64,000 nt of DNA from Prochlorococcus marinus str. MIT 1214. Its GTDB lineage: Bacteria > Cyanobacteriota > Cyanobacteriia > PCC-6307 > Cyanobiaceae. The stretch covers positions 930,001-994,000 of the forward strand of contig NZ_CP114777.1 in assembly GCF_027359355.1 (NCBI RefSeq), in the 5' to 3' direction. Under the pieces are notes generated by a model. That model searched no databases, was not told the DNA's origin, and saw only the letters and a program-made list of their open reading frames with translations. How positions within the stretch are numbered: the first letter of the stretch is position 1; the number at the start of each line of letters is the position of its first letter. Shown here piece after piece: positions 1 through 64,000 of this stretch. The translations under genes were made by a program, and so were the position numbers.

Positions 1-217
1 TACTTCTAGTTATCAAATTATCATCACTAATATCAAGACCTTTGACACTAGAAATCTGCCCTTTCAGGCCCTCTAATTGAAGTTGATCAATCATCTGCTG
101 AATAACCTGACTTTCTACTAATTTCTGATCAATCATATCAGGAGTCATTTTCTCAAATAATTTACCTGCTTTAGAGGCAACCACATCTGAGGCATTAGTG
201 ATTTTGAGAAGAATCAT
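1..217 (-). CDS. Conserved hypothetical protein, C-terminus cut by window edge
   Basis: An open frame begins with ATG at 217 and runs off the left edge with no stop, giving at least 72 residues. It opens MILLKITNASDVVASKAGKL and continues as mainly helical, charged sequence with several Met, Gln and Asp residues and no membrane segment. I do not recognise a named family. It reads like a small soluble cyanobacterial protein. No function is proposed. Confidence 0.6.
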   Translation of the reverse strand, partial: MILLKITNASDVVASKAGKLFEKMTPDMIDQKLVESQVIQQMIDQLQLEGLKGQISSVKGLDISDDNLITRS

Positions 218-666
218 GATTAAATTAAAACTTAGATAAATTAAAATAAATTCAATCTATTTACAATTGAATATTATATAAATTTACTACTCATCTAATA
301 TTAAAGAATTATGGAAATGTAATTCAACTAAGAATCAATATGAAAATTTGAATTAAGGTCAAGAATATAAATATCCAAAGCAATATCATGCCTAATTTAT
401 TATGGAACGAACCCTTCTTATAAAAGGATGGACCTGAATCCCAATCCCTTGTCATCATTAAAAATAAAATAATCTAGAAGTAACATAGCAATATATTTGT
501 ATTTTGATTGCTACACCGAAAAAGAAATACAATTTATAATCAAAATTAAAAAAATCGAGAAATCCCCACAAAAACAAAAATATATTACATAATAGTAAAA
601 TAAAAAGCATTCTCAAGTATTAGAAATTTCCATAGAAATTAATTTTTCACCTCTGATAATAAGTAA
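218..666. other. AT-rich spacer, no gene seen
   Basis: About 450 bases lie between the leftward hypothetical gene and the DoxX-like gene. They are very AT-rich, with many stops in all frames and no convincing start and ribosome-site pair. Promoters for both divergent neighbours must lie here, but no clear box stands out. Confidence 0.5.
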
Positions 667-1065
667 ATGAATTTTGAAAAAACGAGAGATTTAATTGGAA
701 GAATACTAATTTCAGCCATATTTATTTATGCAATTCCTAGTAAAATAATAAATTTTGATCAGACTGTTGAGGTTATCTCAAATAAAAATATATCTTCTAC
801 CTTAGCTCCATTTCTATTACTTTTAGCCATCTTTTGCCTAATTTTTGGCTCAATCCTTTTTATCTCAGGATTCAAGCAAAAATTAGGCGTATATCTTCTA
901 ATAATGTTTATAGTCCCAACAACTTTTATATTTCATTTTTCTCCTTTCCAAGCAAAGGCCATTCTAATGAATGCGGGCCTAGTTGGAGGATTGATTCTCG
1001 GTCTTAATAATGCAAAAGGTAATTCACTCAAAGAAATTTTCAACAATCAGGTAATCAAAAAGTAA
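667..1065 (+). CDS. DoxX-like small membrane protein
   Basis: 132 residues with about four hydrophobic segments (roughly 10-27, 44-65, 72-90 and 98-116). The pattern resembles the DoxX/DoxD family: an N-terminal GRILISAIFIYAIPSKI segment, a central polar turn GFKQKLG, and a final helix ending in a Gly-rich turn. DoxX proteins are integral membrane proteins often linked to redox or sulfur stress, but the role of this paralogue is unknown. It faces the OsmC gene convergently with a 21-base gap. An association of DoxX with the peroxide-linked OsmC is suggestive but unproven. Confidence 0.65.
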   Translation: MNFEKTRDLIGRILISAIFIYAIPSKIINFDQTVEVISNKNISSTLAPFLLLLAIFCLIFGSILFISGFKQKLGVYLLIMFIVPTTFIFHFSPFQAKAILMNAGLVGGLILGLNNAKGNSLKEIFNNQVIKK

Positions 1066-1086
1066 CTTCCGTTTTTAAATATTTAT

Positions 1087-1455
1087 TTAGTGCCAATTCA
1101 ACTTAATATCCACAGATCTCTCAAGATTAAGTTTAACAGGACAATCTTCAGCTGTTCTTTGAAGTATTTTATACTTTTCAGTATCTAATTCAGGTGGCAT
1201 GAAAATTTCTAGCGCAAGAGTCTTTATTTGTCTAGGCCCTTCTGATGTCATTGTTTTATAAACATCAATTGTAATCTTACCAAGTTCCCATCCTCTACGC
1301 TTGGCCTCAATACCCATAATTGTTATTACACAAGTCCCCAAAGAAGAAGCTAATAAATCAGTTGGAGCAAAATTTTTGCCTTCACCATCATGATCTTTAG
1401 GTGCATCAGTATGTATAACGCTCCCTGAAATAGAATGTTTTACTTCAGTGTGCAA
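1087..1455 (-). CDS. OsmC family peroxiredoxin-like protein (true start probably upstream)
   Basis: The 122 residues carry the OsmC/Ohr fold signature: the segment FAPTDLLASSLGTCVITIMG with the first redox Cys, and the second Cys in AEDCPVKLNL. These two thiols reduce organic peroxides in characterised relatives. The first in-frame standard start is a TTG at 1455, yet family-like sequence (ISCTYLGDLHTEVKH) continues upstream in the same frame as far as a stop at about 1530, with no ATG, GTG or TTG there. OsmC proteins usually begin near this YxGDL segment and reach 135-140 residues, so initiation probably uses a rare codon such as ATT near 1500. It is convergent with the DoxX-like gene. Confidence 0.85.
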   Translation of the reverse strand: MHTEVKHSISGSVIHTDAPKDHDGEGKNFAPTDLLASSLGTCVITIMGIEAKRRGWELGKITIDVYKTMTSEGPRQIKTLALEIFMPPELDTEKYKILQRTAEDCPVKLNLERSVDIKLNWH

Positions 1456-1665
1456 ATCTCCAAGATATGTGCAACTGATTTTAGTAGAATTGAAATTAAT
1501 GTCTTGTAAGTTTTTAATTTGAAGAACCTATTTAATAGATCACTTTAGCAAACTTTTAGTCTCATCAATTATCGAATAAGTTTATTTTATTAAAGAAAAA
1601 TGAAATATAATCACAAATAGAAAAACATTATTTTTGCAGAAAAATTTCTCTCATAACCAAAACAA

Positions 1666-2037
1666 ATGATTTTTATTTCATTTTTTCTTAGTTTACTTAT
1701 TACTCTTAACCCTTCTTCAAGTTTCAATTGTGATGGGGATAGATTAACTGCGGTCATCAGGAATAACTTAAATGGGGATTTCTCAATAACTAATGATCTT
1801 GAAAATATTGATAAAGGAGCATTTATAGTTCTTAATTGGCGCGAGATCAATCTCATGCTCCCAGTATCTTTTAATGTCGGTGACATTTCTTTCACCGACA
1901 AGAAATGGTTGTGGAGTTATCAAGATAAAAAAAATGGATTAAGAATGGATGATCCCAGGTTTGCTCAACTTTTACCTAATGGAGAAATTCAAGAATTTTC
2001 TTGTCAAGCTATATACACGGAAGACAGAGTTTCATAA
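1666..2037 (+). CDS. Secreted hypothetical protein
   Basis: 123 residues. Residues 1-19 form a hydrophobic signal peptide (IFISFFLSLLITL) followed by an SSSFNC region that could be a cleavage site. The mature part has two Cys residues far apart (in SFNCDGD near 21 and EFSCQAIY near 114) that could form one disulfide, plus Trp-rich segments (VLNWREINLML, KKWLWSYQ). That suggests a small beta-rich periplasmic domain. I recognise no family. The gene stands alone, 71 bases before the next small gene on the same strand. Confidence 0.6.
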   Translation: MIFISFFLSLLITLNPSSSFNCDGDRLTAVIRNNLNGDFSITNDLENIDKGAFIVLNWREINLMLPVSFNVGDISFTDKKWLWSYQDKKNGLRMDDPRFAQLLPNGEIQEFSCQAIYTEDRVS

Positions 2038-2107
2038 AGAAAGTCTTAAGCAGGAAATATCCTAGAAATGATATAGCTACGAATTAGGTAGTCGAAAAAA
2101 AAATCAC

Positions 2108-2302
2108 ATGACTGTCTCAAGATCAAAGAGATTCATATTTATAGATACGAAGCAACATGTAAACAAAAAACAAGTTTTTCTTTTTGGATCAATAATTGCA
2201 AGTTTTTGCTTGAGTGGTGCATTTTTAATCGCTTTGTATATTGAATATCTTCATAATCCGGTTTTTCACAGCTTTGTTCAATCAAGAGGAATATTCCTTT
2301 GA
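2108..2302 (+). CDS. Single-pass membrane mini-protein
   Basis: 64 residues: a basic cytoplasmic head (SRSKRFIFIDTKQHVNKKQ), then one transmembrane helix at about 24-45 and a short tail. The charge pattern predicts N-inside topology. It has no recognised family. A strong bidirectional hairpin terminator lies 39 bases after the stop, which supports this as the end of a rightward unit. Confidence 0.55.
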   Translation: MTVSRSKRFIFIDTKQHVNKKQVFLFGSIIASFCLSGAFLIALYIEYLHNPVFHSFVQSRGIFL

Positions 2303-2340
2303 ATTTTGAGTTCATTGATTAGACATTCCTTGTAAAACAA

Positions 2341-2369
2341 AAAAAGCTCTCTAAAAGTGAGAGCTTTTT
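2341..2369. terminator. Bidirectional intrinsic terminator
   Basis: A perfect 11-base stem (AAAAAGCTCTC / GAGAGCTTTTT) closes a 7-base loop at 2352-2358, with T-runs on either strand. It separates the rightward mini-protein gene from the leftward hli cluster and can serve both. Confidence 0.85.
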
Positions 2370-2504
2370 ATTGATTTTTTTAAAATCTAAACATCCCTTG
2401 GAACTAACCAACCAGAGTATTTAAAAAGAATTACTGCTGTAAATAAATCGTTTTTGCTAAACGCCTATTAAACTATTTAGCGATTTTTAAGTAATCTTGA
2501 TTGG

Positions 2505-2651
2505 TTAAACAAACCCAGGAATAATTTGACCTGTTGTTGCATATGCACCTATTAAAGCAATACAACCAAATAGTGCTGCATAACCATTGAGCCTTTCTGC
2601 GGTTACTTTCTCAGGATCAATGTTTCTTGTATTTTTATTTTGAGTAGACAT
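2505..2651 (-). CDS. hli: High-light-inducible protein (Hli), 48 aa
   Basis: 48 residues on the minus strand. The family core is clear: EKVTAERLNGYAAL in the chlorophyll-binding helix and the Prochlorococcus Hli C-terminus GAYATTGQIIPG. Hli proteins are one-helix thylakoid relatives of light-harvesting proteins that bind chlorophyll and carotenoid and quench or store pigment under stress. The motif ExxNxRxAM is altered: E and N are present, but the Arg position is Tyr and the Met is Leu. Its ATG overlaps the stop of the preceding hli gene by one base (TAATG), so translation is probably coupled. Confidence 0.9.
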   Translation of the reverse strand: MSTQNKNTRNIDPEKVTAERLNGYAALFGCIALIGAYATTGQIIPGFV

Positions 2652-2770
2652 TACACAACTCCAGGGACAAGTTGGCCAGTTGTTAGGTAGATACCTGTTA
2701 GAAGTACGAAGGCCATCATTGCTGGTCTACCGATGCTTCTTTCTAGAATTGTCTTGTTAGATGGTTGCAT
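2651..2770 (-). CDS. hli: High-light-inducible-like protein, 39 aa
   Basis: 39 residues containing LERSIGRPAMMAF and then TTGQLVPGVV, so it is an Hli-type single helix. Here the Arg and Ala-Met of ExxNxRxAM are kept but the Asn is Ile. It is the middle gene of three tandem hli genes. It lies 9 bases after the stop of the first and overlaps the start of the third by one base. The set is most likely one transcript. Its function is inferred from the family: thylakoid pigment binding and photoprotection. Confidence 0.85.
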   Translation of the reverse strand: MQPSNKTILERSIGRPAMMAFVLLTGIYLTTGQLVPGVV

Positions 2771-2779
2771 GATTAAAAT

Positions 2780-2887
2780 TTAGAAAATGCCAGGGATTAT
2801 TTGTCCTGTTGTTGCATATGCGCCAAAGGCTGCAACGAAGCCAAGCATTGCCGCCCAACCGTTAAACTTTTCTGCTTCAGGTGTCAT
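2780..2887 (-). CDS. hli: High-light-inducible protein (Hli), 35 aa
   Basis: The first gene of the trio. The ATG at 2887 gives a 35-residue protein starting MTPEAEKFNGWAAML and ending GAYATTGQIIPGIF, a typical Prochlorococcus multi-copy Hli. A longer frame extends to 2983, but the upstream part is Cys/Gln-rich and unlike the family, so the internal ATG is chosen. E and N of the chlorophyll motif are present; the Arg position is Trp. It probably leads a three-gene hli transcript induced by light or stress. Confidence 0.9.
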   Translation of the reverse strand: MTPEAEKFNGWAAMLGFVAAFGAYATTGQIIPGIF

Positions 2888-3077
2888 TTTAAAAAAAAGT
2901 TGTTTGTGTAAAGGAATGTAACGGACGCAAGCCTGCTGTTGCTGTGGGCAACCGAACATACTAGAAAAAATGATCAAATACATTAGAAAAATTTATTAAA
3001 AACGAAACTTGAATCCATACCTTTTCTTTGATCCACTTGTTAAATTCCTATAATAAAAAATCAATCGAAGAAAGAAC

Positions 3078-3338
3078 TTGTACGACCCCTCGATTGGACA
3101 AGAATCTCTCACTACAGTTGATGTCGTAGGCGTACTTGTAGGACATCTCCTTTTTGGCGTTGCCGCCACACTTTTAATTGATTGGAGTTGGATCCCCTTA
3201 AGTCCTCAACAAAAAGAGAGTGGCCAATCATTAAAAGAAATAAAAAAAAGCTGGGGTTGGGATGAAAAAACTGATAACAAGAATGTGTCTCTAAACCCCG
3301 AAAACAAAAAATCCTCAGCTGAAGAAAACAACGAGTAA
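3078..3338 (+). CDS. Conserved hypothetical membrane-anchored protein
   Basis: 86 residues from a TTG start (no ATG is available in frame). A single hydrophobic helix at about 14-36 (TVDVVGVLVGHLLFGVAATL) ends in DWSWIPLSP, and is followed by a strongly charged, low-complexity Lys/Glu/Asn tail. It looks like a cyanobacterial thylakoid or plasma-membrane mini-protein with a soluble tail. It is divergent from the hli trio, with about 190 bases holding both promoters. No function is assigned. Confidence 0.6.
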   Translation: MYDPSIGQESLTTVDVVGVLVGHLLFGVAATLLIDWSWIPLSPQQKESGQSLKEIKKSWGWDEKTDNKNVSLNPENKKSSAEENNE

Positions 3339-3460
3339 TCTTTTAATTGCTAATAAAGTCAAATGATTTGCAGTGATATGTATCATATAATCTGACGTTT
3401 TTCGGAAGATATAGTAAAAATATATGGCAAGTGTTTTTCAACTAAAGTGATGCTCTTGCC

Positions 3461-3493
3461 TAATAGCCATTTCTTGCATGGTCTTGGCTATTA
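3461..3493. terminator. Hairpin in spacer, possible terminator
   Basis: The arms TAATAGCCA (3461-3469) and TGGCTATTA (3485-3493) form a perfect 9-base stem around a 15-base loop, followed on the plus strand by AAAAATAATAA rather than a T-run. It could end the upstream 86-residue gene or be part of a small RNA; neither is proven. Confidence 0.4.
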
Positions 3494-3513
3494 AAAATAA
3501 TAACCCTAATAAA

Positions 3514-3594
3514 ATGCAATTAAACAATATTTCTTGGAAAGTAATTTATCTGTGTTTGTTGCTAATAACAATCGCTATAGATACCTACAAATAA
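3514..3594 (+). CDS. Possible 26-aa membrane mini-protein
   Basis: An ATG frame of 26 residues opens MQLNNISWKVIY and is followed by a hydrophobic run LCLLLITIAI and a polar end DTYK. It resembles other single-helix mini-proteins nearby. There is no strong ribosome site. It is offered as a candidate only. Confidence 0.3.
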   Translation: MQLNNISWKVIYLCLLLITIAIDTYK

Positions 3595-3670
3595 TTGTGT
3601 ATCGTAAATATATTTTTAATTAGTTTATTAAAATATTTAATTGACTAAAATAAGTCATAAACATAGTTTT

Positions 3671-4345
3671 ATGCTAACCAAGGAAATGGCAGGAGCAGAT
3701 TGTACGCATTTATTTAAGTCTGCCTATGAAAATCGCTACACATGGGAATCAGATTTTTCAGGTTATCAAGGTAGATGTTCTTGGACAGATGGCAAAAGAG
3801 AAGTAGAAGGAACCTTTTGCTTAGGCCAAGATTTAAAAGCCACTGTTAACGAAATAGATAACGAAGAAATACACAAAGCCATTTCTTCACAACTTTGGGA
3901 AGTTGCTATTCATAGAGTCAGAAGATCATTTGAACAAACTCATGGTAAAAACACCTTTACTTTTGGAGATACAAATGAAATTGGCACAGAAGTTATAGTT
4001 GGAGGGAAAAACGAAGGTGACAAATATAGGGTTAAAAACGATATTGTTACGATGGTTTATAGGCATATTCATGGAAATCTAATAATCATCCTCACTAAGG
4101 ATGTTACTCATACTGGTAATGGCTATTTAAGTAAGAGTTATTCCAGTCAATATCTTGATCCAATTTCAAAAAAAGATTTAAAGGGACAAAGCTTTTACAA
4201 AGATGCTTTTATACCTTTATTCAAAGGTGGGCCTTGGGTTTTATCCTCTAGATCCATACATCAAGAATCCTCAGAAGGTTCAATAATAAATAAACAAGTA
4301 TTTTCTTTTTCGGAGTTAAAAAGTCTTGGTTCTAAGCAAGGATAG
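3671..4345 (+). CDS. DUF3386 family protein
   Basis: The sequence matches the cyanobacterial DUF3386 pattern: an N-terminal LFKSAYENRYTW block, a central region with HGKNTFTFGDTNEIGTEV, and a beta-rich end. It is about 224 residues long, soluble and of unknown biochemical role. The frame is open back to a TTG at 3641, but the ATG at 3671 starts just before the conserved region and is preferred. Neither start has a strong Shine-Dalgarno. It stands alone, followed about 120 bases later by a cupin-like gene with a strong ribosome site. Confidence 0.75.
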   Translation: MLTKEMAGADCTHLFKSAYENRYTWESDFSGYQGRCSWTDGKREVEGTFCLGQDLKATVNEIDNEEIHKAISSQLWEVAIHRVRRSFEQTHGKNTFTFGDTNEIGTEVIVGGKNEGDKYRVKNDIVTMVYRHIHGNLIIILTKDVTHTGNGYLSKSYSSQYLDPISKKDLKGQSFYKDAFIPLFKGGPWVLSSRSIHQESSEGSIINKQVFSFSELKSLGSKQG

Positions 4346-4463
4346 CTTATGGAAACATAGCCAGAGTCATAATTTATATAAGAATATCTGCCTAGGTGAA
4401 AACCGAGATTTATAAATTAACTATTTTCGATTATGAATGAATCGTAAGAAAGGGGGGTAACAA

Positions 4464-5009
4464 ATGTTTCTTCAATTTGTCCCTATTCGTGTTTTTCGTG
4501 AAACACCGCAAGTATCATTTTTTGATGCAGGCGTTAATGGATCAAATGGTGCCGATGTTGTCATCCATCACAAAAATGCCATTTCTCCACCTGATGATGG
4601 CAACTTTGAGCAATATTACATTCACCATCATCAAATTGATCACAATTTAGTGATTGAAGGTAGTCGAAAATTCACTCTTATCAACCCTAAATGGGATGAG
4701 CCGCACCATGTGATTTTTTTAAATAGAGCAATGGGTGCACTGCAAATACCAATTGGAACTTATCACCGATCAGAATCAGGAAAAGAAGGTAGTATTGTTT
4801 TGAATCAAGCAATTAGAGATAATTCATTTGATCAAACAAAAGAATTCTCACCTGTTAGCCTAAGATCAAACAAACATTTAAGAAAAGCTAGGAAAGCTCA
4901 TCCCGTTTACTGGATTTGGGAAGAAGAAAGAATAAAAAGAGTAAAACTTGATTGTAAAGGGCCCTTTAAGAACATTACGTTAGAACCTTTAATACCTGCG
5001 CAAAAATAA
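4464..5009 (+). CDS. Cupin-like conserved hypothetical protein
   Basis: 181 residues. The middle of the protein (about 50-110) is rich in His and beta-strand pattern: YYIHHHQIDHNLVIEGSRKF, then PHHVIFLNRAMGALQIPIG and TYHRSESGKEG. This looks like a cupin barrel with several possible metal-binding His. The C-terminus is basic (KHLRKARKAHPVYWIWEEER). The ribosome site AAGGGGGGT just before the ATG is the strongest in this part of the window, so this is probably well expressed. The family and reaction are not known to me; a sugar-epimerase-like fold is possible. Confidence 0.65.
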   Translation: MFLQFVPIRVFRETPQVSFFDAGVNGSNGADVVIHHKNAISPPDDGNFEQYYIHHHQIDHNLVIEGSRKFTLINPKWDEPHHVIFLNRAMGALQIPIGTYHRSESGKEGSIVLNQAIRDNSFDQTKEFSPVSLRSNKHLRKARKAHPVYWIWEEERIKRVKLDCKGPFKNITLEPLIPAQK

Positions 5010-5173
5010 AAAAATGCTTCAGCTTACATGAAAAACAAAACAATTAGAGCAATATGCTCGATTAAAATTAGACATACCCATACAATTCCACAAATATTTT
5101 AGACGTATAAATATGAAATGATTAATAAATTTATTATACATGCCTTATAAACAGATTAAAAATCAGCAGTGCA

Positions 5174-5349
5174 TTAGACAAAAAAATTTAATTGACAGTT
5201 GCTGATCGTCCCAATCATTGCCCAACGTCCATTGTTTTTTCAGCTTCCTTTGGATAGCTTGTATAATTTTTTACTAATTGAGGCGGAGTTTCACGAGCAA
5301 ATATGTTTGTCTTGCCATATTCAGAAATCACCTGAGAAGAAGATTTCAT
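5174..5349 (-). pseudogene. hli: Frameshifted high-light-inducible (hli) gene
   Basis: From ATG 5349 the frame reads as the N-terminal arm of a long Hli protein (EYGKTNIFARETPPQLV, then SYPKEAEK). It then breaks inside a run of six A at the pigment motif and ends at TGA 5215-5217. One base back, the other frame continues as NGRWAMIGTISN, the exact ExxNxRxAM helix, and stops at 5174. A missing A in the run would restore E-K-N-N-G-R-W-A-M. The usual GAYxTTGQIIPG end is absent even in the shifted frame, so this is more likely a truncated relic than programmed slippage. Confidence 0.7.
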
Positions 5350-5558
5350 GTCCCTATTAGCGTGTGAGCGAAGGGTAAATCCTTGATTAAGGAATACAAA
5401 GATACTGTAGGACTAGACTTGTACCTTTCGAAGTGATGAAAGGGATCAAGCTGTGTCCAAACAGTAATGCCAGACTTGTAATCAATAAGTAAGAGAAAAA
5501 ACGAACTGGCAATGATCGCAATCTTCCATAAGATACGTAGCTTAATGTGACGCCCATA
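5346..5558 (-). CDS. Possible small membrane protein overlapping the hli relic
   Basis: An open frame of 70 sense codons encodes a helix (LRILWKIAIIASSFFLLLI) followed by a polar tail with Trp, His and Phe. It lies between an in-frame TGA at 5559-5561 and a TGA that overlaps the hli relic's ATG as ATGA. There is no ATG, GTG or TTG near the 5' end, so it either starts at a rare codon or is itself a decayed gene. An overlapping frame from ATG 5554 is also open for 56 residues and cannot be excluded. Confidence 0.3.
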   Translation of the reverse strand, partial: YGRHIKLRILWKIAIIASSFFLLLIDYKSGITVWTQLDPFHHFERYKSSPTVSLYSLIKDLPFAHTLIGT

Positions 5559-5595
5559 TCACATTTGAGTAGTTCTCTCAGCCAGTGGTTAGCTG

Positions 5596-5766
5596 TTATG
5601 AACCTTCTAAACTTGAGAATTGATATTTATCCCGAGTTGAAAAAGTCATTCCATCCCCATTATTATTATCAAAGCTAGAAATTAAAATTCGAACCCCAAG
5701 CAAAGCAAGAAATCCTGAGACAAAAACCACTATTAATTGAATATGTATTATTTGTTCAAAACTCAA
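5596..5766 (-). CDS. Possible 56-aa single-helix membrane protein
   Basis: From a TTG at 5766 the frame encodes a helix (HIQLIVVFVSGFLALLGVRI) and then a polar tail rich in Asn, Asp and Ser. The frame is open further upstream as hydrophobic sequence to an in-frame TGA at about 5805, so it may be the end of a longer decayed gene. No family is recognised. Confidence 0.35.
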   Translation of the reverse strand: MSFEQIIHIQLIVVFVSGFLALLGVRILISSFDNNNGDGMTFSTRDKYQFSSLEGS

Positions 5767-5859
5767 CTTTAAAAGTAATTTTAACCATAAAAAGATAGCA
5801 ATTCACGCAAAGATATATTCAGAGAAAGTGATCAATGCTTCTCAAGAGCAAACAAGGGT

Positions 5860-5964
5860 TTATTGTTTAGCTGCTTTTTTGAGTGTTTTTGAAGTCCTAT
5901 TATTTTTTTTAGCCAGATCAGCCTTGCTTGGATTAGGAATACTGAACTGAGTTAGTAATTTCAT
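5860..5964 (-). CDS. Possible 34-aa basic mini-protein
   Basis: An ATG frame of 34 residues opens MKLLTQFSIPNPSKADL and ends in a Lys/Asn-rich tail (AKKNNRTSKTLKKAAKQ). It is basic, has no membrane helix, and is soluble or nucleic-acid binding by composition only. It is a candidate with no homologue known to me. Confidence 0.35.
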   Translation of the reverse strand: MKLLTQFSIPNPSKADLAKKNNRTSKTLKKAAKQ

Positions 5965-6007
5965 GAAAATTATGAGAAATTAAAAAATGTTCAAAATTTA
6001 TAAACAA

Positions 6008-6097
6008 CTAATCATTATCTACTTGAAACTCTTTCAACGAGTCTCCGTAATAACTCATAGCCAATTGAAGCAAAACCCAGTTCACAGCTCTAGACAT
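6008..6097 (-). CDS. Possible 29-aa mini-protein with good ribosome site
   Basis: The ATG at 6097 is preceded by GAGGTCACA, a fair Shine-Dalgarno. The 29 residues open MSRAVNWVLLQLAMSYYG and end acidic (KEFQVDND), which looks like one amphipathic helix. The proper start signal and composition make it the best supported of the tiny frames here, but no function can be given. Confidence 0.45.
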   Translation of the reverse strand: MSRAVNWVLLQLAMSYYGDSLKEFQVDND

Positions 6098-6301
6098 TGT
6101 GACCTCGAAATGAATTCAACTTAAAGATGGCTTATGTTTCAAAGCTTTGCCATGAGTAATTATTATTTTTAAAGGATTAAAAAAAATCCGTTACTAATTA
6201 AAACTCAAATTAGTCATCAATCCTAGTTCTAAGAACAAGTAACGATAAGTAATTATTCATAGCATTTGTGCATTTAAAATATAAACTTTGCTCATAAAGC
6301 A

Positions 6302-6511
6302 ATGGGAAGGTATTTCATGTTTTTTCTATCGAATCCTCAGGTATGGCATTTACCTGGCACTTGGTCTGAACAACCTATTGATGGTCCTTACTTAGGGATG
6401 ACCTCAAGTCAATTAAGTTGGGTAGCCGCATCGATTTTGGGAACTCTATTGATAGCTTTTAGTGTTTACATTCTTGAGACGAGCAACTCAAAGAGTAAAA
6501 GAAGTTCCTAG
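6302..6511 (+). CDS. Small membrane protein, unknown
   Basis: 69 residues. After a polar region rich in Pro, Trp and Gly (VWHLPGTWSEQPIDGPYLGM) comes one transmembrane helix (about 38-60, LSWVAASILGTLLIAFSVYI) and a basic Ser/Lys tail. The charge pattern predicts the tail is cytoplasmic. It is followed by another membrane gene 46 bases later, and the two may share a transcript. Confidence 0.55.
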   Translation: MGRYFMFFLSNPQVWHLPGTWSEQPIDGPYLGMTSSQLSWVAASILGTLLIAFSVYILETSNSKSKRSS

Positions 6512-6557
6512 AATAGTTTGAATAATTAAAATCGACTTACTGGGTAAGTGATATTTC

Positions 6558-6881
6558 ATGACCTTTTTTAGTTTATATTTTTTTGGCATAGCTTCAATTT
6601 GGTGGGTTTATCGTGTTGGATGGACTGAAGCTCTAAAAACCATTCTAAGTGTTTTAATTCCTTCTATATTAATTATTCTTTTTAATGTCAAAGCAGGACG
6701 ACTCATTTTCAAAAATCCTGCAGTTGGAATAATTAGTGTCCTTCCTACCGCCATTTTTATTTATCGAGGATCAAAGCCTCTCGTATTTGGAATTAATAGT
6801 TGGATAGATAGGAAAAGAAACGAATTTGTTGATTCAAAAGAAGTGGTTGATGCCGAAGTGGTTTCTAAAGAGGAAGCATAA
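6558..6881 (+). CDS. Hypothetical membrane protein
   Basis: 107 residues with three hydrophobic stretches (about 2-17, 27-43 and 55-70), then a charged C-terminal tail rich in Glu, Val and Asp that looks disordered. It includes a W-W-V-Y-R segment near residue 15. No family is recognised. It follows the 69-residue membrane gene on the same strand. Confidence 0.55.
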   Translation: MTFFSLYFFGIASIWWVYRVGWTEALKTILSVLIPSILIILFNVKAGRLIFKNPAVGIISVLPTAIFIYRGSKPLVFGINSWIDRKRNEFVDSKEVVDAEVVSKEEA

Positions 6882-7086
6882 ATTTTGAATTTAACAACGT
6901 AGTCATAATAGGAGATTTGAAGAGAAGAAAACTCTCAACCCTTTTATATAGATCTCTTTCTAATTGAAGAAAAGTGGATTATATTTTGAATTTAAAAAAA
7001 ATTAGGAGTTTCTTTATTCTTTTATTAGTTATATTTGTTGAACGCTTTGGATAAATGGCAATAATAAAGTGATTAATAATTCAACC

Positions 7087-7239
7087 ATGACAGATAACGA
7101 GCCAAAGTGGGATTACACCACCAAAGAAGGAAATTTTGCGGCAGGAGCGGCCGTTGTTGGAGGGAATTTACTAGTTCTTATTATTTACATTCTCTATAGA
7201 ACGGTTCCCTCTGTTCACCATTTCATTATTGGAAGATAA
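7087..7239 (+). CDS. 50-aa single-helix membrane protein
   Basis: 50 residues from ATG 7087. A polar head (DNEPKWDYTTKEGNFAAG) leads into one helix (AAVVGGNLLVLIIYILY) and a short end (VPSVHHFIIGR). The layout resembles small thylakoid subunits of photosynthetic or NDH complexes, but no specific one is recognised. The coding sequence is less AT-rich than its surroundings, which supports a real gene. Confidence 0.5.
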   Translation: MTDNEPKWDYTTKEGNFAAGAAVVGGNLLVLIIYILYRTVPSVHHFIIGR

Positions 7240-7287
7240 CTCAAGAGTTACCAGGAGAACGACTTAAGTTATTAGAGAACAGAATTC

Positions 7288-7494
7288 TCAGTATCTTCGG
7301 TTAGTTGTTGATTGCGTCCAGATAAAAGCCAATAAAAAAGCCATTCCAATTAAAGGGAGAAGGGTTTTAATCAAGCCAACCAGAACCAAAACCCCTATCC
7401 CGGCAGAGCTATAAATTGCCCATTTCGGAACATATTTACCTGCTCTGCTCCCTTTATTACTTGAAGGGGGTATTACTTCTGGATCAATAGCCAT
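7288..7494 (-). CDS. Small membrane protein, unknown
   Basis: 68 residues. The N-terminal half is polar and basic (PPSSNKGSRAGKYVPKW), followed by a long hydrophobic region (about 28-60) with a Gly/Pro kink that could be one long or two short helices, ending TNRRY. It is convergent with the 50-residue gene. No family is assigned. Confidence 0.55.
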   Translation of the reverse strand: MAIDPEVIPPSSNKGSRAGKYVPKWAIYSSAGIGVLVLVGLIKTLLPLIGMAFLLAFIWTQSTTNRRY

Positions 7495-7624
7495 TTTTAA
7501 CTGAAAGATAATCTATCTTTTATCAGAATAAATTCATTCAAAAGGAAAACAAGCACCTAATGGATACTGTAATCATGAGAATTTATTGCTAGCTAAATCC
7601 CTATATCTAAGTTTAATGAAGCAT

Positions 7625-7810
7625 CTATGTATGTTTAGTTTCTTCGAATAATCCAAAAAAAGTCCATGCTATTAATGAAATAAGTCCTATTAGCAAAGAA
7701 ATGATGGCAAAAGTAAATTTCCCTAAAAACAGAACTGCAATAGCTGTTGTTATGAAAATTAAAGAAAAAATTAGATAATTATTGGGAGGGATTTTTTTTA
7801 GAAAATCCAT
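7625..7810 (-). CDS. Small two-helix membrane protein, unknown
   Basis: 61 residues. The head is short and basic (MDFLKKIPPNNY), and two hydrophobic helices (about 13-32 and 35-53) are joined by a tight turn, ending EETKHT. It lies 25 bases downstream of another leftward mini-gene, so the pair is probably cotranscribed. Confidence 0.5.
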   Translation of the reverse strand: MDFLKKIPPNNYLIFSLIFITTAIAVLFLGKFTFAIISLLIGLISLIAWTFFGLFEETKHT

Positions 7811-7835
7811 AACTCACCTATTAAAAACATCTTTA

Positions 7836-8003
7836 TTAAAAAGGAAACTCGGATTTTATCCATAAGGTAGAAATAACTTTCATAAGTAACCACATAACTA
7901 AAGCACCCTCTAGGAAGCCAAACCAATACAGGGCGTAGTTAGATATCCCCATTTCTTTTTGAGCACGTTCAACAAATGATTTATGCCATTTAATCAACTT
8001 CAC
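7836..8003 (-). CDS. 55-aa conserved small membrane protein
   Basis: A GTG start at 8003 gives 55 residues. There is an amphipathic, charged N-terminus (KWHKSFVERAQKEMGIS), then NYALYWFGFLEGALVMWLL, a Trp- and Tyr-rich helix, and a short tail ending SEFPF. The strong, ordered pattern suggests a conserved cyanobacterial mini-protein. It is the first of a two-gene leftward unit with the 61-residue gene. Confidence 0.55.
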   Translation of the reverse strand: MKLIKWHKSFVERAQKEMGISNYALYWFGFLEGALVMWLLMKVISTLWIKSEFPF

Positions 8004-8607
8004 AAATCATCTGTGTATATAAAATTATTATAGCTAAAAGTCTCAAATAACAAATTTTTTAAGGACAATAGCATCTCTTATTTTTGTGAGAGATTTCCTA
8101 TGTCACAGTTCTAAGCTAACGAACTAAAGACAAACATAAGATTTTTGTCTTGTAGTAATAACAACAAAAATGAGTCATTTAAAATTTATAAAAACATAAC
8201 TCCACTGATTCAACTAATTCAGAAATTTTAATAGACATAAAAATAATATAATCTTATTCTAAAAAATATTGATTTTCTGAAATGCATTAAATTTTTAAAG
8301 GCATGGATTTATCTTGAATAATTCAATCCCCTATAAGTAAGCTTTGTCTGAGGCTTTGAAGCTGAATGACAATATACGAATGACCTTCCATTAAAATACA
8401 TATTGACCATGATGATACAGACTCTTCAAAGACGCTCAAGTCCCCGTCCTCTGGCTTGAGTCGAACTGCGGTCTACATAGGCAGATCGGACGATTGGGTA
8501 GCAAAAGCTACACCTCCTTTATAGTATTTATACTCAAAAATGTCAATAATATAGATTTGGGCTCTATCTGTTTTTTTTCTACACCACAAAATAATTACGT
8601 TGTTAGT
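8004..8607. other. Long spacer with hairpins and one GC-richer segment
   Basis: About 600 bases without a sizeable gene. Two hairpins are visible: ATCTCTTA/TGAGAGAT at 8073-8094 and AAGACAAA/TTTGTCTT at 8127-8151. The rest is AT-rich apart from a GC-richer block at about 8404-8520, listed separately. Confidence 0.5.
8404..8530. ncRNA. Candidate structured RNA or leader with (anti-)Shine-Dalgarno block
   Basis: This block is GC-richer than the AT-rich spacer around it. It contains a stem CTCAAG-CC/GG-CTTGAG around 8436-8461 and a tetraloop hairpin GTAGC-AAAA-GCTAC at 8498-8511, followed by ACCTCCTTT. On the plus strand ACCTCCTTT equals the 16S anti-Shine-Dalgarno. On the minus strand AAAGGAGGTG is a perfect ribosome site 8 bases before a TTG that opens a 21-residue frame ending at about 8437. 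It is either a structured RNA or a tiny leader gene; neither is proven. Confidence 0.3.
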
Positions 8608-10533
8608 TTAGTTGGCTGACTCAGATAACTCACTGAGCTCAATCCATCTATCCTCATGTTCTTGAATAGCTTCAAGAAGATCTGCTAATTGATGACTAGT
8701 TTCACTAATGTCTACATCACAACTAGTTATTTTTTTTTCTAAATATATTTTCTGTTTTTCTAGCATAGGCAGTCTGAGGTCTAGCTCTTTCAATTCTCTA
8801 GCTTCTTTAAAACTCAATTTTCTCGTTTTATTTTCAGGGTTAGATTTACTTTCTGATCCTCTCTTATTTTGCGAATTATTGACTATTTTATCTCGTTCTT
8901 TTGTTTCATCATTTCGCTCCTCTAAAATTTTTTGTTCCAGAAATCGAGAGTAATTGCCTTCATATCTTTGTAAGTGACCATTTTCAAAATTAAAAATTTT
9001 ATCAATAGTTCGGTCAAGAAAATATCTATCGTGCGATACGACTACGACACAACCTTTGAAGTCCTCAAGAAAATCTTCTAGCACACTTAGTGTTTGTATA
9101 TCTAAATCATTTGTAGGTTCATCAAGCAACAATACGTTGGGCGCTTGTATGAGCATTTTGCAGAGAGCAAGTCTTCTTTTTTCTCCTCCTGAAAGTTTAA
9201 GTAGAGGGCTATATTGCTGACTAGGTGGAAACAAGAATTTTTCTAAGAGTTGTGATGCGGTAATTTGTTTTCCTCCATGATCAATTAGTAATGCAGCTTC
9301 CTCCACGAATTCGATAACTTTGCGGTTTAGGCCATTCCCTTGAGTTAAATCATTTGTATGTTGATCGAGATAGCCAATATGGACGGTTTCTCCAAGTTTG
9401 ATTTCCCCACTAGTAGGCAATCTTTTACCAGCAATTAGATCTAAAAGAGTCGATTTACCACTTCCATTAGGACCAATAATGCCTACTCGATCCTCTGGAC
9501 TAAAGCTATAAGTGAAATCACGTAAAAGATCCAAATTATTCTCTTTATCATTTAAAGATATACCTACTCCTTCAGCTTCAATTGCGATTTTTCCAATTCT
9601 TCTACTTAATGAATTCATTTCTAATTTAGCTTTAACATGATTTTTAGGTTTAGCTTGCATTTCAGCAATCCTTTGAAGACGTGCCTTTTGTTTTGTACTT
9701 CTTGCTTTGGGACCTTGTCTTAACCAAGCTAATTCCTTTCTTAAAACACCCTGAAATTTTTTCTTTGTAGATGCCTCTGATTGTTCTTGTTCAACTTTTT
9801 GTTGAAGAAATTGACGGTAATTTCCCGAATACTTGCGAGCTTCTCCATTATTGATTTCGACCATCCTAGTAGTAATGCGATCAAGAACATATCTATCGTG
9901 AGTTATCAAGACAAGTGCACCGTCATAATGCTCTAACCAATTTTGAAGCCATTCCACTGCAGATGCATCTAGGTGGTTGGTAGGTTCATCAAGAAGTAAA
10001 ACGTCAGGCTTAGAAACAAGTGCAGCGGCAAGTCCCACCCTTTTGCGGTAACCACCAGAAAGATCTTTTACTGGCTTCTCTAAATCTTTTATACCTAGTC
10101 TTCTTAAAACATCTTGACATTGTTGTTCTAAATTCCATGCCCCAGCGGCATCCATAAGTTCACTCGCCTGACCAAGTTTTTTCAAAAGGCCTTCATCTTC
10201 TGGACTTTGTGCGATTTTTCTACTTAGCTGACTGAAATTAAGTAATAATTTTCTTTTTTCTCCACACCCTTCAAGAACTTCTTCCAAAATACTTTTTTCA
10301 CTGTTGTAACTTGTTTCTTGCCCAACCAAAGATATCCGCAAAGATGATAAACATCTCCTTTCTCCTTCCATCAAAGGTTCTATTCCTGCAATAACTCTCA
10401 AAAGTGTTGACTTGCCAGATCCATTTGGACCAATCAAACCAAGTCTCTCTTTTTTATTTATATGAAGATCTAAATTTTTAAAAAGATTTTTTATTCCAAA
10501 GTCTGTTGAAGCATTAACAAGACTAATCAACAC
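8608..10533 (-). CDS. ABC-F family ATPase (Uup/EttA-like translation factor)
   Basis: 641 residues with two complete ABC cassettes and no membrane segments, the layout of ABC-F proteins. Cassette 1 has GPNGSGKST (35-43), LSGGYRKR (158-165) and LLLDEPTNHLD (about 179-189). Cassette 2 repeats these as GPNGSGKST, LSGGEKRR and LLLDEPTNDLD. A charged linker lies between them, and a C-terminal coiled coil (about 560-641) resembles Uup. ABC-F members bind the ribosomal E site and rescue or regulate translation; Uup types are also linked to DNA-repeat stability. The start is GTG at 10533. The exact subfamily is uncertain. Confidence 0.9.
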   Translation of the reverse strand: MLISLVNASTDFGIKNLFKNLDLHINKKERLGLIGPNGSGKSTLLRVIAGIEPLMEGERRCLSSLRISLVGQETSYNSEKSILEEVLEGCGEKRKLLLNFSQLSRKIAQSPEDEGLLKKLGQASELMDAAGAWNLEQQCQDVLRRLGIKDLEKPVKDLSGGYRKRVGLAAALVSKPDVLLLDEPTNHLDASAVEWLQNWLEHYDGALVLITHDRYVLDRITTRMVEINNGEARKYSGNYRQFLQQKVEQEQSEASTKKKFQGVLRKELAWLRQGPKARSTKQKARLQRIAEMQAKPKNHVKAKLEMNSLSRRIGKIAIEAEGVGISLNDKENNLDLLRDFTYSFSPEDRVGIIGPNGSGKSTLLDLIAGKRLPTSGEIKLGETVHIGYLDQHTNDLTQGNGLNRKVIEFVEEAALLIDHGGKQITASQLLEKFLFPPSQQYSPLLKLSGGEKRRLALCKMLIQAPNVLLLDEPTNDLDIQTLSVLEDFLEDFKGCVVVVSHDRYFLDRTIDKIFNFENGHLQRYEGNYSRFLEQKILEERNDETKERDKIVNNSQNKRGSESKSNPENKTRKLSFKEARELKELDLRLPMLEKQKIYLEKKITSCDVDISETSHQLADLLEAIQEHEDRWIELSELSESAN

Positions 10534-10676
10534 AGCTTACGTCCTCACGTCCATCAATAAAGCTAACTCATAAATATTAACTCCCTTAGTCCTCATGATC
10601 TTTTTCAAAGCGTGAACATGAAATTTATAAATAAATTCTGACATCGCTCTACAGCTAATACAGTCTATTTTAATAG

Positions 10677-10943
10677 TTACATCAACCACGAAATATGCAA
10701 TCGTCTGCAAGAGTAGAAAGCATCATCAAGAAACTTAACGAAGAAATTGCAATACTGCTCAACACTTGAGCGGACCCTACCAGAATCTTTTAAACCTAAA
10801 TAACCTTGCCGCACCACCACCATTAACTTCGGCTGCATAGTATCGTCCACAAATATTTTTGGTTCATAAATTTGATCATCAGATTTAACTGCCATCGGAG
10901 ACATAAGAAAAAAAGATAGCACCATAAGAAAGATACGGTTCAT
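10677..10943 (-). CDS. Secreted small hypothetical protein
   Basis: 88 residues. Residues 1-21 are a clear signal peptide (MNRIFLMVLSFFLMSPMAVKS). The mature part has a predicted beta segment (PKLMVVVRQGYLGL) and two Cys (EQYCNFFV and FYSCRRLH) that could pair in the periplasm. No family is recognised. It lies upstream of the ABC-F gene on the same strand. Confidence 0.5.
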   Translation of the reverse strand: MNRIFLMVLSFFLMSPMAVKSDDQIYEPKIFVDDTMQPKLMVVVRQGYLGLKDSGRVRSSVEQYCNFFVKFLDDAFYSCRRLHISWLM

Positions 10944-11022
10944 TATTTTATTTATGAGATAAAAAACTTTAGAGGCTCTTGAGAGTAAGATCTTAGATAA
11001 TTATTTATACATATTTAGAATA

Positions 11023-11388
11023 ATGATGAATTTTTTAGAGAAAGTTCTCTCAAATTACTTTCTGGCTTGGACTCAGATTTTTAATTATAAAGATAAAACA
11101 AGTAGAATACCTTTTTGGCACTTTTTTATCCTGGATGGATTGATAGGAGCTTTGGTTTCAATACTATCTAATAACAACCTTGCTAATGATCCAAATGATT
11201 TTTATACCATCACTGAGGGATATGACTGGGGGTACTTGTATAGCATTCCATCTTTTTTAGTTTTTATAGCTTTATCAATCAGAAGGCTGAGAGATATAGG
11301 TAAGGAAAACTTGTTACTATGGGTATTTTGTTCATTTATTCCTTTCTATAATCTTTATATATTTGCCCAGCCTTCTTCTGAAAAATAA
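11023..11388 (+). CDS. DUF805 family membrane protein
   Basis: 121 residues with the DUF805 layout: N-terminal NYFLAWTQIFNYKDKTSRIPFWHFFI (read as two short motifs, a W-x-x-x-x-NYKDKTSR region and PFWHF), transmembrane helices, and the signature RRLRDIGKENLLLW near residues 90-103. DUF805 proteins are small integral membrane proteins of unknown role. It is convergent with the 97-residue membrane gene. Confidence 0.8.
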   Translation: MMNFLEKVLSNYFLAWTQIFNYKDKTSRIPFWHFFILDGLIGALVSILSNNNLANDPNDFYTITEGYDWGYLYSIPSFLVFIALSIRRLRDIGKENLLLWVFCSFIPFYNLYIFAQPSSEK

Positions 11389-11433
11389 ATGAAGTATTTT
11401 AAAGTTGTGAGCATTACTTAATTTTTTAAATAC

Positions 11434-11724
11434 TCATTTTCTACCCTTAAAAGTCCGAGGGTAAGGGATATTAAGAGCATTAAACCTTTTTAATTTTTTA
11501 CTGCGCCTATAACGCTTATAAAATAATTCGAAAAGTGCCGACACTCCTAACCAAGAAAGGATACAACTTATAAATACCCTTGCGCCTGCTGTGGAAGCAA
11601 GCCAATAGATAATAGGATCTATTATCAAATTAATACTAATTATAAAACCAATAAACAAAGAGAAAGTAAGACAAGCTAATATTAATAAAGCTCTGATTAT
11701 TTTTTTTGTGTTGAAATCTTTCAT
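11434..11724 (-). CDS. Hypothetical membrane protein
   Basis: The ATG at 11724 gives 96 residues; the frame is open to a TTG at 11775. Two hydrophobic helices lie at about 9-35 and 47-66 (LLILACLTFSLFIGFIISI and RVFISCILSWLGVSALFEL), followed by a strongly basic tail (YKRYRRSKKLKRF). The basic tail should be cytoplasmic. No family is recognised. Confidence 0.5.
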   Translation of the reverse strand: MKDFNTKKIIRALLILACLTFSLFIGFIISINLIIDPIIYWLASTAGARVFISCILSWLGVSALFELFYKRYRRSKKLKRFNALNIPYPRTFKGRK

Positions 11725-11892
11725 ACCCAAATTTTGAAATCGTATTAGGAATCGATATTTTCCATTCTCAAGCAAGATATATAGTAAAGGAATTTTAATG
11801 TAATAAAAGTTGATTCACCTTTAATATTAAATATATACAATTGACAAATCAAATAATAACCTAGGGCAGACATTAAAATTTGCTTTCAATTA

Positions 11893-11912
11893 AGATGAAA
11901 TTAATTTCATCT
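11893..11912. repeat. Perfect 20-base palindrome
   Basis: AGATGAAATT followed directly by its reverse complement AATTTCATCT. It sits in the spacer before a possible 31-residue frame and the 67-residue gene. It could be an operator or a weak hairpin; no T-run follows. Confidence 0.45.
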
Positions 11913-11947
11913 ACTTTTCATAGATATATCTATTAAAGAGCGATTAG

Positions 11948-12043
11948 ATGCTTACATGGCAATCAGCCAAGGGACCTATGTTCATTCATATAAATATGAA
12001 AATTCTTTATAGCCAAATGTTGGAAGTTTACAAACTGATCTAA
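11948..12043 (+). CDS. Possible 31-aa peptide gene
   Basis: An ATG frame of 31 residues opens MLTWQSAKGPMFIHINMK and ends KLI. It begins 35 bases after a perfect palindrome and ends 31 bases before the next gene. There is no clear ribosome site; it is a candidate only. Confidence 0.25.
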   Translation: MLTWQSAKGPMFIHINMKILYSQMLEVYKLI

Positions 12044-12074
12044 GAAGGTAATTTAGCTTAACTACTTTTAGCCA

Positions 12075-12278
12075 ATGGCATTTCATCAATCTGTCGAGGA
12101 AACGATGTCATATCTTATATGTCATATGATTAAAAGAACCGACCATGTCAATGCTGGTGATCAGTTAGCTATTAGTCAAGAATACAGAGAATGGATTAAA
12201 TGCATAAAGAATAAAGACCTTATCCCACAAAACATACTTTTTATAAATACATCTACTTTTGGAAAAAATATTCAATAA
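12075..12278 (+). CDS. Small soluble hypothetical protein
   Basis: 67 residues with predicted helical content in the first two thirds (HQSVEETMSYLICHMIKRTD, then AISQEYREWIKCIKNK), two Cys and no membrane segment. No family is recognised. It lies alone, downstream of a possible 31-residue frame on the same strand. Confidence 0.45.
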   Translation: MAFHQSVEETMSYLICHMIKRTDHVNAGDQLAISQEYREWIKCIKNKDLIPQNILFINTSTFGKNIQ

Positions 12279-12611
12279 GAAGAATTCCTTTCTTTATATT
12301 TAGCAAAGTTCCTAAACTTCTTTAGACGCCATATACACACAAATCATTTGATAGTAAAGAAATCAACAATGAGATAATGAAGAGTGAAGCTAACACAGAT
12401 TCATTAACAGGAAATGATCTCTTTGATTTCAGCTTATTCATTTATATATAAAGAAAAATGTTCTATCTTTAGAAATAGATTTAAACTCATAAAAATACGC
12501 TTAGAAATTTCGGTGGGCTTTATTTTTGTGATCACAACTTTCAATGAAGAAAAAGTAAAAGATTTTCTATAATTGCCTAGGAAATAGAAAAATCTGGCGA
12601 AAATAAATTTA
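12279..12611. other. Promoter-bearing spacer before the amino-acid importer
   Basis: 333 bases. It contains a possible 24-residue frame (12377-12451, opening MKSEANTDSLTGNDLF) and a perfect palindrome TTGTGATCACAA at 12526-12537, about 75 bases before the binding-protein gene. Otherwise it is AT-rich without clear signals. Confidence 0.45.
12526..12537. promoter_or_regulatory. Perfect palindrome TTGTGATCACAA, possible operator
   Basis: This 12-base palindrome lies about 75 bases upstream of the amino-acid ABC importer operon. It contains the TGTGA and TCACA half-sites of the CRP/NtcA superfamily, but with no spacer between them, so it is not a standard CRP site. A repressor or atypical activator could bind it. 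This is inference from symmetry and position only. Confidence 0.3.
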
Positions 12612-13673
12612 ATGAATAAAAAAGTTATGCGCCGATTGGTATCAGGAATAGTTGGTCTGGCAGCTCTATTGGCTGGCTGTGCGACAACAAGTCAAGACAA
12701 TAGCTCTAGACTTAACCTAATAAAAAATCGCAATGAGTTGATTTGTGGAGTAAGTGGAAAGATTCCTGGTTTTAGTTATATGAAAAGTGATGGTAGTTAT
12801 CAAGGACTAGATGTCGATATATGTAAAGCGTTTGCCGCTGCAATTATAGGAGATTCAGAAAAAATCCAATATAGACCTCTAACTGCAGCAGAGAGATTCA
12901 CAGCTATTAAAACCGGGGAAATTGACCTGTTATCAAGAAATACCACTTTCACTCTCAGTAGAGATTCCTCAGGAGGAAATGGATTAACTTTTGCACCAGT
13001 TGTTTTCCATGATGGCCAGGGATTGATGGTAAAGCAGGAAAGTAAAATTAGTAGTCTTAAAGATCTTGCAAACAAATCTATATGTGTAGGCTCAGGAACA
13101 ACTACTGAGCAAAATATAAATGATGCGTTTGAGAGTGCCTCACTTCCTTATACACCAATCAAATATCAAGATCTTAATCAAGTAGTTGCTGGTTATTTAC
13201 AGGGTCGTTGTTCAGCCATGACTTCTGATCGTTCGCAATTAGCAGCAGCCAGATCTGGTTTTAAAAATCCAAAAGAACATATTATTCTTGATGATGTATT
13301 GAGCAAGGAGCCACTTGCTCCAGCCTCCGATGGCAAAGATCAGAAACTAGCTGATGCCATGAGATGGATTGTCTTTTCCCTTATATCGGCAGAAGAGCAA
13401 GGGATAACGAAGTCAAATATTGATGAAAAAGTACAAATTGCAAAGAAAAATCCTCAATTAAAACCTTTAAGAAGATTTCTAGGTATTGAAGGAGGACTTG
13501 GAGAAAAAATTGGTCTTAGCAATGACTTCGTAGTTAAAGTAATTAGCTCAACTGGCAATTATGGAGAGATTTACGAAAGACATTTAGGGCAAAATAGCGA
13601 GGTACCTATTCCAAGAGGACAAAATGAGTTGTATAACAAAGGAGGTGTACATATTTCACCACCATTTAACTAA
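12612..13673 (+). CDS. Polar amino-acid ABC transporter, substrate-binding lipoprotein
   Basis: 353 residues. The N-terminus is a lipoprotein signal ending in the lipobox LLAGC (Cys 23), so the mature protein should be lipid-anchored outside the plasma membrane. The body is the family 3 binding-protein fold: ICGVSGKIPGFSY, GLDVDICKAFAAAI, the ligand-binding RFTAIKTGEIDLLSRN, and SICVGSGTTTEQN. This matches AapJ/BztA and cyanobacterial NatF types, which bind glutamate, glutamine and other polar amino acids. It heads a four-gene operon (18-base gap to the next gene). The exact ligand cannot be read from sequence. Confidence 0.93.
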   Translation: MNKKVMRRLVSGIVGLAALLAGCATTSQDNSSRLNLIKNRNELICGVSGKIPGFSYMKSDGSYQGLDVDICKAFAAAIIGDSEKIQYRPLTAAERFTAIKTGEIDLLSRNTTFTLSRDSSGGNGLTFAPVVFHDGQGLMVKQESKISSLKDLANKSICVGSGTTTEQNINDAFESASLPYTPIKYQDLNQVVAGYLQGRCSAMTSDRSQLAAARSGFKNPKEHIILDDVLSKEPLAPASDGKDQKLADAMRWIVFSLISAEEQGITKSNIDEKVQIAKKNPQLKPLRRFLGIEGGLGEKIGLSNDFVVKVISSTGNYGEIYERHLGQNSEVPIPRGQNELYNKGGVHISPPFN

Positions 13674-13691
13674 AAATAATTTATTGCGAGA

Positions 13692-14591
13692 ATGAAAATA
13701 AATCAAAAAATATTTTTGCAATTTGGAATATGTATTATCTTTTTTGGTTTGATTGGAATACTAATTAATAATTTAACAATAAATCTAATAAGGACAGGTC
13801 TTGGTTTTAATTTTAGCTGGCTTTTCAAACCAGCAAGTTTTGCTTTAGCGGAACACCCCTTACCTTATACCCCCTCAGATAGCTATGCTTGGGCATTATT
13901 TATAGGTTGGCTCAACAGTCTTAAAGTTATTTTCTTATCATTAATATTAGCTACTTTCTTGGGAACACTAATAGGTTTTGCAAGAACAGGCAAAAACTCA
14001 TTACTAGCTCTCATTTCGGCTGGTTACATAACAATAATCAGACAAACTCCTCTTTTACTTCAACTTATGTTTTGGTATTTTGTTGGGTTCTTAGGTTTAA
14101 AAGACAATATGTTTCTCCCAATAAAAAAAATACTTAACATTTCAAATCAAGGAATTGAGTTTTCAGGATTAATTTTTTCCTCGGAGTTTCTAGCATTATT
14201 ACTTGGTCTAAGTATATTTACAAGTGCTTACATAGCAGAGGTAATCCGCGGAGGCATCCTCTCGGTTCCCCGAGGGCAATGGGAAGCATTTAGGAGCTTA
14301 GGGCTTTCAGAAAGAAAAGGACTTATCCGAATCATACTTCCACAGGCATTACCAGCAATCATCCCAGGATTAACAAGTCAATATCTTAACCTTGCTAAAA
14401 ATAGTACCTTAGCAATCGCAGTTGGCTACTCAGATATTTACGCAATTAACGATACTATTATAAATCAAACAGGGAGAGCTATCGAGTGTTTTATTATATT
14501 ACTTGTTAGTTTCTTGCTATTAAATCTATTGATAACTAATGCCATGGAAGTCATAAATAGATTAATTTTAAAATCACGCATATATGGTTAA
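13692..14591 (+). CDS. Polar amino-acid ABC transporter, permease 1
   Basis: 299 residues, mostly hydrophobic. The HisM/AapQ-type permease features are clear: an extra N-terminal helix and large periplasmic loop, then RQTPLLLQLMFWYF, and the EAA loop (EVIRGGILSVPRGQWEAF, then RSLGLSERKGL and ILPQALPAIIPG) that contacts the ATPase. It follows the binding-protein gene by 18 bases, and the second permease starts 3 bases after it. It pairs with that permease as a heterodimer in the plasma membrane. Confidence 0.92.
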   Translation: MKINQKIFLQFGICIIFFGLIGILINNLTINLIRTGLGFNFSWLFKPASFALAEHPLPYTPSDSYAWALFIGWLNSLKVIFLSLILATFLGTLIGFARTGKNSLLALISAGYITIIRQTPLLLQLMFWYFVGFLGLKDNMFLPIKKILNISNQGIEFSGLIFSSEFLALLLGLSIFTSAYIAEVIRGGILSVPRGQWEAFRSLGLSERKGLIRIILPQALPAIIPGLTSQYLNLAKNSTLAIAVGYSDIYAINDTIINQTGRAIECFIILLVSFLLLNLLITNAMEVINRLILKSRIYG

Positions 14592-14594
14592 TTT

Positions 14595-15629
14595 ATGTTC
14601 AACATCAATATAAATTCAATGATAGTTTTCTTTAAGAATCTAAAGAAAACTTTATTCCCAAATTTATTCAATACTATTATTACTTTGCTCATTATATTAT
14701 GTATTAGTGTAGTTTGTTTTAATACTTTTGCATGGCTCATATATAAGGCTAGCTGGAAAGTTGTAATATCAAATCTCCCTTTATACGCATTTGGTAGTTT
14801 CCCACCTAATGAACAATGGAGACCGGCTACTTGGATTATTGGTCTTCTTTTACTCAGTATCTTTACTCTTTACGGCCCCGAGTGGAAATGGCTACGAAGA
14901 AATCTACTAATAGTTTGGACAGGAACAATACCCTTGGGTCTATATTTACTTTATGGTGGGTTTGGCTTATCACCTATAATGAGTAGACATTGGGGTGGAT
15001 TAACTCTAACTATACTGTTAACTGTTTGCAGCTCATTATTATCATTACCTTTTGGAATAATTTTGGCACTATGTAGACAGAGTTCATTACCATTAATTCA
15101 GAAGCTAAGTTCAATCTATATAGATGTTATGAGAGCAATTCCTCTTATTGCAGTACTTTTTTTTGGACAACTACTAATACCTTTATTTCTTCCAGTTGGA
15201 ATAGAAATTGATCGTGTTTGGAGAGCAATCTTTGCGTTTACTCTATTTGTATCTGCCTACATAGCGGAAGATATTCGTGGAGGGCTACAGTCAATACCCA
15301 ACACTCAAATAGAGGCAGCAAATAGTCTTGGTCTTAATCAATTTCAAATCATTCAATTTATATTAATTCCTCAAGCTTTGCGTATTGCATTACCCGCTCT
15401 CACTAATCAATCTATTGGACTTTTTCAAAATACATCTTTAATGGCCATTTTAGGACTAGTAGAGTTATTAGGTGTAGGCAGAAGTATCCTGGCTAATCCA
15501 GAATTTATTGGTCAATATATTGAAGTTTATGTTTGGCTAGCATGTGTCTATTGGATGGTTTGTACAATTATGGCTATTCTGGCTAGACATCTTGAACAAA
15601 GAATGACCATTAATCAATCCAATTTCTAA
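14595..15629 (+). CDS. Polar amino-acid ABC transporter, permease 2
   Basis: 344 residues. Long N-terminal helices are followed by the conserved permease core: a segment RQSSLPLIQKL, DVMRAIPLIAVLFFG, and the EAA loop (EDIRGGLQSIPNTQIEAA, SLGLNQFQII, IPQALRIALP). It corresponds to AapM/BztC/NatH. It sits 3 bases after permease 1 and 6 bases before the ATPase gene, so the four genes are one operon. It supplies half of the transport pore. Confidence 0.92.
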   Translation: MFNININSMIVFFKNLKKTLFPNLFNTIITLLIILCISVVCFNTFAWLIYKASWKVVISNLPLYAFGSFPPNEQWRPATWIIGLLLLSIFTLYGPEWKWLRRNLLIVWTGTIPLGLYLLYGGFGLSPIMSRHWGGLTLTILLTVCSSLLSLPFGIILALCRQSSLPLIQKLSSIYIDVMRAIPLIAVLFFGQLLIPLFLPVGIEIDRVWRAIFAFTLFVSAYIAEDIRGGLQSIPNTQIEAANSLGLNQFQIIQFILIPQALRIALPALTNQSIGLFQNTSLMAILGLVELLGVGRSILANPEFIGQYIEVYVWLACVYWMVCTIMAILARHLEQRMTINQSNF

Positions 15630-15635
15630 TAATTC

Positions 15636-16382
15636 ATGGAACCGATTGTTATTGCGAGGAATCTCACTAAATCGTATACAAAAGGTCTACGGGCTCTTGA
15701 TAATGTTTCTCTTACAGTTAATCAAGGGAAGGTTTTAGTTGTAATGGGTCCCTCAGGTTCAGGGAAAAGTACTCTGATTCGGACTTTTAATGGTCTTGAG
15801 ACTTTTGATAAAGGAGAACTAAATATTTTAGGAATCAAAGTTAATTCTACTCATGACGAAAGAAAAATACAAAAAATACGAAGAAGAGTAGGTATGGTTT
15901 TTCAACAATTCAATTTATTCCCTCATCTATCAATTCTTGAAAATATCACTCTCGCGCCCATAAAGGTGCAAAAACGTCGTCAAATTGAGGCAGAAGAATA
16001 TGGCATGTATCTCTTGAGTCAAATGGGAATAGATTCTCATGCCAAAAAATATCCAAGTCAACTTAGCGGAGGAGAACAGCAACGAGTAGCCATAGCTAGA
16101 GCTTTAGCATTAAAGCCTGAGTTGCTTTTATTCGATGAGCCCACTAGTGCATTAGATCCAGAGCGAATCAAAGAAGTCCTCGATGCAATTAGAAGACTTG
16201 CTGAACAGGGAATGACAATGGTTGTAGTGACACATGAAATTGGCTTTGCTAAAGACGTAAGTGATCAAGTTTTATTTATGGATTCAGGTAAAGTTATAGA
16301 AACATCTCCTCCAAATATTTTCTTTTCTAATGCTCGGCATGAGAGAAGTAGAAAATTTCTAAATCAACTTGATAAGCATTAA
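15636..16382 (+). CDS. Polar amino-acid ABC transporter, ATPase
   Basis: 248 residues, the normal length for GlnQ/AapP-type ATPases. Walker A GPSGSGKST lies near residue 38, the Q-loop in VGMVFQQFNLFPH, the signature LSGGEQQRVAIARA near 145, Walker B LLFDEPTSALDP, and the H-loop VVTHEIGFA. It drives import by the two upstream permeases. It is the last gene of the operon; no strong terminator hairpin is visible after it. Confidence 0.95.
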   Translation: MEPIVIARNLTKSYTKGLRALDNVSLTVNQGKVLVVMGPSGSGKSTLIRTFNGLETFDKGELNILGIKVNSTHDERKIQKIRRRVGMVFQQFNLFPHLSILENITLAPIKVQKRRQIEAEEYGMYLLSQMGIDSHAKKYPSQLSGGEQQRVAIARALALKPELLLFDEPTSALDPERIKEVLDAIRRLAEQGMTMVVVTHEIGFAKDVSDQVLFMDSGKVIETSPPNIFFSNARHERSRKFLNQLDKH

Positions 16383-16567
16383 CTAGGCTTAATTCAACAG
16401 AAGAATTACTTAAAAATAAAATGAGTACTAAAAAAATTAGTCCTATATAAGTGAAGCACTAAATATATTTCTTTCTATAAATAAATTTACGAATTTTTGA
16501 TAAAACAACAAGGAGTAGTTCAGTTGTGATCTGTTAGTTATTAATACTAGAGACTTGATTGCAATAA

Positions 16568-16636
16568 AATAAAAAATGAGGGTGAGTATGATAAGACATC
16601 CACACATCGCAATATCTCTGAGATCTCATGGAAACA
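16568..16636 (+). repeat. Degenerate repeat copy 1, upstream of SdhA-type gene
   Basis: This segment aligns with 18549-18617, with shared ATCGCAATATC and CTGAGATC blocks. Read from ATG 16576 it encodes a 23-residue peptide containing RHPHIAISLRSHG. The other copy keeps the same frame over HPYIAISLRSH, with two silent third-base changes and one His/Tyr change. The two copies bracket the single flavoprotein gene. Confidence 0.6.
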
Positions 16637-16640
16637 AAGG

Positions 16641-16675
16641 AAATTAACTATTGGCTAATGACAAGTGAGCCCTAA
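16641..16675 (+). pseudogene. Relic fragment of an EVE-domain gene start
   Basis: The sequence AACTATTGGCTAATGA with its flanks matches codons 3-12 of the EVE gene (INYWLMKSEP) at most positions, then hits stops (CCC TAA TGA). Similarity ends after about 38 bases. It looks like a decayed partial duplicate; chance similarity cannot be fully excluded. Confidence 0.4.
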
Positions 16676-16753
16676 TGAGAAGATAAGGCTAAAAACATTC
16701 AATAATTCCTATCCCCACTCAAGTAAAACTTTAAATTATTTTCAGGAAATTCA

Positions 16754-18511
16754 ATGGCAAATTATAACCACACTACTCAAATTTCAAATGTATTGGTAAT
16801 TGGCTGCGGAGGTGCAGGGTTAAGAGCTGCTATTGAAGTCAAACTCGCTGGACTTCAAGTATCAGTATTAGGGAAGCGAGCAAAGACAGATTCTCATACT
16901 GTTTTGGCGGCAGGAGGAATTAATGCCGCATTTGGAAATGTCGATCAAGAAGATTCTTGGGAACGACATTTTGCAGATACTTATATCGAGGGGTATGAAC
17001 TGGGAGACGCATCCCAAATTGAGATAATGGCTAAAGAGTCTCCATCACTTGTTCAAGAAATAGATCAATGGGGAGCAAATTTTGCAAAATTAAAGAATGG
17101 GCTTCTTGATCAAAGATTCTTTGGAGCTCACTCGTATAGAAGGACTTGTTACTCAGGAGATTTCACAGGTTTATCAATTTTAAAAACACTTCTTAAAAAA
17201 GCAGAGTCATTAAATATTCCAATTCATGACAACCAATACGTCACTGAGATTCTTATAAGAGATGAGATTTGCTTTGGAGCTATGTCATTCGATACAAGTA
17301 CAGCGGAAAGGACAGTGCATTTAGCTGATGCTGTTATTCTTTGCACAGGAGGTCATACAAAAATATGGAAACGAAGTTCTTCTAGAAAAAAAGAGAATAC
17401 AGGAGACGGGTTGTACTTAAGTATCAAAGCAGGTTGCGAATTAAGAGATATGGAAATGGTTCAATTTCACCCCTCAGGCATGCTTTCCCCAGAAGAGATT
17501 GCAGGAACATTAGTCACAGAAGCAGTTCGAGGAGAAGGAGGAAAACTTATAAATAACCAAGGAGAACGATTCATGGTTAATTACGATAAAGAGAGAATGG
17601 AGCTTTCAACTAGAGATAGAGTCGCTATAGCGAATTACACAGAAATAGCCGAAGGGCGAGGCACTCCTAACGGAGGGGTGTATCTAGATATAAGTCATAT
17701 GAGTAAAGATTTCATAATGCAAAAAATACCAAGTATTTACAGGCAGTTTTTAGATGCACAAATGCTAGACATCTCAAAAGAGCCAATGGAAGTAGCTCCA
17801 ACAGCACACTATTCAATGGGAGGTATTGTGATAAGTCCTGAAGAGCATTGCACATCAGTCAGGGGGTTATATGCCGCAGGAGAAGTAGCTGGTGGATTAC
17901 ATGGTGCAAATCGTCTTGGAGGTAATTCTCTCGCAGAAATTTTAGTTTTTGGGAAGAGGGCTGGAATAGCTACTATTAATTATTCAAACCAATTAAAATC
18001 ACAAGTAAGATCTAATAGTTCAATAAAAAATGCCCATGACCACATAAATAAATTCATAAATAAAGGTTCAGAATTAGCAAAGCCTTTACAAAATGAATTA
18101 AGTAGCATCATGTGGAATCATTGTGGTGTGATTAAAGATAAAAAATTATTAAAGTCAGGACTAAAGAAAATTATAGACATCAAAAATATTATTAAAGACG
18201 TTGATGTTAGAATTAACTATCAAAATTGTGATGATCTTGTTCAAGTTTTTGATTTAGAAGCATCATTAGTTTCTGCCGAAGCCACAATCCTATCTGCATT
18301 AACCAGGCAAGAAAGTAGAGGTTCGCACCAAAGAAGTGACTATAAGGAATTAAATACTGGTGAAAAATGCAATTATCATGTCAAGTTGAATAAACAGACT
18401 TTAGATTTGGAAATTTCAAAACGATCTATTTCTCCATTAAGAACGGATCTTCAAAATATTGTTAACAAAACTAGCAAAGTTATTAATATCAAAAATAAAT
18501 TACTTGAATAG
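16754..18511 (+). CDS. SdhA/FrdA-type flavoprotein subunit (solitary)
   Basis: 585 residues. The N-terminal FAD-binding site is GCGGAGLRAAIE (about 17-28). KTDSHTVLAAGGINAA holds the His that carries covalent FAD in SdhA/FrdA. Catalytic motifs are all present: QFHPSGM, TEAVRGEGG, STRDRVA, HYSMGGI, AAGEVAGGLHGANRLGGNSLAE. This supports a succinate dehydrogenase or fumarate reductase flavoprotein rather than L-aspartate oxidase, which lacks the covalent His. No iron-sulfur subunit (SdhB) or membrane anchor lies next to it. The gene is bracketed by a short repeat on both sides. Sequence alone does not settle the electron partner. Confidence 0.85.
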   Translation: MANYNHTTQISNVLVIGCGGAGLRAAIEVKLAGLQVSVLGKRAKTDSHTVLAAGGINAAFGNVDQEDSWERHFADTYIEGYELGDASQIEIMAKESPSLVQEIDQWGANFAKLKNGLLDQRFFGAHSYRRTCYSGDFTGLSILKTLLKKAESLNIPIHDNQYVTEILIRDEICFGAMSFDTSTAERTVHLADAVILCTGGHTKIWKRSSSRKKENTGDGLYLSIKAGCELRDMEMVQFHPSGMLSPEEIAGTLVTEAVRGEGGKLINNQGERFMVNYDKERMELSTRDRVAIANYTEIAEGRGTPNGGVYLDISHMSKDFIMQKIPSIYRQFLDAQMLDISKEPMEVAPTAHYSMGGIVISPEEHCTSVRGLYAAGEVAGGLHGANRLGGNSLAEILVFGKRAGIATINYSNQLKSQVRSNSSIKNAHDHINKFINKGSELAKPLQNELSSIMWNHCGVIKDKKLLKSGLKKIIDIKNIIKDVDVRINYQNCDDLVQVFDLEASLVSAEATILSALTRQESRGSHQRSDYKELNTGEKCNYHVKLNKQTLDLEISKRSISPLRTDLQNIVNKTSKVINIKNKLLE

Positions 18512-18548
18512 ACGTATTTAATTGATTCTAGCTACTAGTTAAATCCTT

Positions 18549-18617
18549 TTTGAAATAAAAAAGAGAATGAGGATGTAAGTCCATCCATACATCGCAATAT
18601 CACTGAGATCCCATAGC
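18549..18617 (+). repeat. Degenerate repeat copy 2, downstream of SdhA-type gene
   Basis: The partner of 16568-16636. It shares CATCGCAATATC and CTGAGATC. In the frame of copy 1 an early TAA interrupts the start (ATG AGG ATG TAA), but HPYIAISLRSH remains open afterwards. It lies between the flavoprotein stop and the end of the convergent TPR gene. Confidence 0.6.
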
Positions 18618-18655
18618 ATTAAAAGAGATCATGTTCTAAATCAGAGTTAAACTAG

Positions 18656-20944
18656 CTAAGCATTACTTCTCTTTCCAAATAATATTGTTATGTTAATTCT
18701 ACGATTCTCATATCCTTCCTTGAACTCGTAGTTATCACTTTCGTGCAATAAACTCGAGTTGAAGAAAACAGCTCGGTTTTCTTTATATGGAATAATTGTT
18801 TTTTTATCTTTAAGTTTTTTCATCTCCTCTCTCATTTTTATTGAGTCAGAATTATAAGAAACAAAATCCCATTCTTTAGTTACCGCTCTATTATGAATGA
18901 TTAAACCACCTGAATCTTTGTTTAAGTTTGCGATGTTAGGAGTAATCCAAAAATTTATAGTAACCTGAGCGAAATCTGCGTGAATATTTATTCCGCTGAC
19001 TGAAGAATTTTCATTTTTTGAACGGCTATCATATTTATAAGCCCATATTTGTTCTATTGGAAGTTGTTTGATTATTTTAGGGAATTTATCTTTTAGTTCT
19101 TTGGCTATTTGAATAATTAATGGATTAGCTAAACCTTCCGTTAAATATGCTCCAAGATATCCATTATGTCGTATATCAAACCAAATTGTACTTCCTAGTA
19201 GAAATGCACGTAGAGATTTAAGTGCTTCAGGACTTAATAAATTATCAACATAAGTTAATCCAAGCTCATGGTTAAAATAATCATTAGTAATTTTCTCAAC
19301 ATCTAAGGAATTATTCACTACTTCTTCTTTTAATTTAGGTGCTTCTGAAATATTTATTAAACGATTATAACTATCTTTTAGAAGATTCTGATATTCATTC
19401 CTTAAAGTAATTAGGCTAGTATCAGATGGCCATTTAATTTCGGTGGCAATCTTTTTATATAAAATTGCAAGGTCAATAAAATTATTAGTCTCTAAATCTT
19501 TTGATGCTAAATATTCAAATTGTTCAATATCATGTTCTATCTTTGCCTTGCTAATTAATCTAAAACTCTTTTGGTTAGATTCTTGAATTCTTTTTCCTCT
19601 GAGTAACTCAGCACTTTCTGAAAAATATTTGAGAGATAGTTTATATTCACCTTTGTGAAGGAATATGAAGCCCAGATTAGAATGAGCTTCTGCCAAATCA
19701 GGATTAATTTCAATTGCTTTCCGAGTAGATAATTCTGCTTCTTTTAATCTTCCAAGATCTTTCAATGTGATCCCCAAATTAGAATGTGCCATTACATTAT
19801 TAGGGTTAAGTTCAATTGCTTTGCAAATAGATAATTCTGCTTCTTTTAATCTTCCAAGATTTCTTAACATAGTTCCCAAATTATTATACGCCTCAGCAAA
19901 ATCTGGTTTAATTTCAATTGCTTTACGCGTAGATAATTCTGCTTCTTTTAATTTACCAAGATCTCTTAATATGTTTCCCAGATTTTGATGCGCTTCTGCA
20001 TAAAGAGGTTTAATTTCAATTGCTTTACGCGTAGATAATTCTGCTTCTTGTAATTTGCCAAGATCTTTTAATATGTTTCCCAGATTTAGATGCGCTTCTG
20101 CATAAAGAGGTTTAATTTCAATTGCTTTACGCGTAGATAATTCTGCTTCTTGTAATTTGCCAAGATCTTTTAATATGTTTCCTAAATTATAATGCGAACC
20201 TGCGACATTAGGATTCAGTACAATTGCTTTTTCTGTTGCTTTTTCTGCTTCTTTTAATCTTCCAAGATCTCTTAATATGTTTCCCAGATTTTGATGCGCT
20301 TCTGCATAAAGAGGTTTAATTTCAATTGCTTTACGCGTAGATAATTCTGCATCTTGTAATTTGCCAAGATCTTTTAATATGTTTCCCAGATTTAGATGCG
20401 CTTCTGCATAAAGAGGTTTGATTGAAATTGCTTTACGGGTAGATAATTCTGCTTCTTGTAAGTTATTAAGATCTCTCAATATGTTTCCTAAATTGTAATG
20501 TGAGACTGCGACATTAGGATTAAGTTCAATTGCCTTATCTATAGCTATTTTTGCTTCTTTAAATTTGCCAAGATCTCTCAATATGTTTCCCAGATTGGAA
20601 TGCGCCGTTGCGAAATCAGATTTAATTTCAATTGCTTTGCGAGTTGATAATTCTGCTTCTTTTAATTTGCCTAGATTTTTTAATATGATTCCATAATTAG
20701 AAAAAACTCTGTAATCCTTGAAACCCTGATTGATAAAATATTGATAAAGTTTTTCTGCTTCTAGAGTGTTTCCTTCTGAATGAAGCTTAAATGCTTTGTT
20801 AATTATTTCTTCTTTAGAAGGTTTTGAAGGTCTAGAAGTACTAAGAGAAATATTCTCCTTAATTTCTTCTAAAGTAAATGGGACTGAGAATGTTTTTACT
20901 TCAGTGATCTTCTTTCTTTGTTCTTGTTTATCTGATCTTTCCAT
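18656..20944 (-). CDS. TPR-repeat protein with C-terminal 2-oxoglutarate/Fe(II)-oxygenase-like domain
   Basis: 762 residues. Residues about 50-440 are roughly eleven 34-residue TPR units of the type LGNILRDLGKLKEAELSTRKA. The C-terminal part (about 545-762) has the signature of a 2OG/Fe(II) dioxygenase: NIHADFAQVTINFWITPN gives an HxD metal pair, and LLHESDNYEFKEGYENRRIN gives the distal His and an Arg for 2-oxoglutarate. TPR-plus-oxygenase fusions often hydroxylate proteins or peptides, but the substrate is unknown. No signal peptide is present. Several TPR units are almost identical at DNA level with a 306-base offset, a sign of recent internal duplication or gene conversion. Confidence 0.8.
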   Translation of the reverse strand: MERSDKQEQRKKITEVKTFSVPFTLEEIKENISLSTSRPSKPSKEEIINKAFKLHSEGNTLEAEKLYQYFINQGFKDYRVFSNYGIILKNLGKLKEAELSTRKAIEIKSDFATAHSNLGNILRDLGKFKEAKIAIDKAIELNPNVAVSHYNLGNILRDLNNLQEAELSTRKAISIKPLYAEAHLNLGNILKDLGKLQDAELSTRKAIEIKPLYAEAHQNLGNILRDLGRLKEAEKATEKAIVLNPNVAGSHYNLGNILKDLGKLQEAELSTRKAIEIKPLYAEAHLNLGNILKDLGKLQEAELSTRKAIEIKPLYAEAHQNLGNILRDLGKLKEAELSTRKAIEIKPDFAEAYNNLGTMLRNLGRLKEAELSICKAIELNPNNVMAHSNLGITLKDLGRLKEAELSTRKAIEINPDLAEAHSNLGFIFLHKGEYKLSLKYFSESAELLRGKRIQESNQKSFRLISKAKIEHDIEQFEYLASKDLETNNFIDLAILYKKIATEIKWPSDTSLITLRNEYQNLLKDSYNRLINISEAPKLKEEVVNNSLDVEKITNDYFNHELGLTYVDNLLSPEALKSLRAFLLGSTIWFDIRHNGYLGAYLTEGLANPLIIQIAKELKDKFPKIIKQLPIEQIWAYKYDSRSKNENSSVSGINIHADFAQVTINFWITPNIANLNKDSGGLIIHNRAVTKEWDFVSYNSDSIKMREEMKKLKDKKTIIPYKENRAVFFNSSLLHESDNYEFKEGYENRRINITILFGKRSNA

Positions 20945-21101
20945 ATATTTTATTACTCTTAAAGAAACAATAGAAAAATACCTAGATATATATCCTTTCT
21001 AGCTTATCCAGGTCTATTAAAAATTTCCTCTTAATAGTTTGGGACGACAACGTCTCGAAAACTGCTTTTTATAAATTGATTCTAAACTCGCCATTATTAT
21101 A

Positions 21102-21555
21102 GTGAAAGAAGCATTTAAACTATATCTTACTCGATTGGCATCGAGATCAAAGAAATGGGTCACTGCGAATTTCGAAAGAAGTAGCTCGTGATTTGGTTGG
21201 TTGAAGCCTTGGAACTTCTGATTGGGTTCTCAATCACGATGCATGGGGACGAGAAGAAAGGCTAATTTCATTTGTCACCACAGTCAGAGCCAAGACTTCA
21301 AGAGTGAGAGAGATCCCTTGCAATCTTGGTTATGTCTTTAGGCGATGGAAATACTTTTTAGAAAATGAGATGAATCACACAGTCAGAGGGGATGATTATG
21401 TCTTTGCTCAAATCCACAATGAAATGAAGCAGCCCAATCAAAGAAAGATCCAACAACATTGGAGATGGACTGTCGATAAGTTGATGGATGAAGGAAAGCT
21501 CAAAGGTCATAAGTTCTCAGATCGTCCTTATACCCTAATCTCTGAGCTGATATAA
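21102..21555 (+). pseudogene. Decayed tyrosine-recombinase (integrase-like) gene
   Basis: Three frame pieces read through as one protein. The first (from GTG 21102) is KEAFKLYLTRLASRSKKW. The second contains ISKEVARDLVG followed by TGA and SLGTSDWVLNH. The third contains VRAKTSRVREIPCNLGYVFR and a helical core, ending SDRPYTLISELI at 21555. The KTSRVREIPC and YTL(Y)S patterns are like phage or island integrases just before the catalytic Arg box, which is missing. So the catalytic C-terminus is lost and the N-terminus is frame-broken. The last open frame alone (21304-21555) may be read as a small hypothetical gene. Confidence 0.5.
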
Positions 21556-21673
21556 CGACATATACCGGACATAGATCACCCCATGCACCCCTACAGAAAG
21601 TAGCCGTATGGAAAGATTGAATACTCTTTAAAGAAAAGCGAACCACCTTGTGATCAGTAGGTGTTCTCTCAAA

Positions 21674-21894
21674 GTTGGAATGGATTCATAAAAAAGTTGG
21701 AATAACGTCTCGTCACTTATGCAAAGATCACTTACAAAGACAGTTCTTCTCAATTAATGATTATTGTTGAGAGTCAAAATAATTTTTCAGTTGCGATCTG
21801 TATGTTCACGCAGTTCCTATTCTCTACAAAAACTGATTAGATAGAGTAAAGAAAGAGCTGGAGGAATGAAGTTTCATTCCAACTCCATTCCAAC
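21674..21894. repeat. Four ATTCCAAC motifs in inverted pairs
   Basis: GTTGGAAT occurs at 21674 and 21696 (22 bases apart), and its complement ATTCCAAC at 21876 and 21887 (11 bases apart). The outer pair extends to GTTGGAATGG/CCATTCCAAC. A palindrome GGAATGAA-GT-TTCATTCC sits at 21863-21880. The spacings are about two and one DNA turns, as for protein-binding sites or recombination ends. The 366-base spacer between the integrase relic and the EVE gene holds nothing else clear. Confidence 0.45.
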
Positions 21895-21921
21895 CATCAA
21901 GAATCACCAAGATTACAGACT

Positions 21922-22389
21922 ATGACTGAGATCAACTATTGGCTAATGAAAAGTGAACCTAATGCTTACAGTATTAAAGATTTAAGAGATGAAGAAGAAA
22001 CACTCTGGGATGGAATTCGAAATTATCAGGCCAGAAATTTTATGAGGTCAATGAAAATTGGTGATCAAGCTTTTTTTTATCATTCGAATACTAAGCCCCC
22101 TGGAATAGTAGGACTGATGGAAATTATAGAAACAAATTTAATCGACCCATTTCAGTTTGATGAAAGTTCAAAGTACTTTGACAAAAAGTCAAAGAGAGAA
22201 AAACCTCGTTGGGATTGCGTGAAGACTAAATACATCTGTGAGTTTAAAGACATGATTACTTTAAAAGAGTTATCTCAAACTTATACCTCGGAAGAACTAA
22301 CCTTAGTTCGCAAAGGCAATAGGCTGTCAATTATGCCAATTAAAACAGATATTGCTTTAGAGCTTCTCAAAAAACTCAAGAAGGATTAA
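21922..22389 (+). CDS. EVE-domain protein (thymocyte nuclear protein 1-like)
   Basis: 155 residues, the normal length for a stand-alone EVE domain. Diagnostic motifs are NYWLMKSEPNAYSIKDL (5-21), LWDGIRNYQARNFMRSMKIGD (about 29-49) and FFYHSNTKPPGIVGLMEI. EVE domains are PUA-like readers that bind modified bases in DNA or RNA, and in bacteria they often accompany restriction or RNA-modification systems. No partner nuclease lies nearby. It is convergent with the DUF2811 gene, with a 4-base overlap at the stops. Neighbouring mobile-element relics hint at acquisition, which is inference. Confidence 0.92.
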   Translation: MTEINYWLMKSEPNAYSIKDLRDEEETLWDGIRNYQARNFMRSMKIGDQAFFYHSNTKPPGIVGLMEIIETNLIDPFQFDESSKYFDKKSKREKPRWDCVKTKYICEFKDMITLKELSQTYTSEELTLVRKGNRLSIMPIKTDIALELLKKLKKD

Positions 22390-22655
22390 TTCAAAAAAGA
22401 GTGAGACTCAAACATATTCCCAATATAAAGACGAGTTATCAATCTGGAGCTAATACCATTTTGGATTAAAAAACCTGCAAGAGCAGCCTGCAAAAGCCTG
22501 TATTGATCCCAATTCGGATGTTCCTCAATATATCTCTTCATTGCTTGTTGAATATGCTTTGGTATCTCTGTTTGAAAACTGATTGTATCCTCTGACTCCA
22601 AAACCTCTGAGGCTTGGTCCACGCTTTTTTCTTCATCAAAATCAATATTTTTCAT
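22386..22655 (-). CDS. DUF2811 family protein
   Basis: 89 residues. The C-terminal half carries the DUF2811 pattern: TEIPKHIQQAMKRYIEEHPN, then WDQYRLLQAALAGFLIQNG. The N-terminal 25 residues are acidic and probably disordered. DUF2811 is a small cyanobacterial family of unknown role, soluble by composition. It is preceded by a long structured spacer (22656-22960) with palindromes and DnaA-box-like sites. Confidence 0.85.
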   Translation of the reverse strand: MKNIDFDEEKSVDQASEVLESEDTISFQTEIPKHIQQAMKRYIEEHPNWDQYRLLQAALAGFLIQNGISSRLITRLYIGNMFESHSFLN

Positions 22656-22778
22656 TTAAGAGACTTTCGTAAAAATTTGATCCACATGCAAACTACTCTC
22701 AAAATTAATACTGAAAAAAACTTTTCTCGCGCCGTCTCATTCTCAGACCAAGCGCTCAACTAGCTTACGAATGAAATC

Positions 22779-22831
22779 ATAAGTATTACTTATCTTTGTA
22801 TTTAGCTATCATTTGATAGCTAAATACAAAG
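22779..22831. repeat. Two abutting palindromes
   Basis: ATAAGTA-T-TACTTAT at 22779-22793 is directly followed by a 38-base palindrome at 22794-22831 with 18-base arms CTTTGTATTTAGCTATCA, a 2-base centre, and no mismatch. On the minus strand, where the upstream rpoZ unit ends, no T-run follows, so this is not a standard terminator. Cruciform or dimer-binding sites are possible. Confidence 0.8.
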
Positions 22832-22846
22832 CATAGAGAACAAGCC

Positions 22847-22899
22847 TTTTCCACAGGAGGTCGCAAGTCCTTTGCTAATCAGATTAATCCTGTGGAAAA
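22847..22899. promoter_or_regulatory. Inverted pair of DnaA-box-like sites
   Basis: TTTTCCACAGGA (22847-22858) and its reverse complement TCCTGTGGAAAA (22888-22899) are 29 bases apart. TTTTCCACA is the DnaA-box form used in cyanobacterial origins. Weaker matches lie at 22678-22686 (TGATCCACA) and 22902-22910 (reverse TAACCCACA). The palindromes just upstream add to an origin-like look, but genes typical of a cyanobacterial oriC are absent. Confidence 0.45.
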
Positions 22900-22960
22900 A
22901 ATGTGGGTTATATAGGGTTTTACTTGGGGAAAAATTTGAAAAACTTTTAGTTAAGTTCTC

Positions 22961-23341
22961 TCACAAATAGTCTGAATCCCACATTGTTCTCATTGCATTA
23001 GTCACATGATTAGTCACATTTCTAGGCCAAGAGACCTCCGCTCCTCGATTCAGTAAATCACTCGCACCCAAGATCAATTTAAGGTTCCATCCATATTGAT
23101 CACCTTTCAAAATTGCTAACCAAGGTCTACGTTCTAATTCTAGAGTTATGTCCTCATCGCCCATTAATTGGTCTTTAATTACTCTGTATTGATCAGACAA
23201 ATCTATTACCACTCTCACAAGGTTTTGCCATTCAGATTGGCTTAACTCTATTGCCCAGTCTTCACCACCTATTAGAGCAGGAAAGTTTTCTCTTGATGTA
23301 TCTCTAATTATTCTCCAACCGGGACCTTCTTTTTTGATCAC
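22961..23341 (-). CDS. DUF1818 family protein
   Basis: 126 residues matching the cyanobacterial DUF1818 pattern: GPGWRIIRDTSRENFPALIGG, EDWAIELSQSEW, LELERRPWLAILKGDQYGWNL, then SDLLNRGAEVSWP. It is a small soluble protein of unknown role. The GTG start follows the stop of rpoZ directly (TAG GTG), so the two are cotranscribed and probably translationally coupled. Confidence 0.88.
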   Translation of the reverse strand: MIKKEGPGWRIIRDTSRENFPALIGGEDWAIELSQSEWQNLVRVVIDLSDQYRVIKDQLMGDEDITLELERRPWLAILKGDQYGWNLKLILGASDLLNRGAEVSWPRNVTNHVTNAMRTMWDSDYL

Positions 23342-23575
23342 CTACCCAGGTAAAAGATCAGGCTGATCTTGTTCGTCACTAAGTTCAATTATGGCTCTTT
23401 GCACTGGCTTGACTGTCGATTCCTCTAAAAGTCCGTCAAAATCGTCAAATCTTCTCTGCTTTGCTCTAAAAGCTATACGCACAGTAGTAAGGTAGCGATT
23501 AGTGGAATGTCTGATAAGACTCTCGCCTCTTTTTGCTAAATCCTTGGAATTAAGTCCTGAACCTGACTTGATCAC
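23342..23575 (-). CDS. rpoZ: DNA-directed RNA polymerase omega subunit
   Basis: 77 residues. The signature [18 protein letters not shown] and [14 protein letters not shown], followed by [13 protein letters not shown], is typical of cyanobacterial omega. Omega wraps the C-terminus of the beta-prime subunit and helps polymerase assembly. The protein ends DQPDLLPG like other marine picocyanobacterial omegas. It is divergent from the Hsp70 gene and followed without gap by the DUF1818 gene. Confidence 0.93.
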
Positions 23576-23720
23576 ACTTAAAACTATATTCTCCCTTTAT
23601 TCTATTAGAAAATCGTTCATTTTCACATTTTATCCAAATAACAACGGTATTATTAGATTTTCTAAACTCACTGGATATTGATTAATTCTTAATTCATCCA
23701 ATAAATAATAACTAAGAGAT

Positions 23721-25349
23721 ATGGAAAATAATGAAATAGATCAATTCGAAAATATCAAGAAATCCGAGATCAGTAAAAAGGATTTTGGGACATTAGCCAT
23801 TGATTTAGGAAGTTCAACGACAGTAGTTGTGTTTCAAAAAGAAAATGGGGAACCTCCTGAACTTTTAGATCTATCCCCAATTAGTCGAGCTCCTGGGGAG
23901 ATTCCAAGCTTAATTTATGAATCACCTGAAAAAAAAGAAAGCTATTTAATCGGACAGCAAATTATCAATTTAAACCTTCTTAATGAGGAGAAAGAAAAAA
24001 CCTTAAGCCAAGATTTCAAAAGATGGATAGGATCTCCCGAAATTGATCCTATATATGATTCGAAAATTACCCCAGAAAAAGCTGGAGAGATTTTAATTCA
24101 TACTATTTGGGAAAAAGTCTCAGAGAAGGTCAACGTCAGAAGACTTGTATTAACTGCTCCAGTAGATACATATCGAGAATATAGAGCTTGGATAGTCAAT
24201 GTATGTAATTCCTTACAAGTCAAAGAGATTGCATTAGTTGATGAACCTACTGCTGCTGCGATGGGTGCCGGACTAGAGCCAGGCTCAACATTGCTTGTTT
24301 TAGATTTTGGGGGAAGCACAATTGATATGTCAATTGTTGCTTTAGAAGGAGGCGAAGGAGAAGCTTCCCCTATTGCTCAACTTGTCAGATTTGATGGACA
24401 GAATCTAGAGGGAAAGAGCACACAAGTTCTTCGCACAGCAAAAGTTCTAGGTAAAGCAGGTATTCGCTTGGGTGGTAAAGATATAGATAGGTGGATAGCT
24501 AATCATTTGCTATCTGATGAAAAACCAACAAATTTAATCTTAAGCAAAGCCGAAGAACTTAAATGTGAATTAAGCAATATAAATTTAAAAGAGACATTGA
24601 TTATCACTAAAAAAATAAACAATCATCAGAATAAAGAGATGTATTTAAAGCTATCTAAAAAAGGGTTTGAAGAATTACTTATAGAAAAAGGACTTCTAAA
24701 AAGTATTGAAAAGATTTTCCGTCAAACAATTAAGAGTGCAAAGCTAAATTCATTTGAATTAAAAGATCTTGACAGTGTTGTCTTAGTTGGAGGCGGATCA
24801 CAAATACCCTTGATTAAAAATTATCTAAGTACTCTTTGCAATTCAATACCTTTTTTGACTCCTCCCCCTATTGAAGCAATTGCATTAGGAGCATTAAATC
24901 TTACTCCTGGAGTTCAAATAAAAGATGTTCTAAATAAGGGGGTAAGTTTAAAATGCTGGAATAAAAAAAATAAAAAACATATATGGCATCCTCTTTTTTT
25001 AGCAGGTCAACCATGGCCAACAAGTAAACCTCTAGAAATAATTTTAGCCACAAGCATAAATAATCAATTAAGCATAGATTTAATAATTGGAGAACCTGTG
25101 GAAGAAGGCTCACATGAGATTATCTATATTAATGGATTACCTACTTTATCAAAAATAGAATCCAAGGATAAAATCAAGAAGATAAATAATAGTGTTATTT
25201 CAATTCCTATTGATCCTCCTGGTGAAATTGGTCAGGATTGTATTAAATTAAAGTTTAATATTAATGAAAATTGTCAACTAGAAGTGGAAGGTATAGATTT
25301 ACGAAATAATAAGCAAATAACTAATAAGAATCTCGGTGAAATCAGATAA
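23721..25349 (+). CDS. Short Hsp70/DnaK-like protein
   Basis: 542 residues, clearly shorter than DnaK (about 630). The actin-like ATPase is complete in outline: phosphate-1 AIDLGSSTTVVVF (about 27-39), LVDEPTAAAMGAG, phosphate-2 LVLDFGGSTIDMS, and the adenosine motif VVLVGGGSQIPLI. After the ATPase a reduced substrate-binding region remains, with no typical helical lid and no DnaK-like C-terminal tail. It is probably a specialised chaperone-like ATPase; the partner J-protein is unknown, and the J-domain gene at the right end is only a possibility. It is divergent from rpoZ. Confidence 0.85.
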   Translation: MENNEIDQFENIKKSEISKKDFGTLAIDLGSSTTVVVFQKENGEPPELLDLSPISRAPGEIPSLIYESPEKKESYLIGQQIINLNLLNEEKEKTLSQDFKRWIGSPEIDPIYDSKITPEKAGEILIHTIWEKVSEKVNVRRLVLTAPVDTYREYRAWIVNVCNSLQVKEIALVDEPTAAAMGAGLEPGSTLLVLDFGGSTIDMSIVALEGGEGEASPIAQLVRFDGQNLEGKSTQVLRTAKVLGKAGIRLGGKDIDRWIANHLLSDEKPTNLILSKAEELKCELSNINLKETLIITKKINNHQNKEMYLKLSKKGFEELLIEKGLLKSIEKIFRQTIKSAKLNSFELKDLDSVVLVGGGSQIPLIKNYLSTLCNSIPFLTPPPIEAIALGALNLTPGVQIKDVLNKGVSLKCWNKKNKKHIWHPLFLAGQPWPTSKPLEIILATSINNQLSIDLIIGEPVEEGSHEIIYINGLPTLSKIESKDKIKKINNSVISIPIDPPGEIGQDCIKLKFNINENCQLEVEGIDLRNNKQITNKNLGEIR

Positions 25350-25411
25350 CTATTTTAAAATTTCTAAGATTATTCTTTTATGATTCTTTTACATAAGAAT
25401 ATACCCTCTTC

Positions 25412-25928
25412 TCAATCAAATTCTATTAATCTAAGGTTAATAGTCTCATCTTTACTAGTTGGAACTATGCGTCCACAAAAATCTGGTTGAATTGGGACCT
25501 CTCTATGGCATCTACCTACCATCGCAAGTAGACTAACTCTTTTGCACTACTCCATGAATTTAGAGCTTCTAATGTTGCTTTAATGGTTCTTCCATTAAAG
25601 ATAACCTCATCAATTAAAATAACTTCTCTATCGTCAACGGTAGAAGGTAAATCTGTCACTTGAGCTAATCAAGTCCCAACTCTCGAAAGATCATCTCTAT
25701 GAAGGTAGGGTCTAAACAACCATTATCAACTGGTAGAGCAGATAAATCCTCTATGTAAATTGATAATAATTTAGACAAATGAACTCCTCTAGTGGGTATT
25801 CCAATAAGCAATATCGACCTTGTATTTGGAACCTTTTCCAAAATTCAAGAAGCCAATCTTTTAATGGTTCTATCAGGCTCTGTTTTTGAAAGAATTTCTA
25901 TCTTTTTTTGAAGTGCTTTATCTGACAT
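25412..25928 (-). pseudogene. pyrR: Decayed pyrR (pyrimidine operon regulator / uracil phosphoribosyltransferase)
   Basis: Frame pieces match PyrR from end to end: MSDKALQKKIEILSKT, RTIKRLAS then TGA, LIGIPTRGVHLSKLLS, LDPTF then a frameshift into RDDLSRVGT and TGA, LAQVTDLPSTVDDREVIL, the phosphoribosyl motif VILIDEVIFNGRTIKATLE (wild type VVLVDDVLFTGRTIRAA), and after another shift LLAMVGRCHREVPIQPDFCG, then RIVPTSKDET. There are at least two in-frame TGA stops and two frameshifts, so no full protein can form. In related genomes pyrR commonly sits beside gpmI, as here. Confidence 0.85.
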
Positions 25929-26089
25929 CTTTTAAAGTCTTTAAAATTTTATTTTTTCTTAGGAATAGCTGAGATTTTTTTTTAATCTAATAGGGAAAAG
26001 CTAACCAAACATCAAAGTATTAGCCTCTTTACCAATTAGGAAGTAATTTAATACGAAAGGAAACCATCTAAAGAAACAAATTTCTTTGA

Positions 26090-27718
<1,629 letters not shown>

Positions 27719-27721
27719 AAA

Positions 27722-27952
27722 ATGATCATTCCTCTTTTATCTTGGGCATGGGTAATTTCAGGGGTTTTTCTAATTTTGCTAGTTCTTCTTCACAGTCCAA
27801 AAGGAGATGGTATGGGAGGGCTAGCCTCAAGTGGAAGCTCTATGTTCACAAGTGCCAGTAGTGCTGAATCATCTTTAAACAGAGCTACTTGGGCATGTCT
27901 TATTTTATTTTTAACCCTTGCTATTATACTTAGTGCAGGGTGGTTAAAATAG
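27722..27952 (+). CDS. secG: Preprotein translocase subunit SecG
   Basis: 76 residues: two transmembrane helices (about 4-23 and 53-73) joined by a Gly/Ser-rich cytoplasmic loop (HSPKGDGMGGLASSGSSMFTSASS). This is the standard SecG layout. SecG aids SecYE-driven protein export. It is cotranscribed with gpmI (3-base gap), and the unit ends at the strong terminator at 28064. Confidence 0.95.
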   Translation: MIIPLLSWAWVISGVFLILLVLLHSPKGDGMGGLASSGSSMFTSASSAESSLNRATWACLILFLTLAIILSAGWLK

Positions 27953-28063
27953 ATTTTATATTTTGTTTATCAACATTTAATTAATTTTTTTCAAAGCTAG
28001 ATTTATAAGGATTAAATATATATCTTTGATAAACTTATTTTTTAAAATTAAATTTAGTTCAAA

Positions 28064-28103
28064 AAAAAAAGAGAGATTACTTAAAAGCAATCTCTCTTTT
28101 TTT
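28064..28103. terminator. Bidirectional terminator between secG and groEL
   Basis: A 15-base stem AAAAAAAGAGAGATT/AATCTCTCTTTTTTT encloses a 10-base loop, with a T-run in both directions. It serves the convergent secG and groEL units. Confidence 0.9.
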
Positions 28104-28122
28104 AGTTATTAAGAATGATTAA

Positions 28123-29799
<1,677 letters not shown>

Positions 29800-29818
29800 T
29801 CAGCTTAAAAGCTGAGAA

Positions 29819-30130
29819 TTAATTGACGACAGCCAGAATGTCTTTCTCAGAGAGAAGTACGTACTCATCGCTGCCCAGTTTGATATCAGTACCTGCGTAC
29901 TTACTGTAGAGAACCTTGTCTCCAACACTTACTTCAGGAGATTGACGGGAACCATCTTCGTTACGTTTTCCAGGACCAACCTGAGCAACTTCACCGACTT
30001 GAGGTTTCTCTTTAGCAGTGTCGGGAAGCAATATGCCACCCGCCGTCTTCTCTTCTGATTCAGAAACTTTTACAAAAACACGATCTCCAAGTGGCTTGAC
30101 AGTGGAGACGCTGAGAGATACAGCTGCCAT
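29819..30130 (-). CDS. groS: Co-chaperonin GroES (10 kDa)
   Basis: 103 residues, the family length. Motifs: [12 protein letters not shown] near the start, the mobile loop with [19 protein letters not shown], and [14 protein letters not shown]. It caps GroEL. It is the first gene of the groESL operon, divergent from atpD. The spacer (30131-30354) contains a palindrome AGCGC-TTA-GCGCT at about 30160 and a half-site GAGTGCTTAG, but no complete HrcA (CIRCE) operator. Confidence 0.96.
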
Positions 30131-30294
30131 AAATTAGTGCAGTAGCAAAAAAAACAAAAAGCGCTTAGCGCTGACTCGATAAAGAGTATTACTCATTACC
30201 AACGACATTAATTTATGCATCTAAGCACTCTCAAGACCACATATATTCTGTGCGGTTGACCGAACACTGAAAAAAAATGCCTGTGAAGTGGTAG

Positions 30295-31821
<1,527 letters not shown>

Positions 31822-31877
31822 AATCTTTTTTCCTACTCAATAACCTTCAGTCAACGTTTTTCTAAAATCCCGAAGAA

Positions 31878-32285
31878 ATGTCTTTAACTCTACGAGTTCT
31901 TGCTCCTGATCAGAGCGTATTTGACGATACTGCTGATGAAATAATACTTCCAAGCACTACTGGGCTATTGGGAGTATTACCTGGTCACATCTCAATGGTT
32001 ACTGCTATTGATTTTGGTGTGTTGAGGGTTTTAAAAAACGGTAATTGGGATTCAATCGCACTAAGTGGGGGGTTCGCAGAAGTGGAATCCAATGAAGTTA
32101 CAGTTTTAGTAAATAAAGCTGAAATGGGAAAAAACATTGACTCTGCTAAAGCTGAAGCCGAATTAGAGCAAGCTAAAAATCTATTAAGTCAAAGTCAGGA
32201 TAAAGAGACTTCCCCTGAAAAAATCAAAGCTCAAGAAGCATTAAACAAAGCTAAAGCTTGGTTTAATGCTTCAAAATCTGACTAA
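31878..32285 (+). CDS. atpC: ATP synthase F1 subunit epsilon
   Basis: 135 residues. The N-terminal beta sandwich begins LTLRVLAPDQSVFDDTADEI and includes LLGVLPGHISMVTAI; the C-terminal helical hairpin is rich in Ala, Glu and Lys. Epsilon links rotor to catalytic head and inhibits ATP hydrolysis in the dark. It is cotranscribed with atpD and followed by a strong hairpin terminator. Confidence 0.97.
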   Translation: MSLTLRVLAPDQSVFDDTADEIILPSTTGLLGVLPGHISMVTAIDFGVLRVLKNGNWDSIALSGGFAEVESNEVTVLVNKAEMGKNIDSAKAEAELEQAKNLLSQSQDKETSPEKIKAQEALNKAKAWFNASKSD

Positions 32286-32304
32286 AAGTCTAAAAAACAG
32301 TTTT

Positions 32305-32335
32305 AATCCTTGAACAAAAATTTTGTTCAAGGATT
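32305..32335. terminator. Terminator after atpC
   Basis: AATCCTTGAACAAAA and TTTTGTTCAAGGATT (15-base arms) are almost contiguous and end in a T-run. It also lies just past the stop of the convergent PSRP-3 gene, so it can serve both. Confidence 0.9.
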
Positions 32336-32337
32336 TT

Positions 32338-32856
<519 letters not shown>

Positions 32857-33038
32857 CTAACAAATTACTAACTTAACAGGAACTAGGACCTATTTGAATT
32901 AGTAGAGTAGGAATTCAAAAGGTTTTCAACTATTCGATAATGATGGGATTATAAATTAGAAAAATATTTGGGAGATTCAATGAATCATGGACAATGTAAT
33001 TAAACAGATTTTCTTAGAAATTTTCTAAATAAATTCAA

Positions 33039-34391
33039 TCAATTTTCCAAATCAATCAAATTCTTGGTCGCACTTCGACTCAATACTTCTACAGAATCTT
33101 TTGTTACTAAAACATCATCTTCAATGCGAATCCCAATACCCTTCCACCTTTCATCTATCTCAGGCTGACCCTCTGGTACTGATAAACGGTCACTGATGTA
33201 GATACCAGGTTCCACTGTTAAAACCATCCCAGGTTCAAGCTTCAGATGATAATCACCAAGTCGATATGCCCCTACATCATGAACATCTAGACCTAACCAA
33301 TGCCCGGTTCGATGCATATATAAATGAGAGTAAGCTTCTTGTTCAATTATCGAATCAACTTCACCAACTAGCAGGCCAATATCAACTAAGCCCTCAACAA
33401 GATGCTTCAAGGCAGTCATATGAACATTCTCCGCGTTATCACCTGGGCGAACACATCGAATTGCAGCTTCTTGAGCTGTGAGAGTAATTTCATATAAAGC
33501 TTTTTGTTCTCCAGAAAATTTTCCATTAGCAGGAAAGGTTCTTGTAATATCACCATTGTAATAGTCATCCAAAGAACAACCTGCATCTATCAAAACAAGA
33601 TCTCCATCTCTTATTAGTGAATTATTTGCCGTGTAATGAAGTACACATGCATTGTCTCCAGAAGCAATTATTGAACCGTAAGCAGGACCTCTTGTCCCTT
33701 GTTCAAGAAAGTATTTTTCTATTTGAGCTTGTAAATCTCTCTCATTCATCCCTGGGCGAGCAAATTCTCTAACTATTTCATGGCCCTCTGCAGAAATTTG
33801 TGATGCAATACGCATCCGTTCAATCTCAAAATCATCCTTACGAAGTCTTAGATCATGCAGTATTGGGCAAGGCGCAATCATAGACAATGGAGCAGAGCCA
33901 CTTCTAGGAAGTTTTTGTAAATGCTCAGACCAAGTTTTCAAAACCAAAGGCTCCAAATGTGGATGTTTTCCTACTCGAAAAGCAATCCCTTCGGCTCCTT
34001 TCAAATAATGAGGCAAAAGGTTTGGCAATTCATTCAAAGGATGAGACATATCAACATCAAAATTATCTAAAACTCCTTTTGTTCCCCACCTAAAGCCTGT
34101 CCAAACTTCTGCACCAGACTCTTTGGGTAAGACGAATAGAACATATTGTTCTCCCTTAGGTTTATGAGGTAAAAACAAAGCGACTGCATTTGGCTCATCA
34201 AAACCAGTTAAGTACCAAAAATCACTATTTTGACGGAATGGGTACTCACAATCTGCATGATGAGTGACTAGTTCTGCCGCTGGGATGACAGCCGCATGAG
34301 AACCTAAATGTGACAAAAACATGTCTCTACGGCGACGAAAAATACTTGAATCAGCCACAAAAATGCTCCTATTTACTCTTAAGGATGGCAA
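33039..34391 (-). CDS. pepP: Xaa-Pro aminopeptidase (M24B)
   Basis: 450 residues, the usual PepP size. The C-terminal pita-bread domain holds the dinuclear metal ligands: IDAGCSLDDYYNGDITRTF (two Asp), HRTGHWLGLDVHD (His), TVEPGIYI (Glu) and GIRIEDDVLV (Glu). The N-terminal domain carries FLSHLGSHAAVIPAAE. It removes an N-terminal residue before proline in the cytoplasm. It is divergent from the CNNM-type gene (63-base gap). Confidence 0.95.
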   Translation of the reverse strand: MPSLRVNRSIFVADSSIFRRRRDMFLSHLGSHAAVIPAAELVTHHADCEYPFRQNSDFWYLTGFDEPNAVALFLPHKPKGEQYVLFVLPKESGAEVWTGFRWGTKGVLDNFDVDMSHPLNELPNLLPHYLKGAEGIAFRVGKHPHLEPLVLKTWSEHLQKLPRSGSAPLSMIAPCPILHDLRLRKDDFEIERMRIASQISAEGHEIVREFARPGMNERDLQAQIEKYFLEQGTRGPAYGSIIASGDNACVLHYTANNSLIRDGDLVLIDAGCSLDDYYNGDITRTFPANGKFSGEQKALYEITLTAQEAAIRCVRPGDNAENVHMTALKHLVEGLVDIGLLVGEVDSIIEQEAYSHLYMHRTGHWLGLDVHDVGAYRLGDYHLKLEPGMVLTVEPGIYISDRLSVPEGQPEIDERWKGIGIRIEDDVLVTKDSVEVLSRSATKNLIDLEN

Positions 34392-34454
34392 GAGAACTAA
34401 CTTAGTGGAAAAATAAAAGCAAAAGATCCTTACTCTTTAAAAAATCTCTAGGGG

Positions 34455-35450
34455 ATGACCCAAGACATTCTGCTCTTAACTGCTCTTGTTGCGGTTGTTT
34501 TAATTGGTTCCGCAATGTGCTCAGGAATAGAGGCAGCGCTATTGGCTGTTAATCCATTACACGTCCATGAACTTGCAAGAAGAAGTCCAAAAGTATTGGG
34601 CGCAAAGAGATTAGAAAAATTACGTCACAGGCTTGGAAGAACTTTAACTGTCGTAACAATTGCTAATAACAGTTTCAATATATTTGGAAGTCTGATGGTA
34701 GGTAGTTACGCAAGTTTCATATTCCAAAATCGAATCGGATATCTAATGCCAATATTTTCTATTGGCCTGACCGTTCTTGTTTTACTTCTTGGAGAAATTG
34801 TACCCAAAGCTCTTGGGACAAGACTTGCATTGCAAATCAGTTTAACCAGTGCTCCTATTCTTGATTTCTTAAGTATAATAATGAGACCATTGCTAATATT
34901 TTTAGAACGTCTATTGCCAATTATCACTGCCAAGAGTGAGCTAACAACAGACGAAGAAGAAATCAGACAGATGGCTAAACTTGGCTCTCAAATTGGTCAA
35001 ATTGAAGCAGATGAAGCTGCAATGATATCAAAGGTTTTTCAGCTAAATGATCTTACGGCTAAAGATCTTATGACTCCCAGAGTTGCTGCCCCTACACTCC
35101 CAGGAAGAGTTTCTCTTCAATCTGTTAAATCAAGCTTATTAGAAAATAATTCAACATGGTGGGTAGTATTAGGTGAAGAAGTTGACAAGGTCGTTGGTGT
35201 TGCCAACCGTGAAAAGCTATTAACCTCTTTACTTCGAGGAGACTCCCATCTCACTCCGTACGATTTAAGCGAAAATGTAGAGTTTGTACCCGAAATGATT
35301 CGAGCAGACAGATTACTTCTTGGATTTAATGACGACAAGAAAGGTGTCAGAGTCGTAGTGGATGAATTTGGAGGATTTGTTGGATTAGTTGGAGCGGAAG
35401 CGGTCTTAGCAGTATTGGCTGGTTGGTGGGGGAAATCAAAAAATGATTAA
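34455..35450 (+). CDS. CNNM/DUF21 membrane protein with degenerate CBS region
   Basis: 331 residues. An N-terminal DUF21 (CNNM) transmembrane domain spans about 1-150 with GSAMCSGIEAALLAV and the conserved VLLLGEIVPKALG. It is followed by an acidic linker and the first CBS entry TAKDLMTPRVAAPTLP. The C-terminal CBS region is short and ends VDEFGGFVGLVGAE. Homologues (CorC/YtfL) are linked to Mg2+ and divalent-cation efflux. The next gene, a GTPase, overlaps by 8 bases. Confidence 0.88.
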   Translation: MTQDILLLTALVAVVLIGSAMCSGIEAALLAVNPLHVHELARRSPKVLGAKRLEKLRHRLGRTLTVVTIANNSFNIFGSLMVGSYASFIFQNRIGYLMPIFSIGLTVLVLLLGEIVPKALGTRLALQISLTSAPILDFLSIIMRPLLIFLERLLPIITAKSELTTDEEEIRQMAKLGSQIGQIEADEAAMISKVFQLNDLTAKDLMTPRVAAPTLPGRVSLQSVKSSLLENNSTWWVVLGEEVDKVVGVANREKLLTSLLRGDSHLTPYDLSENVEFVPEMIRADRLLLGFNDDKKGVRVVVDEFGGFVGLVGAEAVLAVLAGWWGKSKND

Positions 35451-36765
35451 TAAAAAAGAGATGCCGACAAAATGCACCTTTTTGCTTAGTCAATGGAAGA
35501 AAAATTTAAATCTTACTAATTATGAGAGAACTAAATTTGAAACTATTTTAAATCAATTAGATTTTCAAATAAAAAAATTAGAGAAGAAAGAACTACACAT
35601 ATCTGTATATGGCCGTGTTGGAGTTGGCAAATCAAGCTTGTTAAATGCATTAATTGAAAAGCAAGTATTCCCAACGGATATACTAAATGGGAATACAAAG
35701 GAAACTAAATCTTATACATGGGACAAAAAATTTAAAACCTTAAGCAAGGTTAAGCTAATTGACTCTCCAGGTATAGACGAAATAAATTCTACTAATAAAG
35801 AAGAAATAAATTTTAATTATGTATTAGATACAGACCTAATTCTCTTTGTAATTGATAGTGACATAACTCGTATCGACTTGAATTGCATTAAAGAGCTATT
35901 AACGAATAACAAACCTATTCTACTAGTCTTAAATCGTTGTGATCAATGGAGTACACAAGAAACAAAACTAATGCTCTCAAGTATTCACAGGAAATTATCA
36001 TTTTGCAAACAAAAAATTAAAATTGCTCTAGTATCATCATCTCCAAGGGAAGCAAAAATAAAACCAAACGGAACTGTTAGAAGTGAACAAAAAACACCTG
36101 CGGTTGATATTCTCAAGAACGAACTTAAAGATATTATTGATCAAAGTGGTGAGTTGATTCTTTGTATAAATAGTCTAAGAATTGCAGACCAATTCTATAA
36201 ATTACTTAAGGAGAATAGACTGCTGAGAAAGAAAGAAGAAGCACAAAGTTTAATTGGTAAATATGCAACTTTAAAAGCCTCAGGAGTAGCAATTAATCCC
36301 TTTTTAATGATTGATCTATTTACTGGTCTTGCTTTTGATAGTGCCCTTGTTATCCAATTAAGTAAATTATATGGATTAAAAGTAGGTGGTCCCTCGTCCA
36401 GACAATTAGTTAAAAAGCTTAGTTTTCAAAATGCATTTCTAGGGGGTGCACAAATAGGAATACAAATTACTTTAAATATTTTCAAGCAAATACTTATTCT
36501 TGCTGCACCTATTACTGGAGGATTAAGCCTTGCGCCTACTGCTCCAATAGCTATTGCACAAGTAGCTCTTGCGATTCATTCGACAAAGCTCATAGGTCGT
36601 CTAGCAGCTTATAAATTTCTTAATGGTACCAATAAAAAAGATGGGCGACCTCGATTAATGTTGAACTATCTTCTCAAAAAAAATTCAGACTTAAGAATAA
36701 TGCTTGGTAACTTTAAATTTCTCACATCAAGTACGGCAAAAAATAAAAATTATTTGTTACCATGA
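35443..36765 (+). CDS. Era-like GTPase with C-terminal DUF697-like membrane region
   Basis: 440 residues. G-motifs: GRVGVGKSS (about 50-58, G1), DSPGID (G3) and LNRCDQW (G4), typical of Era/TrmE-type GTPases. The second half has hydrophobic stretches (about 275-400, SGVAINPFLMIDLFTGLAFD, LAPTAPIAIAQVALAI) resembling DUF697 proteins, which peripherally bind or insert into membrane. A role in membrane or ribosome control is possible but unknown. It overlaps the CNNM-type gene by 8 bases and nadD by 4 (ATGA), so it is part of one operon. Confidence 0.85.
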   Translation: MINKKEMPTKCTFLLSQWKKNLNLTNYERTKFETILNQLDFQIKKLEKKELHISVYGRVGVGKSSLLNALIEKQVFPTDILNGNTKETKSYTWDKKFKTLSKVKLIDSPGIDEINSTNKEEINFNYVLDTDLILFVIDSDITRIDLNCIKELLTNNKPILLVLNRCDQWSTQETKLMLSSIHRKLSFCKQKIKIALVSSSPREAKIKPNGTVRSEQKTPAVDILKNELKDIIDQSGELILCINSLRIADQFYKLLKENRLLRKKEEAQSLIGKYATLKASGVAINPFLMIDLFTGLAFDSALVIQLSKLYGLKVGGPSSRQLVKKLSFQNAFLGGAQIGIQITLNIFKQILILAAPITGGLSLAPTAPIAIAQVALAIHSTKLIGRLAAYKFLNGTNKKDGRPRLMLNYLLKKNSDLRIMLGNFKFLTSSTAKNKNYLLP

Positions 36766-37346
36766 TAATCAAAATGGATTCAGTAGCCTTATTTGGTACC
36801 AGCGCTGACCCTCCCACTTTGGGGCACGAGGCCTTGTTGAGTGAATTAACTAAGATCTTCCCAAAAGTTATAACGTGGGCAAGTGATAACCCTGAAAAAA
36901 AGCATCAAATTCCACTTCTAAAAAGAAGTCAGCTTTTAAGAATTCTGGTAAAAAAAATCTCACATCCTAAATTAGAACTAGTTCAAGAATTGAGTAGTCC
37001 TAGAACAATTCATACTCTAAAAAAAGCTTCCCAACTATGGCCTGAAGCAAATTTTAGTTTTGTAATTGGTAGTGATTTAATTATTCAAGTTCCAAAGTGG
37101 CTTAATGCTAAGTCTATTCTCAATAAAGCAACAATTGCTATCGCAATGAGAAACGGATGGCCAATTATTGATCAAGAATTAGAGGAGATTAAAAACCTTG
37201 GCGGTAAAATTGTTCTATTGCCTTGTCATATTCCTGAATCATCAAGTTCAAAATTCAGAGAGAGGCCTCAAGAAGGACTTGTTCCTCAAGAGCTTGTCCC
37301 ATTTCTACTTGAAGAGAACCTATACGGTCTATCAGATAACAGATAA
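36762..37346 (+). CDS. nadD: Nicotinate-nucleotide adenylyltransferase
   Basis: 194 residues. The nucleotidyltransferase motif near the start, SVALFGTSADPPTLGHEAL, corresponds to GGTFDPxHxGH; SSSKFRERP near the end corresponds to ISSTxIR. It converts nicotinate mononucleotide to deamido-NAD. The ATG at 36762 overlaps the GTPase stop as ATGA; a second ATG at 36774 directly before the motif is also possible. nadE follows with a 1-base overlap, so the two last NAD steps are together. Confidence 0.92.
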   Translation: MIIKMDSVALFGTSADPPTLGHEALLSELTKIFPKVITWASDNPEKKHQIPLLKRSQLLRILVKKISHPKLELVQELSSPRTIHTLKKASQLWPEANFSFVIGSDLIIQVPKWLNAKSILNKATIAIAMRNGWPIIDQELEEIKNLGGKIVLLPCHIPESSSSKFRERPQEGLVPQELVPFLLEENLYGLSDNR

Positions 37347-39046
37347 TGAAATTAGCATTAGCTCAACTTAATCCAGTTATTGGAGATCTCGACGGTAATG
37401 CCGAGAAAATATTTGAAGTGTGTAAAGAGATCAAAAACAAAAATATAGATCTAGTCATAACACCAGAGCTTTCTTTGATCGGCTACCCTCCAAAAGACTT
37501 ATTATTTAATCCAAGACTTTTTGAAGAGCAAAAAGATGTCCTAAATAAATTAAGCAAAAGATTAAGTAATCTTAGTCAAGACTTATCTGTATTAATTGGT
37601 ATCGCAGAACCAACTCCAGACATAGACATTCCTAAACTATATAATTCAGTTGTTATTTTAAAAAAAGGTAGTTGGAGAATCGTAGCGAGGAAGCAACTCC
37701 TACCCACTTATGATGTTTTTGATGAAAAACGTTATTTTCGTTCTGCAGAGAAAAGTAGTATTTTAAATTTGAATTACCAAGAAAAACTTTGGAAGATCGG
37801 AATAACTATTTGTGAAGATATATGGGTTGAGAAAAACCTACAAAATGAAAAGATCCTAGGGAAAGATCCTATAAGATCCCTAGAAAAAGAAAAATTAGAC
37901 TTGCTTATCAATCTTTCAGCTTCTCCATTTATTGAATCAAAAAGTTTATTACGCCAACGAATAGCAGCCAAAGCAGCTATTCGTCTTTCATGCCCGGTGA
38001 TCTATGTCAATCAAGTAGGAGGTAATGATGAATTAATCTTTGACGGTTCTAGTTTTGCTCTAAATAAAAAAGGCAATTTACAACAAGAACTTCCTGCATT
38101 TAAAGAGTCAGTAGGTCTTTGTGATATATCTTCCTTAAAACAAAAACTTTCGATATCAAGTAAATATCAAACATCACAAGAAGTCCTTTTCAGAGCTTTA
38201 GTTCTTGGAGTTAAAGATTATGCAAGAAAATGTGGTTTCAACAGTGCAATTATTGGATTAAGTGGGGGTATCGACTCAGCTCTAGTAGCAACTATTGCAG
38301 TAGCAGCTTTAGGCATCTCTAAAGTTCATGCGATTTTAATGCCATCTCCATGGAGTTCAGCAGGGTCTGTAAAAGATGCAACGACCCTAGCTACTCGACT
38401 TGGAATACATCATCAGAAGATTCCGATCTCAGATGTAATGAATAGTTTTAACGATGTTTTATCAAATTCAACATGGGGTATACCAACAGGCATCACAGCT
38501 GAAAATCTACAATCTCGTATTAGAGGAACAATATTGATGGCTCTAGCAAATCAAAAAAAACATTTACTTCTATCTACAGGGAACAAATCAGAACTGGCCG
38601 TAGGATATTGCACGCTTTACGGAGACATGAACGGAGGATTGTCTGTAATTGGAGATCTTTTTAAGACAAGTGTATTTGATCTATGTAATTGGATAGATAG
38701 TGAGTCGTCATCCAGTTGTAGAAATGATTTCTTTCTCCCTCAAACAGGAGAAATCATAGGCTCTGAAATAAGGAACAAGCCTCCCAGTGCTGAATTACGA
38801 CCTGAACAATTAGATAGCGACTCTTTGCCGGATTATTTTACTCTTGATCCAATACTAAAAGGATTAATTGAAGAACACTTGCCAACGGAAGTTCTAATAG
38901 CAAAAGGATTTGATAAAGAAATTGTTTTTAAAGTAGCCAACTTATTAAAGAACGCCGAATTCAAACGTTATCAAGCGCCTCCTTTATTAAAAATTAGTAA
39001 TCAAGCTTTTGGAAGTGGGTGGAAAAAGCCAATAGCCTCAAAATAA
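37346..39046 (+). CDS. nadE: Glutamine-dependent NAD+ synthase
   Basis: 566 residues with two domains. The N-terminal nitrilase-type glutaminase has Glu in TPELSLIGYPPKDLL, a Lys in ARKQLLPTYDVFDE, and catalytic Cys in ITICEDIW. The C-terminal synthase has the PP-loop GLSGGIDSALVAT near 295 and STGNKSELAVGYCTLYGD. It amidates deamido-NAD using glutamine and ATP. It completes the nadD-nadE pair in the same operon. Confidence 0.97.
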   Translation: MKLALAQLNPVIGDLDGNAEKIFEVCKEIKNKNIDLVITPELSLIGYPPKDLLFNPRLFEEQKDVLNKLSKRLSNLSQDLSVLIGIAEPTPDIDIPKLYNSVVILKKGSWRIVARKQLLPTYDVFDEKRYFRSAEKSSILNLNYQEKLWKIGITICEDIWVEKNLQNEKILGKDPIRSLEKEKLDLLINLSASPFIESKSLLRQRIAAKAAIRLSCPVIYVNQVGGNDELIFDGSSFALNKKGNLQQELPAFKESVGLCDISSLKQKLSISSKYQTSQEVLFRALVLGVKDYARKCGFNSAIIGLSGGIDSALVATIAVAALGISKVHAILMPSPWSSAGSVKDATTLATRLGIHHQKIPISDVMNSFNDVLSNSTWGIPTGITAENLQSRIRGTILMALANQKKHLLLSTGNKSELAVGYCTLYGDMNGGLSVIGDLFKTSVFDLCNWIDSESSSSCRNDFFLPQTGEIIGSEIRNKPPSAELRPEQLDSDSLPDYFTLDPILKGLIEEHLPTEVLIAKGFDKEIVFKVANLLKNAEFKRYQAPPLLKISNQAFGSGWKKPIASK

Positions 39047-39062
39047 ATCCTTAAATTCACTT

Positions 39063-40175
39063 CTATTCATCATTCAATTCCTTTAAGCAATCAATTGGTC
39101 TTCGCAGAGACTTAATATTAATCCCGTAACGTAAAGCTGTTATGAGCCCTGCAGCCTCTAAATAATTTTCAGCATACATAATATTTTTATTTTTTTCACC
39201 ACCCAAGTAATCTAGTCTCATCTTTGTAGAGCTAACATTTAATAATCCTTTATTAGAAACTACTATCAAAGGGATAAATCTTTCGATACAAGATAAAACT
39301 GCTTCGCCACCTAATGCGCCCTGCGGAACAACAACGGCTCCTAAATCCCTATTACTTAATAAAGTTTTTACCTGTAAAAACGCATTTTCTTTGGTTTTTA
39401 TAGATGACTTACAGATCAGATCAGGTGCACGACTAAGACCAACTAAAACACTTTGCAAAAATGTATATCCTATTTCCTCTCCCGAAGTTCGAGGGTCTAG
39501 ATCATAATCAATTGGCAAAGGGGCTAACCCCGGTGCATGTGCACATGGAATCAATAAATGTTTTACAAGAAAATGACTTATTACAGCTTCGACCCCCGCA
39601 ATAACATCTACACCATGACCTTGTCGATAAAGTTTAGTCTCTAATCCATTACTATCATCAGGGAAGCGAGTTACTACAGCAATTGCGGTTGCGCCAGCTT
39701 TCTTAAGTTTTTCAGCAGCTCTTAAAAGAACATCTGGTTCTTCGATATTCCCCCAACTCGATCCACTTAAACCTTTTTTTAGATTAATTTGTATGGCTCT
39801 TTCAGTGGTAATTACAGGACCAATATTCAAACCTAAACTTGCTACACAACCATCAGCAACTTGTAAATGTCTTTTCTTTAAATCTGACTCTAAGCCAGCA
39901 TCTAAGAGCAAACCTACTTTTTGTTGGCTTACTGGTTTAAGAAACACTTCGCCAGCCGCAAAAAGATTTAAGCTATACCCTTCTACATATTGGATACAAG
40001 TATCTGGCCAATATAAAGATCCACCATTCATAACATTGGGATGAGTTATTAAACATTCACTGGCAGAAGCCAGTAATCTTGCAGAAGGGATTGCATCCCC
40101 TGCATATCCACCGACACTGCACCCTATACCAGTAGGAATAATCAATAATGTTGGAAAAGGATCAGTAATCGTCAT
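39063..40175 (-). CDS. DUF3326 family protein
   Basis: 370 residues. The start TLLIIPTGIGCSVGGYAGDA with YWPDTCIQYVEGYSLN, and central VTRFPDDSNGLETKLY and RQGHGVDVIAGVEAVISH, mark the DUF3326 family of cyanobacteria and plants. There is no signal peptide or membrane segment. The enzyme class is unknown; the Gly-rich N-terminus suggests a nucleotide or cofactor site, which is inference. It overlaps the upstream 77-residue gene by 4 bases. Confidence 0.85.
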   Translation of the reverse strand: MTITDPFPTLLIIPTGIGCSVGGYAGDAIPSARLLASASECLITHPNVMNGGSLYWPDTCIQYVEGYSLNLFAAGEVFLKPVSQQKVGLLLDAGLESDLKKRHLQVADGCVASLGLNIGPVITTERAIQINLKKGLSGSSWGNIEEPDVLLRAAEKLKKAGATAIAVVTRFPDDSNGLETKLYRQGHGVDVIAGVEAVISHFLVKHLLIPCAHAPGLAPLPIDYDLDPRTSGEEIGYTFLQSVLVGLSRAPDLICKSSIKTKENAFLQVKTLLSNRDLGAVVVPQGALGGEAVLSCIERFIPLIVVSNKGLLNVSSTKMRLDYLGGEKNKNIMYAENYLEAAGLITALRYGINIKSLRRPIDCLKELNDE

Positions 40176-40405
40176 AAAGAATTCAATTCAGAATTTATAT
40201 ATGTCTCCTTATTTTGATTAATAATCAAAATAACTTCGACCGATATTATCTGGATTTTTTTTTCAGGATGATTACTCACTGAAGTAATAGCCCACCTAAG
40301 TGGTTCACCATATTCCATTAGCTTAGATAAAATATAATTTCTCAAGTCAAATACGCTTAATTCAAAAGGCCAATCAAGGTCTAATTCTATAAATTCAAGA
40401 TTCAC
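40172..40405 (-). CDS. Conserved hypothetical protein upstream of DUF3326 gene
   Basis: 77 residues. A compact alpha/beta-looking domain has LDLDWPFELSVFDLRNYIL and GEPLRWAITSV, then two strands KIQIISVEVILII. It is soluble. The 4-base stop/start overlap with the DUF3326 gene and the position 54 bases after the end of the atp operon suggest a two-gene unit, possibly reading through from atp. No function is known to me. Confidence 0.7.
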   Translation of the reverse strand: MNLEFIELDLDWPFELSVFDLRNYILSKLMEYGEPLRWAITSVSNHPEKKIQIISVEVILIINQNKETYINSELNSL

Positions 40406-40458
40406 TTTATTAATTACTTATACTTTAAGAATTCGCAAAATTAAATACAAACAAGAAT

Positions 40459-41409
40459 CTACGCAGCAGCACCACCCACAACTTCTAAAATTTCTTGAGT
40501 AATTGCTGCTTGTCTTGCCTTATTATAATCAATAGTAAGATTTTTAGCCAATTCCTTCGCATTATCACTAGCGTTATTCATTGCAGTCATTCTACTCGCT
40601 AACTCTGAAGCAGCAGACTCCTGTAATGCACGTAGTAATTGATTCTGTAAATAAAGAGGTAAAAGAGCATTCAAAAGCTGATCAGGACTTTGTTCAAAAA
40701 CAATGTCCGATGGTAATTTCGGCTCTTCATTCGAAGGCGCAGCATCTTTCTCAATAATTAATTGGCTATCTTTTGTAGTCAATCTAAAAATTTCATCTTC
40801 TGAATCTGCTATCCCTTGAGGATCTAAAGGTAAAAGAGTTTGTATCGTTGGATTACAACTAACCAAGCTTACAAACTTAGTAAAAATGACCTCTACTCGA
40901 TCAGTACTTTCAGAAAGAAATTCTGCTAATACTTCACTAGTAATAGAGCTAGCATCTTCAGAAGTCGGAACTTGTTCTAATTCTTTAAAAGTAGCTCTTA
41001 TCTTATAAAGGCTAGATCTATTTTCGAAATATCCTATTGCTTTCTTACCGATTAACACTAGATCAGGACTATATCCTTGACCTTTTAATTCGGCATAGCG
41101 TTTCTCTGTTCGTTTAATAATATTTGCATTGTAGCCCCCACATAATCCTCTATCCCCAGTAACAGCTAAGAGAGTGATTTTCTTAACTTCACGCCTATTG
41201 AGTAGAGGAGAGTCAGCAGCTTCAAACTGCATTCTGGATTGTATATTTTCCAAAACCCTTGCCAATCGATCAGCGAAAGGTCTACTCCGTAGAACCTGAT
41301 CCTGTGCTCTCCGAACTTTCGCAGCAGCAACGAGTCTCATCGCTTCTGTGATTTTCCTGGTGTTTTTGACAGATACAATTCTGTCTCGTATGTCCTTGAG
41401 GTTAGCCAT
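40459..41409 (-). CDS. atpG: ATP synthase F1 subunit gamma
   Basis: 316 residues. The N-terminal helix [20 protein letters not shown] and the C-terminal helix [19 protein letters not shown] are the classic gamma coiled coil; [14 protein letters not shown] lies in the Rossmann domain. It is about 30 residues longer than non-photosynthetic gammas, with the extra segment in the region around 195-235, as expected for cyanobacteria, where it limits ATP hydrolysis. It is the last gene of the eight-gene atp operon. Confidence 0.97.
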
Positions 41410-41440
41410 AGGTGATTTCTCTATTAGATAGCCTTTTTAT

Positions 41441-42964
<1,524 letters not shown>

Positions 42965-43004
42965 TTAAGTTAGGGAAGATGAAGGGGAGAAAGTCAGGAG
43001 AGAA

Positions 43005-43553
43005 TTAGCTGACCTTGGCCAAAGCAAGACCAAGTCGCCTGACTTGGCCTGCAATGCTGGCATCAATGACCTTTGATCCAACATTGACCACAAAGCCACC
43101 TAGCAATTCAGAGTCGACTTTGAGATCGATTTCCAAATTATCTGTACCAGCTATAGATTGTACTTTCTTGAGTAGCTCAGATTGTTGATCTTCACTTAAA
43201 GCTGAAGCTGAAGTGATTGTTGCTAAAGCAATATTTCTTTGTTCTCTATAAATTTCCAATAATCTTTCAAGAACAGAATTCAACAATCCAATTCTCTGTC
43301 GATCTGCCAAAAGTTTTAAAAGGTTTAAGAAAGAGGGCGTAACCTGACTAGAGAAAAGCTTTTCTAAAGCGGCTTTCTTCTGATTTACCTCTAAAACTGG
43401 CGATGACATCGCATCACTAAACTCAGGGCAAGAGTTCCAAAGTTCTAAAATTGATTTGGCTTGAGTTACTACTTCATCAACTTCGTTTCGGCTGTCAGCT
43501 ACTTGAAGGAAGGCTTCAGCATAAGGAGTAGTAATAGTATTAAGTAATGGCAT
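43005..43553 (-). CDS. atpH: ATP synthase F1 subunit delta
   Basis: 182 residues. Family patterns YAEAFLQVADSR near 12, a helical N-terminal domain, and the C-terminal LGGFVVNVGSKVIDASI are present. Delta sits on top of F1 and binds the b/b' stator. Its ATG overlaps the stop of atpF by one base, indicating translational coupling. Confidence 0.96.
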   Translation of the reverse strand: MPLLNTITTPYAEAFLQVADSRNEVDEVVTQAKSILELWNSCPEFSDAMSSPVLEVNQKKAALEKLFSSQVTPSFLNLLKLLADRQRIGLLNSVLERLLEIYREQRNIALATITSASALSEDQQSELLKKVQSIAGTDNLEIDLKVDSELLGGFVVNVGSKVIDASIAGQVRRLGLALAKVS

Positions 43554-44065
43554 TAGTTGTCTCCAATATTTTTAATTGACTGTTTAAGAAAATTATCTTG
43601 AGTATTTGAATCTAACTTTTTAGGAAGCATTGCTAATGCTTTTTTAATAGCAAGTTCTGCAGCTTCTTTTCTCAATTGAGAAGTCACTCTTGCAGCTTCA
43701 GCATTTAAGTCAGAAGCAGCACCTTGTTTAATTCTTGCCATTTCCTCAACAGTTCTTTTTTCACTCTCTAAACGAATTGCTTCTGCTCTCACTTTGCAAT
43801 CATTTCTAATTTTGTCTGCTTTTTGCTTCGCTGAGGCAAGTTCGTCTTTTGCTTGCGAAAGAGAACCTTGTGCTTGAGTTAAACGCTCTTCTGCTTCTTT
43901 CAAATCAGAAAGGATTGTAGTTCTTCGTCTTTCAAGGATTTTTCCTAAAAAGCCTGGCAAGAACTTATAGAGGCCAAAAACAACAACAGCTAAGTTGATA
44001 ATATTGGTCTCAAAAATATTTAAATTTAGGCCAAAGCCTTCGGAAGCGAAAATTAAAGAAGTCAT
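43553..44065 (-). CDS. atpF: ATP synthase F0 subunit b
   Basis: 170 residues. One membrane anchor (about 20-40, [21 protein letters not shown]) is followed by a long charged helix ([20 protein letters not shown] and onward) for the peripheral stalk. In cyanobacteria b pairs with b'. It overlaps the b' gene by 4 bases (ATGA) and atpH by 1. Confidence 0.96.
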
Positions 44066-44523
44066 TTTTTTGCCAAGAGTCGTTCAATAATCAAATCACC
44101 AAGATTGTCAGCCTCGCTTTTAAGTTGATTAAGAGCTTCATCTCTTTGTAAATCAATCTCACGCCTTGCTTTTTCTCTCGATGCATTTGCCTCTGAAGTA
44201 GCAAGAGCAAGAGCTTCTTTATAAAGATTCTCAGAATCCTGCTCTGCCTCAAGAATAACCTTCTGAGCTTCAAGACGAGCTTCTTTGAGCTGATCTTTGA
44301 GTTCAGTCTCTAGTCTTTCAACCTCAGCAATTTTTTTCTTTGCTTCTGCCCGACTTGTATTTACATAATCCTCTCTTTCTTCAACTACCCGTCCAACAGG
44401 CTTGAAGAAAAGAGCATTAAGTATGAAAGTAAGTAATACAACTTGAACGGCCATAAGCGGAAGAGTTGCATCGAAATCAAACAGACCTCCCTCAGAGGCA
44501 CCAAACAAAAACAAAGTTGGCAT
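44062..44523 (-). CDS. ATP synthase F0 subunit b'
   Basis: 153 residues. A membrane helix near 24-44 ([20 protein letters not shown]) is followed by a long charged coiled coil rich in Ala, Glu, Lys and Arg. This is the second, b'-type stalk subunit found in photosynthetic bacteria (often called atpG or atpF2 in databases). It lies 130 bases after atpE and overlaps atpF. Confidence 0.95.
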
Positions 44524-44653
44524 TAGCTAGGGGTGCAAGAATTTAAACGAGCCGGAGAACGGCAATTGAAATTTGCTAAAGAATTTTCAAATTTTGGGAC
44601 TGAAAAGTTAATCAAATTGATTGATTTACTCAATCAGCCCCTTTTTGAAATAT

Positions 44654-44935
<282 letters not shown>

Positions 44936-45070
44936 TTATAGAGTTGTGACCGGGAGTTTATACCTGCGAGGGGTGCATCTCATAGTTCTTGAGATGATTC
45001 TGAAAGAATTTCAGGCCTCAAAGCAGGAAATTTGCCATTGAAAAGTTAATTCAGTAGCAAAAAATCATGA

Positions 45071-45796
45071 TTAATGATGCTCTTCAACTGCTTCCCCGAT
45101 GTAATAGGCAGCAAGAGTTGCAAAAATCAGAGCCTGAATAGCACTAGTAAACAAGCCTAGAAACATAACAGGAACTGGAAGAACAAGAGGTACAAGAAAA
45201 ACAAGTACAGCTACAACAAGTTCATCCGCCAGAATGTTTCCAAATAAACGGAATGAGAGAGAGAGAGGCTTTGTAAAATCTTCAACAATTTTAAATGGGA
45301 GCATTATTGGCGTTGGGTGAACGTAATACTCGAAGTAACGCAAACCTTTATTGCTCAACCCCGCATAGAAATATGAGAGAGATACCAGTAGTGCTAAAGC
45401 AACAGTTGTATTTATGTCAGCTGTAGGTGCCCCAAGTTCGCCACTTGGTAGTTCAATCAGCTTCCATGGAACTAATGCACCGCCCCAGTTGCTCACGAAT
45501 ATGAACAGAAAGAGGGTTCCGATGAAAGGCATCCAATCTCTATAAACCTTTTCACCAATTTGTGTTCTTGCGAGATCACGTATGTAATCCCATAGGAATT
45601 CCAAAAGATTTTGCACACCTTTCGGATCACGTTCCATTTTTTTTGTTCCAATGACCACTAAGGCAAGCAAAGCGCCTATTAGCAGCCATGAAGTCATAAA
45701 AACTTGGCCGTGAATTCTAAAATTTCCAATCTGCCAATAGAGATGTTGACCAACCTCTAATTCAGCTAAAGGAAAAACAAATGGTAAAAAACCCAT
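45071..45796 (-). CDS. atpB: ATP synthase F0 subunit a
   Basis: 241 residues with about five membrane helices. The essential Arg lies in [19 protein letters not shown]. The N-terminal [20 protein letters not shown] and the C-terminal [20 protein letters not shown] are typical of cyanobacteria. It forms the proton half-channels at the c-ring. It follows the Atp1 gene by 75 bases. Confidence 0.97.
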
Positions 45797-45871
45797 TTAT
45801 CTGGAAGTTAGGTTGCGTAGAAAATAAACGCCAAACAAACAAAACTTAAAAATTTAATTTCTAAAAAGCAC

Positions 45872-46291
45872 CTATGGCATTGATAGAAACTGAATAATTA
45901 ACGCTGGTTTATAAAGCAAAAATCCTAATAAAGCCGGAATTAAATCAAGTTGAGGAAATCTAGAAGATACCAAAACCAAAAGGACCGGAACTAACAACTG
46001 GACTTTACCGACGATTTTTGATGAAGTACCTAGTCTTCCAACTCCGCGAGCAAGCAAGCGAAAATAAAAAATTCCTGATAAAGCACCTACAAGAAGGCTT
46101 GCACCGGCTTGGATTCCCCAAAAGAAACCTGCTATGCCAACAGAAAAAATAGTCAATAAAAAAGCAAGACGGAATACTCGAAATTGAAGTTCAAGATATT
46201 CGTCTGATTTGACTCCGGACGATGAGTCCGATGAATCAAAATCCAGAAGAGGATCATGACTTGAGCAATTTTCAACAGTCTCAGATGCCAC
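45872..46291 (-). CDS. atpI: AtpI/Atp1 assembly-type membrane protein
   Basis: 139 residues. After a polar, Ser/Asp-rich N-terminus come about four membrane helices (LAFLLTIFSVGIAGFFWGI, GASLLVGALSGIFYFRLL and others). In cyanobacteria this small protein (Atp1) leads the atp operon and aids c-ring or F0 assembly, as AtpI does in other bacteria. It is the first gene of the leftward atp operon. Confidence 0.85.
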   Translation of the reverse strand: MASETVENCSSHDPLLDFDSSDSSSGVKSDEYLELQFRVFRLAFLLTIFSVGIAGFFWGIQAGASLLVGALSGIFYFRLLARGVGRLGTSSKIVGKVQLLVPVLLVLVSSRFPQLDLIPALLGFLLYKPALIIQFLSMP

Positions 46292-46347
46292 AAAAATCCC
46301 TCCTTTTGGAGTTCCTTAGTGATAGTGAGAAGTTGTTTTGCAAACAA

Positions 46348-46718
46348 GACACCTAAGCTCTCTGCAAAGGCCCGGGGAATCTATCACGAGACTTGCATCA
46401 AAACAAAAAAAATTTTTATTGCTAAATTGAAAAGTTTTTAATTTAGCAACTTGATCAAAAATTTTAAACACAGTTTTAGTTATTCAATCTAAATCAGATA
46501 GATAATCTCTTTATATAATTAATCCTGGTGATATAAAATTAAATAATCAAGTTATTGATCAATTTTTTTATTGCATCACTAAAAACTAACAATTAAATTT
46601 TAACTCATAAAAATCTTCTTGATTTTTATGAGATTCCTTAAAAAAGTAAATTAATTACATTTAAAGACTTGGCAAAATGCGAATCAGGCGGCTCAATGGT
46701 GTATGAGCAAAAGATCCT
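46348..46718. other. Divergent promoter region of atp operon and ftsW, with inverted repeat
   Basis: 371 bases. A perfect 12-base inverted repeat CTCATAAAAATC/GATTTTTATGAG with a 5-base centre lies at 46604-46632. The rest is AT-rich with no gene. It should contain promoters of both units; no specific box is convincing. Confidence 0.55.
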
Positions 46719-47951
46719 TTGAGTAATATTTCTAACAAAAAAATTCTATCTAAACCCAAAGGGAAAAATCCTACCCAATCAAAAACTCATTTCGGTAATT
46801 TAATAAACGACACCATACTTCCATTACCTTGGCCTTTTTGGCCAAAAGAGGGGCGTTTAATAATGGGATTGATTGCCTTTTGGAGCATATCTGGAATTTT
46901 TATACTTGGATCAGCTAGTTGGTGGGTAGCCATTAGAGAGATGGGTGAAGGTGCTTACTATATAAAAAGACAACTAATTTGGCTGATCGCTAGTTGGAGC
47001 ATTTTCTACCTAGCCATCAATATCAATCTAAAAAGTTGGCTAAGGCTATCAGGGCCTTGCCTTTTCATTGGTATGGTTCTAATTGCATCAACAAGTTTTT
47101 TCGGTAGCACAGTTAACGGGTCTACTCGATGGTTGATTATCGGTCCAATCCAAATTCAACCATCGGAGTTAATTAAACCTTTTATCATTCTCCAAAGTGC
47201 CAAACTTTTTGGTCAATGGGAAAGAATAAATTCAGAAAAGAAACTTTTTTGGTTAACTATTTTTGCATCTATTATTGTATTAATTATAAAGCAGCCAAAT
47301 TTAAGTACTGCCGCATTAATAGGGATATTACTTTGGATGATTGCCTTAGCTTCCGGTATTGATTTCCGCTACCTTTTTAAAACGGCGATATCAGGATTTT
47401 TAGTTGGTTCAATAAGCATTTTTTTTAATGCCTATCAACAAAGTCGCGTCATGTCATTTATTAACCCGTGGAAAGATCCAGAAGGTAGTGGATATCAATT
47501 AATTCAGAGTCTTTATGCTATTGGTTCTGGTGGCCTCTTCGGAGAAGGTTATGGTCTTTCAATGCAAAAATTACAATATTTGCCCTACAGAAGTACTGAT
47601 TTTATATTTGCTGTTTTTGCGGAAGAGTTTGGATTCTTTGGATCTATTTTACTTTTATCATTCCTGCTTGTAGTTGCATATTTAACTCTTAAAATATCTC
47701 TTAATTGTAGAAATAATTATTCTAAACTAATCTCTATTGGATCAGGTACTATTCTTGTTGGCCAATCAATTATGCACATAGCAGTTTCATCAGGAGCAAT
47801 GCCTACAACTGGCCTACCCTTCCCTTTGATTAGTTATGGGGGCAACTCATTGATTTCAAGCTTACTAATAGCTGCTCTATTGATCAGATCCTCTATTGAA
47901 TCATCAGATTTATTAATTAAAAATCCCTCAAATAGACTGTTAACTAGATAA
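46719..47951 (+). CDS. ftsW: FtsW/RodA SEDS-family peptidoglycan glycosyltransferase
   Basis: 410 residues, about ten membrane helices. SEDS signatures: GSTVNGSTRWLIIGPIQIQP near 130, SYALGSGG-like IQSLYAIGSGGLFGEGYG near 270, AVFAEEFGFFGS near 300, and MPTTGLPFPLISYGGNSLI near 370. It polymerises septal (or lateral) wall glycan at the plasma membrane. FtsW fits the GLPFPLISYGG motif best, but RodA cannot be fully excluded. The start is TTG at 46719, after an in-frame stop; no ATG is close. Confidence 0.88.
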   Translation: MSNISNKKILSKPKGKNPTQSKTHFGNLINDTILPLPWPFWPKEGRLIMGLIAFWSISGIFILGSASWWVAIREMGEGAYYIKRQLIWLIASWSIFYLAININLKSWLRLSGPCLFIGMVLIASTSFFGSTVNGSTRWLIIGPIQIQPSELIKPFIILQSAKLFGQWERINSEKKLFWLTIFASIIVLIIKQPNLSTAALIGILLWMIALASGIDFRYLFKTAISGFLVGSISIFFNAYQQSRVMSFINPWKDPEGSGYQLIQSLYAIGSGGLFGEGYGLSMQKLQYLPYRSTDFIFAVFAEEFGFFGSILLLSFLLVVAYLTLKISLNCRNNYSKLISIGSGTILVGQSIMHIAVSSGAMPTTGLPFPLISYGGNSLISSLLIAALLIRSSIESSDLLIKNPSNRLLTR

Positions 47952-47970
47952 TCTTGTGTAATAACTTAAG

Positions 47971-48711
47971 GTGACAAATCTCTTTTTGAACATTTCTTCT
48001 ATAAATTTACTTTTCTCTGATTTGACTCGTCATGGCGAGCAGTTAATTAATAATGGGCTCAATAATCCAAGCCCACTAACAATTCTAATAGTTTTTACGG
48101 GAGGACTTCTTACTAGTTTTGGGCCGTGTTCATTATCACTTTTACCAATAACAGTTGCATATTTAGCTGGATTTAAAAATAACCAAAACCCTTTACAAAA
48201 AACGATTAGTTTCTGCAGCGGTATAGTGATATCACTAATTATATTAGGAAGTCTAAGCGGGTTTTTAGGGAAAATTTATGGTCAATTACCAGGTTTCTTT
48301 TCAATTTTCATAAGCTTTCTAGCAATAATTATGGGTCTTAATCTGCTTGGGATTTTTAAATTCTCACTTCCATCTGGCCCTGACCCTGAAATTTGGATAA
48401 ATCAAGTTCCTTCTGCATTCGCTCCAGTTTCAGCCGGTTTTGCTTTTGGATTAGCCTCCTCTCCTTGTACTACGCCTGTTCTTGCAGTTCTTCTCGCCTG
48501 GGTTGCTAAACAAGGAAATCCTCTTAATGGCACAATTTTACTTGGCAGTTTTGCGATTGGACAAATTGTTCCTTTATTTATAGCAGGTACTTTTGCCGCA
48601 AGTATTCCAAAATTATTATCATTACGACCTATTGGGAAATGGGTTCCACCAATTAGCGGAGTGATTTTATTAACCATAGGTCTTATGAGCCTTCTCAGTA
48701 TTTGGATATAA
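47971..48711 (+). CDS. ccdA: Cytochrome c biogenesis protein CcdA
   Basis: 246 residues, about six helices. The two redox Cys motifs are SFGPCSLSLLP (about 53) and LASSPCTTPVLAV (about 165). CcdA moves reducing power across the membrane for apocytochrome c thiols, in System II maturation. The start is GTG at 47971. It overlaps or abuts ccs1, its functional partner, and shares the operon with ftsW (19-base gap). Confidence 0.93.
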   Translation: MTNLFLNISSINLLFSDLTRHGEQLINNGLNNPSPLTILIVFTGGLLTSFGPCSLSLLPITVAYLAGFKNNQNPLQKTISFCSGIVISLIILGSLSGFLGKIYGQLPGFFSIFISFLAIIMGLNLLGIFKFSLPSGPDPEIWINQVPSAFAPVSAGFAFGLASSPCTTPVLAVLLAWVAKQGNPLNGTILLGSFAIGQIVPLFIAGTFAASIPKLLSLRPIGKWVPPISGVILLTIGLMSLLSIWI

Positions 48712-48716
48712 AATAC

Positions 48717-49997
48717 ATGAAAAAAATTAGCCAAGTTTTAAACTGGCTTTCTAGCTTGAAGATTGCGATATTATTATTATTATTAATAGCTATTTCATGT
48801 GCAGCTGGTACTTTAATACCACAACAAGAATCAGATCAATTCTATTATGATAATTTTAATAAATATCCTTTTCTTGGAATAATTAATGGAAATATAGTAC
48901 TACTTTTTGAATTAGATCATGTCTATACAAGTTTTTGGTTTTTATTCTTACTCATTTGGCTTGGTTTAGCTCTTGCAGTTTGTAGTTTTAGAAGACAATT
49001 ACCTATACTTAAATCAGCATGGAAATGGATAGATTACAAATCGCCTCGTCAAATAGCAAAACTTTCTATTGCGCAATCAATAGAAACTAATAATTACTCG
49101 GAAAGCTTAGAGAAAATTAAAATTAATTTAAAAAAGCAAGGTTGGAATATAAAAGAAACAGATGGAAGGATAGCTGCTCGCCAAGGAGTAGCAGGTAGAT
49201 TAGGACCTATATTAATTCATCTAGGAATGATATTATTAATGATAGGAGCAACATATGGATCATTAAATGGGAAAACCATAGAAAAATTTTTAGCCCCTGG
49301 CAGATCAATAGACTTATTAAACAATAATGAAGAGAAAGGGTTAACTATTGAATTACAAAAGTTTCAAATCGAAAGAGACCCTCAAGGAAGGGCTGAGCAA
49401 TATAGGTCTATAGTAAATGTTATTGAGCCAAATGGAGATAATCAATTCAAAGAAATTAGTGTTAATTATCCATTAAGATACAAAGGATTAACATTATATC
49501 AAGCTGACTGGTCTTTAGCAGCAATAACTATTCAAATTGAAAAAAGTCCGAAATTACAAATTCCAATAGAACCTATACCTGAGCTAGGTGAACAAGTTTG
49601 GGGAACAATTATACCTACAAAAAAAGATGGTAAAGACCCAATTCTCGTAACCGTAGATAGTGAGATAGGTCCAGTAAGCATTTACAATAGTGATGGTACA
49701 TTAATTACAAAATTAAGTACAAATAAGGAAGCAAAAGTCAAAGATACTTTAATAAAGATAATAAATATCGTCCCAAGTAGTGGGTTATTGTTAAAGCATG
49801 ACCCTGGAGTACCTTTTGTATATACCAGTTTTGCGATAATACTTATTGGAGGTTCACTTAGTATTATTTCCACTAAGAAAATCTGGGTCTTACATGAAAA
49901 GGAAAAGTCTATGATTTATATAGGTGGATTAAGCAACAGAAATCTCTCTGGTCTTTCAAAAGAATTGCCAAAATTTATTCGTTTCTTAGAGAATTAG
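48717..49997 (+). CDS. ccs1: Cytochrome c biogenesis protein Ccs1 (ResB)
   Basis: About 426 residues. ResB features: an N-terminal [26 protein letters not shown] helix (given here as LSSLKIAIL and CAAGTLIPQ), three more helices, a large lumenal domain with the Arg/Gln-rich [15 protein letters not shown], and [16 protein letters not shown] near 165. With CcsA it forms the System II synthase that attaches heme to c-type cytochromes. ATG 48702 would overlap ccdA by 10 bases; ATG 48717 (MKKISQVLN) is preferred. The end overlaps queF convergently by 12 bases. Confidence 0.92.
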
Positions 49998-50408
49998 CTC
50001 TAAATTACTTCTTTTCCCATGACAGACTCTAATGATTGTATGAACATTACCCCTAGGATTAAAATCAGCTTCTAATTGCATCCACTTAGGATCAGAAACT
50101 TCAACAAAGTCATCGACTATTTTATTAGTGACTTCTTCATGCGATATTTTCTTCTCTCTATAGCTATTTAAGTAAAGTTTAATTGCTTTTAATTCTATAA
50201 CCTTCATATTTGGTTGATATTTAATTCTCAAAGTTGCGAAATCGGGATATCCCGAGAAAGGACACTTACACGTGAATTCAGGGAAATCTATTGAAATTTC
50301 ATAATCTCTATTACTATTTGGATTTGGGAAACAAATTAAGCTCCCAGCCTCTATTTCCCTCTCGCCATACATAATTTCTTCTTTAATGTCTTTTTCTTGT
50401 CTAATCAC
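49986..50408 (-). CDS. queF: NADPH-dependent preQ0 reductase
   Basis: 140 residues, the short (unimodular) QueF form. The active-site Cys is in [16 protein letters not shown], and the QueF signature [15 protein letters not shown] provides the NADPH region. It reduces 7-cyano-7-deazaguanine to 7-aminomethyl-7-deazaguanine for tRNA queuosine. It is convergent with ccs1, with a 12-base overlap at the ends. Confidence 0.95.
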
Positions 50409-50518
50409 TTTTTAGTGGCATTTAAAACTCACAGTACATAAAAGCTTGATTAAAAATTCAAACTTTAACTAAATTCTTTTAATCAAAAAGTAGGAAAATG
50501 ATGCCAAAAGGCTGATTT

Positions 50519-50532
50519 GTATCATCGAGTAC
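50519..50532 (+). promoter_or_regulatory. Perfect NtcA binding site (GTA-N8-TAC)
   Basis: GTA-TCATCGAG-TAC is the exact consensus of the nitrogen regulator NtcA. A TTAAT -10-like element lies 23 bases downstream of it, near 50556, and the 75-residue gene then starts at 50582, with glnB following. NtcA-activated promoters have this layout (site near -41, then a -10 box), and glnB is a classic NtcA target. Confidence 0.8.
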
Positions 50533-50581
50533 AAAACTAATCCCCGCTATCCCCCTTAATGGATACAAATAAAGGTTTTAC

Positions 50582-50809
50582 ATGGACATAAGTCTTGCTG
50601 ATACTCAAAATGGAACTCTAATAGAACCTAAAAGTGTTCATGGTATCCTTTGGCTACAAACTCATTTTGAATCCGACAATTGGGAATCCATTAGCAACGG
50701 GCTAGTAATAATTCCTGCCAGGGATGCAGAAATGCTTGCTGAAGATGCACAAAACGCTGGTATAAATGTAAATTTCATCAATTCTCTAAGTCAAATAGAC
50801 AAAATTTGA
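50582..50809 (+). CDS. Small conserved hypothetical protein, NtcA unit
   Basis: 75 residues, soluble. It opens MDISLADTQNGTLIEPKS; the middle is HGILWLQTHFESDNWESISN; then LVIIPARDAEMLAEDAQNAG. It looks like a compact alpha/beta domain. It begins about 50 bases after a perfect NtcA site and ends 38 bases before glnB on the same strand, so it is probably cotranscribed with PII. A role in nitrogen control is inferred from position only. Confidence 0.75.
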   Translation: MDISLADTQNGTLIEPKSVHGILWLQTHFESDNWESISNGLVIIPARDAEMLAEDAQNAGINVNFINSLSQIDKI

Positions 50810-50841
50810 TAAAAATATCTAAAATTCTTGGAGTTACCTAA

Positions 50842-51186
<345 letters not shown>

Positions 51187-51195
51187 ATCAAAATT

Positions 51196-51996
51196 TTACT
51201 CACATAAAATATTCAACAATTTTTCTGATTCAATATTTCCTTCAACTTCATCCCCCATCCAAAGAAGATATTCTTGATTACCGGCAGGGCCTTTTAAGGG
51301 TGATGCAATTAATCCTTTTGGGTACCATCCATATTTTTTAGATTCGTTTACCACACCTTCAATAGCCTCAGCGTGTAGTGAATGATCACGAACAACTCCT
51401 CCTTTACCCACTTTATCTTTGCCAACTTCAAATTGAGGCTTTACTAATACAAGTAACTCAGATCGTTTAGCATCAAGAAGAGATTTAATACTAGGCAAAA
51501 CAATTTTAAGAGAGATAAAAGATAAGTCTGCGACTGCGAAGTCTGGTATTGGGTCTCCATCATTAAATAATTCTTCAGGAGTTAAATGCCTAATATTTGT
51601 ACGTTCCAATAGGACCACTCTCGGATCATTTCTAATACTCCATGCAGTCTGGCCATAACCAACGTCAATGCCATAAACCCTTGCTGCCCCTAACTGCAAA
51701 AGACAATCCGTAAACCCACCAGTTGATATACCAGCATCTAAACAAATCCTTTTTTTTATATCAATTGGAAATTGATTAAACGCTTCAGCCAATTTCTCCC
51801 CTCCCCTAGACACATATCGCAAGGGCTGAGTAACTTCGATCTCAAGATCTTTTAAAATTTCTTGGCCTGGCTTATCTAAAATTTGACCATTGATCGTTTT
51901 AACTTTTCCAGCTCTAATAAGCTTCTGCGCCTCTTGACGAGATTTCACGAACCCTTTAGTCAGCAAGTGAAGATCTAATCGCGATTTTTTAGTCAT
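51196..51996 (-). CDS. tlyA: TlyA-type rRNA 2'-O-methyltransferase (S4 + FtsJ domains)
   Basis: 266 residues from the ATG at 51996 (the frame is open to 52062, but MTKKSRLDLHLLTKGF is the family start). The N-terminal S4 domain is FVKSRQEAQKLIRAGKVK; the FtsJ-like Rossmann site is LDAGISTGGFTDCLLQ; the catalytic Lys lies near LVLVKPQFEVGKD. TlyA relatives methylate rRNA ribose. It lies convergent with glnB, 9 bases away. Confidence 0.9.
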   Translation of the reverse strand: MTKKSRLDLHLLTKGFVKSRQEAQKLIRAGKVKTINGQILDKPGQEILKDLEIEVTQPLRYVSRGGEKLAEAFNQFPIDIKKRICLDAGISTGGFTDCLLQLGAARVYGIDVGYGQTAWSIRNDPRVVLLERTNIRHLTPEELFNDGDPIPDFAVADLSFISLKIVLPSIKSLLDAKRSELLVLVKPQFEVGKDKVGKGGVVRDHSLHAEAIEGVVNESKKYGWYPKGLIASPLKGPAGNQEYLLWMGDEVEGNIESEKLLNILCE

Positions 51997-52091
51997 TTGT
52001 TTACAAAAACAAACAGGAAACGGAACAAAAACCGCAGAACTCGTGCTTATTCTCTTTTTCAATAGAGAATCTAATCAACTGATCAAAGGTT

Positions 52092-52352
52092 TTGTCTAAA
52101 AAGCTCATACATCCCAGCAATGAGAATGAGCTATCTAGGCATGCTCATTTTCATCTAACCTCAAAAAAACAAGCTGGAGAAGTGCTTGAACTTCTGCCTC
52201 CAGGTAGTTTTGCAATATTTGCAAATCAACCAAATGATTTGCCTCCCTTTCAAGTCATTGATTGCAAAGGAGGAAGATGCAGAGTCAGGCAGCAGGCTTG
52301 GGGAAGATATGTCCATTGGGAAGTTGAACACAATAGACTCAAGTCAGCTTGA
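52092..52352 (+). CDS. Small conserved hypothetical protein
   Basis: 86 residues from TTG 52092. His-rich head SNENELSRHAHFHLTSKKQ, middle VLELLPPGSFAIFANQP, and end GGRCRVRQQAWGRYVHWEVEH. The basic, aromatic C-terminus suggests an RNA- or ribosome-binding mini-domain, but no family is known to me. It is divergent from tlyA and followed by purB 43 bases later. Confidence 0.65.
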   Translation: MSKKLIHPSNENELSRHAHFHLTSKKQAGEVLELLPPGSFAIFANQPNDLPPFQVIDCKGGRCRVRQQAWGRYVHWEVEHNRLKSA

Positions 52353-52395
52353 CCTTGACGAACTAAATTAAACTAACCTTTAACTATGTAGCACT

Positions 52396-53691
52396 TTGAT
52401 TGAGCGTTACACAAACCCAGAGATGGGAAATATTTGGTCTGAGCAAGCCAAATACCAAACATGGCTTGATGTTGAAATTGCCGCATGTGAAGCTAATTGC
52501 AAATTGGGAAAGATTCCCAATAGTGCAATGGAAACCATTCGATCACAAGCAAGTTTTACGCCAGAACGCATTCTCGAAATAGAAGCGGAAGTTCGCCATG
52601 ATGTAATTGCTTTTCTAACGAATTTAAACGAATATGTTGGGGATGCTGGCCGTTATATCCACGTGGGAATGACCAGTAGCGATGTCCTTGATACTGGGCT
52701 TGCACTTCAGTTAAAGTCATCTGTCAAGCTTTTAAGAAAAGAGCTTTTATTACTGGAAGAAGCTATTAGAGATTTAGCAAGTCAGCATAAAAAAACCGTA
52801 ATGATTGGACGTTCTCATGCCATTCATGGGGAACCTATAACCTTTGGATTCAAGTTGGCGGGATGGCTAGCTGAAACACTAAGAAACAAAGATAGGCTAA
52901 ACAGTCTTGAGAAAGACATCTCGGTTGGACAAATTAGTGGAGCTATGGGTACCTATGCCAATACTAATCCAGAAATAGAAAGAATAACTTGCGAACTTTT
53001 GGGGCTTGAATGTGATACGGCTAGCACTCAAGTTATCTCAAGAGATAGGCATGCTAATTATGTACAGATTCTTGCTTTGATTGGATCTTCACTAGATCGT
53101 TTTTCTACAGAAATTAGAAACCTACAAAGAACGGATGTTCTTGAAGTAGAGGAAAACTTTGCTAAGGGCCAAAAAGGAAGCTCTGCAATGCCTCATAAAA
53201 GAAATCCAATACGCAGTGAAAGAGTAAGTGGTCTTTCCAGAGTTTTAAGAAGTTATGTAGTTGCAGCGCTTGAGAATGTAGCTCTATGGCATGAAAGAGA
53301 TATAAGCCACAGCTCCAATGAAAGATTAATGCTGCCAGACACATCTATTACTCTTCATTTTATGATCACAGAAATGACCGCAATAATTAAAGGTCTTGGG
53401 GTTTATCCAAATAATATGCTGAGAAATTTGAACATTTATGGAGGAGTGGTTTTTAGTCAAAGAGTTCTTTTAGCTTTAGTTGAAAATGGAATGAGTCGAG
53501 AAGATTCTTATCGACTAGTACAAAAGAATGCTCATTCAGCCTGGAATCAAAACGAAGGAAATTTCAAAGCAAACCTTGAGAATGACCCAGAAGTAATGAA
53601 TAGTCTCTCAAAAGAAAAACTTGCTGACTGTTTTTCAACCGAATTACATCAGTCCAATTTGAGAGTGATTTGGGAAAGACTTGGTATTTAA
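52396..53691 (+). CDS. purB: Adenylosuccinate lyase
   Basis: 431 residues of the fumarase/aspartase superfamily. The superfamily signature is KGSSAMPHKRNPIRSE near 263, and VGMTSSDVLDTGLALQL and HERDISHSSNERLMLPD are typical of PurB. It acts twice in purine synthesis and the AMP branch. The start is TTG at 52396 (MIERYTNPEMGNIW); no in-frame ATG precedes it. Confidence 0.96.
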   Translation: MIERYTNPEMGNIWSEQAKYQTWLDVEIAACEANCKLGKIPNSAMETIRSQASFTPERILEIEAEVRHDVIAFLTNLNEYVGDAGRYIHVGMTSSDVLDTGLALQLKSSVKLLRKELLLLEEAIRDLASQHKKTVMIGRSHAIHGEPITFGFKLAGWLAETLRNKDRLNSLEKDISVGQISGAMGTYANTNPEIERITCELLGLECDTASTQVISRDRHANYVQILALIGSSLDRFSTEIRNLQRTDVLEVEENFAKGQKGSSAMPHKRNPIRSERVSGLSRVLRSYVVAALENVALWHERDISHSSNERLMLPDTSITLHFMITEMTAIIKGLGVYPNNMLRNLNIYGGVVFSQRVLLALVENGMSREDSYRLVQKNAHSAWNQNEGNFKANLENDPEVMNSLSKEKLADCFSTELHQSNLRVIWERLGI

Positions 53692-53827
53692 CTTTCAAAG
53701 CTGAATCAATTAATATCAGTGAATACACTCTAAAAATGGAATAGAACTAGATTCAACTAAAATCCATAGTTATAAGTTTCTATTCCCTAGGAATTTAACA
53801 ATTCTCAACCCAAGATAAATCTCCAAC

Positions 53828-55213
53828 ATGAAACGACTTGAGAAAGATAGCCTAGGTTCGATTGATGTTCCAAAAGATGTGCTATGGGGAGCTCAAACTC
53901 AACGATCAATATTAAATTTCGCTATTGGGGATGAGTTGGTACCACTCGAGATTATTCATGCAATTGCCCAAATCAAAGCCTCTGCTGCTCAAGTAAACAA
54001 TCATCTAGGTCTAATAAATACAGAAACCACTAAATTCATTATCGAAGCCAGTTTAGAAATTATTGAAGGTAAACATAATGATCAATTTCCTGTGAAAGTT
54101 TGGCAAACAGGTAGTGGTACCCAAACCAATATGAACGTCAATGAGGTGATTTGTAATATAGCTTCAAAACGTTTAAATAATCCTTTGGGTAGTCATGATC
54201 CAATACATCCTAATGATCATGTCAATTGTTCTCAGTCAACAAACGACGTTTTTCCAGCTGCAATTCAAATAGCCACAATTGTTACTATAAAAGATACCTT
54301 AATACCTGAATTAACAAAGCTCATTGATTTATTCTATCAAAAAAGTAAAGAATGGAAGGATATTATAAAAATAGGACGTACTCATCTTCAAGATGCAGTA
54401 CCTCTCACTCTTGGACAAGAAGTCTCTGCTTGGGCTGCTCAATTAGAAACTGCATTAGGACGTATTGAAATCAACCTCGAGGAACTTTACCCACTTCCGC
54501 TTGGAGGAACTGCTATTGGGACTGGCCTTAATGCTCCGAAAAATTTCGATAATTTAATTGCTCTTGATATTGCTACCAAAACAAATTTACCTTTTGAGAC
54601 TGCCGCTAATAAATTTGCCATCATGGCTAGTCATGATGGTCTTGTCAATATTATGTCTCAACTAAAATTATTAGCCGTAACTTTTCTCAAAATTGTTAAT
54701 GATCTTCGACTTTTATCTTGCGGACCAAGAGCTGGATTATCAGAACTACAGCTTCCAGCCAATGAGCCTGGTAGCTCAATAATGCCAGGGAAGGTTAATC
54801 CAACTCAATGCGAAGCAATGGCAATGGTATGTACACAAATAATTGGTATGGACACCTCGGTCTCAATTGCAGGAAGTGGAGGACATCTACAAATGAATGT
54901 TTATAAACCACTGATTGGCTACAATATTTTAAAAAGTATCAACCTTATTCAAAAGGCATGTAAGAGTTGCAGAGAGCATATGATTGAGGGTATTCAACCC
55001 AATAAAGAAAACATCAAAGAATATCTAGACAATTCTCTGATGTTAGTAACTGCATTAACACCATCAATCGGCTACGAAAAAGCAAGTAAAATAGCTCAAT
55101 TAGCCCATGAAAAGAATTTAAGTCTAAAGCAAGCATCTACTCAATTAAATTATATTGATCAAGAAGAATTTGATTATCTCATCAATCCAAAAACCATGAT
55201 TGGGAACGAATGA
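53828..55213 (+). CDS. fumC: Fumarate hydratase, class II
   Basis: 461 residues, the standard class II length. Motifs: WQTGSGTQTNMNVNEVI near 100, VNCSQSTNDVFPAA, the signature GSSIMPGKVNPTQCEA near 317, and the C-terminal helical end. It interconverts fumarate and malate. It follows purB by about 135 bases on the same strand, and both make or use fumarate. Confidence 0.96.
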   Translation: MKRLEKDSLGSIDVPKDVLWGAQTQRSILNFAIGDELVPLEIIHAIAQIKASAAQVNNHLGLINTETTKFIIEASLEIIEGKHNDQFPVKVWQTGSGTQTNMNVNEVICNIASKRLNNPLGSHDPIHPNDHVNCSQSTNDVFPAAIQIATIVTIKDTLIPELTKLIDLFYQKSKEWKDIIKIGRTHLQDAVPLTLGQEVSAWAAQLETALGRIEINLEELYPLPLGGTAIGTGLNAPKNFDNLIALDIATKTNLPFETAANKFAIMASHDGLVNIMSQLKLLAVTFLKIVNDLRLLSCGPRAGLSELQLPANEPGSSIMPGKVNPTQCEAMAMVCTQIIGMDTSVSIAGSGGHLQMNVYKPLIGYNILKSINLIQKACKSCREHMIEGIQPNKENIKEYLDNSLMLVTALTPSIGYEKASKIAQLAHEKNLSLKQASTQLNYIDQEEFDYLINPKTMIGNE

Positions 55214-55225
55214 AAACAAGGTTTT

Positions 55226-58009
55226 TCAATCTGATTGGTTTCTTTCAGTTGCTGGATTAATAATTTCATGATTTTTATCTTTTGCTTGGGTAATATCTTC
55301 AGCTTCACAAACTGGAAATCTATCCATTAGTTTCATTGCTGCCTTGGCATTATTTCTAAGTTGCCTACTCAACGCCAAACAATAGGGAATTTGTGAAAGT
55401 AAATCATTTGTTCTTCTTAAAATTCTTACCACATCTCCCTCATCTAAAGAAGTATTTGAGATCAACTCCGTCCAAGTAATTCCTTTTGCCCAGGCTTCTA
55501 CTAAACCCATTAATTCAGAACTCCATAAGATTGGAACTTCTATACCTAATCGTTCTTGAACTCTAAATAATTCTCTTCGTATGTTTGACAAATCATTAAA
55601 TGCTTCATCTGCAACTGCACTTGGGATAAATCCAGACCATAAATCAGGACGACTGACTTCCGTCACAATTGACTGAATCACACCAGCTAATTCTACCGGT
55701 GTTAGTTCATCAAGATGTCCACTCATTAAAGCCAATCCTAACCATAGCTCATTTTCACCTCTTAAAGATCCAATACCTTTACCGATATCAGTAGGATTTA
55801 GATCATCCAAGCATCCAAAGTAGTTTAATACTTTAATTAGTGATAAGAAAGTTTCCCAGTGACGATTAGACCTGTCGTAGAGCATCTCCTCACGTTCATG
55901 AATTTCAACACCAAGTTCATCCATTCGTCGTCTATACTTCTTTAATTTTTTCTTATCCCCCCAGCGATGAGCTGGCTGAATCAATAATTCATCATCCAGA
56001 GATTTAACTAAATTAGCTTGAGATAAAACTTCACTAGCAAGATCATATTGAGCGGTTCGCATATCATTTTTCTGAGCCAAATTTGAAATTATTGAGGCTG
56101 TTTTATTACTTAGTAAATCGCCATGATGTATTTCACCTAATCTACTAATTTCAGGAGTTGTAAGATGTGATACGTCTAAGCAAGTCAATTCAGCATAAAG
56201 ACTTACGACTTCCTTACACGCAATAAGTATCCAAATATTTTCATCTGTTAAGCATAACAATTGAGATTGTCTATCTCCTTTTTGTATTTTTTCAACAATG
56301 ACTGCAGGTGTAACTTTTCCTCGCAACTGTGATGTCTTCAGACTTATGAGGGTTCCATTATTTGCAAATTCCAAGGCTAAGATCAATTCATTAGATAAGG
56401 TTTCTGCTGATTGTTTTTGGAGAATTTTTAATAGTCTTCTTTCTTCCTTTAGATGACTTTTTATTTTCTCATATCTTTCAAAATCTGACCATGGTATATC
56501 TTCTGAAAAAGTTTTATACTTTTTAAACTCCTCTTTTAATCTGGATAACTCTTCTTCTTCTTCAACCAAATCCAAGCTCGCCAAGTATCGACTAAAGCTT
56601 CTCTCTATCAATTCTTTTGATTTGTCTAAGTCATAACGCTGTAATAGATTCAGTACCATGCCATAGCTGGGTGTGAATTGACTAATCAGTGGATCGGCTG
56701 GGCTGGTAGCTAATTGACCAGCTTCTCGAACTCCTTCGAATCGAGTTTGTACAGTGACCACATAACCTCTAGAGTCAAGACCTCTTCTTCCAGCTCTACC
56801 AGCCATTTGCAAAAATTCACTCCCCATTAATTGACGATGACCATTGTCTGATCTCTTCGACAAAGTAGATATAATTGTGCTTCTCGCCGGCATATTAATT
56901 CCTGCAGCTAAGGTTTCAGTTGCAAAAACAACCTTTATCAATCCTTCTTGAAATAATTCCTCAATTAACTCCTTCCATGCAGGAAGAACTCCGGCATGAT
57001 GAGATGCGATTCCATTAAATAAAGCTTTTACATGTAAATCATCTCTCAAACCTTCTGAATTTAAAATTGTATATTTTTCAAATCGATCTTGAATTGATTT
57101 TCTTTCTTCTTGGTTCACTAAACAAGTGCTAGCTATTGTTTGTACAGCCTTGTCACAACCACGACGACTAAATATGAAATAAATAGCGGGTAACATATTT
57201 CTTTCTGCTAACTTCGATATCACAAAGCCCAAGGAAGGAGAATCAGGTTGAGTAGGCTTGGATAAGCGTCCTCTCTTCTTATGTGATTTTGTTGGGCGCC
57301 AAACCTTACAGTTTGGATGTAATCCAGTTCCTTTTTCATTGAGTAATGGATGAAGTCCTTTAGCACTACAAAAATTGAATTCCAGAGGAACTGGTCTTAA
57401 ATCACTAGATATTAGATCTGTGGGTCCATGAACTTGCTCAATCCAATCAGTTAATTGACCTGCATTGGCAACGGTTGCTGATAGAGCAACGAACTGAACG
57501 GATTTAGGACAATGAATAATTGATTCTTCCCAAACTGTCCCTCTATGCGCATCATTCATATAATGACATTCGTCAAGGACAACAGTTTCTATATCAAGTA
57601 GAGGGTCATCATTTCTATCTGCTGCTGCATAAAGCATATTTCTAAAAATTTCAGTAGTCATAACAAGAATCGAAGCCTCTCTATTCAGACTTAAATCACC
57701 TGTTAAAAGACCCACATTTCTTGAACCAAATTGATTCCTAAAGTCTCTTAGCTTTTGGTTAGATAAAGCTTTTAAGGGGGTTGTATAAAACACCTTATTC
57801 CCATGAGAAATCGCTCTATAAATTGCATACTCTCCTATTAAGGTTTTTCCTGATCCTGTAGGAGCACTAACAACTACCGAATGCCCTTGATTGAGTGAGT
57901 CAATTGCTTTAAGTTGAAACTCATCCAATGCAAAAGGAAAGATTTCCTTTGGATTTAAATTGTTTTGGAGGATTTCGTTCTCAAACGTATCTCTTTCTGA
58001 TGAAGTCAT
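55226..58009 (-). CDS. Ski2/Mtr4-like DExH helicase (ISE2-type)
   Basis: 927 residues. Walker A SAPTGSGKTLIGEYA near 45, motif II VVLDECHYMND near 144, motif III ALSATVANAG, and motif VI FLQMAGRAGRRGLDSRG near 415 mark the superfamily 2 Ski2-like core. The C-terminal part resembles a DSHCT domain. Cyanobacterial and plastid relatives (ISE2) act in RNA processing or decay. It is divergent from bioF. Confidence 0.9.
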   Translation of the reverse strand: MTSSERDTFENEILQNNLNPKEIFPFALDEFQLKAIDSLNQGHSVVVSAPTGSGKTLIGEYAIYRAISHGNKVFYTTPLKALSNQKLRDFRNQFGSRNVGLLTGDLSLNREASILVMTTEIFRNMLYAAADRNDDPLLDIETVVLDECHYMNDAHRGTVWEESIIHCPKSVQFVALSATVANAGQLTDWIEQVHGPTDLISSDLRPVPLEFNFCSAKGLHPLLNEKGTGLHPNCKVWRPTKSHKKRGRLSKPTQPDSPSLGFVISKLAERNMLPAIYFIFSRRGCDKAVQTIASTCLVNQEERKSIQDRFEKYTILNSEGLRDDLHVKALFNGIASHHAGVLPAWKELIEELFQEGLIKVVFATETLAAGINMPARSTIISTLSKRSDNGHRQLMGSEFLQMAGRAGRRGLDSRGYVVTVQTRFEGVREAGQLATSPADPLISQFTPSYGMVLNLLQRYDLDKSKELIERSFSRYLASLDLVEEEEELSRLKEEFKKYKTFSEDIPWSDFERYEKIKSHLKEERRLLKILQKQSAETLSNELILALEFANNGTLISLKTSQLRGKVTPAVIVEKIQKGDRQSQLLCLTDENIWILIACKEVVSLYAELTCLDVSHLTTPEISRLGEIHHGDLLSNKTASIISNLAQKNDMRTAQYDLASEVLSQANLVKSLDDELLIQPAHRWGDKKKLKKYRRRMDELGVEIHEREEMLYDRSNRHWETFLSLIKVLNYFGCLDDLNPTDIGKGIGSLRGENELWLGLALMSGHLDELTPVELAGVIQSIVTEVSRPDLWSGFIPSAVADEAFNDLSNIRRELFRVQERLGIEVPILWSSELMGLVEAWAKGITWTELISNTSLDEGDVVRILRRTNDLLSQIPYCLALSRQLRNNAKAAMKLMDRFPVCEAEDITQAKDKNHEIINPATERNQSD

Positions 58010-58091
58010 TGCTAAATCCTAGGGGAATATTTTATGACCACATGATTTTTGATGTGGATACATAATAAAATCAAGCAACCAAAATCACAAT

Positions 58092-59234
58092 ATGCCTGCA
58101 ATCCCTAACTCTAGAATTCGTAAGCTAAGGACTTGGATCCCAGGGCAAAGCTCATCAGAATTGATTGGTATAGATGAAAATCAAAATCAAATCACTTTAA
58201 TTGACCTAGCAAGTAATGACTATCTAGACCTAGCAAGACATCCATTATTAATTGAGGCAGCTAGAGAAACCTTAGAAACTGATGGAGTTGGTTCTGGAGG
58301 ATCAAGATTTATTACTGGTAGTAGAAATATTCATCAAAAACTTGAATTGAGGCTTTCCCAATGGCTTGATCGTGAGATTGTCCTAATTTATCCCAGTGGT
58401 TTCCAGGCCAATCTGGCTGCAGTTTTAGCACTTACTGATCGTCATACTCCTGTTATTTGTGATCGTCTAATACATCATTCTCTGCTCGTTGGAGTCAAAG
58501 CGAGTGGAGCAAAGCTCATTAGATTCAAGCACAACAATTTATCTGAACTAGAAAGACTTTTAAGAAAATCCAGGCAAAGCACTCCTCAAAAACAACCTTT
58601 AGTAATTACTGAAAGCCTTTTTAGTATGGAGGGTACAACAGCACCCATAAAAGAAATTTCAAAGCTATGTATTAAGTATGATTCAAAATTATTGATAGAC
58701 GAAGCTCATGCTTTTGGCGTTATGGGTCCAGAAGGAAAAGGAGAATCTTTTGGACTCAAAGAACCAATATCAATTATCAGTGGGACCTTCGGTAAAGCAT
58801 TTGGAAGTGGGGGCGCATTTCTAGCAACAGACAAGACAACAGGAGAAAATTTGATACAAAACTGTGGGGCATTTCGCTATACAACTGCTTTAGCTCCTCC
58901 ACTTTGTGCAAGTGCTTTAGCTGCGTTAAATCTAATTGAAAGCAACCCTAGCTGGGGTAGCGAACTTAAAGAGAAATCAATAGCTTTAAGAGACAGGTTG
59001 TCTCAAATTGGGTGGCAACGGCCTGGTGGGGACGGTCCAATAATCTCCATCATTCTAGGTTCAGACGAATTAGCCCTGGATTATCAGAAGAGACTTGAGG
59101 CACAAGGCCTTCTAACTGTTGCGATCCGCCCACCAACTGTCCCGGAAGGTAAATCAAGACTCAGATTAGTGATCAGGAGAAATACTCCCGTTAAGGCTTT
59201 CGAAAGTCTTATCAAAGTTCTTAAAAACAAATGA
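58092..59234 (+). CDS. bioF: 8-amino-7-oxononanoate synthase
   Basis: 380 residues of the alpha-oxoamine synthase family. The PLP Lys lies in ISGTFGKAFGSGGAFLAT near 236; GSGGSRFITGSRNIH and LIDEAHAFGVMGPEGKG are family marks. It condenses pimeloyl-ACP and alanine, the first committed biotin step. It heads the biotin operon; the next gene overlaps by 4 bases. Confidence 0.96.
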   Translation: MPAIPNSRIRKLRTWIPGQSSSELIGIDENQNQITLIDLASNDYLDLARHPLLIEAARETLETDGVGSGGSRFITGSRNIHQKLELRLSQWLDREIVLIYPSGFQANLAAVLALTDRHTPVICDRLIHHSLLVGVKASGAKLIRFKHNNLSELERLLRKSRQSTPQKQPLVITESLFSMEGTTAPIKEISKLCIKYDSKLLIDEAHAFGVMGPEGKGESFGLKEPISIISGTFGKAFGSGGAFLATDKTTGENLIQNCGAFRYTTALAPPLCASALAALNLIESNPSWGSELKEKSIALRDRLSQIGWQRPGGDGPIISIILGSDELALDYQKRLEAQGLLTVAIRPPTVPEGKSRLRLVIRRNTPVKAFESLIKVLKNK

Positions 59235-59968
59235 AAGAAATAATTGCAATGCATGGCTGGGCTGGTGATAGTCATCAATGGTCAAATTGGGAAAAGATAT
59301 TTAAAAGTTGTGATTGGGAATGGCAAACTTCTGAACGAGGCTATAAAGATATAAGTCCTAATACACCCAAATGGAATCACAACTCAAATCAAGTCGAGCT
59401 TAAAAGAGTTGCTATATGTCAATCTCTTGGTTCACATTTAATAGATAAAGAAATTTTACATTCAGCTACTCATGTTGTATTAATCAATAGTTTTAGTCGT
59501 TTTATTCCAAGTGGCAAAGAAAATCGCCCTATAAAATTGGCCCTCAATAGGATGATGAATGCAATCAATACGCCTAATGAAGCAGCTATGTTAAGAAAAT
59601 TTCATATAAAAGCTTATAAACCGAATTATTTAGATGTTAAGTCATTCGAATCAAACCTCCTTCACATATCAGATGCAGGAAGATTGAAACTAAAAAATGA
59701 TTTAAAACTTCTTATGAATTCTGATTCCCTACCAATTGGCTTAAACAATTCTGCCAAAGTACTTATTGTTAACAGTAAACAAGACTATATTTTGGCTAAT
59801 CAAACGAAAGAAAAGCTAGCTGAAGATTTAATACATCACTTAGAGACCGTACCCCAAATAATCAACCTTCAAGACGAGGGGCATTCAATGACAAAAATTA
59901 AAAATATCAAAAAAGTCAAACACTGGCTAGAATTTGATCATGCAAAAAACATGGTCAAGCAAAGTTAA
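59231..59968 (+). CDS. bioK: Probable pimeloyl-ACP methyl ester esterase (BioK-type)
   Basis: 245 residues, alpha/beta hydrolase pattern. The oxyanion strand is IIAMHGWAGDSHQW, the nucleophile elbow is AICQSLGSHL (Ser in a Cys-Gln-Ser-Leu-Gly turn where the first Gly of GxSxG is Cys), Asp in NSKQDYILANQ, and His in LQDEGHSMTKI. Lying between bioF and bioC, it should cleave the methyl ester that BioC adds, the job of BioH, and the cyanobacterial isofunctional form is called BioK. It overlaps bioF by 4 and bioC by about 30 bases. The assignment rests on context plus the triad. Confidence 0.75.
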   Translation: MKEIIAMHGWAGDSHQWSNWEKIFKSCDWEWQTSERGYKDISPNTPKWNHNSNQVELKRVAICQSLGSHLIDKEILHSATHVVLINSFSRFIPSGKENRPIKLALNRMMNAINTPNEAAMLRKFHIKAYKPNYLDVKSFESNLLHISDAGRLKLKNDLKLLMNSDSLPIGLNNSAKVLIVNSKQDYILANQTKEKLAEDLIHHLETVPQIINLQDEGHSMTKIKNIKKVKHWLEFDHAKNMVKQS

Positions 59969-60695
59969 GAAAAACTTTAACGAAGCTGCATTAAGTTATA
60001 ACGAATCAGCCTCAATTCAAAAAAGTACTGCTTTAAAACTTGCAAAAATATGTTCTCATCATTCAATTAAACATGGATTATGGGTTGACCTTGGTTCTGG
60101 CACTGGACTACTAGCTAAATCATTAGAAGATCTACATCCAAACCAATATGTAGTGAGATTGGATAACTCTAAAAAGATGATTGATCAACATTCAGAAAAG
60201 AGTATTAAACAACTTTGGGATTTAAATAATGGGTTACCTAAGTGGTCTGAAAAACCAAATTTATTAGCTTCAAGTTTTGTTTTACATTGGCTTGATAATC
60301 CAGAAAAGAGACTTGAGGAATGGTTGAATTCTCTAAGCTTGGATGGATGGATTGCGTTAGCAATCCCAGTAAAGGGAAGTTTTCCAGAATGGTATGAAGC
60401 TGCAGAAAAAGCAAATTTAACATGTACAGCTCTTGATTTACCATCATACGACTCACTAATTAGAGTCGTCCCGAAACAAAGTATTTTTTATAATAAAATT
60501 GAAGTTATTAAACAAACAGCGAAGAAGGCGACTTCTTTATTGAAACCGATGATCAAGGTCGGAGCACAAAGTAGTCAGAAGGAACAATTAAGTGTTTCAA
60601 ATTGGCGACATCTATTGTCTTTTTGGCCAAGTTCCAACAAGGATAAACAAGTAAGTCTTAGTTGGTCAATTCAGTTTTTATTAATAAAGCGATGA
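59940..60695 (+). CDS. bioC: Malonyl-ACP O-methyltransferase
   Basis: About 251 residues. The SAM-binding motif is WVDLGSGTGLLAKSL near 48, LRLDNSKKMI follows as the acidic strand, and LASSFVLHWLDNPEKRLEEW is typical of BioC. It methylates malonyl-ACP so that fatty acid synthesis can build pimelate. It starts within the end of the upstream esterase gene (ATG 59940 or 59934) and overlaps bioD's frame by 4 bases. Confidence 0.9.
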   Translation: MQKTWSSKVKKNFNEAALSYNESASIQKSTALKLAKICSHHSIKHGLWVDLGSGTGLLAKSLEDLHPNQYVVRLDNSKKMIDQHSEKSIKQLWDLNNGLPKWSEKPNLLASSFVLHWLDNPEKRLEEWLNSLSLDGWIALAIPVKGSFPEWYEAAEKANLTCTALDLPSYDSLIRVVPKQSIFYNKIEVIKQTAKKATSLLKPMIKVGAQSSQKEQLSVSNWRHLLSFWPSSNKDKQVSLSWSIQFLLIKR

Positions 60696-61342
60696 GTACT
60701 TTCTCAAAAAAAATTATTATTTGTGGTACAGATACAGATGTAGGTAAAACGATAGTTAGTAGTTTTTTCGTCCAAGGTCTTAAAGGTATCTACTGGAAGC
60801 CCATTCAAAGCGGAACAGCGGAAGGTACAGATACCAAAACTGTTTGCAATCTCTTAAATCTTGAACCTAAGCGCTATCTTTCTGAAAGATATAAATTCAA
60901 GGCTCCTGTCTCTCCACATTGGGCTGCCGAACAAGAGGCTGTTGTTATTGAACCAATCAATTTAAAATTGCCTGACTTAGATGAATTAATAATCATCGAG
61001 ACTGCAGGTGGTTTAATGGTTCCTTTAAATCGGAATTGGCTACAAATAGACCAATTAAAGGTTTGGGGAGCTCCAATAATCCTTGTAGCCAGGACCGGTC
61101 TTGGCACTCTCAACCACACCTTATTAAGTCTAGAAGCCTTGAAACATAGAAATTTAGATGTATTAGGAATAGTATTAAACGGCCCTCCACACAAAGACAA
61201 TCCGAAGACTCTAGAGCAATTTGGAGATACTAAAATCCTTGCAAGTCTTCCTATCTTTGACAAAGTCAACGCAAAAGTACTTTCACAAGAATGGAATAAA
61301 CAACAATTAGATCAAAAGCTTAAAAAATACATTCGAAATTAA
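60692..61342 (+). CDS. bioD: Dethiobiotin synthetase
   Basis: About 216 residues from ATG 60692 (MSTFSKKIIICGTDTDVGKT); an upstream ATG at 60662 adds only 10 residues inside bioC. The P-loop is GTDTDVGKT, with YWKPIQSGTAEGTD and IETAGGLMVPL family marks. It forms the ureido ring of dethiobiotin using CO2 and ATP. It is in the biotin operon before bioA. Confidence 0.95.
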   Translation: MSTFSKKIIICGTDTDVGKTIVSSFFVQGLKGIYWKPIQSGTAEGTDTKTVCNLLNLEPKRYLSERYKFKAPVSPHWAAEQEAVVIEPINLKLPDLDELIIIETAGGLMVPLNRNWLQIDQLKVWGAPIILVARTGLGTLNHTLLSLEALKHRNLDVLGIVLNGPPHKDNPKTLEQFGDTKILASLPIFDKVNAKVLSQEWNKQQLDQKLKKYIRN

Positions 61343-61393
61343 GATTTTATGTTTTTCTTAATCAAAAGATTATTTTGACTTCAATCAAGTTAA

Positions 61394-61447
61394 ATGAAAG
61401 AAGAGGGAAAACTAAATTTGATGAAAGAAGAGGGAAAACTAAATTTG
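61394..61447 (+). repeat. Exact 27-base tandem repeat at the bioA start
   Basis: Two exact 27-base copies (61394-61420 and 61421-61447) each begin with ATG and contain the Shine-Dalgarno-like AGAGGGA. A third ATG follows at 61448, giving three in-frame starts. Each copy encodes MKEEGKLNL. Confidence 0.9.
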
Positions 61448-62746
61448 ATGAATGAAAAAGAAAATTCAAATCAAACTATTCAGAATCCTCATATATGGCC
61501 ACCATTCACACAACTTACCTCCTCTAAGCCCCAATTATTGGTTGAAAAGGCCAAAGGTGCCCTTCTACTTCCTAAAGACAGACCTCCAATAATCGATGGC
61601 ATAAGTAGCTGGTGGGTTACTCTTCATGGTCATGCAAATGAATATATTGCTAAGGCTATCGCAACTCAAGCAGAGCAATTAGAACAAATTATCTTTGCAG
61701 ATTTCACTCATCCTCAAGCTGAGCAATTAGCTAATCGACTAAGTAAATTAACAGGTCTAGAAAAGTTATTTTTTTCAGATAATGGCTCTACAGCTGTAGA
61801 AGTAGCTTTAAAAATGGCTCGTCAATGGTGGAAAAATAAAGGTGATAATAGATCTCAAATTATTGCATTCGAAGGTGCTTACCATGGAGATACATTTGGA
61901 GCAATGGCAGTAGGCGAACGAAATATATTTAGCGAGCCGTTCGATCAAATGCTATTTCCTGTTAGCAGAGTCCCTTGGCCTGAGACATGGTGGGGCGATG
62001 AAGAATTTGAAAGACGAGAAAAGGAGGTTTTAGAAACTCTTGATCAGCTCCTAAAGAAGCCAACTATTGCGGTAATTCTTGAGCCATTAGTGCAAGGGGC
62101 TGGAGGGATGCGAATGGTTCGTTCAGAATTTTTAGTAGAAGTCGAAAAAAGAATTCGCCAGGCTAATTCTTTACTGATCACAGATGAAGTCTTAACTGGA
62201 TTTGGAAGGTGTGGAGAACTATTCGCTTTTCAAAGAGCAGGATTAAAGCCAGACCTTATATCACTCTCAAAAGGTTTAACCGGTGGATTCCTTCCAATGG
62301 GAGTTACTATGTCCAGCAAAAGGATTTCTGAAGGTTTCCTTGGAGAAGATCCAAAGCAAACTTTTTGGCACGGTCATAGTTTCACAGCTAACCCCTTAGG
62401 CTGCGCAGCTGCCAATGCCAGCTTAGACCTTTTAGAAAACTCCCCTCAAAAATATTTGAATTTTGAATCACGTCATCTACCTCATCTACAAAAAATAGTT
62501 CAAGATTCAAGAATTGAATATCCAAGAATTACAGGAACTATTGCTGCTTTTAATATTAAAGTAAAAGGTAAAAAGGGGTATTTAAATACCGTTGGGAAAA
62601 TCATGAAAGCAAGTGCATTGAGGGTTGGTGTTTTCATTAGACCATTAGGAGATGTAGTTTATCTAATGCCACCTTTGTGTATCACAGATGAAGAATTAGA
62701 AAAATGCTATTTTGGAATCCAAGAGGGCTTAAATTCTCTATCCTAG
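61394..62746 (+). CDS. bioA: Adenosylmethionine-8-amino-7-oxononanoate aminotransferase
   Basis: 450 residues as the full open frame, or 432 from the third ATG (61448), which fits the usual BioA length. The substrate region is HIWPPFTQLTSSKPQ; the PLP Lys lies in LISLSKGLTGGFLPMG near 290; DEVLTGFGRCGELFAF binds PLP. It converts KAPA to DAPA with SAM as amino donor. The first 18 residues are encoded by the tandem repeat and are probably an acquired extension. It ends the biotin operon; bioB is not in the window. Confidence 0.95.
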   Translation: MKEEGKLNLMKEEGKLNLMNEKENSNQTIQNPHIWPPFTQLTSSKPQLLVEKAKGALLLPKDRPPIIDGISSWWVTLHGHANEYIAKAIATQAEQLEQIIFADFTHPQAEQLANRLSKLTGLEKLFFSDNGSTAVEVALKMARQWWKNKGDNRSQIIAFEGAYHGDTFGAMAVGERNIFSEPFDQMLFPVSRVPWPETWWGDEEFERREKEVLETLDQLLKKPTIAVILEPLVQGAGGMRMVRSEFLVEVEKRIRQANSLLITDEVLTGFGRCGELFAFQRAGLKPDLISLSKGLTGGFLPMGVTMSSKRISEGFLGEDPKQTFWHGHSFTANPLGCAAANASLDLLENSPQKYLNFESRHLPHLQKIVQDSRIEYPRITGTIAAFNIKVKGKKGYLNTVGKIMKASALRVGVFIRPLGDVVYLMPPLCITDEELEKCYFGIQEGLNSLS

Positions 62747-62804
62747 AATTTTTTCTTGCCAAGGTTCTAAGCACGTAGCTATGTAATCATTTCTTGAATT
62801 AAAC

Positions 62805-63245
62805 TTACATCAACCAACTTGGAGTAAAATTCAAGTTTCCGCCTCTTAAAAAAGCAATAAACACTCCTAAAGCCAGGCTCAAGAAAATCGAGATACTTAA
62901 AAGAAGAAGTGAAAACAGTTCTCCTCCTGATAATGGTCGCCTTACTCCTATAGATTTAGAAAATTGTACAGGTTGTATATCCTTTAAATAAGGTTCTTTT
63001 TTCTGAGTTATAAGATTATTCTCTTTTTCTATAAATAAGTCATAATTCGCCCTTAGGACAGGATCACTTAATAAATCATAAGCCTCACAAACATTTTGGA
63101 ATTTCCTTGTTGCTTCATCACTTGGCATAGATGTCGTGTCCGGATGAAGTTGCTTACTTAATTTACGGAAAGCTTTTCTAAGCTCTGCGTTGTTGGCAGA
63201 GGTAGAGACACCAAGCAGTTCGTAACAATTAGAGGAAGGAACCAA
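62805..63245 (-). CDS. Membrane-anchored J-domain protein
   Basis: 146 residues from a TTG start at 63245. The J-domain covers about 7-65 with the catalytic HPD (SKQLHPDTTSMP) and FQNVCEAYDLLSDPVLRANY. After a linker, one hydrophobic helix (about 112-133, LFSLLLLSISIFLSLALGVF) anchors it, with a short tail. It stimulates Hsp70 ATPase at a membrane; the short Hsp70 in this window is a possible but untested partner. It is divergent from rsmG. Confidence 0.85.
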   Translation of the reverse strand: MVPSSNCYELLGVSTSANNAELRKAFRKLSKQLHPDTTSMPSDEATRKFQNVCEAYDLLSDPVLRANYDLFIEKENNLITQKKEPYLKDIQPVQFSKSIGVRRPLSGGELFSLLLLSISIFLSLALGVFIAFLRGGNLNFTPSWLM

Positions 63246-63325
63246 GTAAAGAAAATATGATTTAATAATGTATAGATTTTATCTAAATATGTCAGGATTG
63301 ACTATTTAAAAAAAAACAATTCAAA

Positions 63326-64000
63326 ATGTCTCCTGATAAAAGTAAGAAACAAGCAAATCATCTCATGATATGGAAGGAACTAAAATGGGTGCCAAGTAAA
63401 AAACAATTAGCTCAATTTATCCATTTGCAAGAATTACTTAAAGAATGGAATCAGAAGACCAACCTTACTCGTTTAGTTGATGGAGATGATTTCTGGACTG
63501 CACAAGTATGTGACAGCTTGTTGCCACTGCATGAAGAACTTCAAGAGCCTGAACTTTCTCATAAATATATAGATATTGGTTCTGGCTGTGGATTTCCTGG
63601 TATAGCCATAGCTATAGCAATGCCAAATTCAAATATTACTCTTTTAGATTCTTCAAGTAAAAAAACGACTTTTTTGAAAGAAGTTTCTAAAGAAATTGGA
63701 TTAAATTCTCGTATAACAGTCGTAACTGAACGAGCTGAGACAGCAGGAAGGGATCCAATCCTTCGAAGTAATTTTGACTATGCCATTGCGAGAGCAGTCG
63801 CTTCTGCAAATGTAGTAGCAGAATATCTCGTACCTTTTTTAAATTCGACAGGTCAAGCTCTCATATTTAAAGGAGGCTGGAGTATCACAGAGCAACAAAT
63901 ACTAAAAAAGGCTTTAACTGAACTAAATGCAGAGATCCAACAAACACATAAATTCGTACTCCCTAATAATCGCGGTGTTAGAAATATTATTAGGATTAGT
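63326..64000 (+). CDS. rsmG: 16S rRNA (guanine527-N7)-methyltransferase RsmG, cut by window edge
   Basis: From ATG 63326 at least 225 residues are in the window, and the frame is open at the right edge. The N-terminus is basic (SPDKSKKQANHLM); then LQELLKEWNQKTNLTRLVDG and the SAM site YIDIGSGCGFPGIAIAIA, LLDSSSKKTTFLKEV and YAIARAVASA. It methylates G527 of 16S rRNA. The C-terminus is missing. Confidence 0.93.
   Translation, partial: MSPDKSKKQANHLMIWKELKWVPSKKQLAQFIHLQELLKEWNQKTNLTRLVDGDDFWTAQVCDSLLPLHEELQEPELSHKYIDIGSGCGFPGIAIAIAMPNSNITLLDSSSKKTTFLKEVSKEIGLNSRITVVTERAETAGRDPILRSNFDYAIARAVASANVVAEYLVPFLNSTGQALIFKGGWSITEQQILKKALTELNAEIQQTHKFVLPNNRGVRNIIRIS

Follow-up and report, generated by a model that had tools for sequence, protein, structure and literature searches.

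Clusters of DnaA boxes lying away from the replication origin have been described in both Bacillus subtilis and Escherichia coli. In B. subtilis, DnaA regulates sda, a small-protein gene located away from oriC and preceded by a DnaA-box cluster (PMC4447404, PMC8203912). In E. coli, DARS1 and DARS2 are also found outside oriC, and their core consists of two boxes pointing one way and one pointing the opposite way at fixed spacing (PMC5742627). E. coli datA and further DnaA-box clusters of B. subtilis, again outside the origin, could titrate DnaA (PMC5742627, PMC5295017). In cyanobacteria, oriC lies next to dnaN (PMC4674748), and DnaA ChIP-qPCR in S. elongatus has addressed oriC and one control locus (PMC7198777). 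The literature that we searched for cyanobacterial DnaA titration, the DnaA regulon, DnaA boxes and DUF2811, with most subscription papers outside its coverage, contains no description of the locus considered here and names no DnaA-controlled gene in cyanobacteria. Some cyanobacterial species replicate without any need for DnaA.

The locus is the spacer at 22656-22960 of the window (the whole stretch of 64,000 nucleotides analysed here), bounded by the stop of a DUF1818 gene and the start of a DUF2811 gene. Both genes are encoded on the minus strand, and DUF1818 is itself preceded by rpoZ. The preliminary description, which named these flanking genes correctly, reported an inverted pair of DnaA boxes and two weaker sites in the spacer, and all of them are present (Table 1). 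What exceeds chance is the close pairing of the boxes rather than the number of single 9-mers: DnaA-like 9-mers with one mismatch are no more frequent in the window than expected (26 against 31), while the 30 exact TTTTCCACA sites of the 1.93-Mb genome form pairs less than 200 bp apart only here and in front of dnaN. When the same spacer was sought in sister strains, the inverted pair was recovered. The pattern TTTTCCACA-N20..50-TGTGGAAAA occurs exactly once per genome in 26 of the 41 congeners, always with N=35 and always in this spacer, one-base variants of the pair are present in several other congeneric genomes, and a reversed-pattern control gave no matches in the 41 genomes. The genus alignment comprises the window and 29 relatives (30 sequences). 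Conservation in it amounts to 98-99% at the strong boxes, 97% at TTTTCCCCA and 92% at the tandem weak box, against 72% in the stretch that separates the two strong boxes. Directly after the DUF1818 stop, positions 22934-22960 are 94% conserved in the genus (AACTTAACTAAAAGTTTTTC, minus strand) and represent perhaps a weak terminator. A small ORF in the block at 22720-22760 was also considered and dropped by eye, as indels break the frame in several relatives.

Table 1. Features of the spacer and its flanking genes, with window coordinates; conservation refers to the genus alignment
Feature	Position	Strand	Sequence or family	Remarks
DUF2811 gene	22386..22655	-	Pfam PF10929, E 1.6e-28	proposed target
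-10-like element	22679-22674	-	CAAATT	spacer of 17 bp to the -35-like element; inferred from sequence reading
-35-like element	22702-22697	-	TTGAGA	+197 from the strong box
Conserved block (41 bp)	22720..22760			90% conserved; just upstream of the +197 promoter, upstream of DUF2811
15-mer	22780..22794		ATAAGTATTACTTAT	conserved dyad ATAAG-N5-CTTAT
38-nt hairpin	22794..22831		two perfect 18-nt arms, TT centre	private to the window strain; outside the conserved element
Inverted strong DnaA box	22847..22855	+	TTTTCCACA, exact	starts 44 bp from the start of the anchor, leaving a 35-bp gap; 99% conserved; spacing invariant
Strong DnaA box	22891..22899	-	TTTTCCACA, exact	anchor of the array; 98.5% conserved
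Weak tandem DnaA box	22902..22910	-	TAACCCACA, matches TGTGGGTTA	exactly 11 bp upstream of the anchor; 92% conserved
Weak DnaA-like box	22925..22933	-	TTTTCCCCA, matches TGGGGAAAA	34 bp upstream of the anchor; 97% conserved
DUF1818 gene	22961..23341	-	Pfam PF08848	upstream neighbour, parted from the array where gene order differs

DnaA boxes together with a palindrome in an intergenic spacer may bring to mind a replication origin, either the main or an auxiliary one, and this is how the spacer had been read at first. However, base skew, followed along 40 stretches of 20 kb sampled from the genome, changes sign at about 1.34 Mb and at about 0.34 Mb, with no switch at 0.953 Mb, where the spacer is located. 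The former switch sits at dnaN (1,337,016, 384 kb from the spacer), upstream of which TTTTCCACA and TTATCCAC[AC] boxes make up the canonical DnaA-box region. In addition, the palindrome is private to the window strain. An origin at the spacer is thus not supported, and we consider it scarcely credible. As for the palindromes themselves, the 15-mer and the 38-mer are indeed both present, but the 38-mer is not self-complementary at its centre and the two do not lie end to end, since one base is common to both. No other hairpin of the window has arms as long as those of the 38-mer, and Markov-shuffled windows give arms of only 8-11. Its alignment columns are 67% conserved over the window and 29 relatives, and the palindrome is absent from the 29 relatives, which all keep the DnaA boxes. 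Cruciform-capable DNA, proposed earlier as part of the element, therefore does not belong to it, and a cruciform role of the 38-mer was rejected on the same grounds. The left arm may be a copy of the right arm rewritten by template switching, an origin not settled by the identities of the arms to the relatives (0.50 and 0.59). At 32305-32335 of the window there is a further perfect inverted repeat, its 15-nt arms separated by a single nucleotide.

The inverted boxes might alternatively form the stem of a structured RNA or a terminator, their arms being complementary over 12 nt. Yet the ten aligned sequences that deviate in the box arms include none with a compensating change, and the boxes should therefore be regarded as DNA sites and not as an RNA stem. 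The loop, 29 nt long, is variable, and comparison with Rfam yielded no family, only a single chance match below threshold. Such an RNA is extremely improbable.

The inverted pair extends well beyond the genus. Within the family, it is present in 80 of 251 genomes, representing 28 of 59 genera, with one copy in each and nearly always with N=35 or 36; the reversed-pattern control matched one of the 251 genomes. Many family genomes without the exact pair have a strong box at the same place and a degenerate partner, and in some genera only one strong box has been kept. The order rpoZ-DUF1818-[pair] is seen in 24 of 30 fetched family loci, the remainder being divided between those that have DUF2811 without DUF1818 (three) and those with neither (three). 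Where DUF2811 is found apart from DUF1818 (G115, L077; G170, L045), the array is found with DUF2811, and in the case of a duplicated DUF2811 (G073, L074), a separate array of the same 44-bp geometry accompanies the second copy. In other words, wherever DUF2811 has moved or has been duplicated, the boxes travel with it and not with rpoZ-DUF1818. At these three loci (L045, L074, L077) the box in tandem with the strong one, 11 bp upstream of it, has the full consensus, and at most others it has CACA, while TTCCCC at the weak distal box is conserved in other genera as well. In Synechococcus-like genera, TGTGGAGAA follows the inverted box at a distance of about 170 bp; it was considered as a fourth box and rejected, since it falls where the +195 promoter discussed below has its -10 region.

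The same association holds on the scale of the class. Among genomes sampled from the class, 58 of 59 carry DUF2811, and none of the 38 genomes taken from sister classes does. Exact DnaA boxes precede DUF2811 at 24 of 27 loci in a first set and at 35 of 40 in a second. Most of these loci belong to other families, and altogether some 29 cyanobacterial families have such boxes. The arrays usually consist of two to four tandem boxes at a spacing of 21-22 bp, and in many cases an inverted TG[GT]GGA[AT]AA lies 44-46 bp further on. Upstream of DUF2811, 13.8 kb of sequence holds 58 boxes, compared to 5 in 70.7 kb on the flanks. Different families have different genes upstream of the array. A genome-wide search for tandem boxes, run without reference to DUF2811, led to the same place: 17 genomes were positive, 14 of them with a match beside DUF2811 and about 10 with one beside dnaN, while the control search had no matches. 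Judging from these sequence comparisons, the DUF2811 spacer is the Prochlorococcus version of an ancient DnaA-box cluster kept across nearly all cyanobacteria. Several observations were made in passing. Other tandem DnaA-box clusters in cyanobacteria lie beside guaA (L162, L180), an ArsA-type ATPase gene (L189) and dnaA (L168). In one genome, the second DUF2811 copy (L291, genome position 91568) also has weak boxes 21 bp apart upstream of it (ATTTCCACA, TTTTCCACT), as in the tandem arrays of other cyanobacteria. At six loci (L193, L205, L206, L208, L211, L203) neither TTTTCCACA nor TTATCCACA occurs within 1.5 kb of dnaN, so that the origin may lie elsewhere.

Which protein reads the array? One genus (g16) is particularly informative. 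In all three of its genomes (L276, L279, L280) the boxes at DUF2811 are TTATCCACA and TTATCCCCA, and the dnaN locus, read in one genome (L220), has nine TTATCCACA and no TTTTCCACA. At all other dnaN loci with several boxes TTTTCCACA is dominant. The box sequence at DUF2811 thus follows that of the species' own oriC, TTATCCACA at both in g16 and TTTTCCACA elsewhere, with one switch only. Since the DUF2811 array and oriC change together in g16, the reader of the array is very probably DnaA; with a single evolutionary switch and oriC read in one genome, this evidence is strong but not a proof. Conservation and covariation with oriC boxes taken together strongly support the earlier assignment of these sites to DnaA. 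Another protein with a DnaA-like motif might nevertheless recognise the sites, for example DUF2811 acting as its own regulator. It is a small protein adjoining its own boxes, and its N-terminal strand followed by two helices looks, by eye, like a ribbon-helix-helix. However, the predicted structure of DUF2811 has three helices at modest confidence (mean pLDDT 69), and the fold search returned no structural match in the PDB. No sequence match to a DNA-binding family was found either, and the ribbon-helix-helix assignment was rejected as unsupported by Pfam, PDB sequence and fold searches. Moreover, a different reader does not account for a box variant that follows the oriC variant. We therefore regard a reader other than DnaA as quite improbable.

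The region between the array and the gene displays regularities of its own. The promoter-like pattern TTGAC-N14..21-[AT][ACG]AAT is found there at 50 of 59 class loci, compared to 1 of 59 on the reverse strand. In most families the -35 element begins 181-184 bp after the nearest box (about +183), and in others the distance is 125-129, 152, 187 or 196-197 bp. Within the family, TTGAC occurs about +76 and about +195 from the strong box, at some 40 loci each, and most genera have both promoter-like sites. In the genus of the window, 21 of the 30 sequences, the window among them, retain the +195 site as TTGANA (+196 to +198). The +76 promoter is not recognisable in this genus, and the -35 element is weak. 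A -35 element at +76 would place the inverted box with its centre about -63 from the start site, an activator-type position. Sites at about -63 are typical of activators that touch RNA polymerase. The distance between array and promoter in most families, about 150-190 bp, is unusual for a simple activator or repressor.

The most plausible explanation, to which we would assign a probability of roughly two in three, is that the spacer represents a DnaA-controlled regulatory region of DUF2811, predicted to work like that of sda in Bacillus. Its basis is a set of direct observations, namely the boxes, their conservation, the covariation with oriC, the attachment of the array to DUF2811 and its constant distance from promoter-like sequences, from which we infer that DnaA binds the array and regulates DUF2811, with activation more likely than repression. 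In the proposed mechanism, the two weak boxes, in tandem with the strong box at approximately multiples of 11 bp, and the inverted strong box 44 bp further on would be bound by DnaA cooperatively. A change in the amount of DnaA or in its ATP/ADP state would then alter DUF2811 transcription from a promoter at a fixed distance. Such an arrangement suggests that DUF2811 may be switched by the replication machinery.

The main rival explanation reverses the direction of control: the array, as a datA- or DARS-like locus, would act on DnaA by titration, ATP hydrolysis or ADP release and thereby time initiation at oriC, the link with DUF2811 being secondary. DARS is characterised by the promotion of ADP release from DnaA, and datA by an IHF-dependent stimulation of DnaA-ATP hydrolysis. 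A box cluster away from oriC, with one strong inverted pair per genome at strictly fixed spacing, is in line with this idea, and so is the combination of two tandem boxes and one inverted box, as in the E. coli DARS core. The distance to dnaN is also similar in six congeneric genomes (about 384-398 kb). This similarity, however, may reflect shared gene order, and across families the distance to dnaN varies. More importantly, a locus of this type would not account for an array that remains in cis with DUF2811 when gene order changes or the gene is duplicated, nor for its fixed distances to the promoter. Because of this linkage and these distances, regulation in cis is favoured over DnaA titration, and we consider a datA- or DARS-like role unlikely.

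An array that occurs at one gene, DUF2811, in almost every cyanobacterial family, and does so more regularly than tandem boxes occur near dnaN, makes a single-locus experiment possible and offers a candidate function for the orphan family DUF2811. We can only speculate, with considerable doubt, that DUF2811 might be an ancestral class-wide output of DnaA, a small initiator-switched protein that feeds back on replication or ties replication to growth. In other families, the gene that comes after DUF2811 often encodes a UPF0093 or FAD amine-oxidase family protein (L137:1891-2481, L146:1684-3108, L153:1897-3171). We take these neighbours (UPF0093 being HemJ-like) to be of the protoporphyrinogen-oxidase type, and a link between DUF2811 and tetrapyrrole synthesis is one possibility.

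Compared with the systems outlined at the beginning, the DUF2811 array shares something with each. With the cyanobacterial oriC next to dnaN (PMC4674748) it has in common the box sequence TTTTCCACA and, in g16, the same variant, but it is situated elsewhere on the chromosome, among different neighbour genes and with no skew switch. Like datA and the B. subtilis clusters, it lies outside the origin and could titrate DnaA (PMC5742627, PMC5295017). The essential boxes of datA, however, share one direction (PMC5742627), whereas the two strongest boxes of the window are inverted; arrays outside the family are mostly tandem. In the case of DARS1 and DARS2 (PMC5742627), the likeness is one of orientation pattern, and the DUF2811 array differs from them in staying with one gene and its promoter and in having mostly tandem boxes outside the family. 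The closest counterpart is sda (PMC4447404, PMC8203912), where a DnaA-box cluster likewise lies upstream of a small-protein gene and away from oriC. Unlike sda, the putative control array described here accompanies a phylum-specific gene and has been conserved through the whole class at fixed promoter distances.
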